Positions 1 through 64,000 of a stretch of 64,000 nucleotides of DNA are shown piece after piece (the stretch's first letter is position 1; each line of letters opens with the position of its first letter). Location: NCBI GenBank assembly GCA_016871175.1, contig VFZL01000003.1, positions 124,001 to 188,000 of the forward strand, given 5' to 3'. The translations under genes and the position numbers were made by a program. Origin of the DNA: Acidimicrobiia bacterium (lineage in GTDB: Bacteria > Acidobacteriota > Vicinamibacteria > Vicinamibacterales > CAVVIG01). The notes under the pieces are model-generated. The model made no database searches and was not told where the DNA came from. It worked only from the letters and a program-made list of their open reading frames with translations.

Positions 1-2517
1 CACCCGTGTGCCGACGATCACGGTTCTGGGAGCGCCAGGGGCCAAGAAAGTGCCCTGCTGGACGGGGAACTCGCCACCGACCGCGGGGAACTGACGGGCG
101 ACGAACGTACCTGCAGGGGTGAACGCCACCGACCCGAGCTGCGCGGCCGATGCGTACTCGGCGCCGAGCAGGTTGTTGACCTGGACGAACAGCTGCATCC
201 ACGGCGTGAATCGGTAGCGCACCGACAGGTTGCTCACCACATAGCCGTCGGCCGAGCCGGGACCGAGGTAGAAGAGCCCATCGGGCTCGTGCTCACCGTT
301 CTCGTTGCCGCGTGCGAACGAGCTCGACGCGCCGATCACGTTGAAGTCGATCGAGAGCGCCGGCGTCGGCTGCCAATCCGCGAAGACCTTGAGGGTGTGG
401 CTGGGCATCAACGGAATCCGGTCACCGGGTCCCACCTCGATCGTGCTCTCGAGGCCTGCCCGACCGGCTTCGGCGTTCTCGTTGCTGCTGTTACCCGACC
501 CGTTGACGACTTCATGGCTCTGAAACGTCGCCGAGAGCCAGTTGTAACCCGCGCCGAAGGCCACATCACCCACGCGGCTCTGCACGCCGAGCTCGAGACC
601 GAGCCGACGCGTGCGCCCGAAGTTCTTGAAGTAGCCGAAACCGGTTGCCTCGGACGCGACGAACAGGATGTCGTTCCGATTCTCTGCTTGGAAGAACCCC
701 GCGTTCCACTGCGTGCGCCGGTGCCAGCGCCCGCGGACACCGGCCTCGACAGTCCGCGTCACGACCTGCTCGAGTGGCGGATCACCGGCCATCGCGTTCG
801 GCAGCTTGCATGGCTGCTCAGGGTCTGCGCAGCCCAGCTCGATCGATGTCGCCGCGCGACTGCCTTCGCTGTAGCCCGCGTAGAGATCGATCGAGGGCCG
901 AACGTTGTAGGTCACGCCGGCCGCAGGATTGAATCGCGAGAACACGTGATCCCCATCGAGCGATCCCGCTTCCCCACCCGGGCGGATCCGATCGCGGTTT
1001 TCGAGCCGCGTCCGATTGAAACGACCCGACACGGTGAGGTGCCACACATCGTTCAGCGTGAGCGTATCGAGGGCATAAACGCTCCACGTCCGCTGCACGC
1101 CGTCGAGCCTGACACGCGAATCGAAGGGCTCGCCGTCGACGTCCCCGGCGTTCTCGCCGTCGGCGAAGACGCCCGTGCCCTGGATGCTTCGATCCGGCAA
1201 CAGGTAGCCGAGCTCGGAGGACTGCAGGAAGTCCATGCGGCTCCGGTCGATCGCGGCGCCGAACACGACCTGGTGCTTTGCGGTCCGCCCCGTCTGCTCC
1301 CAGTTGGCCTGCCCCGTGAGACCGGCCGTGTTCTGATGCGCCTGCCCACGGTTGATCAACCCGTTGCACTGCTCTCCGGGCTCATCTTGGAGGAGGATGT
1401 TGCCAATACAGCGCAGGAATGGAAACGGCATGGTCGCGGCGCTCGCACCACTCACCGGCACAGTGGTGTACCCGGCAGCGATGAGCGCAGCACGTTCCGC
1501 AGCGCTCGGCTGATACACCGACTGATCGAGCGAGCCTTCGTTGGAGTCGCCGTTGAACGTGTGCGTCCGGATGTGCCGGACGTAGCCGCTGCCGGTGAAG
1601 CCGAGGCGATCGGACCACGCGCGACGAAAGATCGCATTGACCCATGTCGATCGGTTGTCGGTCTCATCAGGCTTCGTGTAGACGCTGCGGTAATCGCGCT
1701 CGAGCAATCGCTCCTCTTGAAGCCCATTCCCATTCAGCGCGTTGTCCGCGTGGGCCGCTGACACGGTCAGCGTGGTGCGCGCGTGCTGCCAGCCGATCTT
1801 GCCGAACAGTTGCCTCACGTCTGACGGGGATGCCTCGCGCCAGCCGTCCTCGGCGAACAGATTTCCGGTGGCGTACCAATGCAGCGACCCGTCGCCACGC
1901 GAGGCCCCGTGCTCGAACTCGACAGCCCGCCGTACGAACTGCCCGTAGAGGGCCTGGACCGACGTCCCTTTGTGGCTCAAGCCGTCCTTGGTCTGGAGCA
2001 CCAACGAACCGCCGAGCGTGTTGAGCCCGAAAAGCGGGTTCGATCCGGGCATCACCGCCGAGGAGGCGATCGCCGCTCGCGAAATGAGATCCCAACTGAC
2101 CACCTCGCCGAACGGCTGATTCATGCGGACGCCGTCCATGTACACCGACAGGCCCTGCGGAGTCCCCAACAGCGGTGAGGCGGTGTAGCCGCGGTAGTTG
2201 ACGTCTGCCTGATACGGGTTTCCCTGGATGTCGTTGATATGAACCGCGGTGGCGCGGCGATTGAGGAAGTCCGCGAGGTTCAACGCGCCGCTGGCATCAA
2301 GGTCGCGATCGGAGGCGGTCTGAATCGGCGCGGGGAGCTGCTCCGCCGTGACCGTCAGTCCTGGGATCGGCGTGGTACCCACGACGTCGACCTCTTCTTC
2401 GAAGGTGGGCGTTCCCTGAGGCGGCGGGGTCTGCGGCGGCTGCGCGGTTGCGTGGCCGACCCACACCAGCAGCACGCCGGCACAGACCATCCCTCTCCAA
2501 CGGATCGAATCCAACAC
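1..2517 (-). CDS. TonB-dependent outer-membrane receptor, C-terminus beyond the left edge
   Basis: An open minus-strand frame runs without a stop from a GTG at 2517 (TTG at 2520 is the alternative) to the window edge, about 839 codons. The start follows AGGAG at a spacing of 8. A signal peptide (residues 1 to about 26, ending ATAQ) is followed by a proline-rich stretch and a plug domain (about 35-165) with the usual sequence of plug motifs, including YMDGVRMNQPFGE and GLNTLGGSLVL. The rest is an aromatic-rich beta barrel; the late motif VQVNNLLGAEY is close to the end of the family, so only a few residues should be missing. It would import a siderophore, vitamin or glycan fragment with TonB energy; the substrate cannot be read. 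It is divergent from the sigma/anti-sigma pair, which might respond to the same signal (inference). Confidence 0.9.
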   Translation of the reverse strand, partial: MLDSIRWRGMVCAGVLLVWVGHATAQPPQTPPPQGTPTFEEEVDVVGTTPIPGLTVTAEQLPAPIQTASDRDLDASGALNLADFLNRRATAVHINDIQGNPYQADVNYRGYTASPLLGTPQGLSVYMDGVRMNQPFGEVVSWDLISRAAIASSAVMPGSNPLFGLNTLGGSLVLQTKDGLSHKGTSVQALYGQFVRRAVEFEHGASRGDGSLHWYATGNLFAEDGWREASPSDVRQLFGKIGWQHARTTLTVSAAHADNALNGNGLQEERLLERDYRSVYTKPDETDNRSTWVNAIFRRAWSDRLGFTGSGYVRHIRTHTFNGDSNEGSLDQSVYQPSAAERAALIAAGYTTVPVSGASAATMPFPFLRCIGNILLQDEPGEQCNGLINRGQAHQNTAGLTGQANWEQTGRTAKHQVVFGAAIDRSRMDFLQSSELGYLLPDRSIQGTGVFADGENAGDVDGEPFDSRVRLDGVQRTWSVYALDTLTLNDVWHLTVSGRFNRTRLENRDRIRPGGEAGSLDGDHVFSRFNPAAGVTYNVRPSIDLYAGYSEGSRAATSIELGCADPEQPCKLPNAMAGDPPLEQVVTRTVEAGVRGRWHRRTQWNAGFFQAENRNDILFVASEATGFGYFKNFGRTRRLGLELGVQSRVGDVAFGAGYNWLSATFQSHEVVNGSGNSSNENAEAGRAGLESTIEVGPGDRIPLMPSHTLKVFADWQPTPALSIDFNVIGASSSFARGNENGEHEPDGLFYLGPGSADGYVVSNLSVRYRFTPWMQLFVQVNNLLGAEYASAAQLGSVAFTPAGTFVARQFPAVGGEFPVQQGTFLAPGAPRTVIVGTRV

Positions 2518-2660
2518 CAAGCTGTCTCCTGTGCGCCATTGCCTCGGTGCCCCTCGGCCGCACGCTGGCTCGCAGGCGTACATCCCCGCGGCCGACGCGC
2601 CGTTCACGCTCTTTTTTCGGCGGCGCCTCGTGGGTCAGCCGGCGGGCGCTCGCGTATAGA

Positions 2661-3248
2661 ATGCGCGGACGCATGTCCGCTCGGGAACCGTTCGTGACGC
2701 CGTTCGTGTTGCCAGCCCCACTCGATGTGCCGGCCGAGGGGTCGTGCCACGCCGAGGCCCAGGTCCTGGCTCTGTTCGATGACTATCAGCGCCCGCTCCA
2801 ACGGTACCTCATCTCGCTCGGCCTCGGCCCGGACGCGGCCGAAGACGTCGTCCAGGACGTGTTCGTGGCGCTGTTTCAGCACCTGCAGCGCGGGCAGTCC
2901 AGTCACAATCTGCCCGGCTGGCTCTTCAAAGTGGCGTACAACCTCGGTCTGAAGCATCGGCGGGCACACCGGCGCCGCTGGTGGTTTCAGGGCACGTCGG
3001 CGACGTCCGGATCCGACCCGATCGATTCAACCGCCGATCCTGAAACACAACTGGCGGAAGCAGAGCAGCGCCTCCGCTGGCAAGGAGTTCTCCGGGCCTT
3101 GCCGGAGCGCGATCGCCGGTGTGTGCTCCTCCGTGCGGAAGGCCACACGTATCGTGCGATTGCGGCGCTTCTGAACGTGTCGCTCGGAACGGTCGCGAAG
3201 TCGATGGCGCGCGCGCTGGACCGATTCGGGCGAGCCGATCAACGGTGA
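2661..3248 (+). CDS. ECF-type RNA polymerase sigma factor
   Basis: A 195-residue sigma-70 family protein. Region 2 (about residues 36-100) shows the core-binding helix with DAAEDVVQDVFVALF and the tryptophan GWLF motif; region 4 (about 135-190) shows ALPERDRRCVLLRAEGHTYRAIAALLNVSLGTV split by a helix-turn-helix. The open frame extends upstream to 2448 but that part is arginine-rich shadow. Starts at 2661 or 2673 are both possible; neither has a ribosome-binding site, and a TATAGAAT -10-like element lies at 2655-2662, so the mRNA may be leaderless with the start at 2673. Its stop overlaps the start of the anti-sigma gene. It probably activates its own operon and an extracytoplasmic response. 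Confidence 0.9.
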   Translation: MRGRMSAREPFVTPFVLPAPLDVPAEGSCHAEAQVLALFDDYQRPLQRYLISLGLGPDAAEDVVQDVFVALFQHLQRGQSSHNLPGWLFKVAYNLGLKHRRAHRRRWWFQGTSATSGSDPIDSTADPETQLAEAEQRLRWQGVLRALPERDRRCVLLRAEGHTYRAIAALLNVSLGTVAKSMARALDRFGRADQR

Positions 3249-4084
3249 CGCAGATGTTCAACGCTCCTCTCTCACTCGACCGCAGGCGCCATGTTCAGGA
3301 CGCGGAGCTCCTGCGATTCGGTGTCGAGCCCGGCACCTCGCGGACGGATGCGGCGATCGCTTTGCACGTGGCGACGTGCGCCCGGTGCCAGCGCCGTCTG
3401 CAGGCGCTCGTAGACGCCGACCGTCGACTGCAGGCCTTCGACGCGCAGGACGACTGGATCTCGAACGCGCGACGTGTGCGCGCGCGCGCCCAGCTCCAGG
3501 CCCGCCTCGCGGCGTACCCCACGGGCTGGCCGGCCGGTCGGCCCAGGCCCCTTCATCTCGCGGTCGGTGCCGCGCTCGGTGGGCTCATCGTGGCCGTCGG
3601 CCTGACCGTCGGGACGACGTGGACCGCGCGCTCCGACGCGCCACGCGTGCCAGAAGTGGCGGCACCAGTCCGGCTCGCTCGTGCGCTGCCGATCCGCACG
3701 CTCACTCCGGGCGCGACGGTCGCGGTCCCGGTCGACGAGCTCTGCCGTCTGCAAATGCGGGAGCCGGAGCCGATTCCCACCTCGGTGCGCGCGGCGGTCC
3801 TACGCGCGTACGGGATGGAGGCGGCGCCCGACCACGAGTACGAGCTCGACTTCCTCATTACGCCAGCGCTCGGCGGATCTCCAGATCCGCGCAATCTGTG
3901 GCCCGAGCCGTACCACTCGCCCGTGTGGAACGCGTCAGTGAAGGACGAACTGGAGATCCTGCTGCCGCGGCTCGTCTGCGCTGGTCAGATCGACCTCGAG
4001 ACCGCGCAACGCGACATCGCGATCGACTGGATCGCGGCGTACAAGAAGTACTTCAAGACCGATCGGCCGCTTCGTCGAGGCTAG
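3245..4084 (+). CDS. Zinc-finger anti-sigma factor with a C-terminal HNH-like domain
   Basis: The GTG at 3245 overlaps the sigma stop (GTGA), so translation is likely coupled; an ATG at 3254 is the alternative start. The 279-residue protein has an anti-sigma zinc-finger motif HxxxCxxC (H41, C45, C48), a basic linker, one membrane helix (about 103-126) and a long extracytoplasmic part. Residues about 199-270 resemble a small acidobacterial HNH-like module (LGGSPDPRNLWPEP, then a conserved IDWIAAYKKY helix), but the expected D-H pair reads D-F at 202-203, so nuclease activity is unlikely. The module may be a sensor that releases the sigma factor. The HxxxCxxC motif and operon pairing are seen directly; the sensor role is inferred. 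Confidence 0.8.
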   Translation: MTQMFNAPLSLDRRRHVQDAELLRFGVEPGTSRTDAAIALHVATCARCQRRLQALVDADRRLQAFDAQDDWISNARRVRARAQLQARLAAYPTGWPAGRPRPLHLAVGAALGGLIVAVGLTVGTTWTARSDAPRVPEVAAPVRLARALPIRTLTPGATVAVPVDELCRLQMREPEPIPTSVRAAVLRAYGMEAAPDHEYELDFLITPALGGSPDPRNLWPEPYHSPVWNASVKDELEILLPRLVCAGQIDLETAQRDIAIDWIAAYKKYFKTDRPLRRG

Positions 4085-4373
4085 TCGAGACTCCCCGATT
4101 GCGGTCCACCCTCTGCTCTAGCACGCTCAATGCGACCACAGCCGTCAGGTTCGTCGACGACTTCATCGCGCCTCGAAGACCAGTGACATCGGCAAAGCCG
4201 ACGTTCTCGTGTCGCGTTTGAACCAACTCGTCAGGGCTGAGGGCACTGAGATCGGGTAGGACCTTGGCACCGGGCGGAGGCTGAACGGCTTCGCCTCTGC
4301 GAGTGGGGCAAGCCGAACCAAGCCCCTTGGCGACCCGACGAACTGCGCTAGGGCGCGAGACTCGACCTCACGG

Positions 4374-5360
4374 CTACTGCGCCAGAGTTATCGGTCGGCC
4401 GGTGATGCGTTCACGACTCACGTCCGGGGACGGCTGTTTCGGCTTGATCTCCACGGTCATCGTCTCGCCCTCCCATCGGGTCACCAGCGGATTCTTGCGC
4501 AGATGGCCGAACAGGTACTCCTCGACGAAGGGCGTGCAGCGATAGTGCAAGACCTGCATGTTGGGCTCAACGCGACGGTAGATCGGCATCGAGATCTTCC
4601 AGGGTCTGGTGAACACCTTCGGGTCTTCGATCGTCGCCTCGTAGTTGATCAGATCCGGCGACGTGAGGGCATAGCGCTCGGTGACCTTCATCGCGTCGCT
4701 GTGGAAGTTGCCCGCCCGATCGAACCACGGTTCGGCGGTGAGATCCGTCACCTCGATCACCAGTGTGTCCCCCTCCCACTTGCCGACCGAATGGCCCATC
4801 CACTGCGGCACCGGCGGTGGCTCCACAGTGTCGAAGTGGATCACGCGCGCGGCGTTCGAGAACGCGAAGAACATGTGGATTTCGTTGCTGCTCTGCACGA
4901 TCTGATAGGGATAGGGCATGTACATCGCCCGCGGTACACCCGGCAGCTGGCATTTCAGCTCTGGATCCCAATCCAGCCAGTACGCGGCGTTCTCGCGCTT
5001 CCGTGCGAGCGCCTCCGGCGTGTAGGGAATCTGGCCGTCACCGTCCACCACACCCAGCGACCCTGGCACACCTCCCGCCGCGCCAAACGGGAGCGACGGT
5101 GCAGCGGGCACTTGCGCAAACTCGTACGGATACACGCCCGGCTGCATCACCGCGCCGGCCCGCGCTTCGTGCGCCTGGAGATCCCAATGCGCCTCGTTGT
5201 TGGTCTGCCAGATCCCGCTGAAGTTCGGCCGATCCCCGATTCGCGGCATGCGCGCCACTGGCGTGCCTTGGTCGCTGGACCGTTCGGGCATCACGAACAT
5301 GGCCGCGGCGGCAGCGACCAACGCCCCAACCAGCGCGCCTCCGATGAATCCACTTCGCAT
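4374..5360 (-). CDS. Secreted/anchored protein of unknown function, FSGIW-type
   Basis: A 328-residue protein starting at ATG 5360 after an AAGG site; the open frame runs further upstream but overlaps the preceding gene. The N-terminus is a membrane anchor or signal (MRSGFIGGALVGALVAAAA). A RPNFSGIWQ motif follows, then a C-terminal half with GKWEGDTLVIEVTDL and a conserved CTPFVEEY segment. The same order of motifs occurs in the gene just upstream, so the two are paralogues. Such proteins are common in Acidobacteria and have no assigned function; no catalytic motif is visible. It lies 8 bases after the stop of the upstream paralogue and is likely co-transcribed with it. Confidence 0.8.
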   Translation of the reverse strand: MRSGFIGGALVGALVAAAAAMFVMPERSSDQGTPVARMPRIGDRPNFSGIWQTNNEAHWDLQAHEARAGAVMQPGVYPYEFAQVPAAPSLPFGAAGGVPGSLGVVDGDGQIPYTPEALARKRENAAYWLDWDPELKCQLPGVPRAMYMPYPYQIVQSSNEIHMFFAFSNAARVIHFDTVEPPPVPQWMGHSVGKWEGDTLVIEVTDLTAEPWFDRAGNFHSDAMKVTERYALTSPDLINYEATIEDPKVFTRPWKISMPIYRRVEPNMQVLHYRCTPFVEEYLFGHLRKNPLVTRWEGETMTVEIKPKQPSPDVSRERITGRPITLAQ

Positions 5361-5368
5361 GTGACCTT

Positions 5369-6526
5369 CTATCGCGGATCGTTGATTCCCGTCCCGAGTG
5401 ATTCGGAGTTCGAGGAGATATCGAGCGACGCAGGATGCGGCCCGCGACGTGCGGCGAATGCGCGCTCGGCCGCACGCGCACCTGCAAGGAGCCCGACCAT
5501 GCCCTGGTTGCCCTCGTGGCACCGTGGCTCGTAATAGACGCGGTTCAGTTTGCTATCCTGCCGTATCAGCTCTTGCCGAGCCATCCACGGGGCCGTCCAC
5601 GTCGTCTTGTCTTCGACGGTGACTCGGTAGTCGAGCGTCTTGTCGTCGCGACGCGTCCATCGCTCGACCAGGTGCAGGCTCTCGCGAGAATTCTGGAACT
5701 CCATGTAGGGCTCGAAGTTCGTCACATCAACCACCAACGTGTGGCCTTCCCAGCGCCCACGCGAATCCCCAAAGGGCTCGCGTACATGTGGGGCGAGGTG
5801 CGGCCGGTCGGTCACCTGAATCGTGCGGTGGAAGCCCTGTCCCTGACCGATGTCGTAGTAGATGGAGATGACGCCCGGCGATTGGACGATGCGCCAGAAG
5901 CCGTCGAAGGCGGGCAGTTGAGCGCCCATGCAGCGTTCACCCAGGTTGCGATCCTCCGGACCGTCGGCGCGGTTCAAGTTGATCATCGAGTAGGACGGCG
6001 GTCGCTTGTTCAATTTGGGAGACGGAGGACCGTAGGTGCCGTCGGTGCAGTCGCCCCGCTTCTCTTTACACGTGTCCGTGTGCTGCTTGAGCGCCATCGC
6101 GTACGCGCGCATAGCCGTCCGCCGCTGCTGCACTTCCGGCTTGAGCGGCGGAAGGCGGCCGTCAGGCGGGTCGACGATGAGCGAGGTAAACCGGCCCGTT
6201 GGCCGCACCGAGACGAACACCCCGTCGTAGGCGCCGGCCACATCCGCCACGGTTCCGCGCTCCGCGCGAGGGCGTACTTCAGCGCCGAGGCGTCGGCGAT
6301 CCAATTCCGCCACTTCTTCGTCGGTGAACAGCTCGCGGTTGCCCAACTCCGAAGCCCGCTGCAAGTTGACGTCGAACGGGTCGGTCCACACGCCCTGCAA
6401 GTCGGGCTCGCCCCAGGGTGTAACCGCCCCAGCGGGTGTCGTCTGTCCGAACAAGCCCCGCGACCACGAGCCACCGGCGGCCAACAAAATCAGGACTGCA
6501 GTCCACGCGAGTGTGTAGCGGAGCAT
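5369..6526 (-). CDS. Secreted protein of unknown function, LQGVW-type paralogue
   Basis: A 385-residue protein. The ATG at 6526 follows AGGAGG by six bases; a TTG two codons upstream touches that site and is less likely. It has an N-terminal signal peptide (hydrophobic core TLAWTAVLILLAAGG), then GEPDLQGVWTDP, a YSMINLN segment, GRWEGHTLVVDVTNF and a C-terminal EPRCHEGN segment. The order matches the downstream neighbour (FSGIW, WEGDTLVIEV, cysteine segment near the C-terminus), so both likely arose by tandem duplication and act in the periplasm or outside the cell. Function is unknown. Confidence 0.8.
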   Translation of the reverse strand: MLRYTLAWTAVLILLAAGGSWSRGLFGQTTPAGAVTPWGEPDLQGVWTDPFDVNLQRASELGNRELFTDEEVAELDRRRLGAEVRPRAERGTVADVAGAYDGVFVSVRPTGRFTSLIVDPPDGRLPPLKPEVQQRRTAMRAYAMALKQHTDTCKEKRGDCTDGTYGPPSPKLNKRPPSYSMINLNRADGPEDRNLGERCMGAQLPAFDGFWRIVQSPGVISIYYDIGQGQGFHRTIQVTDRPHLAPHVREPFGDSRGRWEGHTLVVDVTNFEPYMEFQNSRESLHLVERWTRRDDKTLDYRVTVEDKTTWTAPWMARQELIRQDSKLNRVYYEPRCHEGNQGMVGLLAGARAAERAFAARRGPHPASLDISSNSESLGTGINDPR

Positions 6527-6667
6527 GGTCAACCTCCTGCGACGTGCTGACTATCCTCGTTCGAGAAGGCCACGTCAAGCGTTCGGGCCACCCGACCATC
6601 GGGTCTGACTCGTGAATGCTGGTCAGCGCGAAGAAACCGCGGAACGGTTTGGATATTGCGCGTCCGG

Positions 6668-6673
6668 TATAAT
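6668..6673 (+). promoter_or_regulatory. Perfect TATAAT -10 hexamer
   Basis: A consensus -10 hexamer stands 26 bases before the ATG of the membrane-TPR gene. No good -35 element is visible at 16-18 bases upstream. It is the best-looking promoter element in this divergent intergenic region. Confidence 0.4.
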
Positions 6674-6699
6674 TGCTGGCCTCGGGAGCGCCCTCATCA

Positions 6700-8616
6700 A
6701 TGCCATCGCAGGCGAGCGCGATTTCGGCGAAACAGCGCCGGTCCAGGAAGCCAGTCGCGGTCGAGGTCCCGGTCCGCCGGATCGGGGTGACGGCAGCATG
6801 GGCCCTCGCGCTGCCGCTCGCCTCCGCGGTGCTGGTCGCCGCGGCGACGCTGCTGCCGCGTTTCCCCGATGCCGATGCGGCTCGCTGGGGCTGCCTGGGA
6901 GCGGCCGGTGCTCTATTGATCGGCAGTCTGGGGTTGTTCGTCGACGCCACACGGCGTCAACGGATCTTCTCGATCGAAGTGAGTCTGCGGAAGCAGCACT
7001 ACGTTCAGGCGTGCGCGCACCTGACGATCTACTGGTACTGGGGGAGCTACTGGGAGGGCGTGCCCGACGCGGCTCCGCTGATCGCCGCCCAGCTCGCGTT
7101 CGCCTACGGAATCGATGCCCTGTTCAGTTGGTCCAGGCGTGAGAGCTACACGCTCGGGTTCGGACCGTTTCCAATCATCTTCAGCACGAACCTCTTTCTT
7201 TGGTTCAAGCCGGATTGGTTCTACCTGCAGTTCCTGATGGTGACGCTCGGCTTCTTCGCGCGCGAGTTCATTCGCTGGGAGAAAGATGGACGCCGTGTCC
7301 ACATCTTCAATCCTTCCTCGTTTCCACTCAGCGTGTTCTCGATCGGGCTGATCCTGACCGGCACCACCAACCTGACGTGGGGCCAGGAGATTGCCAGCAC
7401 ACAGCTGTACCCGCCGCATCTGTATCTGTTGATCTTCCTGGCCAGTCTGCCGGGGCAGTTGTTGTTCGGGGTTGCGCGGATGACGGTCTCGGCGGTGGTG
7501 ACGACGTACCTGCTGATGTGGCTTCACTTCCTCGCGACCGGGATGCACGTCTTCGAGTCGCCAACGATTCCGATTGCCGTGTTCCTCGGCATGCACCTGC
7601 TCTTCACCGATCCGTCGACGTCTCCCCGGACCGAGCTGGGTCGAATCGTGTTCGGCATGCTGTACGGCACCAGCGTCGTGGGACTCTACGTCGTGCTCGA
7701 GCGTCTCGGCGTGCCGACCTTCTACGACAAGCTGCTGCCGGTGCCGATTCTGAATCTCATGGTGCTGGCAATCGACCGGGCGGTGCGGTCCGAGGCCCTG
7801 AAGCGGTTCGATCCGGGGGCCGTCGCCGCCGCGTTGTCGCCTGGCGCTCGAAATGTCGCGTACACGGCGCTTTGGGCCACGGTGTTCGTGGTGTCGTATC
7901 TGGTGACCACGAACGCGACCACGTTGGCGCGCGCTGATGCCCTGCTGGCCGATGGACGCCTCGACGAGGCCATGGGGCACTACCGCGATCTCGTCGCGCG
8001 CGACCCGTCTCGATTCGAAGCTCACAACAAGTTGGGTTACATGTTGATGCGGACCGGACGGCCACAGGAGTCGCTGACGGTGCTTCGGCGTGCGCTCGAG
8101 CTCGCGCCGAAGAACGCGGAGGCGCACAACAATCTCGGTCTGGCGCTGATGCAGGTGGGGCAGGCTCAAGGGGCGGTCGAATCGCTGCGGAGTGCCACGA
8201 CGCTGAACCCGGAGTACTTGGAAGCCCGTTATAACCTGGGGCACGCTCTGCTGGCCGCGGCACAGCCAGCCGCGGCCGCGGAGCAGTTTCGCGAGGCACT
8301 CCGAATCCGCCCTGACTGGACTCCCGCTCTGGGGTCCCTCGCCTGGCTGCAAGCGACGGACGCTGGAGGCATCCGCAACCCCGACGATGCGATCCAGCTG
8401 GCCACGCGAGCGGCCGACCTGACCGGTCGCCACGATGCCCAGGTGCTCGACGTGCTCGCTGCGGCATACGCTGCGGCGGGGCGGTTCCAAGAGGCGACCG
8501 CGACGGCCGAGCTCGCCTCTCGCCTCGCGGCACAGTCAACGCCAGACCTCGCTCAACAGATTGCCGAACGCCTCAAGCTCTATCGAGCCGGGCAGCCCCT
8601 TGTGGCTGGCCGCTGA
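6700..8616 (+). CDS. Polytopic membrane protein (RnfD/NqrB-like) with C-terminal TPR repeats
   Basis: A 638-residue protein; ATG 6700 is chosen over the TTG at 6673, which lies inside the -10 element. About 24 basic residues precede a series of roughly ten membrane helices (to about residue 405). The stretch VHIFNPSSFPLSVFSIGL and the later MHLLFTDPSTSP resemble RnfD/NqrB-like membrane proteins of electron-transport complexes. The last 230 residues hold four to five TPR units, for example AHNNLGLALMQVGQAQGAVE and EARYNLGHALLAAAQPAAAAE. No Rnf partner genes are nearby. The TPR tail suggests a scaffold role. The RnfD link is a resemblance of one segment, not a firm assignment. Confidence 0.7.
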   Translation: MPSQASAISAKQRRSRKPVAVEVPVRRIGVTAAWALALPLASAVLVAAATLLPRFPDADAARWGCLGAAGALLIGSLGLFVDATRRQRIFSIEVSLRKQHYVQACAHLTIYWYWGSYWEGVPDAAPLIAAQLAFAYGIDALFSWSRRESYTLGFGPFPIIFSTNLFLWFKPDWFYLQFLMVTLGFFAREFIRWEKDGRRVHIFNPSSFPLSVFSIGLILTGTTNLTWGQEIASTQLYPPHLYLLIFLASLPGQLLFGVARMTVSAVVTTYLLMWLHFLATGMHVFESPTIPIAVFLGMHLLFTDPSTSPRTELGRIVFGMLYGTSVVGLYVVLERLGVPTFYDKLLPVPILNLMVLAIDRAVRSEALKRFDPGAVAAALSPGARNVAYTALWATVFVVSYLVTTNATTLARADALLADGRLDEAMGHYRDLVARDPSRFEAHNKLGYMLMRTGRPQESLTVLRRALELAPKNAEAHNNLGLALMQVGQAQGAVESLRSATTLNPEYLEARYNLGHALLAAAQPAAAAEQFREALRIRPDWTPALGSLAWLQATDAGGIRNPDDAIQLATRAADLTGRHDAQVLDVLAAAYAAAGRFQEATATAELASRLAAQSTPDLAQQIAERLKLYRAGQPLVAGR

Positions 8617-8664
8617 CGCACGTCCTATCCCGAATCGAAGATCAGGACTCGCGTCGATCGGCCG

Positions 8665-9030
8665 TCAACGGAGGCGATTGAGCAACGCCTGGAATCGAGG
8701 GAGGCTCCTCAGCTGGCTCCAGTCGGGCTCGTTGATGATCCAGGCCAGGTTAGTCACCGCCCGGTCGAGCGCCTGCTCAAGCGTGTCCAGCGCCTGGTCG
8801 TCGGAATGCCTCTCGACGTGACGCATGCCGACAGCGACGGTCGCCTCGTACGACGCTCGGGCGCGTTCGGGCTGACTGAGCCCGTCGTAAGTCAGAGCTA
8901 GGAGAGCCGGTCTGCTCAAAACCGCTCGAAACGGACTCGCTGCTGCTACGACACCTGACCGCTCGGCGGGAGGGGATGCGGCACTGGTCGATGCCGCAAG
9001 GTCGAGTTGATCAACTCGGGCCATAGCCAC
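8665..9030 (-). pseudogene. C-terminal fragment of a TPR-type regulator
   Basis: The frame ends with QALDTLEQALDR, then WIINEPDWSQLRSLPRFQALL, a tail typical of the C-terminus of acidobacterial TPR proteins attached to kinase, cyclase or winged-helix domains. The N-terminal 30 residues are low-complexity and overlap the neighbouring hydrolase, and no kinase, cyclase or DNA-binding part is present upstream. It is best read as a leftover 3' end of a larger gene. A free-standing small protein is possible but unlikely. Confidence 0.5.
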
Positions 9031-10456
9031 GAGGAATCGGCTCGTCGAGCGCGTCCCACTGATACTCGCGTTGGATCATCCCAAGCAGCTCGTTCAGCAC
9101 GGCCCCGCCATTGTCGCCGTTGGTCATGATCACCGCGCCGTAGCCCCTGGCGCGGTGCGCCACGAGGTGACACTGGAAGCCCCAGTTGCTGCCGCCATGC
9201 ACGAAGTACCAACCCTCGCCCTGTTAGCCGACGGCGTAGGGACCGACGCCGACCGGCGTCACCATCTCGCGTGCCATCGCCGGGGCCAGCACCCGTTCGG
9301 ATCGTCCCTGGATGGCGAGCTGGACCTCGATCGCGAACCTCGCGAGATCGGTGGCGGTCGTCCACAGTCCCGCCGCGGCCTGCTCGGGATACACGTGAAA
9401 CGGCGCTGCACTGCGGGCGCCTGTTCGGTCATGCGCGCGGGCGGCGCGCGCCGCCTGTCGGGGCGACAGCGGCTGATCGAACGTGCTGTTCGTCATCCCG
9501 AGCGGGACCAGCACCGTCTCGCGGGCCAGCGGCGCGAACGGCCTGCCGGTGGCATCCGTGAGCGCCAGCTGCTGGATCATCACGCCACCCCCAGAGTATT
9601 CGTAGCCCGTCATCGGCGGCCGCTCCAGGCGGACGGCCCGCAGAGTCGACGGCGTCTGACCGTCCAGGATCTGCGGCACCGTCGGCAGCGTCGCGCCTGG
9701 GTCGTAGCCCGGAAAGCCGAAGGCATCACCGGTACCAGCGGTGTGGCTCATCAGCGTCCGCGGCGTGACGTTGAGCGCAGAGCCGCGGCCCGGCAGGGCC
9801 GGCAGTTTCCAGGTCTTAAGGATGGTGTTGACGTCTTGGTCGAGACCGAACCGGCGATCCTGCGCGGCCTTCAGCGACACCATGGCCGCCACCGGTTTGC
9901 TGATCGACGCGGCCTGAAACATGGTGTCCCTTGTCACGGGTGCCCCGGTCTCCACATCGGCGACGCCGTAGGCTTCGGCGAGGACGATCGTGAAAGCCTT
10001 GATCACCGCGATGCTGACGCCTGGTACGCGGAAACGTGTGAGGATCGCTTCCACGGTGGCCCGGTCCGAGACGCGGCCCGCGCTCGTGAGGCGCAGGTCA
10101 CGCCGGGCCACGAACTGAAAGGGCGGCGGCCCGAAATTCGCCGCGCGGAAGAGGATTTCGTCGCCCGACATCTGGCCGGTCAGGATGCCGTCTGGACCCG
10201 GACGGCCGGGAAGCGAGACGTTCAGGGTCACCGCATGGCCTTCGACGCGGCCGGCCACCGCCAGACCGTTGAACGCGCCCGTCACCGCGTCACCCTGGGT
10301 CTCGAGTCTCAAGAAGATGTCCTGGGTCCCGCCCCCGGGCGTCACCACAACGGCGCGCCAGCGGCCGGCAACACCGGATGGTATCTGCGCGGACATCGGC
10401 ACGAGTGCCAGCAGAAGGCAGAGCACAGCCGCGATCAGCTTGGTCGTCGGTCTCAT
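9011..10456 (-). pseudogene. Serine hydrolase (class C beta-lactamase family) interrupted by an in-frame TAA
   Basis: ATG 10456 follows GGAGG by seven bases. A signal peptide (about 1-25) precedes an N-terminal beta-sandwich-like region and the hydrolase domain. The catalytic SxxK is visible as SISK in MFQAASISKPVAAM, and the second motif as YSGGG in YEYSGGGV. A TAA at 9226-9224 (codon 411) stops the frame after VGPYAVG. The same frame then continues with GEGWYFVHGGSNWGF and ends in a normal TGA at 9011; HGGSNWG is the conserved third active-site region. A CAA-to-TAA change would explain the stop. Without the tail the enzyme should be inactive. Confidence 0.8.
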
Positions 10457-10764
10457 CGTCCATCCTCCGGCCGTATTTAGACGTAGATCTATTGTTTGCT
10501 CAAGCCGTCGAAAGTGCCCACCTCGCGCCAGAAGCCCAGCCGTCGGCGTCATTGAGATGCCGTCCGCGAGGCCTACCGATCGTGGCAGGTCGTCTGCGGC
10601 GTGTCGCGCCGCGCTCGATCGACGGACCGTCCTCCGGCATGATGGTGACGAGGTGAGCAGGTGCGGTTCCGCGGTTCGCGGCAAGGAAAACACCCACAGG
10701 TCGAGGCTTTCCGTGACTGGGTCCGACGTGTTGTTCACGAGCGTCATGTCCGTCCTCATCGTCG
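10457..10764. other. Intergenic stretch without a recognisable gene
   Basis: This 308-base stretch lies between the start of the broken hydrolase and an amidohydrolase fragment. Open frames exist on both strands but none has a family resemblance or a plausible start. It may hold eroded 5' sequence of the amidohydrolase; no metal-binding HxH motif was found there. Confidence 0.4.
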
Positions 10765-11496
10765 GTGGCGTCGGCTGCGGCGTCACAGTACCTCGGGTAC
10801 TTCAGCCTGATGGCGAAACGAGACACGGCCGGCCGATGGCGGATCAGCAGCGAGGTGCCACGCTTTCCGGTCGCGGGTGCTACCGGACCAGTCACGACCG
10901 GCGACAACCTCGTGCGTCATCTCGATGCCGCGGGCATCGCACGCGCCGTGGTGCTCTCCGAGTCGTTCTGGGCAGACGGATCCGCGCTGTACGTCCCACG
11001 CCCGTATGCGTCGGTGGTCGCGGAGAACGATTGGACAGCCGCCAAAACGACACGCGATCCGGACCGGCTGGTGGCCTTCTGCAGTTTCAATCCGGTGGCC
11101 GATCACGCCCTGCGCGAACTGGAACGCTGCGCCAGCAAACGCGCCTTTCGCGGGCTGAAATTCAGCTTCGCGATGTCGGGCGTTGATCTGCAGAACACGG
11201 CGCACGTCGACCGGATCCGCACCGTCTTCTCCGCGGCGAATCGACATCGCTTGCCGATCGTCGTTCATCTGCGGAGCGGACCGGACTACACGCCCGATCA
11301 CATTGTGACGTTTCTCGATCAGGTCATGAGCGCGGCACCGGACATTGCGGTGCAGATCGCCCATCTGTGGGGCGGAGAGGCCTTCTCTTCATCCGTGCTT
11401 GGCGTACTGGCAGAGGCCTGTGCGAAGGGCCTTATCCGCACGCCGAATTGGACGAGCACCTCGGCCGAGTCGTTGACGCTGCAGCTTCGAGCTTGA
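10765..11496 (+). pseudogene. Amidohydrolase (TIM-barrel) fragment
   Basis: The middle of an amidohydrolase-2 family protein is readable: AAGIARAVVLSESFW, RLVAFCSFNPVADHAL, KRAFRGLKFSFAMSGVDL, HRLPIVVHLRSGPDY and APDIAVQIAHLWGGE. The His residues in VVHL and QIAHL correspond to metal or active-site positions of the barrel. The usual N-terminal strand with the HxH metal motif is missing, and the C-terminal catalytic Asp region is replaced by an unrelated tail after AEACAKG. The nominal start (GTG 10765) has no support. It is likely a pseudogene truncated at both ends. Confidence 0.6.
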
Positions 11497-11607
11497 GTTG
11501 CCGATTCCGACGAGGAGATCCCTGGCGCACGGTTGAGGTGATACTCCCGGTACGTCGCGCAGCGTAGATCTGGCGGCTTGGGCTACGGGTCGCTGTTCCG
11601 TCTTCGA

Positions 11608-12015
11608 CTACTCCAAGCCCAGCACCTGGATCCGCCCGAACTGGCGGAAGTGATGGTCGAAGGTGAACGCGCGCGACATGCGCCGGGCGTCGAGCACTGC
11701 AAAGGAAATCGCGTCGCACAAGGTCCAGTCCTTGTCGACATGACGCGCCAAAATGTCCTTCGCTCGTTGCTCCTCGGCGGGTAGCACCGTCACCACCGGC
11801 AACTGACCGGCGAGCAGCCACTGCCGTGCCACGGTCCGGCCAAGCTTACGGAGGAGCAACGCGTGCGTTTCGGCTTCGATGTAGTTCGTGATGAAGCAGG
11901 GGCGCCGTTCGACGGCGATCTGGCGGGCGATCTCGACCGCGCGGACGTGATCGGCGTCGTGAGCATCGACGAGCGCGAGGATCGCGCTCGAGTCCCACAA
12001 CACGCCCCGTGTCAT
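11608..12015 (-). CDS. PIN-domain ribonuclease toxin (VapC-like)
   Basis: A 135-residue PIN domain. Acidic residues fit the family: D8 in LWDSSAIL, the glutamate in YIEAETHAL, and the later aspartates in DWTLCDAISFAVL and FTFDHHF. PIN toxins cleave tRNA or other RNA with these residues holding Mg or Mn. Its ATG overlaps the stop of the upstream HTH gene (ATGA), the usual order and coupling of an antitoxin-toxin pair, so it should be repressed and neutralised by that partner. The gene ends in TAG, 112 bases from the amidohydrolase fragment. Confidence 0.85.
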   Translation of the reverse strand: MTRGVLWDSSAILALVDAHDADHVRAVEIARQIAVERRPCFITNYIEAETHALLLRKLGRTVARQWLLAGQLPVVTVLPAEEQRAKDILARHVDKDWTLCDAISFAVLDARRMSRAFTFDHHFRQFGRIQVLGLE

Positions 12016-12281
12016 TCGTCGAGGATGGCGTGTTTGTCGCGGGCGCCGGGAAGGTTCCCGCCGCCTCGGCCCGCGCCAACGAGCCGGAAGATGGGGTGAT
12101 CCTCGGTCAGCGGCGGAATCGCGGACGCGGCAGGGCTACGACGTAGGCGCCTGCGCGCGGCGTCGGCCGGCACCAATCGACGACCCGCCCGCCGCACGCT
12201 GGGGATTTCGCCGCGTTGAATCAGCCGCCAGACGGTGGAACGGGAGACGCCGAGCGCCCGGCCGGCCTCTTCAACGGTCAT
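12012..12281 (-). CDS. Excisionase-type HTH antitoxin
   Basis: An 89-residue protein from ATG 12281 (GTG 12296 is the alternative). The N-terminus is a MerR/excisionase-type winged helix (TVEEAGRALGVSRSTVWRLIQRGEIPSVRR), which should bind the operator upstream of the pair. The C-terminal half (TEDHPIFRLVGAGRGGG) is the likely toxin-binding tail. It overlaps the PIN toxin gene by four bases. The fold assignment is firm; the antitoxin role rests on the gene order and the overlap. Confidence 0.8.
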   Translation of the reverse strand: MTVEEAGRALGVSRSTVWRLIQRGEIPSVRRAGRRLVPADAARRRLRRSPAASAIPPLTEDHPIFRLVGAGRGGGNLPGARDKHAILDE

Positions 12282-12453
12282 GAGTTCCTGAGGCACGAGT
12301 CAATCGTATCACCGATCGTCTCAGCGTCTCAGGGTCTCATTCCACTGGACACACCGGCAGCTTCCTGGAATCGTCCTCAGCCATGGAGGTATTGGGGAGA
12401 CGGAGGCTGACTCTGCGATATCAGTCTATTGAGTCAGTATGTGATGGAGGGAT

Positions 12454-12808
12454 TGGTGGAGGCGGCGGGAGTCGAACCCGCGTCCGAAGGCACGTCCTCG
12501 AAGGACTCTACATGCGTATCCGCTTCTGAAGTCTCGCCCCTGGCGTGAGGAAGCGGCGAAAAACCGCCAGGCGCCAGACCCGGGAACTTCTCACGATCGG
12601 ATGCCGAGCCTCCATCCGATCACCAGCCTGCTTAATGACGTCTGACCCCCGACCACCAGGCGAGGTCAGGGCAGACGCTCATGGCCGATTAGGCCGCGAG
12701 AGCGTACTGAGTATCCGCAGTTAACGGATGTTCCATCAGATTAACGAGTTAATGGTGCTCGGCATGCATCCCGCGAGTCTTTACCCCCGTCGAAACCGTA
12801 TCGCCCCC
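12454..12808 (-). ncRNA. ssrA: Transfer-messenger RNA (tmRNA)
   Basis: The minus strand reads GGGGGCGATACGGTTTCGAC at the 5' end and ends in a T-arm (GGTTCGACTCCC) and an encoded CCA. The 5' GGGGGCG pairs with CGCCTCC next to the 3' ACCA, with one G-U pair, closing the tRNA-like domain. The length is 355 nt. The tag frame starts at GCG 12718-12716 and reads ADTQYALAA before TAA 12691-12689, a normal proteolysis tag ending in LAA. It rescues stalled ribosomes, which matters in a genome region with many interrupted frames. Confidence 0.95.
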
Positions 12809-12932
12809 TCGAGGTGAAACCGACGCGCGACGAGCGTGCGAAACGCTCACTGCCATTGTACGGCCGCGGAACTCTGCTGTCCATGGGCTTCGCCGCATCG
12901 CCGGCGCCCGCGCCGCAGGCGGACGGCGAGAG

Positions 12933-13808
12933 TCAGTCCCTCTTCATCGTGGCGAGCTTCTCCATCGGCTGCTTCAAGGACCTCCCCTGGCGTGGCATAT
13001 CCGCCCACACGTCGCCGACGCTCGCGACGCGCTCGAGCAGGTTTCGTATCGTGAAGGTGCCCGGCCCAACGTCGCCGCGCTCTATTTCGGTCCACGTGCA
13101 GGGTGCCGATACGGGCGCGCCCCGCTTGGCTCGGACGGTATAGGCGGCGGCGTACGTCGAGTGATAGCCGTTCCGTCCGGTGTCCACATAGATGCGCCCA
13201 GGCCGATCGACCTTGCTGAACTCTTGCGTGAGAGCATCCGGTGCGAGGCTGATGAATACGCGTCCGACCGCGTCAGTGAAACGCGCCGCCTGCCCCATCG
13301 ACGTCTCCCCATCGAGCGGGACAACGATGTGAAAGCCCTTGGAGCCGGTGGTCTTGACCCACGACGGCAGTGTCAGTTCTTCCAGCAGATCGCGAAGTCC
13401 GAGCGCTGCGGCGCGAACCGCGTTCACGTCATCGGTCGAGGGATCGAGATCGAAGACACAGATGTCGGAGTACCTGAGACTCGACACGCGCGAGGTCCAG
13501 ACGTGATGCGTGATGGTGTTCTGGTTGGCGGTCTAGAGCAGCGACCGTAGGTCGGTGACGACAGGATGGTGGACGACGCCGTCCTTCTTCGGGACGTCGA
13601 CGCGCTCCAGCCAGTCGGGGCAGCCCCTCGACACGTCCTTCTGCCAGAAGCCCTTCTTTCCGATGCCCGAAGGGTACCGCTCCAGGGTCAGGGGCCGGCC
13701 GCGGAGGTGAGGCAACATGACCGTCGCGATTGCCTCGTAGTACTCCGCGAGATCGCCTTTCGTGATGCCATCCTCGGGAAAGAGCACCTTCTCGGGATGC
13801 GTGATCAC
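12933..13808 (-). pseudogene. ligD: LigD-type polymerase/primase domain protein interrupted by an in-frame TAG
   Basis: A stand-alone LigD polymerase domain of 291 codons. GTG 13808 overlaps the ligase stop (GTGA). Family motifs include THPEKVLFPEDGITKGDL, LRGRPLTLERYPSG, VFDLDPS (catalytic Asp pair) and KTTGSKGFHIVVPL. A TAG at 13535-13533 (codon 92) sits between DLRSLL and ANQNTIT, where the family usually has an aromatic residue; TGG-to-TAG would explain it. All remaining motifs are intact on both sides of the stop, so the lesion is recent, suppressed or an artefact. It would fill gaps during non-homologous end joining. No Ku gene lies in the window. Confidence 0.85.
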
Positions 13809-14671
13809 AGCCGCTCCCGGAGGACATCTCGCGGCTGCTTGTCGGTTCGGACGGCAAGCAGCCTGGGATGCCGGAGCTTGCCGTGCACGGTCCACTCGAC
13901 GAAGCCCACCTGCACGACGATGACGGGGCGAACCCAGTGTCCGCGCCGCGGCAGGCCTGTCGCCTTCGTGAACGGCGGCGTGTCGACAGCAAGCGCGTCG
14001 AGCCGCCGTCGCAGATCGAGAAGGAGCGCGGCGTCGAAGCCCGTGCCGATCTTGCCGGCAAAGACGAAGTCGCTGCCGTCGTAATACCCCACGAGCAATG
14101 CGCCCAGGCCGACACGCGCGCCCTTCGGCTCGGTGAAGCCGCCGACCACGAGCTCTTGCGAGGCTTCGATCTTCATCTTCAGCCAGTGCTTCGAGCGCTT
14201 GTGCTCATACGGCGAGCCGCACCGCTTCGCAATCACGCCCTCCCATCGCTCGCGTCTGGCGCGCTCCCACGGCTCTGAATCCTCGACGCGCTCGACGCGC
14301 CGCATCGGGTCTTCAAATGGCAGCGACCGCAGGAGCGCATGGCGTTCTTCCAAGGGCAACATGGTCACGTCGCGCCCGTTCATCCACATGATGTCGAACA
14401 CGTGATAGTCGCTCTGACCATCCCACGTCACTTCACCATCGAGGATTGCATCGTTCACCGGGAGGCGACCGACGGCCGCGGCGACCGCCGGCATGTGCTG
14501 CGGAAGCCGGTTGCGCGAGAAGAGCTGGACGTCGACGCCGCGTTTGTGCGCGATCAGCCGGATGCCATCGAACTTGCGCTCGAAGAGCCAGTCGTTGCCC
14601 GCAAAACGCTCCTGCGTGAGCGTCGCCGCCATGGGCTCGAGCCAGTCGGGCATCGCTTGGACGGGAGTCAT
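13805..14671 (-). CDS. ligD: ATP-dependent DNA ligase (LigD ligase part)
   Basis: A 288-residue ATP-dependent ligase. The adenylation motif FERKFDGIRL carries the nucleotide-accepting lysine; LDGEVTWDG, EGVIAKR and WLKMK are further nucleotidyltransferase motifs, followed by an OB-fold region (LVVGGFTEPKGARVGLGALL). ATG 14671 is chosen; the frame also opens at 14704 without support. The stop overlaps the polymerase-domain gene, so the two halves of LigD are expressed as separate coupled proteins. It would seal breaks in end joining. Confidence 0.9.
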   Translation of the reverse strand: MTPVQAMPDWLEPMAATLTQERFAGNDWLFERKFDGIRLIAHKRGVDVQLFSRNRLPQHMPAVAAAVGRLPVNDAILDGEVTWDGQSDYHVFDIMWMNGRDVTMLPLEERHALLRSLPFEDPMRRVERVEDSEPWERARRERWEGVIAKRCGSPYEHKRSKHWLKMKIEASQELVVGGFTEPKGARVGLGALLVGYYDGSDFVFAGKIGTGFDAALLLDLRRRLDALAVDTPPFTKATGLPRRGHWVRPVIVVQVGFVEWTVHGKLRHPRLLAVRTDKQPRDVLRERL

Positions 14672-14883
14672 GGCCTGTTGTCTCCAGGAAGCTCCATCAT
14701 GCAAATGGGGCGTACCGGGTCAGTGGCAAGCCGCTGCCGGGACGGACTCCACCCGTCGACTCATCAGGCCGTCAGCGCGCATCCGCGCCCGGCATGTCAT
14801 CTGCCGACGTCACTCTGAGTTGCTCTTGGTGGACGGCGTACATGCACGTGTGAGGACGTGGTAGTCTGTCTGCCACCTCGCGC

Positions 14884-15732
14884 ATGAGTCACCTCAGGTT
14901 GTTCAAGGGAACGCCAGCCACCAGAGAGTTCTACGATTCGGTCGGGTGGTTACGGCGGGAAGGCATCCTCGTCGATACCGCGACGTTCACGAGCAGGGAT
15001 CCAGGTTCCATTCTCGTGAGCCTCGCGCGGCGACGAAGGCAGCTCATCAGCGAGGCGATTGGAGGGCCGGGGATGAACCTCGTCGAGTGTGGGTGCGGGG
15101 GCACGCCGGCGACCTTCCTCGCCGACTTGTGCCGCCGCTACACCGCTGTCGACTTCTCTTCGACCGGTCTGGCCGAAGCGGCGGCCGCGCTGCAGGCCAC
15201 GGGTGTGCCGTTCGAGACAGTCGAGGCCGACATGACGCGGCTGCCGTTCGGTGACGGCGAATACGACGCCGCCTACTCCGCGCACGCCATCTATCACATC
15301 GACACCCCAGAGGGACAGTCTGCGGCCTTCTCAGAGGTGATGCGGGTCGTGCGACCCGGCGGGCGTGCAGTCTTGGCGTTGGCCAATCCTTTTCCGATCG
15401 CCTTCCCGGCGAGACTCTTCCGTCGAGCCGCGGCGATGACGCCGGTTCTCGGCACGGTGCTCAATCGCCTCCGCACGAGACCGCCGCTCCCGTTTCTCCC
15501 GATGCCGTTGTCTTGGATCCATCACCAACTCGCCCGCTGGGGCCGAGTCACGATGCAGTGCCATACGATTCCGAGCGTGTGGTTCGATCAGCACGTCTCC
15601 GAGCAGTCGTTCATCGGGCAGCGTCTGTGGAGGGCGGTCCAACTGATCGAGACCTCGTCACCGGCGGCGGCCATGCGTCTAGGCTGCTTCGTCACAATCG
15701 TCGTCGAGCGCTCCGCGAAACCGGCGCTCTGA
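14884..15732 (+). CDS. Class I SAM-dependent methyltransferase
   Basis: A 282-residue protein. Motif I reads NLVECGCGGTPATFLA, the acidic strand-2 end is YTAVDFSSTGL, and EADMTRLPFGDGEYDAAYS covers motifs III-IV, followed by VMRVVRPGGRAVLALANP. This is a UbiE/SmtA-like fold; the substrate is unknown. The C-terminal 100 residues are basic and rich in aromatic residues and may bind a lipid or hydrophobic substrate. It is transcribed away from the ligase genes. Confidence 0.85.
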   Translation: MSHLRLFKGTPATREFYDSVGWLRREGILVDTATFTSRDPGSILVSLARRRRQLISEAIGGPGMNLVECGCGGTPATFLADLCRRYTAVDFSSTGLAEAAAALQATGVPFETVEADMTRLPFGDGEYDAAYSAHAIYHIDTPEGQSAAFSEVMRVVRPGGRAVLALANPFPIAFPARLFRRAAAMTPVLGTVLNRLRTRPPLPFLPMPLSWIHHQLARWGRVTMQCHTIPSVWFDQHVSEQSFIGQRLWRAVQLIETSSPAAAMRLGCFVTIVVERSAKPAL

Positions 15733-15876
15733 CCCGGGCACGACGCCTAAGGCCGAAGAGTTCAGCTAGGCGGAAGAAATCTCTTGCCGCAGCGCCCACT
15801 CCTCGCCTCTACTAGCGAGGCTGTGCCTCGAGACCGACCGAACCCAGGCAGAGGCTGGCGCAGCCAAGGAGTTGTC

Positions 15877-17046
15877 ATGCGAGTGCTACTAGTTCCGCTG
15901 TTCGCCCTCGGTACGTGCGGGGCGTTCATTGTTTCGACGACGTGGGAAGCGGCAACCCCGGTCCATGCCCAAGGTGGCGCTTCCGTCAAGCGTGCCACCG
16001 TGGCCAATCCCATCTCGGGTGAAGGCCTCCCCAACCCTACCCCGGTTGTGACCAAGAATTGGGGCCAGCTCCCCGCGGGACGCAAATGGGGATCGTCGGC
16101 CGGCCTCGACGTCGATCCGAATGACGGCCACATCTGGGGCTATGAGCGTTGCGGCGCAGGTAACTTCGGCCCGGGCGCCCCCATCACATGCGATAGCAAC
16201 CCGGTCGATCCGGTGTTCAAGTTCGACCGTCGAACGGGCGCCGTGCTGGCAAATTTCGGCAAGGGCCTCATGGTGACCCCGCACGGCATCCACGTGGACC
16301 GACAAGGCAATGTGTGGATCGCCGACTTCGCCGGCAACGAAGCCGGCACGAAGGGGCACCAGGTTCACAAGTTCAGCCCGAAGGGCGAAAAGCTCCTGAG
16401 CCTCGGGATCGCCGGTAAGCCGGGCAACGCCGACGGCCAGTTCAACCAACCCAACGACGTCGCCGTAGGCCCTGACGGGAGCATCTACGTATCCGACGGC
16501 CATGACGCGCAGGGCATGACGACGGCAGCCCAGGTGGCCGAGGGATTGAAGCGCGGCGCCACGTCGCGCATCAGCAAGTTCTCGCCCGACGGTAAGTTCA
16601 TCAAGTCGTGGGGCAAGATTGGCGTGCGCCATGGCGAGTTCCGCACGCCGCATGCGCTGATGTTCGACTCGAGGGGGCGCTTGTGGGTGGCCGACCGAGG
16701 CAACCATCGGCTCGAGATCTTCGACAAGGACGGGAACTATCTCGAGTCGCGCTATATGTACGGGCGCATCAGCGGTTTCTTCATCAAGAACGACACGGTC
16801 TACGCCATCGACTCCGAGTCGGGTCCGTACAATCACCCGAACTGGCGCAACGGCGTCCGGATCGGTCCGCTCGATGAGGATCGCATCACCGGTTTCGTCC
16901 AACCCTTCGATCGGGAGGACCGTGTGTATCAGGGCACGGCGGGCGAAGGCGTGGCGGTGGATGCCGAGGGCAACATCTACGCAGCTGAAGGGCCGAACTC
17001 GTTGAGCCAATCCGGAGGCGCGTTCACGAAGTACTCGGTCAAGTAG
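15877..17046 (+). CDS. Secreted NHL-repeat six-bladed beta-propeller protein
   Basis: A 389-residue protein with AAGGAG seven bases before ATG 15877; the open frame upstream to 15784 is not used. A signal peptide ends near HAQG. The blades show the NHL pattern, for example PHGIHVDRQGNVWIADF, QPNDVAVGPDGSIYVSDG and PHALMFDSRGRLWVADRGNHRL, close to peptidyl-alpha-hydroxyglycine-lyase-like propellers. It should act outside the cytoplasm. A related propeller is encoded at 36445-37608. A GC-rich stem-loop follows the stop. Confidence 0.85.
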   Translation: MRVLLVPLFALGTCGAFIVSTTWEAATPVHAQGGASVKRATVANPISGEGLPNPTPVVTKNWGQLPAGRKWGSSAGLDVDPNDGHIWGYERCGAGNFGPGAPITCDSNPVDPVFKFDRRTGAVLANFGKGLMVTPHGIHVDRQGNVWIADFAGNEAGTKGHQVHKFSPKGEKLLSLGIAGKPGNADGQFNQPNDVAVGPDGSIYVSDGHDAQGMTTAAQVAEGLKRGATSRISKFSPDGKFIKSWGKIGVRHGEFRTPHALMFDSRGRLWVADRGNHRLEIFDKDGNYLESRYMYGRISGFFIKNDTVYAIDSESGPYNHPNWRNGVRIGPLDEDRITGFVQPFDREDRVYQGTAGEGVAVDAEGNIYAAEGPNSLSQSGGAFTKYSVK

Positions 17047-17048
17047 GT

Positions 17049-17067
17049 CCCGCCCGCAAGGGGCGGG
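17049..17067 (+). terminator. Stem-loop after the NHL gene
   Basis: CCCGCCC pairs with GGGCGGG across a five-base loop, three bases after the stop codon. There is no T run, so it may act only with Rho or as an RNA-stability hairpin. Confidence 0.4.
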
Positions 17068-17132
17068 TGTCGATCTCGGCGGCGGGCGCGGTCCCTGTCG
17101 CGGTCGACAACTCGCCCGAACGCGGCTGTCTT

Positions 17133-18356
17133 TCACGACCTCACGGACGAACGCTGGTCGCCCCGAGTGTGTCGCGCGTAGTACTGGTGGCTCACCCAGT
17201 CGTCACCGCAGCTGTGATCGTCCTGCACCTCGATGAGGTCGAGGCCGCACCGTGCGATCACCTGCAGCACCGTCTCCCTTGGCACGCCGTACATTGGAAA
17301 CGGCTCCGGGCGATCTCCCAGGGGAGAAGGCACCCAGGGCTCGCCGTCGGCGAGCGGCCCGTCGACGCTCGACGAAAGCGTCGCTGACGGGCCGTCGCTC
17401 GGTGAAGCCACAACGACCGTGTCGCGGCTCACGGTGACGGCGACACGCGTGGTCACGCTCCCCTTGTCCTCGAACCACAGCAGCCCTTCGTGGGAGAGAT
17501 CGAGCTCGCAAAGGTAGGTGCCAGCCTGGCTCGGGAGCGTCACACTGAGCGGCACGAGACACACCTCGCCCGGCCGTACGCGATCCGGAATCCCCGTGCG
17601 GCCATCGTCGCGGACGAGCATCCGACCGCTCGCCGCGTCGAGCCAGTGGTTTCCCACTGTCATCCGGCCGAACTCGTGTTGAGACCACGCCAAGGCGCTC
17701 AGGTTCGCGATCTGCAAGTCAAGCGTGATGCGCCCTCCAGGCGTCAACGTGCCATCTCGAATACTCTGAAAGGCGATGGTGGCTCGGTACGCCTGGTCGG
17801 GCATTGCCCTCACGGTCGGTGCCTGGGGTGTGTCGGCCGGTCGCGGGTGCGAGGAGAGCTGAAAGACGAGCACGCCCCCAGGCGCGAGACGCCGGCACAG
17901 CGCCGCGATGTACTGCACGCTCAGGTCAGGCTCGATGTGCTGCAGCGTGAGGCGCGAGAGGATGAAATCGAAACGTTCATCGCCGAGCGGCGAAAGCGCC
18001 GGGCTGAGGTTTGCCACGTAGCGGACGCGGTCCGGGAAGCGGTTGAGCTAGGACGCGATGTCGATCATCTTCGGCGAGATATCGACGCCGACGACCTGCG
18101 CGAAGTGCGGGGCAAGCGCCTGCGTCAAACGCCCGACGCCGCAGCCGAAGTCGAGCGCCGACGCGCGGCCCAGTTCGATCTGTCGTGCGGCGAGGTCGTA
18201 CCGCAGCGCCTCGATCTCGCGCACGCCGGTCTGCAGAAAACGTGAGAGGTTCCAGCGGCGATCGGGCTTCGCAGGATCGGACAGAATCGCCCACAGCGGA
18301 TTCTCAGCCGCGTGCCAATCCCACAACTGCTGGCTGTCCCGAAGCCTGTGTGCCAC
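17133..18356 (-). pseudogene. Methyltransferase fused to an Ig-like/Wzt-type domain, interrupted by TAG
   Basis: One 407-codon frame from ATG 18356 to TGA 17133, broken by TAG at 18050-18048 (codon 103). The methyltransferase part has ALDFGCGVGRLTQALAPHF, VVGVDISPKMIDIAS, then the stop, then LNRFPDRVRYVANLSP and FDFILSRLTLQHIEPD. The second half (about 205-320) is a beta-sandwich with GNHWLD, RDDGRTGIPD and GTYLCELDLSHEGLLWF, as found next to glycan methyl- and glycosyltransferases. CAG-to-TAG would explain the stop. The stop splits the SAM fold, so neither half should work alone. The role is probably in surface polysaccharide modification. Confidence 0.75.
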
Positions 18357-18481
18357 GTCTCAAAGTGTACTCGCGCCATCCACCGGCACGAGGCACGAGC
18401 GGGCCTGGCAGGGGTCGAAGCACCTCTCGACGCACAGAAGAGCCGGACGCTGTGATAAATCTGAGCTACGAGGGGAGCCAC

Positions 18482-20641
18482 ATGCGCCAACGACTGCTCT
18501 GGGCGTCGCTCGCTCTGGCCCTGGGAGCCTGTTCACCCACCAACACCCCAACGACGAAGGACATGTCAAAGCTGGCCTATCCGATTGCCGCCAAGAGCGA
18601 CGCCGTCGATGAGTATCACGGGACGAGAGTTCCGGATCCCTATCGTTGGATGGAGAACCTGGACAGCAGGCAGACCGCCGACTGGGTCGCGGCGCAGAAT
18701 GCGGTCACTGAACCGTACCTCGCGGCGCTGCCCCTTCGCGGAGCGCTCAAAGCGCGGTTGACCGAGCTGTGGAACTACCCGCGCGTCGGACTGCCTCATA
18801 TCGAAGCCGGACAGCTGTTCTACACGAAGAACGCGGGGCTCCAACGTCAAGCTCCGCTGTACGTCCGCGCCGCACGCGAGAGCGAACCGCATCTGGTCCT
18901 CGATCCGAACGCCATCTCCGAGACTGGCGCGGTGTCGCTCGCTCAGTGGAGGCCGTCGCCCAACGCGAAACTCCTCGCGTACGGCCTTTCAGAGGGAGGG
19001 GCCGACTGGCAGACGATCAAAGTGCGCGACCTTGCGACAGGGCGAGATCTTCCGGACGAGGTGCGGTGGATGCGATTCTCGGAGATCGCCTGGACAGCTG
19101 ACTCCCAGGGGTTCTTCTACTCTCGCTACCCCGAGCCGCCAGCCAACAAGACGCTCGAGGCTGCGCTGTCCGGTCAGGCGCTCTACTACCACATCGTCGG
19201 GACACCGCAATCCGCTGACGTGCTGATCTACGAGCGCAAGGACCTTCCCGCGTGGATCATCAACGGCGTCGTCACCGAGGACGGCCGGTACCTGCTCATA
19301 GTCATGTACGAGGGCGCCGGTAACCGCAACCGCCTGTACGCTGCCGATCTCCAGCATCCGATGCGTCCCACGCTCGACGCACCGGTTCAACCGATTGTCG
19401 AGTCCGACGACGGCGAGTATTGGCCGATCGGCAATCGTGGTTCGCTGCTGTTCCTCAGGAGCGACAAGGGTGCTCCGAATCGTCAGGTGATCGCGATCGA
19501 CGTCAAGAGTTCGCCGCCGGCACGGTGGAAGACTGTGGTTCCCGAGCGCAAGGAAGCGCTCGAACGCGTGGCCGTCATCGCAGGGCACATCGTGGCGCAG
19601 TACCTCGTCGACGTGCAGAGCCGGCTCTTGCTGTTTGGGCTCGACGGCTTACCGCGAGGAGAAGTGCCTCTACCGGGCGCTGGATCGGTCGACGGCCTGT
19701 CGGGGCGTGAGCACGGGGACGACATCTGGTTCGGGTTCACGGGACCGCTGTCCCCCCTGACCGTCTACGCGTTCAACCCCGTGTCGAAGCAGAGCGTGCC
19801 GTTCGACGCGCCCACGGTCCCCGTGGATCTCTCACGCTTCGAAACCCAAGGCATGTTCGCGACCTCGAAGGACGGCACACGCGTGCCGTTCTTTCTCACG
19901 GCGAAGAACGGGCTCGCGCGCGACGGCGGCAATCCGACGCTGATGTATGGGTACGGCGGGTTCTCGATCAGCACCGTGCCGTCGTACCGACCGGACGTGC
20001 CGGCGTGGCTGGAGCTCGGTGGCGTGTGGGTCACTGTCAGCATGCGCGGTGGCGCCGAATATGGGGAGGCTTGGCACGACGCAGGAAAACTCGACAAGAA
20101 GCAGAACGTCTTCGACGATTTCATCGCCGTCGCCGAACACCTCGTTCGGGAGAAGTACACATCCCCACCGAGGCTCGGGATCATCGGCGGATCCAACGGT
20201 GGGTTGCTCGTCGGCGCCGTCATGGAGCAACGGCCAGACCTCTTTGCGGTCGCGCTCCCCCAGGTCGGCGTGATGGACATGCTTCGCTACGATCGCTTCA
20301 CGGGCGGACGTCTCTGGGTGACCGAGTACGGGTCCTCGTCGGACCCGCAACAGTTCGCCTTCCTCATCAAGTACTCGCCGCTCCACAACATCAAGCCCGG
20401 TACATGTTATCCGGCAACGCTGGTCACGACTGCCGATCACGATGATCGAGTGGTCCCAAGTCACTCGTTCAAGTTCGTGGCGACGCTGCAGCCCGCGCAG
20501 GGATGCGAGAAGCCCGTGCTGATTCGGGTCGAAGTTCAGGGGTCACACGGCTATCGGCCGACGGACAAACTGATCGCCGAGCGAGCGGCGATCCTGGCCT
20601 TCGCGGGCACCCATTTGGGCATGGCGCCGCCCTCGTCCTAG
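18482..20641 (+). CDS. Prolyl oligopeptidase, S9 family, lipoprotein
   Basis: A 719-residue enzyme. ATG 18482 follows a GAGGGGAG site; the upstream frame to 18185 is shadow. A lipoprotein signal ends in LALGAC. The N-terminal propeller begins after VDEYHGTRVPDPYRWME, typical of S9A peptidases. The catalytic domain shows the nucleophile elbow GGSNGG, the Asp in DHDDRVVP and the His in GSHGY. It should cut proline-containing peptides in the periplasm. The full length matches the family. Confidence 0.93.
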   Translation: MRQRLLWASLALALGACSPTNTPTTKDMSKLAYPIAAKSDAVDEYHGTRVPDPYRWMENLDSRQTADWVAAQNAVTEPYLAALPLRGALKARLTELWNYPRVGLPHIEAGQLFYTKNAGLQRQAPLYVRAARESEPHLVLDPNAISETGAVSLAQWRPSPNAKLLAYGLSEGGADWQTIKVRDLATGRDLPDEVRWMRFSEIAWTADSQGFFYSRYPEPPANKTLEAALSGQALYYHIVGTPQSADVLIYERKDLPAWIINGVVTEDGRYLLIVMYEGAGNRNRLYAADLQHPMRPTLDAPVQPIVESDDGEYWPIGNRGSLLFLRSDKGAPNRQVIAIDVKSSPPARWKTVVPERKEALERVAVIAGHIVAQYLVDVQSRLLLFGLDGLPRGEVPLPGAGSVDGLSGREHGDDIWFGFTGPLSPLTVYAFNPVSKQSVPFDAPTVPVDLSRFETQGMFATSKDGTRVPFFLTAKNGLARDGGNPTLMYGYGGFSISTVPSYRPDVPAWLELGGVWVTVSMRGGAEYGEAWHDAGKLDKKQNVFDDFIAVAEHLVREKYTSPPRLGIIGGSNGGLLVGAVMEQRPDLFAVALPQVGVMDMLRYDRFTGGRLWVTEYGSSSDPQQFAFLIKYSPLHNIKPGTCYPATLVTTADHDDRVVPSHSFKFVATLQPAQGCEKPVLIRVEVQGSHGYRPTDKLIAERAAILAFAGTHLGMAPPSS

Positions 20642-20678
20642 CGGCTCGGCGGGCCGAAACGCCAACAGCCCTGGTCGG

Positions 20679-21464
20679 CTACGGGGTCGTCGAGGCGGCG
20701 TTGCACGGCACGCCGGCGGTCACGGCCAACAAGACGGCTGGATTACGTCCCTTGCGCGTCAGCGAGTAGCTGCTCCCTCGCGGCACGAGCCCGAACCATC
20801 CGGGAATCATCGGCTGTTCCCTCCCAGCCAGTATCAATGTGCCCTCGCCAGCAATCAAATAGAACGATTGATCGACGTCCAGACGCGAGAACGGGCCGGT
20901 GGTTTCGCGAACGATCAGGAGCTCGGAGCGATTCACGCCCGAGCACCCTAACGGCACTTTTCGCACGCGATCGCGGCCGCCAAGCGACTTCTCCGCGAGA
21001 TCCGGAAGAAACGCCGTCCGCGGATCCCCGGCCGGTAGATCGGCAAGCGACGGCGCCGGTGGCGGCGGCGGGGGCGGCGGAGGTGGCGGAGTCGGCTCCG
21101 GTGGAGGTGGGGCCACGGCCAGAGCGAAGTCGGCCGTCGCGGGCGCTCCAGGCTTGAGAGTCACTTCTTTCTCGAGCGTGATGACCCGCTCGCCTTCCGC
21201 ACGAAGACGATAGGTGCCCACTGGGAGGCCAGTCACCGTCACGCGCCCGGTGTTGTCGGACCGCCCAGAGCGGAAGGTCGGGCCTTGGGCCGTCACGAGG
21301 ATCCCAGAGAGCGGCTCGCCCGACTCGGTCGCGACGTGCACCTCAAGCGTCACCCGCGCTGGGGTGGCGGCCTGGCGACGAGGCTGGGTGGACGATGTGG
21401 GCGGAGCGGGTGCCGGAGGCTGTTGCAGCGTCAGAACCAGGAGCGAGAGCGCGAACCCTTTCAT
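20679..21464 (-). CDS. Secreted protein with carboxypeptidase-regulatory domain, polyproline linker and cupin-like domain
   Basis: A 261-residue protein; ATG 21464 follows GGGAG. After the signal sequence comes a carboxypeptidase-regulatory-like fold (about 38-115; SGEPLSGILVTAQ, GRVTVTGLPVGTYRLR). A linker of about 20 prolines follows (about 118-137). The C-terminal 110 residues look like a cupin: SFYLIAGEGTLILAGREQP and GWFGLVPRGSSYSL. This architecture suggests a surface or periplasmic binding protein. It is convergent with the prolyl oligopeptidase, with 37 bases between the stops. Confidence 0.7.
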   Translation of the reverse strand: MKGFALSLLVLTLQQPPAPAPPTSSTQPRRQAATPARVTLEVHVATESGEPLSGILVTAQGPTFRSGRSDNTGRVTVTGLPVGTYRLRAEGERVITLEKEVTLKPGAPATADFALAVAPPPPEPTPPPPPPPPPPPAPSLADLPAGDPRTAFLPDLAEKSLGGRDRVRKVPLGCSGVNRSELLIVRETTGPFSRLDVDQSFYLIAGEGTLILAGREQPMIPGWFGLVPRGSSYSLTRKGRNPAVLLAVTAGVPCNAASTTP

Positions 21465-21879
21465 CGTATCTCCCTACTGAACAGCGGATCGTCTCCAAGG
21501 CGGCCCTGGATCCGGAGGCTCTTAATCCAGTCTCTCCTTGCTGAAAACGGTGCAACAACGGCGCCGACGAGCTCGTACGGCGGAGTTACCGAAGGACGCA
21601 AGACCCGAAATGTCTGGAGCAGAGCCGGTGAGAGTCACGTTTTCAAAATGCGAACGCGCTTTCGGACTGCGACACTCGGTCTACCGGAGGCGAATCGCGT
21701 CGTGTGCCGAAGTTGCGCGAAACTCAAGCTGCGCGCGCGATCGTCGAAGCCCGGCTGTGCCAGTCGCACATGACCCACTCTGGCGCTGTGCTTGCAACCT
21801 CGTCGGTTCATCGGGTTACGATCGGCACGCGCCATCAAACGGCGCGAACACGCAAAGAGTGAGCAAAGGAGAGGACGCG
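21465..21879. other. Long intergenic region before the ACIII-like operon
   Basis: This 415-base divergent region separates the cupin-like gene from the respiratory operon. The frames running into it from the right have no family resemblance. A promoter-like pair TTGCAA/TACGAT lies at 21792-21822, and AAAGGAG precedes the cytochrome start. Nothing else was recognised. Confidence 0.5.
21792..21822 (+). promoter_or_regulatory. Possible promoter of the ACIII-like operon
   Basis: TTGCAA at 21792-21797 and TACGAT at 21817-21822 are separated by 19 bases. The -10 lies about 58 bases before the first gene of the operon. The spacer is slightly long. Confidence 0.35.
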
Positions 21880-22278
21880 ATGCGTGGTGCAGCAACGGCT
21901 CTGCTCGGGATGGTGCTACTGGTCAGCGGCACGGCTACCACTCTCCAGGCGCAAGCCAAACCGGGCGCGGCCACGCTCAAGAATCCGGTCACACCGACAC
22001 CCGACGCGATTGCCAAGGGAAAGCAGGCCTTCAACAAGGCGTGCCGACACTGTCACGGGCCCGAGGGCAAGGGTGACGGCCCGCTCGCGCAGAAGGACCC
22101 CTCGCCAGCGGATCTGACGGATGACCGGTGGGATCACGGCTCGAGCGACGGAGAGATTTACACCATCATTGCGAATGGCCTGGGCGGGGACTCGAAGATG
22201 AAGGGCGCCAAGAGCGCGCTCAGCTCGACTGAGATGTGGCAGATCGTCATGTTCCTCCGGACGATCGGGCCGCGGTAG
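21880..22278 (+). CDS. Monoheme c-type cytochrome
   Basis: A 132-residue protein with AAAGGAG upstream of ATG 21880. A signal peptide ends near LQAQA. One heme site (KACRHCHGPEGKGDG) is followed by GGDSKMKG, whose Met is the likely sixth ligand, and MWQIVMFLRTI at the C-terminus, as in class I cytochromes. It is the first gene of the ACIII-like operon and may be the ActE-like electron carrier of that complex. Confidence 0.9.
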   Translation: MRGAATALLGMVLLVSGTATTLQAQAKPGAATLKNPVTPTPDAIAKGKQAFNKACRHCHGPEGKGDGPLAQKDPSPADLTDDRWDHGSSDGEIYTIIANGLGGDSKMKGAKSALSSTEMWQIVMFLRTIGPR

Positions 22279-22309
22279 CGCGTTCGATCATCGAATCCAA
22301 GGAGCGACG

Positions 22310-22942
22310 GTGCGCACGGTGGGCGTCTCGCGAGCCAAGACCCGAACAGTGGTCATCTCGCTGCTTGTCGTCTTCGCGTTCGCGAGCGGTTGCCGGCTGT
22401 ACTAGGATCACCTCCCACCCAAGCCGGAAGTCCCGCTGCTACCCGGGTAGACCGCAGATCTGTACACAACGGCGCGGCCTTCGATGGCCGCAGCCGTCAA
22501 CGACTTCTTCGTCCGCCGGCCCGAACCGGTCCAACCGCTCGAGTTCCCGCACGACATCCACGTCAGCCGCAAGATTGGGTGCACCGAGTACTGCCATGAG
22601 GGTGCCACCACTCAAGCGGTGGCCGGACTCCCCAGCGTACGAACATGCTTGCTCTGTCACAACGCGATCGCGACCGATCGCCCGCGCATTCAGCTCATCA
22701 CATCCATGGCGGAGAAAGGGCACGATCTCGCCTGGCAGTGAGTCTTCGACTACCCCGCTGCCTCACACGTCAGGTTCAACCACGCTCCCCATCTCCGCGC
22801 AAAGGTCGAGTGCACGACGTGCCATGTTCCCATCGCCGAGCAAACAGTCGCCCAGCGCAACGTCACGATGACGATGGGGTTTTGCGTGAACTGTCATATA
22901 GAGAAGCAGGCCTCCCTGGAGTGCCAGACCGGCCACTACTGA
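22310..22942 (+). pseudogene. Multiheme c-type cytochrome of the ACIII-like operon with three in-frame stops
   Basis: GTG 22310 follows AAGGAG and a lipoprotein signal (FAFASGC). One frame runs to TGA 22942, which overlaps the next start (TGATG), but it contains TAG at 22403-22405 (codon 32), TAG at 22448-22450 (codon 47) and TGA at 22739-22741 (codon 144). Heme sites are CTEYCH (CX3CH), CLLCH, CTTCH and CVNCH; a last site reads CQTGH where the family has CxxCH. Sequence between the stops keeps strong family character (VAQRNVTMTMGFCVNCH). CAG-to-TAG twice and CGA-to-TGA would explain the stops. It would carry electrons from the complex. Confidence 0.8.
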
Positions 22943-25275
22943 TGGACCGCCGAACATTCATCAGGCTGACTGCGGTGTCAGGCGCGACGACAGCGGTGGG
23001 CGCGTGTAGCGTTCCCAGCGAATCGCTCATCCGGTTCGTGCCCGATGAAGACGTCGTGCCGGGTCTCTCGGTCTGGACACCAGGGGTGTGCACGCTGTGC
23101 GGTGCCGGCTGCGGCCTGACGGTCCGATTGATGGACGCGGACGCCGATGTGCTCCGCGACGGACAGAAAGGCGTCAAGCGGACCCTCGCGGCCAAGAAGC
23201 TCGAGGGCCACGCCGAACATCCGGTCAATCACGGGCGTCTCTGCGCACGCGGACAAGCCGGCATCCAAGTGACCTACCACCCCGATCGAATCACTCAGCC
23301 GCTGAAGCGGGCTGGGGAGCGCGGCACCGGCCGCTACGAGGCAATCGACTGGGAAGAGGCGCTGGCAGACCTCGCGAAGCGGCTCGATGCCGTCCGCGCC
23401 ACGGCACGGCCCGGGCGCCTCGCCTGGTTCGGTCGCGCGGGTGCCGGCCATCGGGACGCGCTCGTCCTCGCGTTTGTGAGACGCCTCGGCGGCAGCGGAC
23501 CGATCGCATTCGATGTGTTCGGTGATGAGGTGCTCCGCCGCGCAAACGCCCAAAGCTTCGGACGCCATCAGCTCCCGACCTTAGACCTCGTGCAGGCGCG
23601 CTATGTGATCAGCTGCGGCGCGGACTTCCTCGGCACGTGGAACTCACCAGTGGCGCACAGCCTTGGATACGGGGCGATGCGGCAAGGGCGCCGGGGCATC
23701 CGTGGCGCGTTCGTGCAGGTCGAGTCGCGTATGACCCAGACGGGAGCCAATGCGGACGAGTGGCTCCCAGCCAATCCCGGGACGGAAGGCGCACTGGCTC
23801 TTGGACTCGCCCACGTCATCATGGCCCGTGGCGCGGCACGGGCGGGCGTGGCAGGTCGTGCCGGTGCGCAGATCGAGGAATGTGCCGACGGGTTGCCTTC
23901 CTTCAATCCAGAGGCCGTCTCGGGGTTAACGGGTGTCAGTGCGAAACGGATCGAACGGCTCGCCACCGAGCTCATCGACAACCGTCCGTCCGTCGTGATC
24001 GTCAGCGGTCCGCCGCTGGCGCACACCAACGGATTGTTCACGGCGCTGGCGGTGAACGCGCTCAACGCGCTCATCGGGGCCGTGGAACAACCCAGTGGCC
24101 TCTTCTTCACGCCGCAGGCGAATGTGGCTGCCATGGCCAAGCTCGATGCGATTGGGCAGGCCCCGGCGGACATACTGCCGATGCACGCGTTTGTCGCCGA
24201 GAGGCTGGCGGACGCCGCTTCGACCCCCGAGCTCCTGATCGTCGACGGGGCCAATCCGGTCTTCAGCGCGCCCCCAGCGTGGCGCCTGCGCGCGTCGCTC
24301 CTCCGAGTCCCGACCATCGTCAGCGTCGGGGCGTTCCTCGACGAGACCAGTGCGCTCGCAGACCTGATTCTTCCGGACCATTCGTTCCTTGAATCGTGGA
24401 CTGATGCGATGCCTGAGTCCGGCGCGTCAACCGGGGTGATCAGCGTGGCGGCGCCGGCGATGCGTCCGCTGCACAACACGAAGTCGACCGTGGACGTCCT
24501 CCGCGAGGTGAGTGCGAAGCTGCAGCCGCCGCTGGAGTGGCCGTGGCAGACGCACGAGGAGTTCCTGATGGCGTCCATCGGTACCTTGCCCCCGACCGAG
24601 AAGGACGGCGACGGCTGGAGCGAGGTACAGATGCGAGGCGGCTGGTGGGGGGACTTGCCCCCGACGCTGCGCCGCGCTTCATCGCTGTCCGACGAGACGT
24701 CAGGAGGCAGCCGAGCCGGCTCCGCCCGTGGTGCGGCTGTGCCGTCGCCGAGGCAGCTCGAAAGGTTCACCACACCGCAGTTCGACGGCGACAGCACGGC
24801 GTTTCCGCTCTACTTCCTTCCCGCCGTGTCGCCGGTGTTCCTCGACGGGTCGTTGGCGCACCTGCCGTGGCTGCAGGAACTGCCCGACCCGCTGACGTCG
24901 GCGATGTGGAGCGCCTGGGTGGAGCTCAATCCGGACACGGCTCAAGGCCTCGGGATCCGAGACGGAGATGTTGTCCGCGTGACGTCGGCACACGGCTGGG
25001 TCGAAGCAGCCGCGATCCTCTCTCTCGGCATCGCCCCCACGCTGGTCGCCATGCCAGCGGGTCAAGGCCACACGACATACACGCGCTACGCGAGTGGGCG
25101 CGGAGCGAATCCGTTCACCATCCTGGCCGCCGTGACGGAAGAGACGACCGGGGCGCTCGCATGGGCGGCCACGCGCGTGAAGATCGAGCACGTGAGCGGG
25201 CCGGATGGACGGCTCGTGCTGTTCGCCGGCGGCCAGCGTGCGCACGGGGCGTCCGATTATCCGCCGCATCGATAA
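22942..25275 (+). CDS. Molybdopterin-oxidoreductase-like subunit (ActB1/QrcB-type)
   Basis: A 777-residue protein with a twin-arginine-type leader (MDRRTFIRLT) ending in a lipobox-like VGAC. Four cysteines for an iron-sulfur cluster are in place (C50, C53, C57, C101: CTLCGAGC and GRLCARG). The middle follows the MopB fold (YVISCGADFLGTWNSP, DGANPVFSAPP, ADLILPDHSFLESW), and the C-terminus has the beta-barrel GLGIRDGDVVRVTSAHG. In alternative complex III the equivalent part is fused to the ferredoxin part and has lost cofactors; here it is separate and keeps the cluster ligands. It probably transfers electrons rather than catalysing Mo chemistry. Confidence 0.88.
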   Translation: MDRRTFIRLTAVSGATTAVGACSVPSESLIRFVPDEDVVPGLSVWTPGVCTLCGAGCGLTVRLMDADADVLRDGQKGVKRTLAAKKLEGHAEHPVNHGRLCARGQAGIQVTYHPDRITQPLKRAGERGTGRYEAIDWEEALADLAKRLDAVRATARPGRLAWFGRAGAGHRDALVLAFVRRLGGSGPIAFDVFGDEVLRRANAQSFGRHQLPTLDLVQARYVISCGADFLGTWNSPVAHSLGYGAMRQGRRGIRGAFVQVESRMTQTGANADEWLPANPGTEGALALGLAHVIMARGAARAGVAGRAGAQIEECADGLPSFNPEAVSGLTGVSAKRIERLATELIDNRPSVVIVSGPPLAHTNGLFTALAVNALNALIGAVEQPSGLFFTPQANVAAMAKLDAIGQAPADILPMHAFVAERLADAASTPELLIVDGANPVFSAPPAWRLRASLLRVPTIVSVGAFLDETSALADLILPDHSFLESWTDAMPESGASTGVISVAAPAMRPLHNTKSTVDVLREVSAKLQPPLEWPWQTHEEFLMASIGTLPPTEKDGDGWSEVQMRGGWWGDLPPTLRRASSLSDETSGGSRAGSARGAAVPSPRQLERFTTPQFDGDSTAFPLYFLPAVSPVFLDGSLAHLPWLQELPDPLTSAMWSAWVELNPDTAQGLGIRDGDVVRVTSAHGWVEAAAILSLGIAPTLVAMPAGQGHTTYTRYASGRGANPFTILAAVTEETTGALAWAATRVKIEHVSGPDGRLVLFAGGQRAHGASDYPPHR

Positions 25276-25289
25276 GGAGGGCTGTCAGC

Positions 25290-25976
25290 ATGCCGAAATG
25301 GGGAATGGCCGCCGACCTTGATACGTGCACGGGGTGCGGGGCGTGCGTGACCGCATGCCACGCCGAGAACAACATCTCAACCGTCGGGCCTGATCAGGCG
25401 GCGCGTGGACGCGCGAAACACTGGATCCGCGTGGAGCGTTACTGGGAGGGCACGTTCCCGGACGTGCGGGTGAAGTTCCGCCCGGTCATGTGTCAACAGT
25501 GCGACCAGGCTCCGTGCGAGCCAGTATGCCCGACGTATGCGAGCCACCACACCGAGAACGGCCTGAACGCGCAGGTCTACAACCGCTGCATCGGCACGCG
25601 GTACTGCGCGAACGCGTGTCCGTACAACGCGCGCTTCTTCGACTTCTTCAACCCGAGCTGGGACAAGCCGCTTCACCTGCAGCTCAACCCGGACGTCTCG
25701 CTGCGTGAAGTCGGCGTGATGGAGAAGTGCACGTTCTGCGTCCAGCGGATCAAGGCGGCGACCAGTGCCGCGAAGGCCGAGGATCGGCCGATCGAGGACG
25801 GCGACGTGACGACCGCGTGCGCGCAAGCGTGTCCGGCGAACGCGCTCGTCTTCGGTGACCTCAACGATCCAGAGAGCCGAGTCTCTCGGCTCGCCAGGTC
25901 CGCGCGCGGGACCAGACTGCTCGAGGATCTCGGCACGCAGCCAAACGTGACCTATCTGAGTCGGCAAACCGTATGA
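25290..25976 (+). CDS. Four-cluster ferredoxin-like subunit (ActB2/PsrB-type)
   Basis: A 228-residue protein. AAGGAGG at 25274-25280 precedes ATG 25290. Cysteine groups for several [4Fe-4S] clusters are visible: CTGCGACVTACH (C13, C16, C19, C23), CQQCDQAPCEPVCP, CIGTRYCANACP, CTFCVQR and CAQACPANAL. It should wire the MopB-like subunit to the membrane subunit and cytochromes on the outer face. The stop overlaps the next start (ATGA). Confidence 0.93.
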   Translation: MPKWGMAADLDTCTGCGACVTACHAENNISTVGPDQAARGRAKHWIRVERYWEGTFPDVRVKFRPVMCQQCDQAPCEPVCPTYASHHTENGLNAQVYNRCIGTRYCANACPYNARFFDFFNPSWDKPLHLQLNPDVSLREVGVMEKCTFCVQRIKAATSAAKAEDRPIEDGDVTTACAQACPANALVFGDLNDPESRVSRLARSARGTRLLEDLGTQPNVTYLSRQTV

Positions 25977-27283
25977 GCGCCGCGCATCAGCAGGTCACGC
26001 ACGATCTCCTTCGTCCGCTGTTTCACACGACCTGGCGGTTCTTTCTGCTCGTCGCGGTGTTCGGGACGATTGTCGTGTTCGGTCTGTCGGCGTGGGCGAC
26101 CCAGGCCTACAACGGCTTCGGTGTGACCGGGATCACGTGGCCGGTGTTCTGGGGCTCCTACGTCACGAGCTTCGTGTTCTGGATCGGCATCAGCCACGCC
26201 GGAACGCTGATCTCGGCTATTCTGCGGCTCGTCGACGCCGGCTGGCGGAGGCCGGTGACGCGGTGCGCAGAGGCCATCACGGCCTTCGCCTTGATGATTG
26301 GCGCGATGTTCCCGATCATCCACCTCGGACGTTTGTGGTTGGCGTTCTGGCTGGCGCCGTACCCGAACGATCGATTCCTTTGGCCCAACTTTCGATCCCC
26401 GCTCGTCTGGGACTTCTTCGCGATCAACACCTATCTCGCGGGCAGCGTGCTCTTCCTCTTCTTGCCGATGATCCCCGACTTCGCGACCGTACGCGACCGG
26501 TCTACGGGCTTTCGTCGCCGCGTGTACGGGCTGTTGGCTCTGGGCTGGCGAGGCAGCCCGAAACAGTGGCACCGGCTCGAGACAGCGATGTCCATCATGG
26601 CGGTGGCGATCATTCCGGTAGCGGTCTCGGTCCACACGATCGTGTCGTTCGACTTCTCGATGGCACCCGTCCCGATGTGGCAGTCGACGATCTTCGGCCC
26701 GTACTTCGTGGCGGGAGCCATCTTCAGTGGCATCGCGGGGCTCATCATCGCGATGGAGGCGATTCGGCGCTTCCTCCATCTTCAGGCATACCTGCTGCCG
26801 ATCCACTTCGACAATCTCGGCAAGCTCCTGCTGCTGATGGCGCTGCTCTGGGGCTATTTCGTGTTCAACGAGCGGCTCGTCACCTACTACGGCAACCAGC
26901 CGTCGGAGATGGCCGTGTTCTGGCGAACCCAACGAGAGTCGTTCGCGCCGCTCTACTGGACGATGGTCACGGGCAACTTCGTCCTACCCTTGATCCTGTT
27001 GGGTATTCGCAGGTTCCGCACGATTGGCGGCTGCGTGATCGCCTCGCTCGGCGTGGTAATGGGCATGTGGCTGGAACGATTCCTCATCATCGTCCCGTCG
27101 CTCGGCCACAAGTACCTGCCATACAGCCACGGTTCCTACGAACCGCGCCCCATCGAGTTCGTCGTGGCCGGTTCGACGTTTGCCGCGATGACGCTGCTGT
27201 ACGTGATCTTCGCGAAGCTCGTGCCTATCATTTCGATCTGGGAGCTCAAAGCCGGCGCCTCCGGCGAGGCGGGGCACTCGTGA
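25973..27283 (+). CDS. NrfD/ActC-like quinol-oxidising membrane subunit
   Basis: A 436-residue protein with about ten membrane helices. The segment GWRGSPKQWHRLE followed by VSVHTIVSFDFSMAP is typical of ActC and related PsrC proteins, which hold the quinol site and a proposed proton path. ATG 25973 overlaps the ferredoxin stop, and the stop overlaps the ActD-like start (GTGA). It is intact and full length, which suggests the complex was in use until recently or still is. Confidence 0.92.
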   Translation: MSAAHQQVTHDLLRPLFHTTWRFFLLVAVFGTIVVFGLSAWATQAYNGFGVTGITWPVFWGSYVTSFVFWIGISHAGTLISAILRLVDAGWRRPVTRCAEAITAFALMIGAMFPIIHLGRLWLAFWLAPYPNDRFLWPNFRSPLVWDFFAINTYLAGSVLFLFLPMIPDFATVRDRSTGFRRRVYGLLALGWRGSPKQWHRLETAMSIMAVAIIPVAVSVHTIVSFDFSMAPVPMWQSTIFGPYFVAGAIFSGIAGLIIAMEAIRRFLHLQAYLLPIHFDNLGKLLLLMALLWGYFVFNERLVTYYGNQPSEMAVFWRTQRESFAPLYWTMVTGNFVLPLILLGIRRFRTIGGCVIASLGVVMGMWLERFLIIVPSLGHKYLPYSHGSYEPRPIEFVVAGSTFAAMTLLYVIFAKLVPIISIWELKAGASGEAGHS

Positions 27284-27781
27284 GCGCCGTGTACGGGCTC
27301 TATCCAGACGGGCCCGCCGCTCAGCGAGCGGTGGAATGGCTTGCAGGCCGCCGGCGTTGCACCGGAGGACATCACGGTCCTCACCGCGTATCCGATGGAA
27401 TGGTTCGCGTTCTTCCGTCGCGACGCACAGAGCCGGATGTGGTGGATCGCGTGCCTTGGAGGGCTGATCGGTCTGGCCAGCGCGTCGGCCCTGCTCTGGG
27501 TGGCGGAAACGTCATGGCCGATGAACGTTGGCGGACTGCCGGTGTTCGCGTGGTGGCCGAATCTCATCATCATGTTCGAGTTGACGATGCTCGGCGCGAT
27601 TCTGGCGACGGTGGTCACGCTCGCCGTCACTGCACGACTGGGCCGCCGCACGAGGCTCTACGATCCGGCCGTCGCGGACGGCCAGATCCTGGTCGGCGTC
27701 GAGCACCCGAGCAACGAGCTGCTCCCCGCGGTCACGCGCGCCCTGGAAGTGCCTGTGGGAGCCGACGTGAAGCGCCTGTGA
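27280..27781 (+). pseudogene. ActD-like (DUF3341) membrane subunit with a one-base frameshift
   Basis: GTG 27280 overlaps the ActC stop. The first frame reads SAVYGLYPDGPAAQRAVE up to 27336; the family sequence then continues one frame later as GLQAAGVAPEDITVLTAYPME. The T at 27337 looks like an extra base. The rest is normal: two membrane helices (WIACLGGLIGLASASALLWV and LIIMFELTMLGAILATVVTL) and a C-terminal ILVGVEHPSNELL. ActD anchors and links the ACIII-like complex. Either the gene is broken or the base is an assembly error. Confidence 0.8.
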
Positions 27782-27791
27782 CGGCGACGCC

Positions 27792-28895
27792 TTATTTCCT
27801 CCGCTCAATCAATTCAAAGGCCAAGCCGTCGAGATCCTCGATCAGCACGGCACGCGTGTCACCGAATTTGTAAGGTCCCTCGAGGATCGGAATCTTCGCC
27901 GCCCTGAGATGCGCCAGCACGGGATCGAGGTTGGGATACGACAGGCCAATGTGGTCGACCACTTGCCCGCGTGACTTGGCCAACGGCTGATCGTTGCCGG
28001 CGCCGCAGCGCCCGTTCCGGCACTGGCGCGGATACCAGAGCCAGCTGGCGTCGGCGATTCGGGCGTTCCCCGCCGGGATGCGGAGCTGACCGACGCTCAT
28101 GTAGGTCGGGAACGTGATCTCGCCGGTCGGGACGGCACACGGGTTCCAGCGCCCGTTGGCGAACGTGAAGGCGGTGCTGAACGTGTTCTGCGTTGCCGGG
28201 AACGTCGCACCCAAGTGCTCCACATGCCAGTTCGCCGAACAGAGTGGGTTCTCGCCCCAAAAGTGGGTGTGCTCGCGGAATCCGTCCGCCTTGCCCGCCG
28301 TCACTTCGACGAGCATCCCGTCAGGATCGACCACGTAGCCGAAGTCGAGGCCGCTCGTCGGGGCGGGCTTGCCTAGCTTCTCGCGCTGGGCCTGCTGTTC
28401 CTTGATGGTCGTCGCCGTCGCGAGCTGATCGCCGAGCGGCAGCGCCAGCGCATGTGTCGCGGTCTGTTTCCCCTCAGGACCGCCGTACAAGGTCACGAGC
28501 TCGAAGGCTTTGGGGTCCAGCTTGCTGACGCGCGCGAGAAACGCGCTGGTATCAGGACCGCCGAAGGTCGAACCAAATGTCCAAAAGGCGCTCTGCGGCA
28601 CCGACCGCTGCGCTTTGCGATCGAATCCGCCCGGCGCCTGCCGCGCGACCTTGGTGTACAGCAGGTAGAAGCCTTTCTCGTCCACGAAGGCGGGCATGTC
28701 CGCCAACGTGGTCCTGCGACCCGTCGGCCAGTAGTTCGTGTACCACGCAATCGATCGATCGGGATTGACCGAATTGAGGTGGATGTGGTGAAACGTTGGC
28801 TGCGGAATCGACACCGCGCCGCCGGTCTGGGCCACGCCCCTCACCACACCAATGGCGCACGCCCCCGCCACGCCGAAGAGCCACATCTTGCGCAT
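27792..28895 (-). CDS. Secreted protein with two VOC (glyoxalase-like) domains
   Basis: A 367-residue protein; ATG 28895 follows GAGG by five bases. A signal peptide precedes two VOC modules: the first begins with TFHHIHLNSVNPDRSIAWY, the second carries VVDHIGLSYPNLDPVLAHL and ends FGDTRAVLIEDLDGLAFELI. Paired His/Glu positions suit a metal site. The substrate is unknown. It is convergent with the ActD-like gene, ten bases apart, and divergent from the beta-helix gene. Confidence 0.8.
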   Translation of the reverse strand: MRKMWLFGVAGACAIGVVRGVAQTGGAVSIPQPTFHHIHLNSVNPDRSIAWYTNYWPTGRRTTLADMPAFVDEKGFYLLYTKVARQAPGGFDRKAQRSVPQSAFWTFGSTFGGPDTSAFLARVSKLDPKAFELVTLYGGPEGKQTATHALALPLGDQLATATTIKEQQAQREKLGKPAPTSGLDFGYVVDPDGMLVEVTAGKADGFREHTHFWGENPLCSANWHVEHLGATFPATQNTFSTAFTFANGRWNPCAVPTGEITFPTYMSVGQLRIPAGNARIADASWLWYPRQCRNGRCGAGNDQPLAKSRGQVVDHIGLSYPNLDPVLAHLRAAKIPILEGPYKFGDTRAVLIEDLDGLAFELIERRK

Positions 28896-28986
28896 AGTCG
28901 CCTCGCGTGGCGATTGTCGCATGGAAGGTCGATGGTCGTGGGGAATAGGCTCCGCAAACGGCTAGAATCATGTGGGAGTTGTCGCA

Positions 28987-30153
28987 ATGACGTTCGTCGT
29001 CGTGCCAGCGTGGCACCGCGTCCGGCGTGTGCTCACTGTGTCGTGGTTGGCGAGTCTGGTGCTGGTGGCGTTGGGTCGGAGCGTCCACGCGCAGTCGTTG
29101 ACAACGTGTCCAGAGGCCGACCCCTATGACCGCGAGCCCGATCAGTTCGCCATCGAACGCTGCCTCGCGAACTTCGATCGCATCGTGCTCGAGGCCCAGG
29201 ATCGTCCGGACTACGTCGGATACATCGTGGCCGATACCATCGATCTCCGCCGTGCCGGCGTCCTGCTCACGAGCGCGCGGTCACCCATGAAGGCGGTGAT
29301 CATAGCCGCCCCCTCGCTCAACGTGCCGATCCTGCGGGCAACCACCGTCGACTATGAGATCTCCTTCATCATCTTCGACGGGAACCGCGAAGAACGCGAG
29401 GTGCGCAACAAGCCATGCACTGCGGCACGCAACTATCGCAACGTGGAGTTGTCGAACGGGACCGGATTACGGATCCGCTACGTCGAGTCGAAGCGCGCGG
29501 TGTGCGGCTCCGGGATGACGGTCGGCGGATCCCGGGAATTCGAGATCGCCGGCAGCTGGTTCTACGACAACGGACGACAGCCCGAGGACGCGGATGGTAT
29601 TCACGGCCTCTGGGCGGATGGCCTCAACGTGTTCAACTGCACGGGAGCGACCATCCGGGACAACACGTTCTGGGACAACACCGACGTGGATCTCGGGGTC
29701 AACGGTGGACCCGGATGCGCGGTGTACCGGAATCGGATCACGCATTTCGACCGTTACGCCTTCGCCGGCCTCGTAGCCGGCGCTCCGACGCGGTCGGGAG
29801 GCGAGTTCAGCGACAATGAGATCACGTCGGCGCCCGCTTGCCTGGGCTTCGGCATTGTCGTCGGCTGCCACCCGTAGTTCGAGTGCGAGAACGGCTATGC
29901 GAGGGACCTGTGGATCCACGACAATCGTGTCGAGGGTGCGGTGGTCAATCTGGCGGCGGACGGGGTGACCGGTGGCAAGGTTGAGCGCAACCGGATCGGT
30001 CGGCCCCAGGGCGCCTGCGGCCTGAACTGCCTCGAACCCGCGGAGTACCTCGTCGCGCACGTCATCAACGTTCGCTTACAGCCCGGGTACGTGGTCCGAC
30101 CGACAGACTTTGTGACATCCTGCCCCTCGCCGACGCTGCAGCGTCGGCCCTAG
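28987..30153 (+). pseudogene. Right-handed beta-helix secreted protein interrupted by TAG
   Basis: ATG 28987 follows GGGAG by eight bases; a TAGAAT -10-like element is at 28963-28968. After the signal peptide come parallel beta-helix coils: VELSNGTGLRIRYVES, FEIAGSWFYDNG, ATIRDNTFWDNTDVDLG, GCAVYRNRITHFDRYAF. The frame meets TAG at 29875-29877 (codon 297), then continues with LWIHDNRVEGAVVNL and VERNRIGRPQG, which are further coils, to TAG 30153. CAG-to-TAG would explain the internal stop. It may bind or cut a polysaccharide; no catalytic residues were identified. Confidence 0.75.
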
Positions 30154-30249
30154 TCAGAAGACGACACCTGGTTGCCTGACGCCCAACGGTCCGTCGAGCG
30201 ACAGTCGCTGCGAGGATCGACCGGGGAGCGAGCGCTCGCGTGCTAAAGG

Positions 30250-30281
30250 AAGAGCGCGACACGAGTGTGCCGCGCTCTTTT
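30250..30281. terminator. Bidirectional intrinsic terminator
   Basis: AAGAGCGCG pairs perfectly with CGCGCTCTT over a 12-base loop, flanked by a short T run on each strand. It sits between the convergent beta-helix and Ig-repeat genes and can serve both. Confidence 0.65.
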
Positions 30282-30307
30282 GAACCTACCGCCTCGCGAT
30301 CCGATGG

Positions 30308-31858
30308 CTACTCCACCACGTACACCTTGCACTTGGCGGTCTGCTCGCCACTCGTGACGAAGACGCCGAAGTGTCCAACCCCAAGGTATGTGAACCGCGT
30401 CGTGAATGACGGCCCCGTGCCTTCTGACGGGGTCCCGCCTTGCTCCTCGACGGACCATGCATACTGACCGGTGCCGCCAGTCGCGGTAAGTGTAATCGGC
30501 TTGTTGAGCTTCACCCTCGCCTCTCCGGGCGCACACACCAGCGGCGGCGGCGGTGGAGGCGGAGGGTTCACGCGAATCGAACACGTTGCGCTCGCGTTGC
30601 CGCTTTCCACGGTGACGGCACGGGTGCCATCGATGCCGAAGGCAGTCGTGAACGAGGCGCCGCTAGCGTTCGCGGGGGTGCCACCGACGCTCCAGGCGTA
30701 GGTTCCCGTGCCGACGGTCGCAGTGAACGTCACCGGCTGATTCACCAGCACCGATTGTGACGGCGTGGTGCAGACGAGCGGTGGCGGAGGCGTCGGGAGG
30801 CTGGTGACGGTCAGCTGGCAGGTGGCGATCGCCGCGCCACTCGTCACTGTCACCGGATATGTGCCGACAGCCGCGAAGGCCGTCTCGAAGGTCGCGGAGG
30901 TTCCCGTGGCGGGCGAGCCGCCACCGCTCCAGTCGAAGCCGCCGTTGCCAGCGGTCGCCGTAAGCCGGGCGATCTCATTGACACGGACGGACTGCGTGGC
31001 GGGCGAGCAGAACACTTCCTTCACAACCGGCGGCGGTGGCGGCGGGGCCATCACCTCCACGATGCATGTCGCCGTCGCGTTACCGCTTGTCACCACCACC
31101 GAATGACTGCCATGCGTCGCGAACGCGGTCGAATACGTCCGACCTGTTGCACGGCTTGGCGTGCCCACGCTGCTCCACTCGTAGACGCCAGTGCCGCCCG
31201 TGGCACTCAGGTTCACCGCCTGATTGAGCGCGGCCGTCTGTCCGCTGGGGGTGCACTGCAGCGGAGACGAAGGCGGCGGGGGCGGGGGCGGGGCGCACGC
31301 CGTCTTGTAATCGACCACCATACCCACGATCAACGTTTCCCGCCCCTGCGCGTCGAAGATCGACACGTCCACCTACACGCGTCCGCAGTTGTAGTTCCGC
31401 GGCTCGAACGCGAAGGTCGTCTGCCCCGCTGCGTGCTTCGCGTAGTTCAGCGCCCCAACGATGTCCACACGAGCCCGCGGGTTCTCGACCGTGTGGCCGC
31501 AGCCCAGCGCGCCTGAGTGATGCGACAGCGCCACGAAACGCAGCGGCGACGGCCCCGCATCAATCATGTTCAACACCCATCGCATCACGTCGCTGCCGGC
31601 CGGTACGCAGTCAGTCTGGCCTTGGATCGAATACTGTGGGCTCGACGCTAGCCCGCTCCCGGGCGCCGGTGTGGGCGTGGGGGTCGTATCACCAGACGGC
31701 CCCGAGTTGTCTGCGTTGCCAACCGCCGGTGTGGCGGACGTTGACAATGACTGAGCCGGTTGGCCTGCGCCGGCACTGGGCCCGGTGATCGACTGACCTG
31801 AACACGCGATGGTCGTCGTGAGCGACAGAGCCCACAGGGTGTTGAGCAGCTTGTTCAC
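30308..31858 (-). pseudogene. Lipoprotein with four Ig-like repeats and polyproline linkers, interrupted by TAG
   Basis: GTG 31858 follows an AGAGGA site; the lipoprotein signal ends TTTIAC. The head domain (to about residue 185) has VMRWVLNMIDAGPSPLRFVALSHHS. TAG at 31375-31373 (codon 162) interrupts RNYNCGRV / VDVSIFDAQGRET; CAG-to-TAG would restore it. Four Ig-like repeats follow, each with a GTGxYxWS core and a VTSGxxxATC-type strand, joined by runs of five to eight prolines. Total 516 codons ending in TAG. The protein should stand on the cell surface, with the repeats as a stalk. The substrate is unknown. Confidence 0.75.
30311..31261 (-). repeat. Four tandem Ig-like coding repeats
   Basis: The repeats span 31261-31052, 31018-30803, 30778-30569 and 30538-30311. 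Each is about 70-76 residues and the linkers are proline codon runs (plus-strand GGC/GGT tracts). The similarity is strong enough to favour recombination or assembly collapse. Confidence 0.75.
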
Positions 31859-32238
31859 GAGAGTCCTCTTCGGCCAGCCGGCGCGAATGCCACCATCCAT
31901 CGGTGCGAATCGGCCGGCGTCCGCTCAGCGCTCTTGAAAAGACCCTACCAACTCGCGTGACGGCTCAAGTGAAGTGATCGCTGAGGCTTAGCCGAACTTA
32001 CAGATCAGGTAGTCACTCGGCGAACAGACTGACGACGGCATCTCGGGCGACTACGGGTACTCAGAAGGCTGACGTGCGGGAGAAGGCGCGGAGACGAATG
32101 TCAACCGTGCGGCGGTCATCTCCGGCAGCGGCTCGATCGAGGACGAGTCAGCAAAGCTCGTTCGGCGTCAACCACAAGACGGACTGCAGGCTGGGTAGGT
32201 CGGTGGCAAGTCGTCCAGGAAGCGCCTACACTCTACAC
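31859..32238. other. Divergent intergenic region without a gene
   Basis: This 380-base stretch lies between the starts of the Ig-repeat lipoprotein and the SEC-C protein. No coding frame with family resemblance was seen. A TACACT hexamer at 32227-32232 is six bases before the SEC-C start. Confidence 0.5.
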
Positions 32239-32550
32239 ATGGCTGCACCAACAGGGACACAACCGGCACGCTCAACACGACCCGGACGCAACGAGCGGTG
32301 TTATTGCGGTTCGGGACGGAAATACAAGCAATGCTGCCTCGCAAAAGACGAGGCGGAAGCGGCGGCCGCACGGGCCGCCGCGAGGGCCGCCGAAGCCAGC
32401 GTGGCGGCCGAGACCACGGCGGGCGAGCCGACCGCGAAGACAGCGCCGCCACGGCCACCCAAGCACCAGACGCATCAGCCGTGGAAAGCGACGACGTCGA
32501 AAGGCTTTGCTCCGAAGACTCGCATGCCGCGCAAAGCGGGTGGAAGCTAG
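32239..32550 (+). CDS. SEC-C zinc-binding motif protein with basic tail
   Basis: A 103-residue protein. After a basic N-terminus comes the SEC-C motif RCYCGSGRKYKQCC, whose cysteines bind zinc and which in SecA contacts SecB and the ribosome. An alanine-rich helix (about 47-75) and a Lys/Arg/Pro-rich tail follow. Start at ATG 32239 has no ribosome-binding site and a -10-like hexamer six bases upstream. The longer open frame to 32074 has no coding character. Its role is unknown; nucleic-acid or ribosome contact is plausible. Confidence 0.75.
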   Translation: MAAPTGTQPARSTRPGRNERCYCGSGRKYKQCCLAKDEAEAAAARAAARAAEASVAAETTAGEPTAKTAPPRPPKHQTHQPWKATTSKGFAPKTRMPRKAGGS

Positions 32551-32694
32551 ACCTTCTCTTCCGTCATCGTGTCCACATCGGCTGTCGAGGCTCCTTGCTC
32601 AAGCGATCGGGGCAAAGCGTCCAGGGCCGGCTCCACACCTCCTCGCAGTACGAGCGATTCATTTCTTGGGTCACGATCGTCACCGGGTGCGCCT

Positions 32695-33639
32695 TCAGCA
32701 AGGCGGAGAGGTGACTTGGGACTTGGGATGGTCCCTGGCGACGGACAGGCGACCGATAGCTTCGCGAATTGTGTTGACGTGGATCCGAACGATGGCCTCG
32801 ACGTCTGGGGCGTAGCCGCCACTCATGGAGATCGCGACCGGAATGTCCCGACGCCGGCAGGCGTCGAAGACGAGGCGGTCACGCCGGCGCAGGCCATCAA
32901 TGGTCAACCTCAGTCGTCCGAGGCGGTCGCCCTCGTACGGGTCGGCGCCGGCCAAGTAGAATACGAGGCCGGGCATCTCCTGGTCCAGCACAGCTGGCAC
33001 ATGGCCAGCCAATGCCTCGAGATACTCATCGTCCGATGCCCCATCCTCGAACGTGATGTCAAGGTCGCTCACCTCCTTGTGGAACGGGAAGTTGTTCGCG
33101 CCGTGGAACGAGAGCGTGAACACGCGCGGGTCATCGGCGAAGATGGCGGCCGTCCCGTTCCCTTGATGCACGTCGCAGTCGACGACGACCGCTCGGCGGA
33201 TAAGAGCGTCTCGAAGCAACACGGACGCAGCGACCGCCACGTCGTTGAACACGCAGAAGCCCTCTCCCCGGTCTCGAAAGGCGTGGTGGGTCCCACCGGC
33301 AAGGTTGGCTGAGATACCGTCGTGGAGCGCGGTCCGGGCTGCGGCGATCGTCGCGCCGACCGACCGTCTCGAGCGTTCGACCATGGCCTCCGACCAGGGA
33401 AAGCCAATCCATCTCTGCATCTCGGGCGGCAACTGACCGGTGGCCACCGCCTCGACGTATGCGGGCGTGTGGACCAACGTGAGGTCCTCCCACGCAGCGG
33501 CCGGTGCGACGGCGAGATCGGTCGCGGCCAGAATGCCTTCGTCGAGCAACTGTTCACGCAACCGGCTGTATTTCCGCATTGGAAACCGATGCGTTTCCGG
33601 CAGCGGCAACACGAAGGTGTCCGAGTAGAACGCTTTCAT
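32695..33639 (-). CDS. Histone-deacetylase-family hydrolase
   Basis: A 314-residue protein with the arginase/deacetylase fold. GGTHHAF has the paired catalytic His residues, VVDCDVHQGNGT and GADPYEGDRLGRL hold the zinc-binding Asp/His/Asp residues, and SMSGGYAPDV is the glycine-rich tail motif. Bacterial members deacetylate small acetylated amines such as acetylpolyamines, or lysine side chains. Start at ATG 33639; the ribosome-binding site is weak. Confidence 0.9.
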   Translation of the reverse strand: MKAFYSDTFVLPLPETHRFPMRKYSRLREQLLDEGILAATDLAVAPAAAWEDLTLVHTPAYVEAVATGQLPPEMQRWIGFPWSEAMVERSRRSVGATIAAARTALHDGISANLAGGTHHAFRDRGEGFCVFNDVAVAASVLLRDALIRRAVVVDCDVHQGNGTAAIFADDPRVFTLSFHGANNFPFHKEVSDLDITFEDGASDDEYLEALAGHVPAVLDQEMPGLVFYLAGADPYEGDRLGRLRLTIDGLRRRDRLVFDACRRRDIPVAISMSGGYAPDVEAIVRIHVNTIREAIGRLSVARDHPKSQVTSPPC

Positions 33640-33861
33640 TGCCTGTAATCGGGCTCCGCCCCAAGCCCCGGCTCAGTCACTCGCCGGGCCACCCCTGCTC
33701 CGCTCCCTCGCGGCCGCGCCGTCCCCGCCGCCGTTGGCGGATTAAGCCAGCACATTCAGACGACGTCAAGCAGGATCCGCGTAACCAGGCGGCACCGCCC
33801 TTGCTGGTGGCGTACCATCCGAAGGGGCGAGTCACCGGCCCGCGTGGTACAGTGCTCGCCC

Positions 33862-34578
33862 GTGATCGCCTGGTCGACGACGCCCGTGCCCGTCCCGCCG
33901 AGCCGGTGGGCCTTTCGACCGCTGGAGAGCTGGCCGGACGATGGCCTCGTGGCCGCCGGAGGAGACCTCGCGCCCTCGACCCTGGTGGACGCGTATCGCC
34001 TGGGGCTGTTTCCGATGCACCTCGACGGACCCGAGCCGCTTCTGGGGTGGTGGTCGCCGAATCCCCGCGGCATCCTGCCGCTCGATCGTCTCCGCGTGAC
34101 GCGATCGCTGAGGAAAAGCCGGAAGCGCTTCACCGTACGGGTGGACACATGCTTCACTGCGGTCATGCGCGGCTGTGGCAATCCCGCTCGAGCGCACGGG
34201 TGGATCACGCCCGCCTTCATCGACGCGCATACGCGCCTCCACGAAATGGGTTGGGCGCACAGCGTCGAGGTGTTCGATGGGAACGGTCAGTTGGCAGGAG
34301 GCCTCTACGGCGTGAAGATCGGCGGCTTGTTCGCCGGCGAGTCGATGTTCTCCATTCAGCGCGACGCGTCGAAGGTGGCCCTGGTCGCGCTGGTCGAGTT
34401 GATGCGGTCGAGTGGCATGACGTTGCTCGACGTTCAATGGTGTACGCCACACCTGGCGTCCCTGGGCGCCATCGAGATTCCACGCGCGGAGTATCTGACG
34501 CGACTTGGCGCGGCGCGTGACCTCACGGTGGGCGCCTCGCGACAGGGCGTCGTCGATACAATCCCCTCGCATGTTTAG
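33862..34578 (+). CDS. aat: Leucyl/phenylalanyl-tRNA--protein transferase
   Basis: A 238-residue enzyme that adds Leu or Phe from tRNA to proteins with N-terminal Arg or Lys, marking them for ClpS-ClpAP. Motifs: WPDDGLVAAGGDLAPSTL, AYRLGLFP, GWWSPNPRGILP, HGWITPAFIDAH, AGGLYGVKIGGLFAGESMF and DVQWCTPHLASLGA. GTG 33862 is chosen because the family starts a few residues before FRPLESWPDDG; a TACAGT hexamer ends eight bases upstream and there is no ribosome-binding site. It overlaps the next gene by eight bases. Confidence 0.93.
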   Translation: MIAWSTTPVPVPPSRWAFRPLESWPDDGLVAAGGDLAPSTLVDAYRLGLFPMHLDGPEPLLGWWSPNPRGILPLDRLRVTRSLRKSRKRFTVRVDTCFTAVMRGCGNPARAHGWITPAFIDAHTRLHEMGWAHSVEVFDGNGQLAGGLYGVKIGGLFAGESMFSIQRDASKVALVALVELMRSSGMTLLDVQWCTPHLASLGAIEIPRAEYLTRLGAARDLTVGASRQGVVDTIPSHV

Positions 34579-35386
34579 ACCGATCGCCGCGGCGCTCCGC
34601 CGCCGCTTGCCACGCACGATCAAGGCTCGAGTGCTCAGCCTGATCCCGTTCCTGGGGGCACGCTATCGGACGTATCAGATCCTGACGCACCCGTTCGACC
34701 GCGAGTTCGGCACCGACACCAGCGGTCAAGTGGCTCCCGAAGACTTGGACGTCGATCCATCGCTCCGACGTCAGATGCAGGCGTACATCGGCTCGCAACC
34801 GAGCATCGTTCGTCGCGTGCTGGCCCGCCTGCCGGAACCGGATCGTTTCGCGTTCGTCGACATCGGCTGCGGGAAGGGGCGCCCGTTACTGGTCGCATCG
34901 GAGCTCCCCTATGTGAGCATTACCGGCATCGAGCTGTCCCAGGAACTTGTGCAGGTTGCTCGGCGGAACGCGTCGACGCTGGCGAAACGGTTCCCAGGTC
35001 GCACGGCCATCGCAGTGGTCGTCGGTAACGCCGCCGAGTATCAACTCGAGCAGGAGCGCGTGGTGCTCTTCTACTACCATGCCTTTGGACGCGAAACGCT
35101 TTCAGCGTTTGTCGGTCACCTGGAGCGACAACTCACCGGCACGTCGCGGCAATTGTTCTTCGTCTATGTGAACCCTGTCGACGCAGACGTGCTCGATGCG
35201 TCGCCACGATTCTCGCGGTGGATGACCGAGGCGCTTTCATATGCGCCAGACGAAGTGGGGTATGGGCCCGATCAGCACGACACGGTCGCCGTCTGGCAGT
35301 CGACTCCGCCCTGTTACCCGCCGCTGCCGAACGCGAGACGACGAGTGACGCGAGTCAATCCGTTGCGGGCCGAAATAGACGATTAG
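34571..35386 (+). CDS. Class I SAM-dependent methyltransferase
   Basis: A 271-residue protein. ATG 34571 overlaps the end of aat, so the two are co-transcribed. Motif I is FVDIGCGKGRPLLVAS, strand 2 ends ITGIELSQELV, and AIAVVVGNAAEY covers motif II. VVLFYYHAFGRET replaces the usual motif IV. The N-terminus is basic with a short hydrophobic stretch. The target is unknown. Confidence 0.82.
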   Translation: MFRPIAAALRRRLPRTIKARVLSLIPFLGARYRTYQILTHPFDREFGTDTSGQVAPEDLDVDPSLRRQMQAYIGSQPSIVRRVLARLPEPDRFAFVDIGCGKGRPLLVASELPYVSITGIELSQELVQVARRNASTLAKRFPGRTAIAVVVGNAAEYQLEQERVVLFYYHAFGRETLSAFVGHLERQLTGTSRQLFFVYVNPVDADVLDASPRFSRWMTEALSYAPDEVGYGPDQHDTVAVWQSTPPCYPPLPNARRRVTRVNPLRAEIDD

Positions 35387-35398
35387 GTGGGCGACTCG

Positions 35399-36301
35399 CT
35401 ACAGCACACCGGCCTTGCGCATCACGGGCTCCGACTTCTTGCGGATCTCTGTTGCGGCCTCGAACGGATCGCCTTGCTGGAAGCGAGGGAGGAAGAGCTC
35501 GACCGAGAGCGTTCCCGAATAGTTCTTCTCCGCCAACTTGCGCAGTATCTTCTCGACCGGCGCGATGCCATCGCCAGGCACCGCGCGCGTGGTGGAGTCG
35601 AGGAGCTCTCGGGGCATGTCCGGCACGTCCTGGAAGTGCACGTGCCCGATCTCGCCGGGCCGCATCGCCTCCAGATCTTCGAACTTACTCATGCCTGACC
35701 AGAAGTGATAGAAGTCGAACAGCGGTTTGATGTTCGGATGATTCGCCTCACGAATGATCTTCGCGAGAGACGAGATCGTCGAGATGAAGGCGGAGTTCCG
35801 CAACGCCTCCACCATGAACAGCAGTTTGTACTGACTGGAGATCTCGGCGACCTCGCGCATGTTCACTGCAGCCGCCTTGTAATCGTCGGCGGTGAACTTC
35901 GCGTTGGGCGCCGTCGCCGTGGGCTGATAGATCCGGTTCAGCCCGAGGGTCGCGAACATCTCACAGCGCTTCTTCAGGCCGTCAAGCGCCTCGGCGCGCT
36001 TCGGGTTCGGCTCGTAGATCCCGCCGGCTCCGGACGCAGCCGACACCGGCGTGAGTCCGTTGTCGGTCAAGACACGCTTGGCCACCGCGAGCGACTCGGT
36101 CTTCAAAAAGTCGTCGACGAGGTTCGACGTGAGCTCGACGTACTTGATGCCGGCTTTCGCCCACCCCTCGAGTGACCTCCGGTAGCCGGCGCCCGGAGAG
36201 GTGTTCTGGTGCAGACCAAGCGTCATCTTGCCCGCGGCTGCGGCCTCGCGCACGACAGCCAACGCGAGCGGGGTCAGGAGCATGGCACGTCGCGACAACA
36301 T
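35399..36301 (-). CDS. Exported sugar-phosphate isomerase/epimerase-like TIM-barrel protein
   Basis: A 300-residue protein with a twin-arginine-like leader (MLSRRAMLLTPLALAVV). The barrel shows KAGIKYVELTS, LLFMVEALRNS, IKPLFDFYHFW, IGHVHFQDVPD and GTLSVELFLPRF; the Glu, Asp, His and Glu residues match metal-binding positions of the xylose-isomerase-like family. Export suggests a periplasmic carbohydrate substrate. A TATAGT hexamer ends seven bases before ATG 36301 and no ribosome-binding site is seen. Confidence 0.85.
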   Translation of the reverse strand: MLSRRAMLLTPLALAVVREAAAAGKMTLGLHQNTSPGAGYRRSLEGWAKAGIKYVELTSNLVDDFLKTESLAVAKRVLTDNGLTPVSAASGAGGIYEPNPKRAEALDGLKKRCEMFATLGLNRIYQPTATAPNAKFTADDYKAAAVNMREVAEISSQYKLLFMVEALRNSAFISTISSLAKIIREANHPNIKPLFDFYHFWSGMSKFEDLEAMRPGEIGHVHFQDVPDMPRELLDSTTRAVPGDGIAPVEKILRKLAEKNYSGTLSVELFLPRFQQGDPFEAATEIRKKSEPVMRKAGVL

Positions 36302-36308
36302 GGCGGTC

Positions 36309-36314
36309 ACTATA
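36309..36314 (-). promoter_or_regulatory. TATAGT -10 element for a leaderless start
   Basis: The hexamer lies seven bases before ATG 36301 on the minus strand, so transcription would start at or next to the start codon. Confidence 0.45.
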
Positions 36315-36444
36315 CACGCGGAGCAGGGGGACCGGGAAGAGAGCGGAGAGCTGAGCGCCTCGCTTGTGAGCGTCTCTTTTCCTAGCCTCCCTTCCTGTCG
36401 CTGGCCTCGGCTCTGGGCTCTCCCTTTCCGACGCCGTTCGGCCT

Positions 36445-37608
36445 CTACTGTCGCGAAGACGGGCGACGGCCGGCGCCCTTGGTGACGAGCTTCTGCACGC
36501 GCCAGTTGATCAGTTCGCCGACGTAGATCTCGTTCTCCGACGGGCAGGCGATGGCATGAATCCACCCGAACTCGCCGAGATTGCGGCCGGGGCCGCCGTA
36601 CACACCCAGAACCTTACCGTCGAGCGCGACCTTGTAGATCCGGCTCGGATAGAGATCGCCGACGAAGAGCACCGGGTTGGGACCCGGCGTCATGCAGAGG
36701 GCGTCTGGCGCGCCGGGGGCCTGCGAGCCGGTTTTCAGGTCCGGCGTCGGCGTGCCATAGGTGACCTTGCCACGCTTCACATCCACCGGCACGTCAATCA
36801 CCAACTCGCGAAGGTACTTCCCATCCGGATCGAACACCTGGATTCGTCGATTGCCGCGATCGGCCACGAAGATCTCATCCTTGGGCGACACCGCGATGCC
36901 GTGGGGCGTGTCGAACTGCCCGGGCCCCTTGCCAAGCGACCCCCAGCTCGCGACCCACTCGCCTCGTGCGTTCGCCTTGCCAACGCGCGAGTTGATATAG
37001 CCATCCGTGAAGTAGGAGTTACCCTTCGAGTCCCAGGCGACATCGGTGGGCTGGTTGAACTGGTTGTCCCGGTGCACGGGCAGCGGGTTCCGTGGGTTGT
37101 TGTTCTGCGGCGTGGTCACGGCCACACCAGCGCGCGAGAGTAAGCCGGTCAACGTGCTCGCGTAATCGGGTGGCACCATGAAGTGCGAAGCCTCGCCCTT
37201 CCGACCGAAGACCCACGCCACACGGCCCTGAGGGTTGAACCGCACGATCATGTCCGAGCCCTTGTCGACCACCCAGATGTTGTCGTCCTTGTCGACGCGG
37301 ACCGCGTGCGCGTACGACCAGGCGTACAAGTTCTTCCCGATCTCACGTACGAACTTGCCGTTCTGGTCGAACTCGAGAAGCTGAGCCGCCGTCGCCATGT
37401 AGGACGGACCAGTGGAGTTACCCCTCGAGAAGACGAAGATGTGCCCCTTCGAGTTGACGGCGACGCCGCCAATCTCGCCAAAGTGGACGTCGTTCGGCAT
37501 CACAAATGGATCCGGCACTGACTCGAATGGCAGCTCGGGAACGGACTGTGCAGCCAGCGGCTGCGAGGTCGCGGCCAGCAAACACAGGGCGAGGGTAAGA
37601 CGTTTCAC
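36445..37608 (-). CDS. Secreted NHL-repeat beta-propeller protein
   Basis: A 387-residue protein. GTG 37608 follows GGGAGG. The signal peptide ends near LAAQS. Blades: EIGGVAVNSKGHIFVFSRG, HAVRVDKDDNIWVVDKG, PTDVAWDSKGNSYFTDGY, PHGIAVSPKDEIFVADRGNRRI and IHAIACPSENEIYVGEL. It is a distant relative of the propeller at 15877-17046. It is likely periplasmic; no partner is obvious. Confidence 0.87.
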   Translation of the reverse strand: MKRLTLALCLLAATSQPLAAQSVPELPFESVPDPFVMPNDVHFGEIGGVAVNSKGHIFVFSRGNSTGPSYMATAAQLLEFDQNGKFVREIGKNLYAWSYAHAVRVDKDDNIWVVDKGSDMIVRFNPQGRVAWVFGRKGEASHFMVPPDYASTLTGLLSRAGVAVTTPQNNNPRNPLPVHRDNQFNQPTDVAWDSKGNSYFTDGYINSRVGKANARGEWVASWGSLGKGPGQFDTPHGIAVSPKDEIFVADRGNRRIQVFDPDGKYLRELVIDVPVDVKRGKVTYGTPTPDLKTGSQAPGAPDALCMTPGPNPVLFVGDLYPSRIYKVALDGKVLGVYGGPGRNLGEFGWIHAIACPSENEIYVGELINWRVQKLVTKGAGRRPSSRQ

Positions 37609-37671
37609 ACACACCTCCCAGCGACAAACCCGGCCGTTCACTTTACGCTACTTTGGCCATCCCGGCGCAAG

Positions 37672-37999
37672 ACTCGGCTGTGGCTGGGCACGGCGCCCAA
37701 CGGGTCGTTCGACCGCACTCTCGAGGTTCGTGGCCCGGCGACCCTGCAGTCACCATGGGTTCGAGAGACCTCCGTCTGGTGCCGGGGGCGGAGGACTCGG
37801 TTCGCGTGGTCGGCCACATCAGGGCACGCGAGTCTGTCGCCAGCCAGCTGAGCGCCGCGGAGCGGGCCGAACAGCTAGCGGCCAACCCGCCGACTCAGCA
37901 GGACGACCAGACGGCACTCACGGCGCAGCCTCTCGGTGACAACTCGAGGAGGTGGCGCCCCGGGTCACCGTGTCGACGGCATCGGGCTCGCCGGGGTAA
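37672..37999 (+). pseudogene. Remnant of a DUF4097-like (adhesin-type) gene in three frames
   Basis: Within the 484-base gap 37609-38092 the plus strand reads GSFDRTLEVRGPATL in one frame (from 37681), VTMGSRDLRLVPGAEDSVRVVGHIRA and LAANPPTQQD in a second (from about 37746), and EEVAPRVTVSTASGS in the third (from 37946). In order, these pieces match the pattern of DUF4097-like beta-helical proteins (GPVTL, GSGDV, VxVxGHI, NPPIQQ, xSTxSGS). Two indels would explain the frame changes. The start and the end are missing, and the rest of the gap holds nothing recognisable. Confidence 0.4.
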
Positions 38000-38092
38000 C
38001 GTTCTGCCCCGTGGCGAAGGGACGCAGCGAGTGGAAGGGCCGTCGACCGACGACGGCCTGCGACCCATGGAACCGCCCCACAGCGAACTCGT

Positions 38093-39403
38093 CTACTGGG
38101 CGGACACGCCGACCGTTTCGCCGCGTCGTGCGAGGAGCGCCTCGCTGGCAGCCAACAGCGTGGCGAGCGCCAGGCCCTCGGCGGCCTTCGACACCTCCTC
38201 GAGCGACGGAAACGACGGCGCAATTCGGATGTTACGGTCGTTGGGGTCCTTGCCGTACGGGAACGTGGCGCCTGGTGGAACGACGGTGATGCCCGCCTGT
38301 TTCCCAAGCTCGATCACACGGCGCGCGCAACCATCGAGGACGTCGAAGCTGATGAAGTAGCCGCCCTCCGGCTTCGTCCAGCTCGCCACGCCAGTGCCGC
38401 CGAGGAGACGCTCGAAGACGGCCTGCACTTCCTGAAATTTCGGACGGAGGATCGCCGCGTGCTGCTCCATCAGCGAGCGGATGCCGGTCCCGTCCCGCAA
38501 GTACCGGACATGCCTGAGCTGATTCAGCTTGTCCGCCCCGATCGTCCTGCGCTCCATCTGTTGGAGCAACCACTTCAGATTGACCGAGGACGAGGCCACC
38601 ATGGCTACACCCCCGCCAGCGAAGGTCATCTTCGACGTGGACCCGAACATGAACACACGATCCGGGTGGCCGTGCGCTTCGCACAGTGCGAGGATGTCCG
38701 AGATTTCATGACGCGTCGCCGTCAGGTGATGCACCCCGTACGCGTTGTCCCAGAAGATCCGGAAATCGGGTGCCGCAGCCGGCATCTTGGCGAGGCGCTC
38801 AGCGGTCTCACGCGAGTAGACCTCACCCGTAGGGTTGCTGTATTTCGGCACGCACCAGATGCCCTTGATGGATGCGTCGCTCGCGACGAGGCGCTCGACG
38901 ACATCCATGTCCGGACCGCGGCCGGTCAGCGGCACCGTGATCATCTTGATCCCGAAGCCCTCGCAAATCGTGAAATGGCGGTCGTAGCCCGGTACCGGAC
39001 AGAGGAACGCGGGAGGGTTCGCCGCGGACCATGGCGCCGGGCCTCCGGGCACGCCGCGCAGGGCAGCCCACTCCACGGTATCGTGCATGAGCTCGAGTGA
39101 CGAATTGCCGGCGACAATCACGCGATCCGCGTGCGCGCCCAGCATCTCTCCCAGCAGCGCCCGCGCTTCGGGGAGGCCCTGCAGCCCACCGTAGTTCCTG
39201 CAATCCGTCCCATCGGCAGCCAGAAAGTCGGACGTCCCGAGGATGGTCAACAGGCCATTCGATACGTCCAGCTGCTCAGGGGCCGGCTTGCCCCGCCCCA
39301 GGTTCAAGGTCAATCTCCGGCCGCGAAACGCGTCGTATCGCTCTTGGGCCTGGGTACGGAACGCTCGTAGATCGACAGTCGACAACGCCTGCAACTCGGA
39401 CAT
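38093..39403 (-). CDS. PLP-dependent aminotransferase, class I/II aspartate-type
   Basis: A 436-residue enzyme; ATG 39403 follows GAGGAG. PLP-binding motifs: VAGNSSLELMHDTVEWA, KYSNPTGEVYSRE, FRIFWDNAYGVHHL (Asp contacting the pyridine N) and GSTSKMTFAGGG (Schiff-base Lys). The whole fits the Asp_aminotransf family of about 430 residues. Likely amino-donor exchange between aspartate or similar and 2-oxoglutarate. Confidence 0.92.
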   Translation of the reverse strand: MSELQALSTVDLRAFRTQAQERYDAFRGRRLTLNLGRGKPAPEQLDVSNGLLTILGTSDFLAADGTDCRNYGGLQGLPEARALLGEMLGAHADRVIVAGNSSLELMHDTVEWAALRGVPGGPAPWSAANPPAFLCPVPGYDRHFTICEGFGIKMITVPLTGRGPDMDVVERLVASDASIKGIWCVPKYSNPTGEVYSRETAERLAKMPAAAPDFRIFWDNAYGVHHLTATRHEISDILALCEAHGHPDRVFMFGSTSKMTFAGGGVAMVASSSVNLKWLLQQMERRTIGADKLNQLRHVRYLRDGTGIRSLMEQHAAILRPKFQEVQAVFERLLGGTGVASWTKPEGGYFISFDVLDGCARRVIELGKQAGITVVPPGATFPYGKDPNDRNIRIAPSFPSLEEVSKAAEGLALATLLAASEALLARRGETVGVSAQ

Positions 39404-39448
39404 TGCTCTCCTCGAAATTAAGAAACTGGTCGGGCATGCTATGTTCTC

Positions 39449-41254
39449 ATGACCGACCGCTCTGCGATTGGGGAATCCCTTGCGGCCGTCGCAACGGTCA
39501 TCCTATCCTCGACTGTCGTGGCCCCCAAAACCGGCGCCCCGCGCATCGCTGCGGTGATGGTCAGCGTTGTCTTTGTCGCTGGAGCGCTGTCGCTCTCCGC
39601 GGCTCGGACGATCGGCGTTGAACCGGCGCGCACCATCACGCTCTCGATCGTGGGCACGAACGACGTGCATGGTTTCGTCCTGCCGGCCAACGGCCGCGGA
39701 GGCGTCGCCTGGCTCGGCGGCTACCTGCGAAACCTGCGCGCGGTGCGCACAGAGCCCGACGGCGGGGTCATCGTCTTGGATGCCGGTGACACGTTTCAAG
39801 GCGGCATCGAGTCAAACCTGAGCGAGGGTGGACTCGTGATCGACGCGTACAACGCGCTCGGATACGCCGCGACCGCCATCGGTAACCACGAATTCGATTT
39901 CGGCCCGCTCGACACGTTGGATCCGGCCGACGCACCCGATCCGCGGGGCGCGCTCAAGGCCATGGCCGCGCGCGCGCGCTTTCCCATGCTCGCCGCGAAC
40001 CTGCTCGACGCAGCCACCGGCCAGATGGTCGACTGGCCGAACGTGGCGCCCTCGACGCTGATCACCGTCGCCGGGCTGCGCATTGGCATCATCGGCGCGA
40101 TGACCATCGACGGTCTGCGCGCGACATTGGCGGCGAACGTGCACGGACTGGCGCTGGCACCGCTGGCTGAGACGATTCAAGCGGAGGCAAATCGACTTCG
40201 GCAACGCGACGCCGACCTCGTGCTCCTCACCATTCACGCCGGCGGGAGCTGCTCACAACTCGCAGACGACACGGACTTGTCGTCGTGCGACGGCGGATCA
40301 GAGGTCTTTCGTCTGCTGCGCGACCTTCGTCGGGGGACGCTCGACGCGGTCGTCGCGGGACACACCCACGCGGTGCTCGCGCATGTCTTCGAGGGCGTGC
40401 CCGTGATCGAGTCCTGGTGGGGCGGTCGCGCATTCGGCCGCATGGATCTCACGGTCGATCGTCAGACCAAACGCGTGCAGGGGGTGCGGCTCTTTCCACC
40501 GCAAGATCTCTGCGTCCGCTGGGACTGCGCCGCCTCGCCAGACGACCCTGGCACACAGCGCATGTACGAAGGACGTCCGGTGGCGGTCGATCCGGACATC
40601 GTCCGCGCCATGGCACCGGCACTCGATCGGGTCCGCCAGATGCAGGCCGAGCCGTTGCCGGTGACCGTCGACACGCTCGTGCGCCGTGGCGTCGATTCCG
40701 GCGCACCCCTGGGTAATCTCTTCGCCGACGCCATGCGCGAATCGGTGTCTGGCGCCGATCTGTCGGTGAACAACAACGGCTTCGCCGGCCTCCGGGCCGA
40801 CCTGCCGGCCGGTCCGTTGACGTTCGGGCGGCTGTACGACGTGTTTCCGTTCGATAACCGTCTGGTACAACTCACGATGACGGGCACCGAGCTCGAGCGC
40901 GTGTTCGCCGAGGAGATCCGACGGCAGCGTCCGGGTGCCCTTGCCGTCTCCGGTGTCCGAGTCCGGGGTAACTGCGAGGGTCCGGAGTTGCGCGTGCGGA
41001 TCACGCGATCGTCAGGCGAGGCGATCGACGGCGAGACACGCGTGCAGGTCGTGACGAGTGACATGCTTGCCGGTGGCGTCGTCTTCGCCGCTGTCGCGCC
41101 ACGGCCCTTCCCGGTCCCCGCCACGGCACCCATCGTCCGCACGCTGGTCGAGCGCTGGCTGAGGCGACGTGGCGGTCGCATCTCGGAGGAGCAGTTCCTC
41201 GATCGCGGTGGATCACGCTGGACGTATCCGACCGGTACGTGCGCGGCCCAGTGA
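39449..41254 (+). CDS. 5'-nucleotidase/UshA-like two-domain metallophosphatase
   Basis: A 601-residue protein; the first 36 residues are poorly conserved and a start near ATG 39557 would put the signal peptide first. The metallophosphatase domain shows GTNDVHGF, DAGDTFQGG, GNHEFDFG and GHTHA, which bind two metals. The C-terminal nucleotidase domain has APLGNLFADAM, VNNNGFAGLRADL and FPFDNRLV. It should hydrolyse nucleotides or nucleotide sugars in the periplasm. Confidence 0.9.
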   Translation: MTDRSAIGESLAAVATVILSSTVVAPKTGAPRIAAVMVSVVFVAGALSLSAARTIGVEPARTITLSIVGTNDVHGFVLPANGRGGVAWLGGYLRNLRAVRTEPDGGVIVLDAGDTFQGGIESNLSEGGLVIDAYNALGYAATAIGNHEFDFGPLDTLDPADAPDPRGALKAMAARARFPMLAANLLDAATGQMVDWPNVAPSTLITVAGLRIGIIGAMTIDGLRATLAANVHGLALAPLAETIQAEANRLRQRDADLVLLTIHAGGSCSQLADDTDLSSCDGGSEVFRLLRDLRRGTLDAVVAGHTHAVLAHVFEGVPVIESWWGGRAFGRMDLTVDRQTKRVQGVRLFPPQDLCVRWDCAASPDDPGTQRMYEGRPVAVDPDIVRAMAPALDRVRQMQAEPLPVTVDTLVRRGVDSGAPLGNLFADAMRESVSGADLSVNNNGFAGLRADLPAGPLTFGRLYDVFPFDNRLVQLTMTGTELERVFAEEIRRQRPGALAVSGVRVRGNCEGPELRVRITRSSGEAIDGETRVQVVTSDMLAGGVVFAAVAPRPFPVPATAPIVRTLVERWLRRRGGRISEEQFLDRGGSRWTYPTGTCAAQ

Positions 41255-41273
41255 GGACCTGGCCGCTCCACGA

Positions 41274-41693
41274 CTAGCGCAGAAGCCAGACCGTGAGGAG
41301 GGCGGTCACCAGGCCGGCAACCAGACGGGGCTCCGCGCTGCCAACCTGATACGCCGCCCAGAGGCCGCTCAGCGCCGTCTGCGTGATCACGACGATGAGT
41401 AGGAGCCGAGGGGCTTCGAGACGTGTCGCGCGGGCGAGCATGAAGGTGAAGAGCAACACGCCGGCCGCGTTGAGCAGACCTGCCTGCACGCCCACCAGCA
41501 GCGGCCGTCCGCGAAGCGCGGCCCAGGATCCAGGCGAGACGGTCATCGCGACGAAGGCAGCCACGATCGACACGGAGGCGTACACCAACATCGCTGCGGT
41601 GCCCGGGAGACCCGACTGGTTCATGCGCAGGGGCCAGGCCGAGAAGAAGACACCGGTCGCCACGGACGCGAGGAGCAGCGAAATCTGGCTCAT
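41274..41693 (-). CDS. Small four-helix membrane protein, EamA-like
   Basis: A 139-residue protein with four or five membrane helices (SLLLASVATGVFFSAWPL, AAMLVYASVSIVAAFVAM, AGLLNAAGVLLFTFMLA, LLLIVVITQTALSGLWAAY). It resembles half of an EamA/DMT transporter and would have to dimerise to work. No ribosome-binding site is seen at ATG 41693. It is convergent with the nucleotidase gene. Confidence 0.7.
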   Translation of the reverse strand: MSQISLLLASVATGVFFSAWPLRMNQSGLPGTAAMLVYASVSIVAAFVAMTVSPGSWAALRGRPLLVGVQAGLLNAAGVLLFTFMLARATRLEAPRLLLIVVITQTALSGLWAAYQVGSAEPRLVAGLVTALLTVWLLR

Positions 41694-41759
41694 CGCGCGA
41701 TCATCGCACGGTCGATGACCAAGCGCACCGGTCTCGCAGGCTGGCCGACGCTCCAGTGG

Positions 41760-41765
41760 TACGAT
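41760..41765 (+). promoter_or_regulatory. TACGAT -10-like element
   Basis: The hexamer ends seven bases before ATG 41773 of the DUF1499 gene; there is no ribosome-binding site between them. Confidence 0.35.
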
Positions 41766-41772
41766 GACGCCG

Positions 41773-42552
41773 ATGCGTAGGCCATCACGCCGCTCGTCGT
41801 ACGGCTACGGCTATCGGGAACCGATCGGGTTCGGGATTCGAGTCGGCGGCGTCATCGCCTTGGCTGGCGTGGTCGTCCTCCTTGCGGCGCCGGTCGGTTA
41901 TCGACTTGGCCTGCTTTCGCTTCCCCTCGCAGCCGACCGCGTGTTCGTGTGGGGCGGCAATCTCGCCGGCGCCGCAGCCGTCGTGGCGCTGCTGGGCCTC
42001 CTCATGACCTTCACCCATCGTCGCGAGGCACGGCGAGGCATCGGGCGGGCGCTCGTCGCGATGGCCGTTGGTGGGCTTGCGTTTCTCGCCGGTGGGCGGT
42101 TGCCAATGCGAACGCCACCGCCTCGCCTACACGACGTCACGACGGACACGCAGCGTCCGCCCGAATATGTCACGGTCGCTGAGCTTCGCCGTCGAGATCC
42201 GGCGTCGGCCGTCGATCTGACTTATCCAGGGGAACAACTCGCCGCACAACAACGCACGGCGTACCCCGACATCCAGCCGCTCATGCTGTCCGTCAGCCGC
42301 GATGAGGCCTTCGCGCGAGCACTGGCAGCGATTCGACGCTTCGGATGGACGCTCGTGTCGGCCGATGGAGGTGACGGACGCATTGAAGCCAGCGTAGCCA
42401 CACGGCTCTTCGGCACGGTGGATGATGTGGTGGTTCGGGTCAGCGCTGCGGAAGGTGGAAGCCGCGTGGACGCGCGAGCCACCGCACGGGAGCCCGGACA
42501 CTCGACCAGCGGGACGCGGGTCCGCGAGGTGCTGGAAGCGTTGGGGTCCTAG
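41773..42552 (+). CDS. DUF1499 membrane protein
   Basis: A 259-residue protein (ATG 41764 is an alternative). Three membrane helices lie at about 22-110 (VIALAGVVVLLAAPVGYRL, AGAAAVVALLGLLMTF, ALVAMAVGGLAFLAGG). The rest is a DUF1499 domain with PRLHDVTTDTQRPPEYV and a second part with FGWTLVSADGGDGRIEA and VRVSAAEGGSRVDARA. Function of the family is unknown. Confidence 0.85.
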   Translation: MRRPSRRSSYGYGYREPIGFGIRVGGVIALAGVVVLLAAPVGYRLGLLSLPLAADRVFVWGGNLAGAAAVVALLGLLMTFTHRREARRGIGRALVAMAVGGLAFLAGGRLPMRTPPPRLHDVTTDTQRPPEYVTVAELRRRDPASAVDLTYPGEQLAAQQRTAYPDIQPLMLSVSRDEAFARALAAIRRFGWTLVSADGGDGRIEASVATRLFGTVDDVVVRVSAAEGGSRVDARATAREPGHSTSGTRVREVLEALGS

Positions 42553-42597
42553 AGCACCCGCTCGGAGCGGCGCTGCGCGCGGCGCCTCGATGCTGGT

Positions 42598-44364
42598 CTA
42601 CGGCAGACCGAGCGTCACGACCGCGTTGGTCGCGACGACCGTGACGTACTGTTTGCCGTTGGCCTTGAAGGTCAGCGGGCTGGTGCGGATGCTGCGGGGC
42701 GCCTTGTAGGCAAAGAGCTCACGCCCCGTTCGCGCGTCAAACGCGTAGAACATCCCCGACTCGCTTCCCTGAAAGACGAGATGCCCTGCGGTCACGAAGT
42801 TCCCCGCGCTGCCGATACTCGAGGTGGTCGGAAACTCGGCCTGCCACACGAGCTCACCGGCGCCCGGATGGTAGGCCGACACGGTCTCGGTGTTCGGCAC
42901 ACCCACGGCATCGCCACGGAATGGACCTTCAGCGATCACGTTGTCGTGTCCGACGTTCTGCCCAGTACCCTGCCGCAGCGTGTCCCCAACCGGTCGCACG
43001 GTAAACGAAATCGCGGCGTTCTTCGCCGTGACATAGAGCAGGTTCGTCAACGGACTGAACGACGGCGATCCGAAGCTCGACCCGCCGTGCGAGAGGATGT
43101 ACTTCTCCTTGACCGAGTACGGCGTGTAGATCGGCCGCGCACGCGTCGCAAGCTCCGGATCCTTGATGATCGGAAACGTCTGGCAGAACGGGAGCATCGG
43201 CACGCCCTTCGCGGTATGGGGGAAGGGCTGGGTCGGCCAGATTTCCTCGCCCGGCACGTCAGTCTTCGTCGGCACGGCCATCTCGACCATCGGATTGATC
43301 GGCTGCCCCGTGTCGCGGTGCCAGGCATACAGATAGCAGTTCTTCCCCGCCGACGCGACACCCTTGATGAGCCGACCGCCGACGCTCACATCGAAGAGAA
43401 TCGGACCGCTCACGAGATCGAAGTCCCACACCTCGTGGTGAATGGTCTGGTAGTACCACGCGAGCTTGCCGGTCTGCAGGCGGAGAGCCACAATCGAGTT
43501 GGTGAAGAGGTTCTCGCCCTTACGAGCCGACCCGTCGTAGTCAGGAGACGGATTCCCCGCGTTGATGTAGAGAAGACCGAGCTCCGGATCGACCGCCGGC
43601 TGCGTCCACATGCCACCACCGACACGCTGTCCTCCTCGCCACGTGTCCTTGGCGATCTCCCACCCGTCGTCTTCGGGACTCTGCGGCACGGTGTTGAACA
43701 CCCACTTGACGGTCCCGGTCCGGCCATCGAGCGCCACGACGAGTCCGCCGGGAATGTGCGCTTCGGAGACCGCGAGCCCGACGTAGAGCGTGCCGTCGTA
43801 GAAAGCGGGCGGCGCCGCGATGATGTAGCCGCGTGCGTCCTTGTTCTTGTATTTCGCGTTCAGCGCGGCATCGGCCACGAGCAGGCGACCCTTGTTACCG
43901 AATGTCTCCACGACGCGACCCGTCTTGGCGTCGACGGCGTACATCGCGGTCTGTCCGTACGCGTAGATCCGCCCGTCCGCGTACATCGGTCCTCGACCGT
44001 TCGCCGGAAACGGCGGATCGACCTCCGTCAGCCACAACTGTTTCCCCGTCTCGGCGTCGACAGCGAACAGTTTCGAGCCCGAATTGAAGTACAGCGAGCC
44101 ATCGACGGCCAGAGGCGTTCCGCGCCCGATGTTGTCAGCCGCCGGGGCCGTGAACGTCCACTTCACGGCCAGCGACGCGACGTTCGACGTGTTGATCTCG
44201 TCCAGTGGCGCGTAGCGGCTGTTGCGGAGATCCAGATTGTGGGACGTCCAGTTGAAGGTCGATCGATCTTGGCCTAGCAGCTCCACCGCGCAGGCAAAGA
44301 CCGCCGCCACCAGCGGGGTCGTCACGGCCCAGAGCGTCCGTTTTCCGGTCTCAGACGGTGCCAC
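42598..44364 (-). CDS. PQQ-dependent dehydrogenase-like eight-bladed propeller, quinoprotein
   Basis: A 588-residue protein; GTG 44364 follows GGAGGGG. After a signal peptide the order SRYAPLDEINTSNVASLAVKW, DAETGKQLW, GYIIAAPPAFYDGTLYVG, VGGGMWTQPAVDPELGLLYI, GNPSPDYDG, YQTIHHEVWDFDL matches type I quinoprotein alcohol and glucose dehydrogenases. The HHEVWDFD segment lies at the active-site face. It lacks a C-terminal cytochrome domain. It would oxidise an alcohol or sugar in the periplasm with PQQ. Confidence 0.88.
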   Translation of the reverse strand: MAPSETGKRTLWAVTTPLVAAVFACAVELLGQDRSTFNWTSHNLDLRNSRYAPLDEINTSNVASLAVKWTFTAPAADNIGRGTPLAVDGSLYFNSGSKLFAVDAETGKQLWLTEVDPPFPANGRGPMYADGRIYAYGQTAMYAVDAKTGRVVETFGNKGRLLVADAALNAKYKNKDARGYIIAAPPAFYDGTLYVGLAVSEAHIPGGLVVALDGRTGTVKWVFNTVPQSPEDDGWEIAKDTWRGGQRVGGGMWTQPAVDPELGLLYINAGNPSPDYDGSARKGENLFTNSIVALRLQTGKLAWYYQTIHHEVWDFDLVSGPILFDVSVGGRLIKGVASAGKNCYLYAWHRDTGQPINPMVEMAVPTKTDVPGEEIWPTQPFPHTAKGVPMLPFCQTFPIIKDPELATRARPIYTPYSVKEKYILSHGGSSFGSPSFSPLTNLLYVTAKNAAISFTVRPVGDTLRQGTGQNVGHDNVIAEGPFRGDAVGVPNTETVSAYHPGAGELVWQAEFPTTSSIGSAGNFVTAGHLVFQGSESGMFYAFDARTGRELFAYKAPRSIRTSPLTFKANGKQYVTVVATNAVVTLGLP

Positions 44365-44458
44365 AACCCCTCCTCAGCGGTCCCAGACGTATGCGCCGAT
44401 GTGCGTCTTTCGAGCCACCCGGCCTACGAACGGAGCATAACGCAAAGCGACACTCTGC

Positions 44459-44464
44459 TAGCAT
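44459..44464 (+). promoter_or_regulatory. TAGCAT -10-like element
   Basis: It ends nine bases before ATG 44474, with no ribosome-binding site between, consistent with leaderless transcription. Confidence 0.35.
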
Positions 44465-44473
44465 GCTTCCATC

Positions 44474-44977
44474 ATGAAGAACAGCCTCCAGTGGTTCGTC
44501 ACCGCCCTCCTCCTGCTGACCCTTGGTCACTGGATCGGAACACACGTCGGCACGGTGAGCGCACAGGATCGCGTGAGCGCCGAAGTCCGGAAGGCATTGG
44601 AGGACTACGTCGCGAACTTCTCGGCCAAGCGCGCTGACCTCATCGCCGAACAAAACGTCCTCGCGCCCTCCACGTTGATTGGCGGAACAGCCGTCACGAC
44701 GTCGCTGACCGCTGCGGACGTCAAGCACCGCTACGAGACGAACCTGAACAGTCTGGTCTCGCAAAAATACGGCCGGTCGCAAGTGAAGAATGCGACAGTC
44801 TGTGCTCTCAACGATTCAGCGGCCATCGTGAGCGGACAGTTCACGCGATACCGTACAGACGGCAGCGTCCTCAGCGAGCTGGCGTCAACCTATGTCTTCG
44901 CTAAATCGGATGGCCGCTGGCGCATCGTCACGCAAATCGGCCACAGCTTGGACCGCCGCATGACGTGCGGGGCCTGA
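44474..44977 (+). CDS. Secreted NTF2-like (SnoaL/DUF4440-type) protein
   Basis: A 167-residue protein with an N-terminal signal (WFVTALLLLTLGHWIG). The rest fits a cone-shaped NTF2-like fold: helix SAEVRKALEDYVANFSAKR, then strands KNATVCALNDSAAIVSGQF and GRWRIVTQIGHSLDRR at the C-terminus, the usual end of this family. A role in binding a small hydrophobic ligand is possible. It precedes the aldose dehydrogenase by 12 bases. Confidence 0.72.
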   Translation: MKNSLQWFVTALLLLTLGHWIGTHVGTVSAQDRVSAEVRKALEDYVANFSAKRADLIAEQNVLAPSTLIGGTAVTTSLTAADVKHRYETNLNSLVSQKYGRSQVKNATVCALNDSAAIVSGQFTRYRTDGSVLSELASTYVFAKSDGRWRIVTQIGHSLDRRMTCGA

Positions 44978-44989
44978 AAGTGACCGCTC

Positions 44990-46432
44990 ATGAAGCACCG
45001 ATCGATGCCACCCCGTAACGTGGCCCTTTCGCGCCTGAACCGAGGGGCCTGTGCCACCATCACGCTGCTCCTGGGTTCGCTCGTGGCGGCGCAGGTCGCG
45101 CCTGGCCCGGCCGTGAATCCTCGCGCCGTGTGGTCCGAGCCACCCGAAGCCTTCACGTCGCGCGTCGTCGCCAGCGGATTCGAAGATCCATGGGACGTGG
45201 CGTGGGGACCTGATGGTTTCCTCTGGCTGACCGAACGCATCGGCAAACGCGTGGTCCGCGTCAATCCGACCGATGGCACACGGCATGTCGCCGTCACAAT
45301 CGACGAGGTCTACCAGAAGTTGGCGCAGGACGGCCTGCTCGGTATGGCGCTGCACCCGCAGCTACTCCGAGGCACCAACCATGTGTACGTCATGTACACC
45401 TACGATGCGGACGCAGGTCCTGAGGCGCTCCAGCGGGCGAAGATCCGGCGCTACACGTACGATCCGGCGTCACAGCTCCTCACGGAGCCTGTCGATCTAC
45501 TCGCCGACATTCCGCACGGGCCGGACCACGGTGCGAGTCGGATCGTTTTCGGGCCAGACGGCAAGCTCTACGCGAGCCGCGGCGATCACGGGTCGAACTT
45601 CTTAGCCTATTACTGCGTCCCCATCCGGTCACAGGAGCTGCCGACGGCGGCAGACATCAACGCTCGAAACTGGCAAGGCTACGAAGGCAAGATCCTGCGG
45701 CTGAATCTCGATGGGTCGATCCCGGACGACAACCCGGTCCTCGCGGGAGTTCGAAGCCACGTGTTCAGCTACGGCCATCGCAATCCACAGGGGATGGCGT
45801 TCGGACCGGACAATCGGCTCTACGCGTCTGAGCACGGACAAGACACCGACGATGAAGTGAATCGCATCGAGGCCGGCCGCAACTACGGCTGGCCCCTGAT
45901 TGCAGGATATCGTGACAATCGCTACTACACGTATGCGAACTGGTCGGCCTCGTCGCCGACGCCGTGTGCCAGCCTCAAGTACAGCCGAGACGTTCCCGAC
46001 ACGGTGCCGCGGGCGAAGGAGTCGGACGTGAAACTGCGCGACTTCACGCCACCGCTCAAGACGTTCTTCACGGTGCCGAGCACCTACAGTCAGCGGACGA
46101 TTGGCAACGCGACCGCCGCGCTCGCCGGACTCGACGTGTACACCTCACGGGCCATTCCTGGTTGGAATCCGTCGATTCTCGTAGCCGGCATGATCAGCGG
46201 CGTCATCTTCCGCATGCCACTGCATGCCAGCAAGGAGCTACCTCTGACGTACTTCAAGGCACAGGATCGCTATCGCGACCTCGCCATCGCGCCCGATGGC
46301 CAGAGGATCTACGTCGTGACGGACTTGGAGGGTCGGACGCTGACCGCATCCGGTGAGATCACGACAAACCTGGCCCACCTAGGATCGCTGCTGGAGTTCA
46401 CGTACGCGGGGAGGCGAGGAAGAACACAGTAG
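44990..46432 (+). CDS. PQQ-dependent aldose sugar dehydrogenase (sorbosone/GdhB type)
   Basis: A 480-residue protein. The start at ATG 44990 (or 45005) has a weak ribosome-binding site. The six-bladed propeller shows FEDPWDVAWGPDGFLWLTERIG, QDGLLGMALHPQL, PHGPDHGASRIVFGPDGKLY, SYGHRNPQGMAFGPDNRLY and SEHGQDTDDEVN; the last, with GHRNPQG, forms the PQQ and calcium site of soluble glucose dehydrogenase. It should oxidise aldoses in the periplasm. Confidence 0.92.
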   Translation: MKHRSMPPRNVALSRLNRGACATITLLLGSLVAAQVAPGPAVNPRAVWSEPPEAFTSRVVASGFEDPWDVAWGPDGFLWLTERIGKRVVRVNPTDGTRHVAVTIDEVYQKLAQDGLLGMALHPQLLRGTNHVYVMYTYDADAGPEALQRAKIRRYTYDPASQLLTEPVDLLADIPHGPDHGASRIVFGPDGKLYASRGDHGSNFLAYYCVPIRSQELPTAADINARNWQGYEGKILRLNLDGSIPDDNPVLAGVRSHVFSYGHRNPQGMAFGPDNRLYASEHGQDTDDEVNRIEAGRNYGWPLIAGYRDNRYYTYANWSASSPTPCASLKYSRDVPDTVPRAKESDVKLRDFTPPLKTFFTVPSTYSQRTIGNATAALAGLDVYTSRAIPGWNPSILVAGMISGVIFRMPLHASKELPLTYFKAQDRYRDLAIAPDGQRIYVVTDLEGRTLTASGEITTNLAHLGSLLEFTYAGRRGRTQ

Positions 46433-46500
46433 CGGTCGGAATGTCCCACGGCGAGATGGCGTCGGCCATCGTCCGCTCCGGACGAGCGCTTCGCTCTCGC

Positions 46501-47688
46501 CTAGCCGAAGGCGTACACCATGCCGTCCTGTGCGCCGATCACAATCCGCCCGGCAGCGACGGCGGGTGATCCGGTGAGTGCACCGCCGGTGGTGAACTCC
46601 CAAATCTTCTTGCCGGTGGTGACGTCGATCACGTAGAAGCGGTTGTCACCTGAGCCGATGTAGACCCTGTCGCCGGCGACAACGGGCGACGAGTCGACGC
46701 GTGCGCGAGTGGCGAAGGTCCAGAGTGGCTTTCCGCTCGTCGCGTCCAGCGCACGGATCATCTTGTCGCGCCCGCCCAGGATGACCTTGCCGTCTGCGAG
46801 CGCTGCCGACGAGTAGTAAGGAAACTTCCGCTCCGGATCCGAGTAGCGCCAGATGATTGCTCGCGCCTTCAGGTCGAGCGCAAGCACCTCGTTCTCGAAC
46901 GTGCCGAAGTACGCACGGTCGCCCGTCACGACGGGAGATGCCCCGGTGTAGGCACCCGACTCGATCGAGTACATCTCCTTGCCGTCAGCGATGCGAATCG
47001 CCCGAAAGATCGCGTCACAGCCGGCGACGAACGTCAGGCCACCATGCACGGCCGGCGTGGCGTGAACCTGGCCGTTCGTCAGCACCTTCCAGCGTTGCGT
47101 GCCCTTCTTCGCGTCGACGGCATACAGGTGGCCGTCGTACGAGCCGAAGAGCACGATGCCGTCGGTCACCGTCGGCGAGGACTTGATCTCGGACGTGGTC
47201 TTGAAGGTCCACAGGCCCTTGCCGTCGGCCGCATTGACCGCATGCAGGATGCCCCCGAGATCGCCGACATAGACGACGCCATCAGCAACCGCAGGCGACG
47301 ATTCACCGAAGAGGTTGTTGTTCGCTGCCTTGTATTTCCATCTGACCACACCGGACGACAGATCGAGCGCGATGAGCTCTCCGTCACCGCTGCTGACGTA
47401 GACGACACCTCCCGCGATCGCGGGCGTCGATTCGACGGTCTCCCCCGCTTGATACGACCAGAGGAGCTTGAGCGAATCCGGAGGCGTGCTGAGCGATCGG
47501 CCGGTCTGTTGATAGCTGCCTCGGAAGCTGCGCCATTCGCCCGCCGGTGATGCGGACGTATCGCCGGCAGGCGCCGACGCCTGGGCCGTCAGCCGACTTG
47601 AACCGAGGGCCCCGACCGCACCGATGACACCGGTCACTCCCAGCACAACGAGGAAGAGCGGCGACCTGTGCAGCAGCCTCATGGTCAT
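46501..47688 (-). CDS. PQQ-like (BamB-type) eight-bladed propeller
   Basis: A 395-residue protein. The ATG at 47688 overlaps the stop of the upstream gene (ATGA). A membrane or signal helix (FLVVLGVTGVIGAVGAL) is followed by repeated blades with VVYVSSGDGELIALDLSSGVVRW, GVVYVGDLGGILHAVN, GSYDGHLYAVDAKKG and VYIGSGDNRFYVIDVTTGKK. The conserved W-docking motif of PQQ enzymes is present, but no catalytic residues are visible. Third gene of a three-propeller operon. Confidence 0.88.
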   Translation of the reverse strand: MTMRLLHRSPLFLVVLGVTGVIGAVGALGSSRLTAQASAPAGDTSASPAGEWRSFRGSYQQTGRSLSTPPDSLKLLWSYQAGETVESTPAIAGGVVYVSSGDGELIALDLSSGVVRWKYKAANNNLFGESSPAVADGVVYVGDLGGILHAVNAADGKGLWTFKTTSEIKSSPTVTDGIVLFGSYDGHLYAVDAKKGTQRWKVLTNGQVHATPAVHGGLTFVAGCDAIFRAIRIADGKEMYSIESGAYTGASPVVTGDRAYFGTFENEVLALDLKARAIIWRYSDPERKFPYYSSAALADGKVILGGRDKMIRALDATSGKPLWTFATRARVDSSPVVAGDRVYIGSGDNRFYVIDVTTGKKIWEFTTGGALTGSPAVAAGRIVIGAQDGMVYAFG

Positions 47689-49115
47689 TTCATCGCAAGC
47701 GCGAACAACTTCGTCCGGTTGTTCAGATACAACGTCCCGTTCGCCGGGACCGGGGTCGCATAGATCGCGCTCCCCATGTTCATCTCGTGCAACACCTTCA
47801 TCTGTTTGCCTGCCTGGAGGACGACAACGTCGCCGTCCTCGTCGCCGAGGTAGACGCGTCCGTCGATCACCATGGGCGAGCCCCAGACGGCCGCCAACAC
47901 GTCGTGCACCCAGTACTCCTGCCCGGTCTTCGCGTCGATGCAGTGGAGGAAGCCGCTGAAGTCCGCGATGTAGATCAAGCCGTCGGCGATCGCAGCGGTC
48001 GAGACGGACCGTCGGATCTTGTCGAAGTGGAACACGACGCCGGACTTCGTGATGTCACCCCGCTTGGTCGCATCGATCGCGTAGAAGTGCCCAACGCCCT
48101 CACCATGTTCCGGATCCTGGCCGTTCGCGATGTACACCTTGTCCTCGTAGACGACCGGCGTCCCGATGATCTCGTTTCGCGTGCGCGGCCAGACCGAATC
48201 CTTCGGGTTGGTGTCGAACTCCCACAGCTTCTTCCCGCTCTCGGCCTCGTAGCCGCGGACCCAGCCATCGCCCTGCGCCGACACGACCTGCACCACACCG
48301 CCGATCCGACCGACCGCTGGTGTCGACCACTGCCCGTGGAGGATGCGCTCCTCCACCGAGTTGTCCTCCCATACGAGCTTCCCGGTGTTCTTGTTCAATG
48401 CGATGATGGCTGGCGCCTTCGGTGACGGCACGTTGACGTGGCTCTCGTCCTGTCCGTTCGACGTCGAGACGAAGAGCAGGTCGCCGTACACAACCGGGGA
48501 TGAGTTCGACATGTTGTGCGGATAGGAGCCGACCTCCTCCATCATGTCGAAGGCCCAGATCACGTCCGCATCGTTCTGCCCGGTGAGCTTCTCGTTGGTC
48601 ACCGGCCCGTCGTTCTCGTTGTCGCGAAACCCTTCGATGTCGACGCAGAATACGACGCCGCGGTTGCTGACGTAGTAGACCTTCTTGTTCTCGACCAGCG
48701 GAGATGAGGCGACACCTTGGAACGGCCAGTCATTCGCTCGACCCGATTCCAGCTTCGCGTGCGCATGCTGCCAGAGGAACTGACCGTCCGACTCACGGAA
48801 CGCCATCAGCACGCCGCGGTCGCCAGCCTGGTTCTTGTCGCGGACCAACTCGTTGTTCGTCCCGACGAGCACCGTGCCGTTCGCGACGACCGGGTTGCCG
48901 TAGCTCTGCGACCCGAGGTCGGCCACCCACTTCACGTTCTTCTTGGACTGGACGTCCCACTCCGCCGGCAGTCCCTTCATGTTGGAAACCATGTTTCGGT
49001 CCGCCGTGCCGCCCCACATGGGCCAGTCGCCGGTTCCTGCGGGCTCTGAGGCCCCCATGTGTGCGGTGGTGGCGGCGGCAACGAGCCACGCCGCCGCAGT
49101 GAGTGCACGCTTCAT
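47685..49115 (-). CDS. PQQ-like beta-propeller protein
   Basis: A 476-residue protein starting at ATG 49115 after AGGAG. After a signal peptide, GDWPMWGGTADRN is the common first-blade motif; blades continue as KVYYVSNRGVVFCVDIEG, PAIIALNKNTGKLVWED, KVYIANGQDPEHGEG and FLHCIDAKTGQEYW. The end GTLYLNNRTKLFALAMK closes the propeller. Second gene of the operon; 12 bases after the first and overlapping the third. Confidence 0.9.
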   Translation of the reverse strand: MKRALTAAAWLVAAATTAHMGASEPAGTGDWPMWGGTADRNMVSNMKGLPAEWDVQSKKNVKWVADLGSQSYGNPVVANGTVLVGTNNELVRDKNQAGDRGVLMAFRESDGQFLWQHAHAKLESGRANDWPFQGVASSPLVENKKVYYVSNRGVVFCVDIEGFRDNENDGPVTNEKLTGQNDADVIWAFDMMEEVGSYPHNMSNSSPVVYGDLLFVSTSNGQDESHVNVPSPKAPAIIALNKNTGKLVWEDNSVEERILHGQWSTPAVGRIGGVVQVVSAQGDGWVRGYEAESGKKLWEFDTNPKDSVWPRTRNEIIGTPVVYEDKVYIANGQDPEHGEGVGHFYAIDATKRGDITKSGVVFHFDKIRRSVSTAAIADGLIYIADFSGFLHCIDAKTGQEYWVHDVLAAVWGSPMVIDGRVYLGDEDGDVVVLQAGKQMKVLHEMNMGSAIYATPVPANGTLYLNNRTKLFALAMK

Positions 49116-49127
49116 GATCCTCGACTC

Positions 49128-51350
49128 CTACTGGTTCTTCGTCAGCGAGACGTTGTCGACATAGGCCCCGAACTGGGCGTCGATGAAGAACCCAGGAGCC
49201 CCTTGACGATTCCCGATCGGGTCGACCTTTTCGATCGTCCAGGCCGCCGGCTCGGGTTCGCCCGTCGGCCACGCCTTCCCCTGGGCCCGCACCTGCCCGT
49301 TGGGCAGGTTCTCGACCCGTAGCTTCAAGTGATACCACGCGTCGGGCTTCCACGCGAACGGCACCGTCACCGTTCGCTGCGTCTCCGGCTCCCACGGCTC
49401 GATCTTCAGCCGCTGCGAGTTGCCGTACAGGACGAGCGAGTAGCGCTGCGCCGTGATGCCCACGTCCCCTTGCTGCCGGCGACGCGTCGACGCCCGCACA
49501 TCGGCTTCGAAGGTATAGTTCGACCAGCTCGTCGGTCCGATGAACGCCCGGATGCGCTTGAACAGCGTGTCGTCTGGCGCTTTCTGCAGCACTTTCTGCC
49601 CATCCAGCGTCGTCACGGTCATCTTACCGGCCGTCATGTTGACCCAGCCCGGAGGCGACGCACCGTCCGCGTAGGAGTCGAACGTCTCTTTCCAGGGCAT
49701 CGGACGCACGACGCGCACGCGCGACTGTCCAGTCAGCGATCCGACGGTAGCCTTGACGAGACCTGCCTGCTCGGCCGGATCCGCGGCAACTTTGAACGAG
49801 CCGTTGTCGACGGTCCCTTTCAATCCTTCCAGCGACCACTGCGCCGGTTCTTCACGCAGGAACCGGCCCTTGGCATCGAACAGGCGAGCCGACATCTTGA
49901 TCGTCTGTCCGGGCTCGACGACGAGCTCGGTCGGGACCACCTGGACGTGCGCCGGTGGGCCCTCGCCGGTCACTGCAGGCTCGTCCACGGCGTACCCGCT
50001 GGGCGAGGTCGGCTTCCGCGACCCAATCGCGTAGATCGCGTCGCTCGAGACGAAGAAGATGCGCCCGCGGGAGATCGCAGCGCCTGCCAGGATCTGCTCC
50101 GGCGTGCCCTCGGATCCGCAGCAGCTGTTCGTGCTGACCGGCAGCGCCACGGCGCTCAGGACTTCACCCTTGTCGAGTCGCGGGCGGACGATGAAGAACT
50201 TGCCGCCGTCGGTGCCGACGAAGATCTTGCCGTCGGCCATCACGGGCGGCGCCTTTTGCGCCGTGCCCAGGGCCAGCTCCCAGAGCAACGTGCCCTTTTC
50301 GACTTCGTAAGCGTGGAGCGTCGACCCGCCGTCGATTTGATACAGTCGACCGCCCTCCAGCAGCGGCGAGGAGAACGAGAATTCGATGCCCTTCACGGCC
50401 CACTGCGGCATCTTGATGTCACCGGTCTGCGACCCGTCGATCGACGCGAGCAGACCCATCTCGTTGCCATCGAGGTTCTCGTCACCGTGAGAGACAAGCA
50501 CGGAGTTGTTGTTCACGACCACGCCCGTGTTGATCGCGCGCTTGGATGCGACGTAGCTCCACACCTTCTCGCCCGTCTGGGGTTTGATGGCGTGCACGGC
50601 TCCGTCACCAAGACCCGCGATCAGCAGCCGCATGCCGTTGATCGTCGCGATGAGCGGGGCGGCGTACGCCGTGTCATAGGGACGGCCACCGGGATTCGCA
50701 ACGTACACGACATCGCCCGTGCGCTTGTCGAGCGCCATGATTCGATGCGCACGGTTCCCGGACGTACCCCAGTTCGACACGGCCGCGGCGACGATCACGA
50801 GGTTGCCATCCACCAGCGGCGACATCGTCCGGCCGCCGTGAGTAGTGAACGCGGCGAACTCCTCACCAAACGAGCGCTCCCACAGCAGCTTCCCGTCCTT
50901 GCTGAGCGCGATGACCTGGGCACCACCGCTCAGCGCATAGACGTTCCCCGTCTCGGGGTCGATGGCCGGGGACGCCCAGGCGATGCGATGCGACGGCACG
51001 TCGCTCTGGAACAGGTTGAACTTGTATTCCCAGATGACCTTGCCGGTGTCCGTGTCGAGCGCCATCACACGCTCTTGGAGGTCCGGCCCGCGGCTTGACG
51101 GGTTCTGGACGTACAGGCGATTCCCCATCACGACGGGCGCCGAACGGCCGCCGTACGGCGCGCGCCACACGAAGTTTTCGCCGTTGACCGTCCACTTCTC
51201 GATGAGGCCGGTCTCCCGCGACTTCCCATCGCGGTTGGGACCTCGCATCTCGGGCCAGTCGCCGACCGGCACATGTCGCGGCCCCTGAGCAGACAGCGTG
51301 ACGCCAATGGCCACGACCACGAACGTCGGTACAATGAAGCTTTTCACCAT
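49128..51350 (-). CDS. PQQ-like propeller fused to a C-terminal LamG-like beta-sandwich
   Basis: A 740-residue protein, the largest of the operon. Residues about 25-450 form a propeller starting GDWPEMRGPNRDGKS, with VMALDTDTGKVIWEYKF and LIAGLGDGAVHAIKPQTGEKVW. An Ig-like segment follows (VVPTELVVEPGQTIKMSARL). The last 180 residues (ETFDSYADGASPPGW, YTFEADVRA, WYHLKLRVENL, FFIDAQFGAYVDNVSL) resemble LamG/concanavalin-like carbohydrate-binding sandwiches. It may recognise a surface glycan. ATG 51350 follows AAGGG. Confidence 0.87.
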   Translation of the reverse strand: MVKSFIVPTFVVVAIGVTLSAQGPRHVPVGDWPEMRGPNRDGKSRETGLIEKWTVNGENFVWRAPYGGRSAPVVMGNRLYVQNPSSRGPDLQERVMALDTDTGKVIWEYKFNLFQSDVPSHRIAWASPAIDPETGNVYALSGGAQVIALSKDGKLLWERSFGEEFAAFTTHGGRTMSPLVDGNLVIVAAAVSNWGTSGNRAHRIMALDKRTGDVVYVANPGGRPYDTAYAAPLIATINGMRLLIAGLGDGAVHAIKPQTGEKVWSYVASKRAINTGVVVNNNSVLVSHGDENLDGNEMGLLASIDGSQTGDIKMPQWAVKGIEFSFSSPLLEGGRLYQIDGGSTLHAYEVEKGTLLWELALGTAQKAPPVMADGKIFVGTDGGKFFIVRPRLDKGEVLSAVALPVSTNSCCGSEGTPEQILAGAAISRGRIFFVSSDAIYAIGSRKPTSPSGYAVDEPAVTGEGPPAHVQVVPTELVVEPGQTIKMSARLFDAKGRFLREEPAQWSLEGLKGTVDNGSFKVAADPAEQAGLVKATVGSLTGQSRVRVVRPMPWKETFDSYADGASPPGWVNMTAGKMTVTTLDGQKVLQKAPDDTLFKRIRAFIGPTSWSNYTFEADVRASTRRRQQGDVGITAQRYSLVLYGNSQRLKIEPWEPETQRTVTVPFAWKPDAWYHLKLRVENLPNGQVRAQGKAWPTGEPEPAAWTIEKVDPIGNRQGAPGFFIDAQFGAYVDNVSLTKNQ

Positions 51351-51466
51351 GGACAGCCCTTCGAATCGACCGCGCCCAGGCGCCGACCCCGTCCGTTCGA
51401 GCGGTTGATCGACGCGAACCTCGCGGCCAACTCGACGCGGTTGGCCACAGGAACGCGCTCCGAGGG

Positions 51467-51472
51467 TATTCT
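51467..51472 (+). promoter_or_regulatory. TATTCT -10-like element
   Basis: It ends nine bases before ATG 51482. A TTGGCC at 51441-51446 could be a weak -35 at 20 bases. Confidence 0.35.
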
Positions 51473-51481
51473 AGCCTCACT

Positions 51482-52744
51482 ATGACAAGCAGGCGAGGCG
51501 GCGGCGTACGACCCGTCCGATGGACGATCCTCGGCGTGACGGCTGTGTTGTTGAGCCACGTCGTGAGCGCGGGCGCGGGCGACGACTGGCCGCAGTGGCG
51601 CGGACCGGCCCGCACCGGCGTGTCCACCGAGACGGGACTCCTACGCCAGTGGCCGGCCGGCGGACCGCCGCTCGTGTGGACCGCGCGCGATCTCGGCGAG
51701 GGATACGGGTCGGTGGCCGTGTCTGGAGGCCGCGTCTTCGTCCAGGGCCTGCGCAAGGGCCAGAGCATCATCTCGGCGATCGACCTGGCAGATGGTCGGG
51801 GCGTCTGGTCCAAGGCGCTGGGACCCGGCGCTGAGAGCGACCGCGGGTCCGGCCCCAGGGGCACGCCCACGGTCGATGGTGACCGGGTGTACGTGTTGTC
51901 CGAGAACGGTGATCTGTATTGCCTGAGACCGGACGGCACCGAAGTGTGGAAGAAGAACATCCTGCGCGAGTTCAGGGGCCAGAACCTCCCGTGGCTGATC
52001 AGCGAGTCGCCGCTCGTCGACGGGAATCGGCTCATCGTCACGCCTGGCGGTCGCGGAGCCGGCATGGTCGCGCTCGACAAGATGACCGGGGCGACGCTGT
52101 GGACCAGCAAGGACCTGAGCGACGAAGCCGCGTACTCGTCGCCGATCGCGGCCGACGTACAAGGCGTGCGGATCTACATGACCTACACCGCCGAGGCTGC
52201 CGTCGGCGTGCGGGCGTCCGACGGGAAGTTGATGTTCAAACACCGCCAGGTCGCGAACAACACCGCCAACGTCGCCACGCCGGTGTTCTTCGACAACAAG
52301 GTCTTCTTCTCGTCCGACTACGGCACGGGTGGTGCGCTGCTCGGCCTGCGCGCCGAGAACGGCGAGGTTCGGGCGCAGGAGATCTACTTCACGCGTGAGA
52401 TGCAGAACCATCACGGCGGCGTGCTCCTGCTGGACGGCTACCTGTACGGTTACAACAACGCCATCCTCACCTGCCTCGAGTTCGCCACCGGCAAGATGAT
52501 GTGGCGCAACCGCTCGGTCGGCAAAGGAGCAATCACCGCAGCGGATGGACGGCTCTACGTCGTGTCCGAGGACCATGTCGTCGGTCTCGTGGAGGCGACA
52601 CCAAGCGGCTACAAAGAGCACGGCCGCTTCTCGATCCAGGATCTCGGTCCCCCCTCGTGGGCCCATCTAGTGGTCAGCAATGGGCATCTCTTCGTCCGAA
52701 ACGACAATCTGCTCCTGAAGTACGCCGTTAGAGCGAAGCCGTGA
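51482..52744 (+). CDS. PQQ-like beta-propeller protein
   Basis: A 420-residue protein divergent from the three-propeller operon. A signal peptide is followed by GDDWPQWRGPARTGVSTETG, the standard first-blade signature, then VFVQGLRKGQSIISAIDLADGRG, DRVYVLSENGDLYCL and TPGGRGAGMVALDKMTGATLW. Several KPxLxW-type strands are intact. No ribosome-binding site; a -10-like hexamer suggests a leaderless mRNA. It ends in TGA overlapping the next start. Confidence 0.9.
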   Translation: MTSRRGGGVRPVRWTILGVTAVLLSHVVSAGAGDDWPQWRGPARTGVSTETGLLRQWPAGGPPLVWTARDLGEGYGSVAVSGGRVFVQGLRKGQSIISAIDLADGRGVWSKALGPGAESDRGSGPRGTPTVDGDRVYVLSENGDLYCLRPDGTEVWKKNILREFRGQNLPWLISESPLVDGNRLIVTPGGRGAGMVALDKMTGATLWTSKDLSDEAAYSSPIAADVQGVRIYMTYTAEAAVGVRASDGKLMFKHRQVANNTANVATPVFFDNKVFFSSDYGTGGALLGLRAENGEVRAQEIYFTREMQNHHGGVLLLDGYLYGYNNAILTCLEFATGKMMWRNRSVGKGAITAADGRLYVVSEDHVVGLVEATPSGYKEHGRFSIQDLGPPSWAHLVVSNGHLFVRNDNLLLKYAVRAKP

Positions 52745-53463
52745 ACCGGAAGAGGAAGCTGGCGATCATGCCCAGTGCTGCAGCGCCCAGACACCCCTCA
52801 GCCGGATCACCGGCGAGGGAGCTATCCAGCTCTCACCGCTTCACCGGGTTCTCTCGGGCGACGTTCGCCTTCTTCAAGGACCTCGCGGCGCACAACAATC
52901 GGGAGTGGTTGCAGGCCCGCAAGGCGATGTTCGAGGAGACGTGTCAGGCCCCGCTGAAGGCCCTGACTGCCGCGCTCGACCCACCCTTCGGGTCCGAACG
53001 CATCTCACGGATCTCTCGTGACATTCGATTCTCGAAGGACAAGTCGCCCTATCACACGCACATTTCTACGCGGATCGCGGGTTGCGTCATGTTCCTCTCG
53101 GCCGACGGGCTGTATGTCGGCACCGGGATCTACTTGCCTGACCCGCCCACCCTCCGCAAGCTGCGCGAGGCCGTGAATCGCGAAGCGTCGGGACGGGCCC
53201 TCGTCACTCTGGTGGCGGCGCTCAGACGGAAAGGATACACGGTCACGAGCCACGAGTCGCTGGCGTCGGCACCGCGTGGATTCCACGCGGATCATCCTCG
53301 ACTCGAGCTCCTACGCATGAAAGATATCCACGCGGGCCGCACACTGAAGCCGGCCGATCTCTCCACCACCGCGACGGTCGCCCGGGTGAACCGCATTCGC
53401 GCCGACGTGACCCCCCTGAGGGAGTGGCTGCTGCGCTACGTGGGAAACGAGAGCTGCGTGTGA
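52741..53463 (+). CDS. DUF2461 (TIGR02453) family protein
   Basis: A 240-residue protein; GTG 52741 overlaps the propeller stop (GTGA), with ATG 52768 as an alternative. Family motifs are FFKDLAAHNNREWLQARKAMFEE, RISRDIRFSKDKSPYHTHIS and LYVGTGIYLPDPPTL. Members are common and of unknown function; some occur in nucleotide or DNA-related contexts. The coupling to a secreted propeller appears accidental. Confidence 0.87.
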   Translation: MNRKRKLAIMPSAAAPRHPSAGSPARELSSSHRFTGFSRATFAFFKDLAAHNNREWLQARKAMFEETCQAPLKALTAALDPPFGSERISRISRDIRFSKDKSPYHTHISTRIAGCVMFLSADGLYVGTGIYLPDPPTLRKLREAVNREASGRALVTLVAALRRKGYTVTSHESLASAPRGFHADHPRLELLRMKDIHAGRTLKPADLSTTATVARVNRIRADVTPLREWLLRYVGNESCV

Positions 53464-53527
53464 GTCGCACGTCACGAGTGGAACGTCACAAGTCCTAGCG
53501 CCGGCGCGGTGAACGCGCCCATGTCGT

Positions 53528-54073
53528 ATGAGCCTTCGAGCGATCGAGCGGATCGAGACATCCCGCCTGCTGCTTCGCCAGCCGACTGCGGCCGACGCCG
53601 AAGCCATATTCAAGCGCTACGCGAGCGATGCCATCGTCACCGAGTACTTGGGCTGGCCGCGGCATCGTTCCATCGCGGACACATTCGCCTTCCTGGCCTT
53701 CTCCGACGCAGAGTGGGCGACGTGGCCGGTGGGTCCGTATCTGATCGCGTCGCGCGCCGATGGTCGCGTGCTGGGCAGCACCGGCCTTGCCTTTGAAGCG
53801 CCCACGGTCGCGGCGACCGGCTATGTGCTCGCACGGGACGCGTGGGGCCTCGGGTACGCGACAGAGGCGCTAGCCGTGATGGTGGGGGTGGCGCGGGAGG
53901 TCGGCGTCCATCGACTCTACGCGCTCTGCCATCCCGCGAATCCTGGATCGATTCGCGTTCTCGAGAAGTCCGCCTTCACGCTCGAAGCGCGGCTACCGCG
54001 ACACGCGCCGTTTCCCAATCTTGGCACCACCGAACCGCAGGACTGCCTCCGCTACGCACGAACCTTCCCCTGA
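53528..54073 (+). CDS. GNAT-family N-acetyltransferase (RimJ-like)
   Basis: A 181-residue protein. It opens with RLLLRQPTAADAEAIFKRYASD, the usual GNAT (RimJ/RimL) beginning. The acetyl-CoA loop appears as ARDAWGLGYATEAL, and VHRLYALCHPANPGSIRVLEKSAF covers the last conserved strand and helix. It probably acetylates a small molecule or protein N-terminus. Confidence 0.88.
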   Translation: MSLRAIERIETSRLLLRQPTAADAEAIFKRYASDAIVTEYLGWPRHRSIADTFAFLAFSDAEWATWPVGPYLIASRADGRVLGSTGLAFEAPTVAATGYVLARDAWGLGYATEALAVMVGVAREVGVHRLYALCHPANPGSIRVLEKSAFTLEARLPRHAPFPNLGTTEPQDCLRYARTFP

Positions 54074-54174
54074 AACCGGCGGGCCCTCACGCGGGGGTTC
54101 AGGCGAGGGTTCGCGCCCTCGACGGTCCTTCCAGCCGGGCGTGGCCTCTGAAGCCACCTGGCGCGGATTACGCC

Positions 54175-56298
54175 TCAGAACTGAGCGCCCAACGTAATCC
54201 CGAACGTCCGCGGCCGGCCCATCTCGCCGAGAAAGCCGGACGGCGCGAGGCCCGGATAGCTGAACGCCACGGGGATGTACCGGGTGTCGAATGCGTTGCG
54301 AATCCAGGCGTCGACCGAAAGCGCGCCCCTCCCCAGCTCCTTCTTGACGCCGGCACGCAGGTTCGTCAACGCGTAGGCATCCTGCCCCGCACTATTCAAA
54401 TCGTTGTACTTCAGCGCGCCGACGAGGGCGACCTCAGCGCGCGCGCGAAGGTCGAACCCGCTCGGGAGCGGTCGTCGAACTTGCCCCCCGAGGGTGGTCG
54501 TATACCCAGGCGTGCTGGGGAGCACGTTGCCACCGACCGGAAGGCCGCTGGAGTAGCTGTCATCCTTGAACCGACCGCGCGTGAACCCCGTGACGCCGAA
54601 CAGCTCGACACCAGGTGCCGCCAGGGCAGTCAGTTCGACCTCGACGCCCGCGCTGTGCGCGCCGCCGACATTGGCGACGAAGAACTGCGCCGGCACCTGA
54701 GGGTTCGGCGCGTTCAGCTGCATGTCGGTCCAATCGATCTGGAAAACCGCCGCGTTGGCGAGCACCCGTCCACCGAGCCATCGGGTCTTGACGCCCCCCT
54801 CAACCTGCCAGGATTGCTCCTCGTCGAAGGCTTCGCTCCCAACCGGCGATGCGGCGTTGAACCCGCCGGCCTTGTACCCACTCGCGACCGACGCGTACAG
54901 CATCCGGTCGGGCCGTATCTGATACGACACCGACACCTGCGGCGACACGTTGGAAAACGAGCGATCGGCCTGGACGGTGCTGCCGGGGAAGAGGGGCGGT
55001 GTCAGGAACGTCTGGATCGAGGCGTCTTTCTGTTCGTGGTCCACTCGCCCACCGATGGCCAGCTCCAGCCGATCGCGGAATGTCAACGTTCCCTGCCCGT
55101 ACACACCAACCCCCGCGTCGTCGAGCGAGGCGACAGGCGAGTGTTGTTGAACGGAGAGCGGCACCAGCGGGGAGAGCACGAAGGGCGCGAGGGTATTGAC
55201 GGCGTCCTGTGCATACGCTTGGGTGAAGAAGAACACACCACTTTGCCAGCGCAGGCGGGTCGATCCGGAGAGGGTGATGTTCGCGTTCGGCGCTGAGGCG
55301 AGACGTACCTCCTGGGTGAACTGCGTCGCGTCCTCGGCGTTGCGACGGGTCAGCAAGGGCAACGGCGAGTAGTCCAGATCGGTCGCGTCCGTCGTGTTCC
55401 AGCGGACGACGCCCGTTGTCGCGGACAAGCTGAGCTTTGCGCCCTCGCGCTTGACCAGCACAGTCCCGGAGACGACATCCCGCGCCGTGCGTCCCTGAAA
55501 GTCACGCGACGTCCGAAACGGCTGCGCCCTGAGACTGCCGACGTCGACCAGGGCATAGTCGCCGTCTCGAGCGCGCTCTCCGCTGACGATCACGCGGGCT
55601 TCCCATCGCTCGTTCGGCGTCCAGAGGAGCTGCCCCTTGCCGAACGAGTTCCCGCGATTGTCGATGTCCACCCCTCGGCCGACGTCGCGCGTGAAGCCCT
55701 CGCGGACGCTGCGGCCGCCGGAGAAGCTGATGCCGACGCGCGGGGACACGGGACCGGAAATCGACGCCTGCGTGCCCCACGCACCGTAGTTCCCCACCGG
55801 CATCTCCACGCTGCCGCCCCATTTCGTCAGCGAGGGTCGTGCGCTGACGACATTCACGATGCCGCCGAGTGCGTTGCGGCCGTACAGCGCACTCTGGCCT
55901 CCGCGCACGAACTCGACTTGCTCGACCCCGATCAGCTCGAGACTCGTCGCGTTCGTGTGAATCATCGGCACGCCGTCGACATAGGTCGTGATCGCGGGAT
56001 TGCCCGGTCCGGAGCTGACGCCCCGAAAAGTCGGGAAGCTCAGTTTCCGAGCCTGGAACTCCGAGAAGAACGTGTTCGGGGCCAGAGACACCGCATCGCT
56101 GAGCACGGTGATCGCGGCGGCGTCGAGCGTGGCCTTGGGAACGGCCGTGATGCTGGCCGGAACCTTCTGCTTGTCCACCGGCTCTTTCGGCGCGGTGACG
56201 ACAACCGGCGCAAGGTCGACGCGCAGCGGATCCTCTTGCTGCGCCCAGGCTGGTGCGGCCGCCGCGAGTACCACCAGAACGCCCGCTGCGCGCGCCAT
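54175..56298 (-). CDS. TonB-dependent outer-membrane receptor coupled to a propeller gene
   Basis: A 707-residue protein. ATG 56298 shares its A with the stop of the PQQ-like gene (TGATG), so translation is coupled. Signal peptide (ends PAWAQ), TonB-box-like region with APVVVTAPKEPVDKQKVP, plug domain with FPTFRGVSSGPG and LYGRNALGGIVNVVSA, then a barrel ending SGFLGEMGRPRTFGITLGAQF, the family's aromatic C-terminus. Full length. Substrate unknown; the upstream propeller may process or capture it first. Confidence 0.93.
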   Translation of the reverse strand: MARAAGVLVVLAAAAPAWAQQEDPLRVDLAPVVVTAPKEPVDKQKVPASITAVPKATLDAAAITVLSDAVSLAPNTFFSEFQARKLSFPTFRGVSSGPGNPAITTYVDGVPMIHTNATSLELIGVEQVEFVRGGQSALYGRNALGGIVNVVSARPSLTKWGGSVEMPVGNYGAWGTQASISGPVSPRVGISFSGGRSVREGFTRDVGRGVDIDNRGNSFGKGQLLWTPNERWEARVIVSGERARDGDYALVDVGSLRAQPFRTSRDFQGRTARDVVSGTVLVKREGAKLSLSATTGVVRWNTTDATDLDYSPLPLLTRRNAEDATQFTQEVRLASAPNANITLSGSTRLRWQSGVFFFTQAYAQDAVNTLAPFVLSPLVPLSVQQHSPVASLDDAGVGVYGQGTLTFRDRLELAIGGRVDHEQKDASIQTFLTPPLFPGSTVQADRSFSNVSPQVSVSYQIRPDRMLYASVASGYKAGGFNAASPVGSEAFDEEQSWQVEGGVKTRWLGGRVLANAAVFQIDWTDMQLNAPNPQVPAQFFVANVGGAHSAGVEVELTALAAPGVELFGVTGFTRGRFKDDSYSSGLPVGGNVLPSTPGYTTTLGGQVRRPLPSGFDLRARAEVALVGALKYNDLNSAGQDAYALTNLRAGVKKELGRGALSVDAWIRNAFDTRYIPVAFSYPGLAPSGFLGEMGRPRTFGITLGAQF

Positions 56299-57539
56299 CA
56301 GTTCAGCGTCCACATCGTGAGGTGGTTGAGGTCCTTCGTGAAGATCCGATTGCCGGACAGAACGGGCTCGGCCCACGTATCGCCGTCGGCCACCTTGTAG
56401 CGCTTCACGACCTCGAACTCCTTCGGGTTGTTCCGTACGACGATCAGCTCGCCGTCGTTCTCGAGGCTGATGTAGTAGTCACCGGCGCGGGCGATCGCAC
56501 CGGCGGTCGCCTGGCGGCCTGGCGACGTCCAGAGCATTTGCCCACTCTTGGCATTCACCGCGAAGTACTGACCGCTGTTGCGCGAGGTCATGCCGAAAAT
56601 CGTCTCCCCGTTCAGGACCATGTTCGTGTGCTTCGTTGGAATCTCCGCGTTCTCCCACACCGTGTTGGTCGTCCACGACGCGCCGCTCTTGGCCGGTGTG
56701 AACGCCGCCGTCGGGCCGTCACTGCCGCCAACGACGATCGTGTCGCCGACCAACACGGGCGTCCCCGAGTTGATGGCGATCTTGCTCGGGAACGGGCGTT
56801 CCCAGAGCAGTGTCCCGGCACCTGGATCGACGCCGACAATCTTGTTCTGTGTGACGACGATGATCTGACGTGTGCCGCCGATGGTCGTCAGGATCGGCGA
56901 GCCGTAGCCTGGTCCATCGCCCGGCCAGCTCCAGCGGATCGTGCCGGTGTTGATGTCGTACGCGGTCAAGGCACCGCGATCGTGCCCTCCGACGTGAAAG
57001 AGCACGTTGTTGCCGTCCACCATCGGCGAGAACGAATGGGTCGTGTAGAGCGGAACGAGGTCGCCCGCCGGCTTCTGCCACACCTGTTTCCCAGTCTGCG
57101 CGTCCCAGGCCGTGACGACTCCGGTCATCCCGATCGACAAGAGGCGACCGTTGACGAAGACGGGCGTCGACTTCGGACCCTGATTGTGCGACACGGCCGC
57201 GCTGTGCATCTTGAACGGGGCGTCGTACCCCGCGCGCCACAGCTCCCTGCCTGTCGCCACGTCGTGTGCGCTCATCCCCTCGTTCTCACCACGACGGGAG
57301 AACACGTAGACGCGATCGCCGACGATGATCGGACTCGCGTAGCCGGTGCCGACTTCAACCCGCCACTTCCGCACCAGGGTTTCGGGCCAGACCGACGGCA
57401 CGGTGAACCCCGAGGCGACGCCCTGCCGGCTCGGCCCTCGCCACTGCGTCCAGTCGGCCGCGCCGCGCTGCGCGTGGATGGACGCCACCATGACGCTCGC
57501 CCACACCACCACGATGGCACCGCGGATCGCAACACTCAT
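56298..57539 (-). CDS. PQQ-like propeller protein upstream of a TonB receptor
   Basis: A 413-residue protein; ATG 57539 follows GAGGTG. The frame reaches further upstream but lacks support. A signal peptide precedes ADWTQWRGPSRQGVASGF, and blades follow (VYVFSRRGENEGMSAHDVATGREL, GVVTAWDAQTGKQVWQK, GALTAYDINTGTIRW, KIVGVDPGAGTLLWERPF). No catalytic residues are visible. Translationally coupled to the receptor gene, it is the clearest functional pairing in the region. Confidence 0.9.
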   Translation of the reverse strand: MSVAIRGAIVVVWASVMVASIHAQRGAADWTQWRGPSRQGVASGFTVPSVWPETLVRKWRVEVGTGYASPIIVGDRVYVFSRRGENEGMSAHDVATGRELWRAGYDAPFKMHSAAVSHNQGPKSTPVFVNGRLLSIGMTGVVTAWDAQTGKQVWQKPAGDLVPLYTTHSFSPMVDGNNVLFHVGGHDRGALTAYDINTGTIRWSWPGDGPGYGSPILTTIGGTRQIIVVTQNKIVGVDPGAGTLLWERPFPSKIAINSGTPVLVGDTIVVGGSDGPTAAFTPAKSGASWTTNTVWENAEIPTKHTNMVLNGETIFGMTSRNSGQYFAVNAKSGQMLWTSPGRQATAGAIARAGDYYISLENDGELIVVRNNPKEFEVVKRYKVADGDTWAEPVLSGNRIFTKDLNHLTMWTLN

Positions 57540-57685
57540 AGGACACCTCGCAAGAATCAAATCGTAACTTAGACTGAAGTGCACCTGCGCGAGCGCCGCT
57601 ATCGACCATCGGGCGGTCAGCGCTCAGCAGTGGGCACCGGCGACAGATCACGGCTGACCGTGACGCCACCACGCGAATCGTCTGG

Positions 57686-60600
57686 CTAGAACGACAGCCT
57701 GGCGCCCAGCTGCATCTGGCGCGCCGAGGTCACGGTCGATCGGATACGGCCGAAGCTTGCCAGCGGGGCCTCATTGGCGGCCGCGCCGGCGAATGCAATG
57801 AGCGTCGGGTTCCCGAAGTTCGCGCGATTGAAGATATTGAAGACCTCGATCCGCAGGTCGAGTCGAACGCCACGACCGACCGACACACGCTTGATCGCCG
57901 CCAGGTCGACGGTTCGCATGTTCGGGCCCCGGAACGCGCCTCGGCCGCTCGTCCCCATCGTGCCCTGCGGCTGCAACACGAACGCGGACGGATCGAACCA
58001 CTGGTCCGGACGGCCGATCACGGCGCTCTCCGGCGTCCGACCCGGCGCGAGGTCCGGCCGGTCGAGCCCCGAAGACGGCGCGATCGAGGGTGACCACTGC
58101 GAGCGCGACCAGTTGTTCTGCACGAACACCGTCAGCGGCTGGCCGCTCCGCATCGTGCTGATGCCGGTCACTTGCCAGCCGTCGAGCAGCGTTTTCGTCA
58201 CGCCGCTGGTCCGGCGAGCAAACGGGACATCCCAGATCAGGTTCGCGACCCAGTTGTGCCGCGCGTCCCAGTCGGCCGGCCCCTTGTTGTAGCTCCGATC
58301 GAACTCGGGAAACGCGACCGTCGTGCCGTTGGTCGCGTCGGAAAAGAACGTAGACGCCTGAGTCGTGTCGTCGATCTTCGACAGGGTGTACGAAGACTGG
58401 ACCGACAGGCCGTTGCGCCAGTTGCGCCGCAGCTCGACAATCATGGCGTTGTACCAGCTCTCGCCGTCGCTGCTCTTCAACTCGATCGTGCCAAAGTTTC
58501 GATTGGGTCGCGGCAGACCGGGCGCGAAGAATAGCCGTCCGTTGACTTCGGTGGGCGTCGGGACGTTGACGTCCATGTTGCGGAACAAGTGTTTCCCGCG
58601 CGAACCGGCGTAGCCTACGGTCGCGATCAGGCTTGCCGGCAACGAGCGCTGGACGCTGCCGTTCCACATATGCAGGCGGGGAACCTCGAGCTCCCACTGC
58701 ACCGGGCGGATCGTGTTGCCGATACCTCGGTCGAACGGCGGCACCGGGAAGCTCGGGGTCGGGATGACAAAGCGTGGCGTGGATGGCGGATTCGTCACGG
58801 TAACAATGAGGTTCTGCTGGTTGTTCGTGTTGAAGTAGAGGCCGTAGCCGCCCCGAACCGATGTCGTGCCGTCGCCGAAGACGTCCCACGCACCGCCAAG
58901 ACGCGGCGATAAGTTGAACGTCGACGGATTCTGGTAGAGCCGTCCCACGGTGGCCGCGGGATCGCTCAGCCTCAAGAGCGACGAGTCTCGACCACCGGTG
59001 TCCTGCGGCATCGTCGTCCCTTCGTAGCGCAGACCGGCATTCAGAGACACCCGCGCTGTGACCTGGTACGAGTCCTGCGCATACGCGGCGACGTAGGTCC
59101 ACGGCCAATCGCGATTGATATCGCCTGAGGGTCCGAGGCCCACGAAGCGCGTGGCCCGGTTCTCCAAGAACGCCCGCACGTTTGCGAATGTGTAGATGCC
59201 GAGGCTGAAGGTCGGGTTGGTCATGAAGTCCCGATATCGCTCGACCGTCACGCCTGCTTTGAGCAAGTGACTGCCGCGTGTGTGCGTCAGGTCGTACTGA
59301 CCACTGTAGACGTTCTGCGCCAGCCGGAGGTTCGCCGAGCTCTGCGGCCCGAACCGCTGCATCCCGCCGATATCGATGTCACCCACCAGCGCCCGCCCCT
59401 CTACGAAGGGCGGCAGCGGCTGGGCCAGATTGGCCTCGACGTTCTGCCCGATTCGCGTGCGACTGTAGCCGAATCGTGCCGTCTGAAACGTGCTCGAGGA
59501 GAGCACACCGCGGTACTCGAGCGTGGCGAATTGATTGGTCGAGATGAACGAACGCGGGAACTGCGGGTAGTCCGTCGGCAACAACTGCACCACGTCGTCG
59601 AAGGTATAACGGGCGAAGAACTGCGACGCGCCGAACTGGCGGTCCACCCGACCCTGGAAGAAGTTCTGAGCGACCGTCCGGTCGAAGTTGAACGTGTGCG
59701 TCGCCAGACCAGAGCCGATTGCCGGGCCGTTCGCGCGGGGAATCGCGTTCAAGAACGGACGGACCGCGTCATTGATCGTCGCCGGGCCGTCCGGCAGGAT
59801 TCCGAGCCGCGCGTTGTCGTCCGGCACGAAGCTCGAGATCGTCTTCCCCAGGTTCTCGCGGAGAGCCTCGTATCCGATGAAGTAGAAGAGCCGGTCCCGG
59901 ACGATGGGGCCGCCAACGGCGCCGCCGAACTGATTGCGTGTGAAGTTGGGCTGGCCGGTCACGTCGAAGTAATTCGGCGCGTCGAGCGCGTCGTTTCGAT
60001 GGAACTCGTACGCGCTCCCGCGCACGGTGTTGTTCCCGGACTTCGTGAGCACGTTGATCTGTCCGCCGAAGTTGCGCCCGAACTCTGCGCTGTACGCGTT
60101 CGACTCGACGCGGAACTCCTGGATGGACTCCACGCCCAGCGCCGTGCCGGCAGCGCTGCCCGCGGGACCATTGGTGAAGTCGTTGAGCAGCGTGCCGTCG
60201 AGCAGATACACGTTGGACCGGTAGTCCTGACCGTTGACGCTCATGCCCAAGCCGTGGGCCACGACCGATCCGCCGTCGCGCGAGGGGTACGCCAGCACGC
60301 CCGGCTGCAGGAGCGCGAGGTCCGTGTAGTTGCGACCATTGAGGGGCAAGGTGGCCACCGCCTGCTCGCCCACGAGGTAGCTCAACTCGGAGGTCTGGGT
60401 GTTCACCGCCGCGACTGGGACGGTCACGTTGACTACCTCCGAGACCCCGCCGACCTCGAGCGTCATCGCCGGGAGGGACACCGCCTCGCCGACCGTAATC
60501 GTGATGTCGCTGCGGGAGACTGAACGGAATCCGGAGAGCTCGGCCCGCATCTCGTAGACGCCGGCGGGAAGCACGGCGAACACAAAACGCCCACTCCCGT

Positions 60601-60808
60601 CGGTGACAGTCGACCGGACCAGGCCGGTGGCAGGCTGGCGGAGCGTGACGTGCACGCCTGGGAGGACGCGCCCCGACGTGTCGAGAAACGACCCGTTCAA
60701 CGTCGCCGTCGTTTGGGCTGTCGTCACCGGGACGCCGCTGACCAGCGCAATGAGGAAGGCACAACACGTCGCCAGTACACGGCCAGCGTGTGGGCGTCTC
60801 AGGCGCAT
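57686..60808 (-). CDS. TonB-dependent receptor with N-terminal carboxypeptidase-regulatory domain (Oar-like)
   Basis: A 1040-residue protein from ATG 60808; the upstream TTG-started frame is not supported. After the signal peptide (ending TTAQ) comes a carboxypeptidase-regulatory domain (about 33-115; [35 protein letters not shown]), then a plug with [19 protein letters not shown] and [15 protein letters not shown], then a large barrel. Such Oar/RagA-like proteins are expanded in Acidobacteria and take up large oligomers. The end [12 protein letters not shown] is the normal aromatic terminus. Confidence 0.93.
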
Positions 60809-60993
60809 GATAAGAACAGTGAGGCTGAAGCCACGGTAACGAGCATACCTCAACCCGGCGGGACCGCCAGCATCCCGACGCTGGCCGATCGCCCGCCGCG
60901 GCGTGCGCGGTCATGACGATGATTGGCAAGCGGGCGCCGCTCCCTTCTCGTGCGCGCCTCACACGTGTGGTCTGCCCTGATAGAGTGCGGAGG

Positions 60994-61782
60994 ATGCGCA
61001 GCGTCCAGCGGTATCGGACCACGCTGTTCGTTCTCGCCGCGAGCGCCCTCTGCGCCGAGGGATGCGGTGGGCCTGCCGCACCGTCGACCGGCACTCCGTC
61101 TCCGTCGACAACCCGGGTGCTGATGGTGACGCACACCGCTGGGTTCCGGCACAGCTCGATCGACGTTGCCGAGCGCGTGCTGCCGGACCTGGGTCGAGCG
61201 TCTGGTGTGTTCACGGTCTCACATGCGCGAACGGCCGAAGACGTGCGTCAACTCATGACGCCGGCCGCGCTGCGTGATGTGGCAGCGATCGCCTTCGTCA
61301 ACACGACCGGCGACATCGGTGTGCCGGACTTGCAGGCGTTCATGGACTGGATTGCCGAGGGCCGCGGGCTCATCGGGATCCACAGCGCCTCCGGTACCTA
61401 TCACGGCCGCCCGGCGTACCTCGACATGCTCGGCAACGAGTTCCTCACCCACGGCGATCAGACAACGGTCGAAGCAGTCGTGGAAGCGACACAGCACCCC
61501 GCCGTCGCCCATCTCGGCCCACGCTATCGCGTGTTCGACGAGATCTATCGATTCGTCCGCAACAATCGCTCGTCCGTCATGCCGATCCTGACCCTGGATC
61601 GCCATCCAATGGACGGTCTCCCAGGTGCCGGCGAGCCAGCGGACCTGCCGCTCGCGTGGACACGGCAGCACGGACGCGGACGCGTGTTCTACACGGCCCT
61701 GGGACATCGCGACGAACTGTGGCGCGATGCCGACTTCCAGCGACATGTGCAGGGCGGCGTGCGCTGGGCGATCGGGGGCTAG
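60994..61782 (+). CDS. ThuA-like lipoprotein
   Basis: A 262-residue protein. ATG 60994 is chosen; the GGAGG just before it is too close to serve it. The lipoprotein signal ends CAEGC. The class-I-amidotransferase-like ThuA fold shows TRVLMVTHTAGFRHSSI, GRGLIGIHSASGTY, TLDRHPMDGLPG and WTRQHGRGRVFYTALGH. ThuA proteins take part in trehalose and other sugar use. Its end is convergent with and overlaps the GGDEF-EAL gene stop (palindromic CTAG). Confidence 0.87.
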   Translation: MRSVQRYRTTLFVLAASALCAEGCGGPAAPSTGTPSPSTTRVLMVTHTAGFRHSSIDVAERVLPDLGRASGVFTVSHARTAEDVRQLMTPAALRDVAAIAFVNTTGDIGVPDLQAFMDWIAEGRGLIGIHSASGTYHGRPAYLDMLGNEFLTHGDQTTVEAVVEATQHPAVAHLGPRYRVFDEIYRFVRNNRSSVMPILTLDRHPMDGLPGAGEPADLPLAWTRQHGRGRVFYTALGHRDELWRDADFQRHVQGGVRWAIGG

Positions 61783-64000
61783 GCGGCCGACGATTGGGGC
61801 GCGTCGTCGGGCGTGGACGGGGCGGAGAGACCTCGGTCCTCTCCGGGCGCGTCGATCTTGGCAGGCGCTGCCAGGTAAGGCCCACGCGCGATCTCGGCCG
61901 CCTCGAGCGGTGCCGCAAAGAAGTAACCCTGTCCGTAGCCACACCCGAGCTGCGTGAGGTACTGCACCTGCTCTTCGGTCTCGGTGCCTTCGGCCACCAC
62001 ATCGAGGCCCAGTGTCTTCGCCAGGCTGATGATCAAGTGCACGACCTCGCCCTGGTTCGCGTCGGGCCCCAGGCGGGCCACGAACGATCGATCGATCTTG
62101 AGCACGTCGACCGGGAACATCTGCAGATAGCTCAGCGACGAGTAACCGGTCCCGAAGTCGTCGATGCTCACCCGAACGCCCAGCGCGCGCAGTTCGGTCA
62201 AGACCGCCCATGCACGCCCGGGGTCTTTGATGGCCGTACCTTCGGTGATCTCGATGCGCAGCCGGTCCGAGGGGAATCCCGTGGCGGCGAGGATCTCCGC
62301 GATCCGGGACACGAGCGTCGGCTGCGCAAACGAATTCGACGATAGATTGACGCTGAGCGTCGCCAGGGACATCTTCGGAGTCGCGGCCATCCACTCACGG
62401 CCCTGGCCGCATGCCTCACGCAGGACCCACTCGTCGATCTGAGGGGCCAAGCCCACTTCGTCCGCCACGGCCAGGAAGTCGACCGGCGAGAGCAGGCCGC
62501 GATCAGGGTGCTGCCAGCGCACCAACGCTTCGAAGCCGACCACTTCGCGGTTCGAGAGGGACACAATCGGCTGATAGCGGACGCGGAACTCGCGTCGTTC
62601 GATCGCCTTCCGCAGCTCGGTCTCGAGTCGCAGGCGATGCACGGCGTTCGCGTGCATTTCCACGTCGGCCACGGCGAAGCAGTTCCCACCGCGCTGCTTG
62701 GCCGTGTACATCGCCAAGTCGGCGTCGCGCAGGATGTCCTCGGCGAACCGATGGGCGGCGGTGCAGACAGCGACCCCGATGCTCGGCATCGCAAAGACGT
62801 CTTCGCGTTCGACGCGGATTGGTTGTGTCGAGAGCCTCTGAATCCGCTCGGCGACACGCACGGCGTCGATCGGATCGCGAAGATCGTCCAGCAGGACTAC
62901 GAACTCGTCGCCACCGAACCGTGCGAGGAGGCTCTCGGCGCGAAGGTCCAGCGACTCGCAAGGCGACACGCGCATCACGGCGTCGTCGCGTCGGACGACC
63001 GCCGCCAAGCGGTGCGCAAAGAGCAGCAACATGGTGTCGCCGGCACGGTGTCCAAGGCTGTCGTTGACGTGCTTGAATCGGTCGAGGTCGACGAACAACA
63101 CAGCAAACGTATGATGCGGATACCGAGCGCGACGGACCATCGCCAGCTCCAGACGCTCCATGAACAGCGCGCGATTCGGCAGATGCGTGAGCGGATCATG
63201 GGTCGCATCGTGAATCAAGCGATGCTGCGCCGCGCGCAAGCTGGCACTCATCTCGTTGAACGCACGCGCCACCGCCGCCGACTCCGCCGGCCCGCGCTCC
63301 GGCAACCGCATCTCGAGGTTCCCCGCCGAAATCTCCGTGGCGGCCGCAGCGATGTCACGCAGCGGACGGCTGACGCGGCGGCTGGACAAGGCACCCACCA
63401 CCAGCGAGACCCCCAAGACCACCAGGCCGGTCATCGCGAAGCGCCGATGGAGGCTGTCGATGAAGCGTTGCGTCGGCTGCCAATCGGAGAGCAACACGAG
63501 GCGGCCTGCCTCGCCGCCTAGTGTCGGTGTGCCAATCGGATACGACCCGGCGACATAGTCGCGGCCAGCGATCGGCTGCAGCTGCGCGAGTACGTCGGCC
63601 GGCGCCGCGCGTGCCAGCGCGACCAGTGCCTTGGTGTCGAGTGTCGTCGCGCGGTCGCCCAGACTGGTGGCCAGCACGCGCTCCTCGAACACCAGTACGG
63701 CCTCACACTGCGCCAGACGAGCAAGCTGTTGGGCCAGCTCATTGGTCAACCGATACCCGAGCGTCAGCGACCCCAGCACCTCCTCCGCGAACCGTGCGGG
63801 GACCGATACGGTCAGATAGAAGCCGCCGTCGTGCTCCACAATTCTGCCAGCGGAGGTCCCCGCGAGAGCGCCATCGACCGCCACCTGAAGTCGGCTCCCT
63901 TCGGGCGCCGCATCGCCCTTCCAGCCCGGGTGAGCCACCCACCCATCCCGTCGGGCCACGACGACAAACTGTGCTTGGAGCTCGTCGCGATACCTGACCG
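61779..64000 (-). CDS. Membrane-bound GGDEF-EAL protein, N-terminus beyond the right edge
   Basis: About 740 codons are visible and the frame stays open to the edge (YRDELQAQFVVV before 63959). The extracytoplasmic sensor part is followed by a membrane helix (MTGLVVLGVSLVVGAL), a HAMP-like segment (RPLRDIAAAATEISAGNLEMRL), a GGDEF domain with intact RFGGDEFVVLL and an EAL domain with FEALVRWQHP, EITEGTAIKD and DDFGTGYSSLSYL, IDRSFV. The inhibitory RxxD site five residues before GGDEF is absent. It makes or breaks cyclic di-GMP in response to an outside signal; the direction cannot be told. Confidence 0.92.
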   Translation of the reverse strand, partial: VRYRDELQAQFVVVARRDGWVAHPGWKGDAAPEGSRLQVAVDGALAGTSAGRIVEHDGGFYLTVSVPARFAEEVLGSLTLGYRLTNELAQQLARLAQCEAVLVFEERVLATSLGDRATTLDTKALVALARAAPADVLAQLQPIAGRDYVAGSYPIGTPTLGGEAGRLVLLSDWQPTQRFIDSLHRRFAMTGLVVLGVSLVVGALSSRRVSRPLRDIAAAATEISAGNLEMRLPERGPAESAAVARAFNEMSASLRAAQHRLIHDATHDPLTHLPNRALFMERLELAMVRRARYPHHTFAVLFVDLDRFKHVNDSLGHRAGDTMLLLFAHRLAAVVRRDDAVMRVSPCESLDLRAESLLARFGGDEFVVLLDDLRDPIDAVRVAERIQRLSTQPIRVEREDVFAMPSIGVAVCTAAHRFAEDILRDADLAMYTAKQRGGNCFAVADVEMHANAVHRLRLETELRKAIERREFRVRYQPIVSLSNREVVGFEALVRWQHPDRGLLSPVDFLAVADEVGLAPQIDEWVLREACGQGREWMAATPKMSLATLSVNLSSNSFAQPTLVSRIAEILAATGFPSDRLRIEITEGTAIKDPGRAWAVLTELRALGVRVSIDDFGTGYSSLSYLQMFPVDVLKIDRSFVARLGPDANQGEVVHLIISLAKTLGLDVVAEGTETEEQVQYLTQLGCGYGQGYFFAAPLEAAEIARGPYLAAPAKIDAPGEDRGLSAPSTPDDAPQSSAA

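Follow-up and report, generated by a model that had tools for sequence, protein, structure and literature searches.

A candidate ECF/anti-σ switch with a putatively disarmed HNH-like outer part beside TonB-dependent receptor genes of Acidobacteriota

Zinc-type anti-σ factors, ECF σ factor circuits linked to TonB-dependent receptors and HNH domains are all known kinds of elements, and it is a recurring theme that an enzyme-like domain loses its catalysis and turns into a sensor. In cell-surface signalling of the FecI/FecR/FecA type (reviewed in PMC9249621), an ECF σ factor, an anti-σ factor with one membrane helix and a TonB-dependent receptor are encoded together. The same three partners are found at the locus described here, which differs in that neither a FecR periplasmic domain nor an STN domain of the receptors was found, the anti-σ domain is of the zinc type and the receptor gene is divergent. 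The Hx3Cx2C motif of zinc-type anti-σ domains has been described (PMC7406223); the class I (ASDI/ZAS) factors ChrR and RsiW treated there share with our protein this motif with an upstream His and a gene that overlaps the ECF σ gene, but not the periplasmic pseudo-HNH module. In RsiV, a lysozyme-binding anti-σ receptor, the protein's own outer domain senses the signal (PMC4183432). The sensing by an outer domain that we propose below would be similar in principle, whereas the sensor domain and the signal differ. The literature searched, whose coverage ended short of the full ECF re-classification, contained no HNH/anti-σ combination of this kind and no description of a clade-wide disarmed HNH-like outer part on an anti-σ factor.

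The window (the whole 64,000-nucleotide stretch of DNA that was analyzed) carries the following features at the locus:

1-2520, minus strand: divergent TonB-dependent receptor (Pfam TonB_dep_Rec_b-barrel, 7e-37; Plug, 1e-10)
2581-2606, minus strand: two-box, promoter-like site (TGAACGG...GGGGATG) oriented towards the receptor gene, matching the family motif weakly
2673-3248, plus strand: ECF σ factor, ~191 aa (Pfam Sigma70_r2, 5e-10; Sigma70_r4_2, 4e-12)
3245-4084, plus strand: putative anti-σ factor with a pseudo-HNH periplasmic module, 279 aa plus stop
3245-3553, plus strand: its cytoplasmic zinc-type anti-σ domain (invariant ligands; zf-HC2 and PupR/ChrR structure matches)
3554-3631, plus strand: single membrane helix, residues 104-129 (predicted helix, hydrophobicity peak)
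3680-4072, plus strand: periplasmic pseudo-HNH module, residues 146-276

The 3245-4084 frame begins with a GTG codon that overlaps the stop codon of the ECF σ gene by 4 nt; an ATG at 3254 is a possible alternative start. The initial annotation had read the product as a cytoplasmic zinc-finger anti-σ domain joined through one membrane helix to a degenerate HNH-like module, and both sequences by which it had recognized the module, LGGSPDPRNLWPEP and IDWIAAYKKY, do lie in this single open frame. The zinc-finger part of that reading was borne out as well: HVATCARC is in frame, and the putative zinc ligands H16 (3290), H41 (3365), C45 (3377) and C48 (3386) form the pattern Hx24Hx3Cx2C, with the upstream His as in ChrR/RsrA. 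Only one hydrophobic helix joins the two parts. The module itself contains D202 (3848), F203 (3851) at the position of the catalytic His, N217 (3893) and a pair of cysteines, C167 (3743) and C245 (3977).

For comparison, genome contigs were scanned, which yielded 213 coding stretches; the best 80 of the 213 were taken as loci. The zinc-finger motif, a hydrophobic stretch and the module are present in one frame in 74 of these best 80. Four of the six exceptions (L061, L070, L086 and L101) end at contig ends, the N-terminus of L114 is unclear, and the zinc finger is lost from L109. The last protein (L109:3806-5107, the same as L018) has D-A at the D-H site, and a σ gene is still found upstream of it. 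An alignment was made of 73 rows, comprising the window protein and proteins from 72 loci, and H16, H41, C45, C48, C167, C245, D202, N217, W219 and K233 are invariant in all 73. A frame error joining two genes, which had been named as one of the conditions that would speak against the initial reading, was ruled out, as the architecture is kept across the loci and the aligned proteins share their key residues. A phylum-wide search of 396 genomes revealed a match in 15; the module is fused in 13 of these, among them the window's genome, and is a separate protein in the other two. The dN/dS ratio of the module was ~0.04-0.24 over pairs of relatives and ~0.13-0.24 against the closest ones. Thus, the window protein is a member of a large conserved family, and its module evolves under purifying selection. 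Two loci come from contigs titled Bordetella parapertussis (L100) and Nevskia soli (L044), and their modules group with those of Acidobacteriota; these assemblies are likely misnamed, and L100 appears to be a contig of a genome placed in Acidobacteriota (G231:C15, same protein).

The window protein's own zinc finger was not matched by Pfam zf-HC2, which was found in 60 of the 73 aligned anti-σ proteins. When structures were compared, the N-terminus of the full-length model resembled the anti-σ domains of PupR (Z 4.5) and ChrR (Z 3.3). Since the ZAS-type motif is invariant, zf-HC2 is present in most of the proteins and the PupR and ChrR structures match, there is good support for assigning the 3245-4084 product to the class I, zinc-type (ASDI/ZAS), membrane-bound anti-σ factors, which would act by inhibiting the paired σ factor.

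The genomic surroundings of the module are conserved too. A σ gene lies directly upstream of the anti-σ gene in 72 of the 80 loci, and several of the others end at contig ends. Linkage to a receptor could be tested in 68 loci, where the σ gene is present and more than 1 kb of upstream sequence is available; a divergent TonB-dependent receptor was detected in 51 of them and not in the other 17, and five more of the 68 have a receptor nearby in another orientation. The window receptor, whose 3' end lies just past the window start, consists of plug and barrel, with no STN or extra N-terminal domain. At E 0.01, none of the 73 anti-σ proteins matched the FecR domain and none of 52 receptor N-termini matched STN, while CarboxypepD_reg was matched by 45 of the 52. 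As for the receptor ligand, the best NCBIfam matches (siderophore, PqqU, haem) were all far below cut-offs, and no solved receptor gave a sequence match. In several Acidobacteriaceae (L173, L176, L177 and L180-L183), the locus is followed by genes for YVTN beta-propeller, cupredoxin-like, di-haem peroxidase-like and PQQ-type propeller proteins. Since the YVTN, peroxidase and PQQ-type neighbours are absent from the window's genome, we do not claim a ligand.

A de novo search of the upstream regions retrieved a bipartite motif, TGAAC-N16-GAAT, with the extended form WAA...TGAACAAA-N13-GGAATAT, which is the kind of promoter motif expected for ECF σ factors. With no more than one mismatch, the motif faces the receptor in 54 of 73 upstream regions (~1.5 in shuffles) and the σ gene in 31 of 73 (~1.6 in shuffles). 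The receptor-facing copy is found in 46 of the 51 loci with a divergent receptor versus 4 of the 17 without one (Fisher p 5e-7). When eight whole genomes were searched with a strict form of the motif, seven exact matches were obtained, of which six precede a TonB receptor gene, and the reversed control gave none. In the window, the receptor-facing copy is weak, scoring 3.3 bits against 4.1 bits for the shuffled 99th percentile, and no copy in the σ direction was found. The site aligns in register with a stronger site of locus L036. A loosened pattern has this site as its sole exact match in the window and has four exact matches in the window's genome; as we read them, only the one at this locus faces a TonB receptor. 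The position of the motif and its co-occurrence with the receptor suggest that it would be read by the adjacent σ factor.

These data are consistent with the following circuit, which we consider moderately probable. At rest, the product of the adjacent upstream gene, the ECF σ factor, would be held by the N-terminal domain. The pseudo-HNH module would then be altered by an event in the periplasm, most likely the binding of a compound imported by the neighbouring TonB-dependent receptor, and the anti-σ factor would be inactivated, probably through stepwise proteolysis. The freed σ factor would act at TGAAC-N16-GAAT promoters to transcribe the divergent receptor gene and, in many relatives, also the operon to which it belongs. 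The switch would thus have a disarmed HNH-like outer part and would control the TonB-dependent receptor, the module playing the role of an extracytoplasmic sensor.

The main rival to direct sensing is that the module binds no small ligand and instead makes contact, in the way that FecR docks to FecA, with the receptor on its periplasmic side, at the plug, the TonB box or the CarboxypepD_reg domain. The strong linkage of module loci to TonB-dependent receptors agrees with this possibility, and the CarboxypepD_reg domains common among the receptor N-termini offer a possible contact. The window receptor, however, shows only the plug at its N-terminus, without a further domain, and docking alone does not predict that D202 and N217, which would belong to the active site, should be invariant, so that we regard this alternative as possible but rather unlikely. 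Since neither FecR in the anti-σ proteins nor STN in the receptors was matched, direct sensing by the pseudo-HNH module is favoured.

What kind of domain the module is was addressed with profiles and with structure prediction. Pfam, NCBIfam and PHROGs gave no significant match to the module of the window protein, and a sequence search for its solved relatives retrieved none. Separate proteins that carry a D-H form of the module matched Endonuclea_NS_2 in 8 of 16 cases (best 2.6e-4), HNH_5 (1.8e-3) and HNH (0.015), all under the curated cut-offs. With hhalign, which was run against HNH (PF01844) proteins from the relatives' genomes, D-H, GG and N fell in register (P 1.9e-4 for the separate and 2.4e-3 for the fused modules). 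AlphaFold2 modelled the module from 87 sequences with a pLDDT of 92.5 and a pTM of 0.86, and the predicted order is strand 54-58, strand 73-77 and helix 85-100, i.e., beta-beta-alpha. The VIA-align rows with Z of at least 2 (Z 3.2-4.7) include the Cas8-HNH, Rhs2-CT, Gme HNH and Sda1 nucleases; all 16 of the rows listed at this threshold are HNH/bba-Me nucleases, none of them individually significant. Foldseek placed the same nuclease chains first, with E above 1, and also returned unrelated helical matches. One could argue from the lack of a significant match to any solved structure, and from Pfam matches that stay under the curated cut-offs, that the D-H...GG...N pattern arose by convergence and that the module has a fold of its own. 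Against this, the D-H-x14-N spacing is in register with that of HNH proteins, a strand-strand-helix is predicted and the listed Z rows are exclusively nucleases, which makes an origin outside HNH improbable. Taken together, the weak scores are best read as those of a degenerate bba-Me/HNH-like domain, in agreement with what had been proposed for it.

The D-H relatives mentioned by the initial annotation as acidobacterial proteins do exist, as small secreted single-domain proteins (in Acidobacteriota, for example, L007, L015 and L033), sometimes annotated "HNH endonuclease". Proteins of this kind, such as WP_134493347.1 of Methylocella tundrae, share with the fused form a module of ~125 residues and, in most cases, the Cys pair; unlike the fused modules, they keep the catalytic His and are not anti-σ factors. 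Separate forms are also found on plasmids of Streptomyces, Sphingobium, Methylocella, Deinococcus, Burkholderia and others. A phage origin of the module was considered and rejected, since no match was found in 50,697 phage records; seven IMG/VR contigs encode separate D-H forms. Profiles of the fused and separate sets match each other with E 4e-60.

The two sets part at the would-be active site. Module position 58, that of the His, is Tyr in 68, Phe in 9, His in 3 and Ala in 1 of the 81 fused modules, i.e., other than His in 78, versus His in 18 of the 19 separate proteins inspected (D-H in 18, D-Q in 1). All 81 fused modules have P at position 62, where the six separate rows in the same alignment have L throughout. 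Thus, the D-F pair that had been reported for the window protein is indeed there, as D202-F203, but is not particular to it: the loss is clade-wide and the usual form is D-Y. In a tree built on only 133 columns, in which many inner forks are open, a branch with SH-aLRT 100 divides all 81 fused modules from the separate D-H proteins. The three His-bearing fused modules (L049 together with L054, and L069) are nested inside a clade dominated by Tyr, and we therefore read their D-H as apparent reversions, not as the ancestral state; they would be useful natural test cases. That the module is still a periplasmic nuclease or hydrolase which tolerates Tyr or Phe and signals through catalysis is very improbable: the D-H...N signature always retains its Asp and Asn in the alignment and three members carry the His, but the general base is missing from nearly all fused modules, Phe and Ala are no substitute for it, and the His-bearing members look like reversions.

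The best reading of these sequences is that an ECF/anti-σ switch acquired its outer part through a single capture of a secreted, disarmed HNH-like protein. Extended to the whole clade, this reading would make the dead secreted nuclease-like domain the true receptor, whose former active site binds the compound imported by the TonB-dependent receptor, with receptor-to-σ signalling that needs neither FecR nor STN; we offer this more specific form only tentatively, as rather less likely than not. Many soil Acidobacteriota carry such a putative switch, which, as the genome evidence suggests, would control an adjacent outer-membrane nutrient importer. If right, it provides an ECF circuit testable in cultivated Acidobacteriota (Terriglobus, Granulicella, Acidicapsa), a route from TonB-dependent receptor to transcription without FecR or STN, and a clue to what is imported by these soil bacteria, which are abundant and poorly understood.

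Several further observations were made at these loci. Downstream of the anti-σ gene, window positions 4374-5522 and 5369-6532 (both minus strand) encode two adjacent secreted proteins that resemble each other in size and in the style of their motifs and have no significant Pfam match, and relatives of the two are found near the same locus in L089. The frame at 6673-8616 (plus strand) encodes a membrane protein in which a weak NQR2/RnfD-like region is fused to C-terminal TPR repeats. At L091, a gene for a diverged secreted D-H relative (L091:3341-3838) lies between those for the TonB receptor and the σ factor, beside the fused anti-σ factor; this is the only locus among the 80 with such a neighbour.
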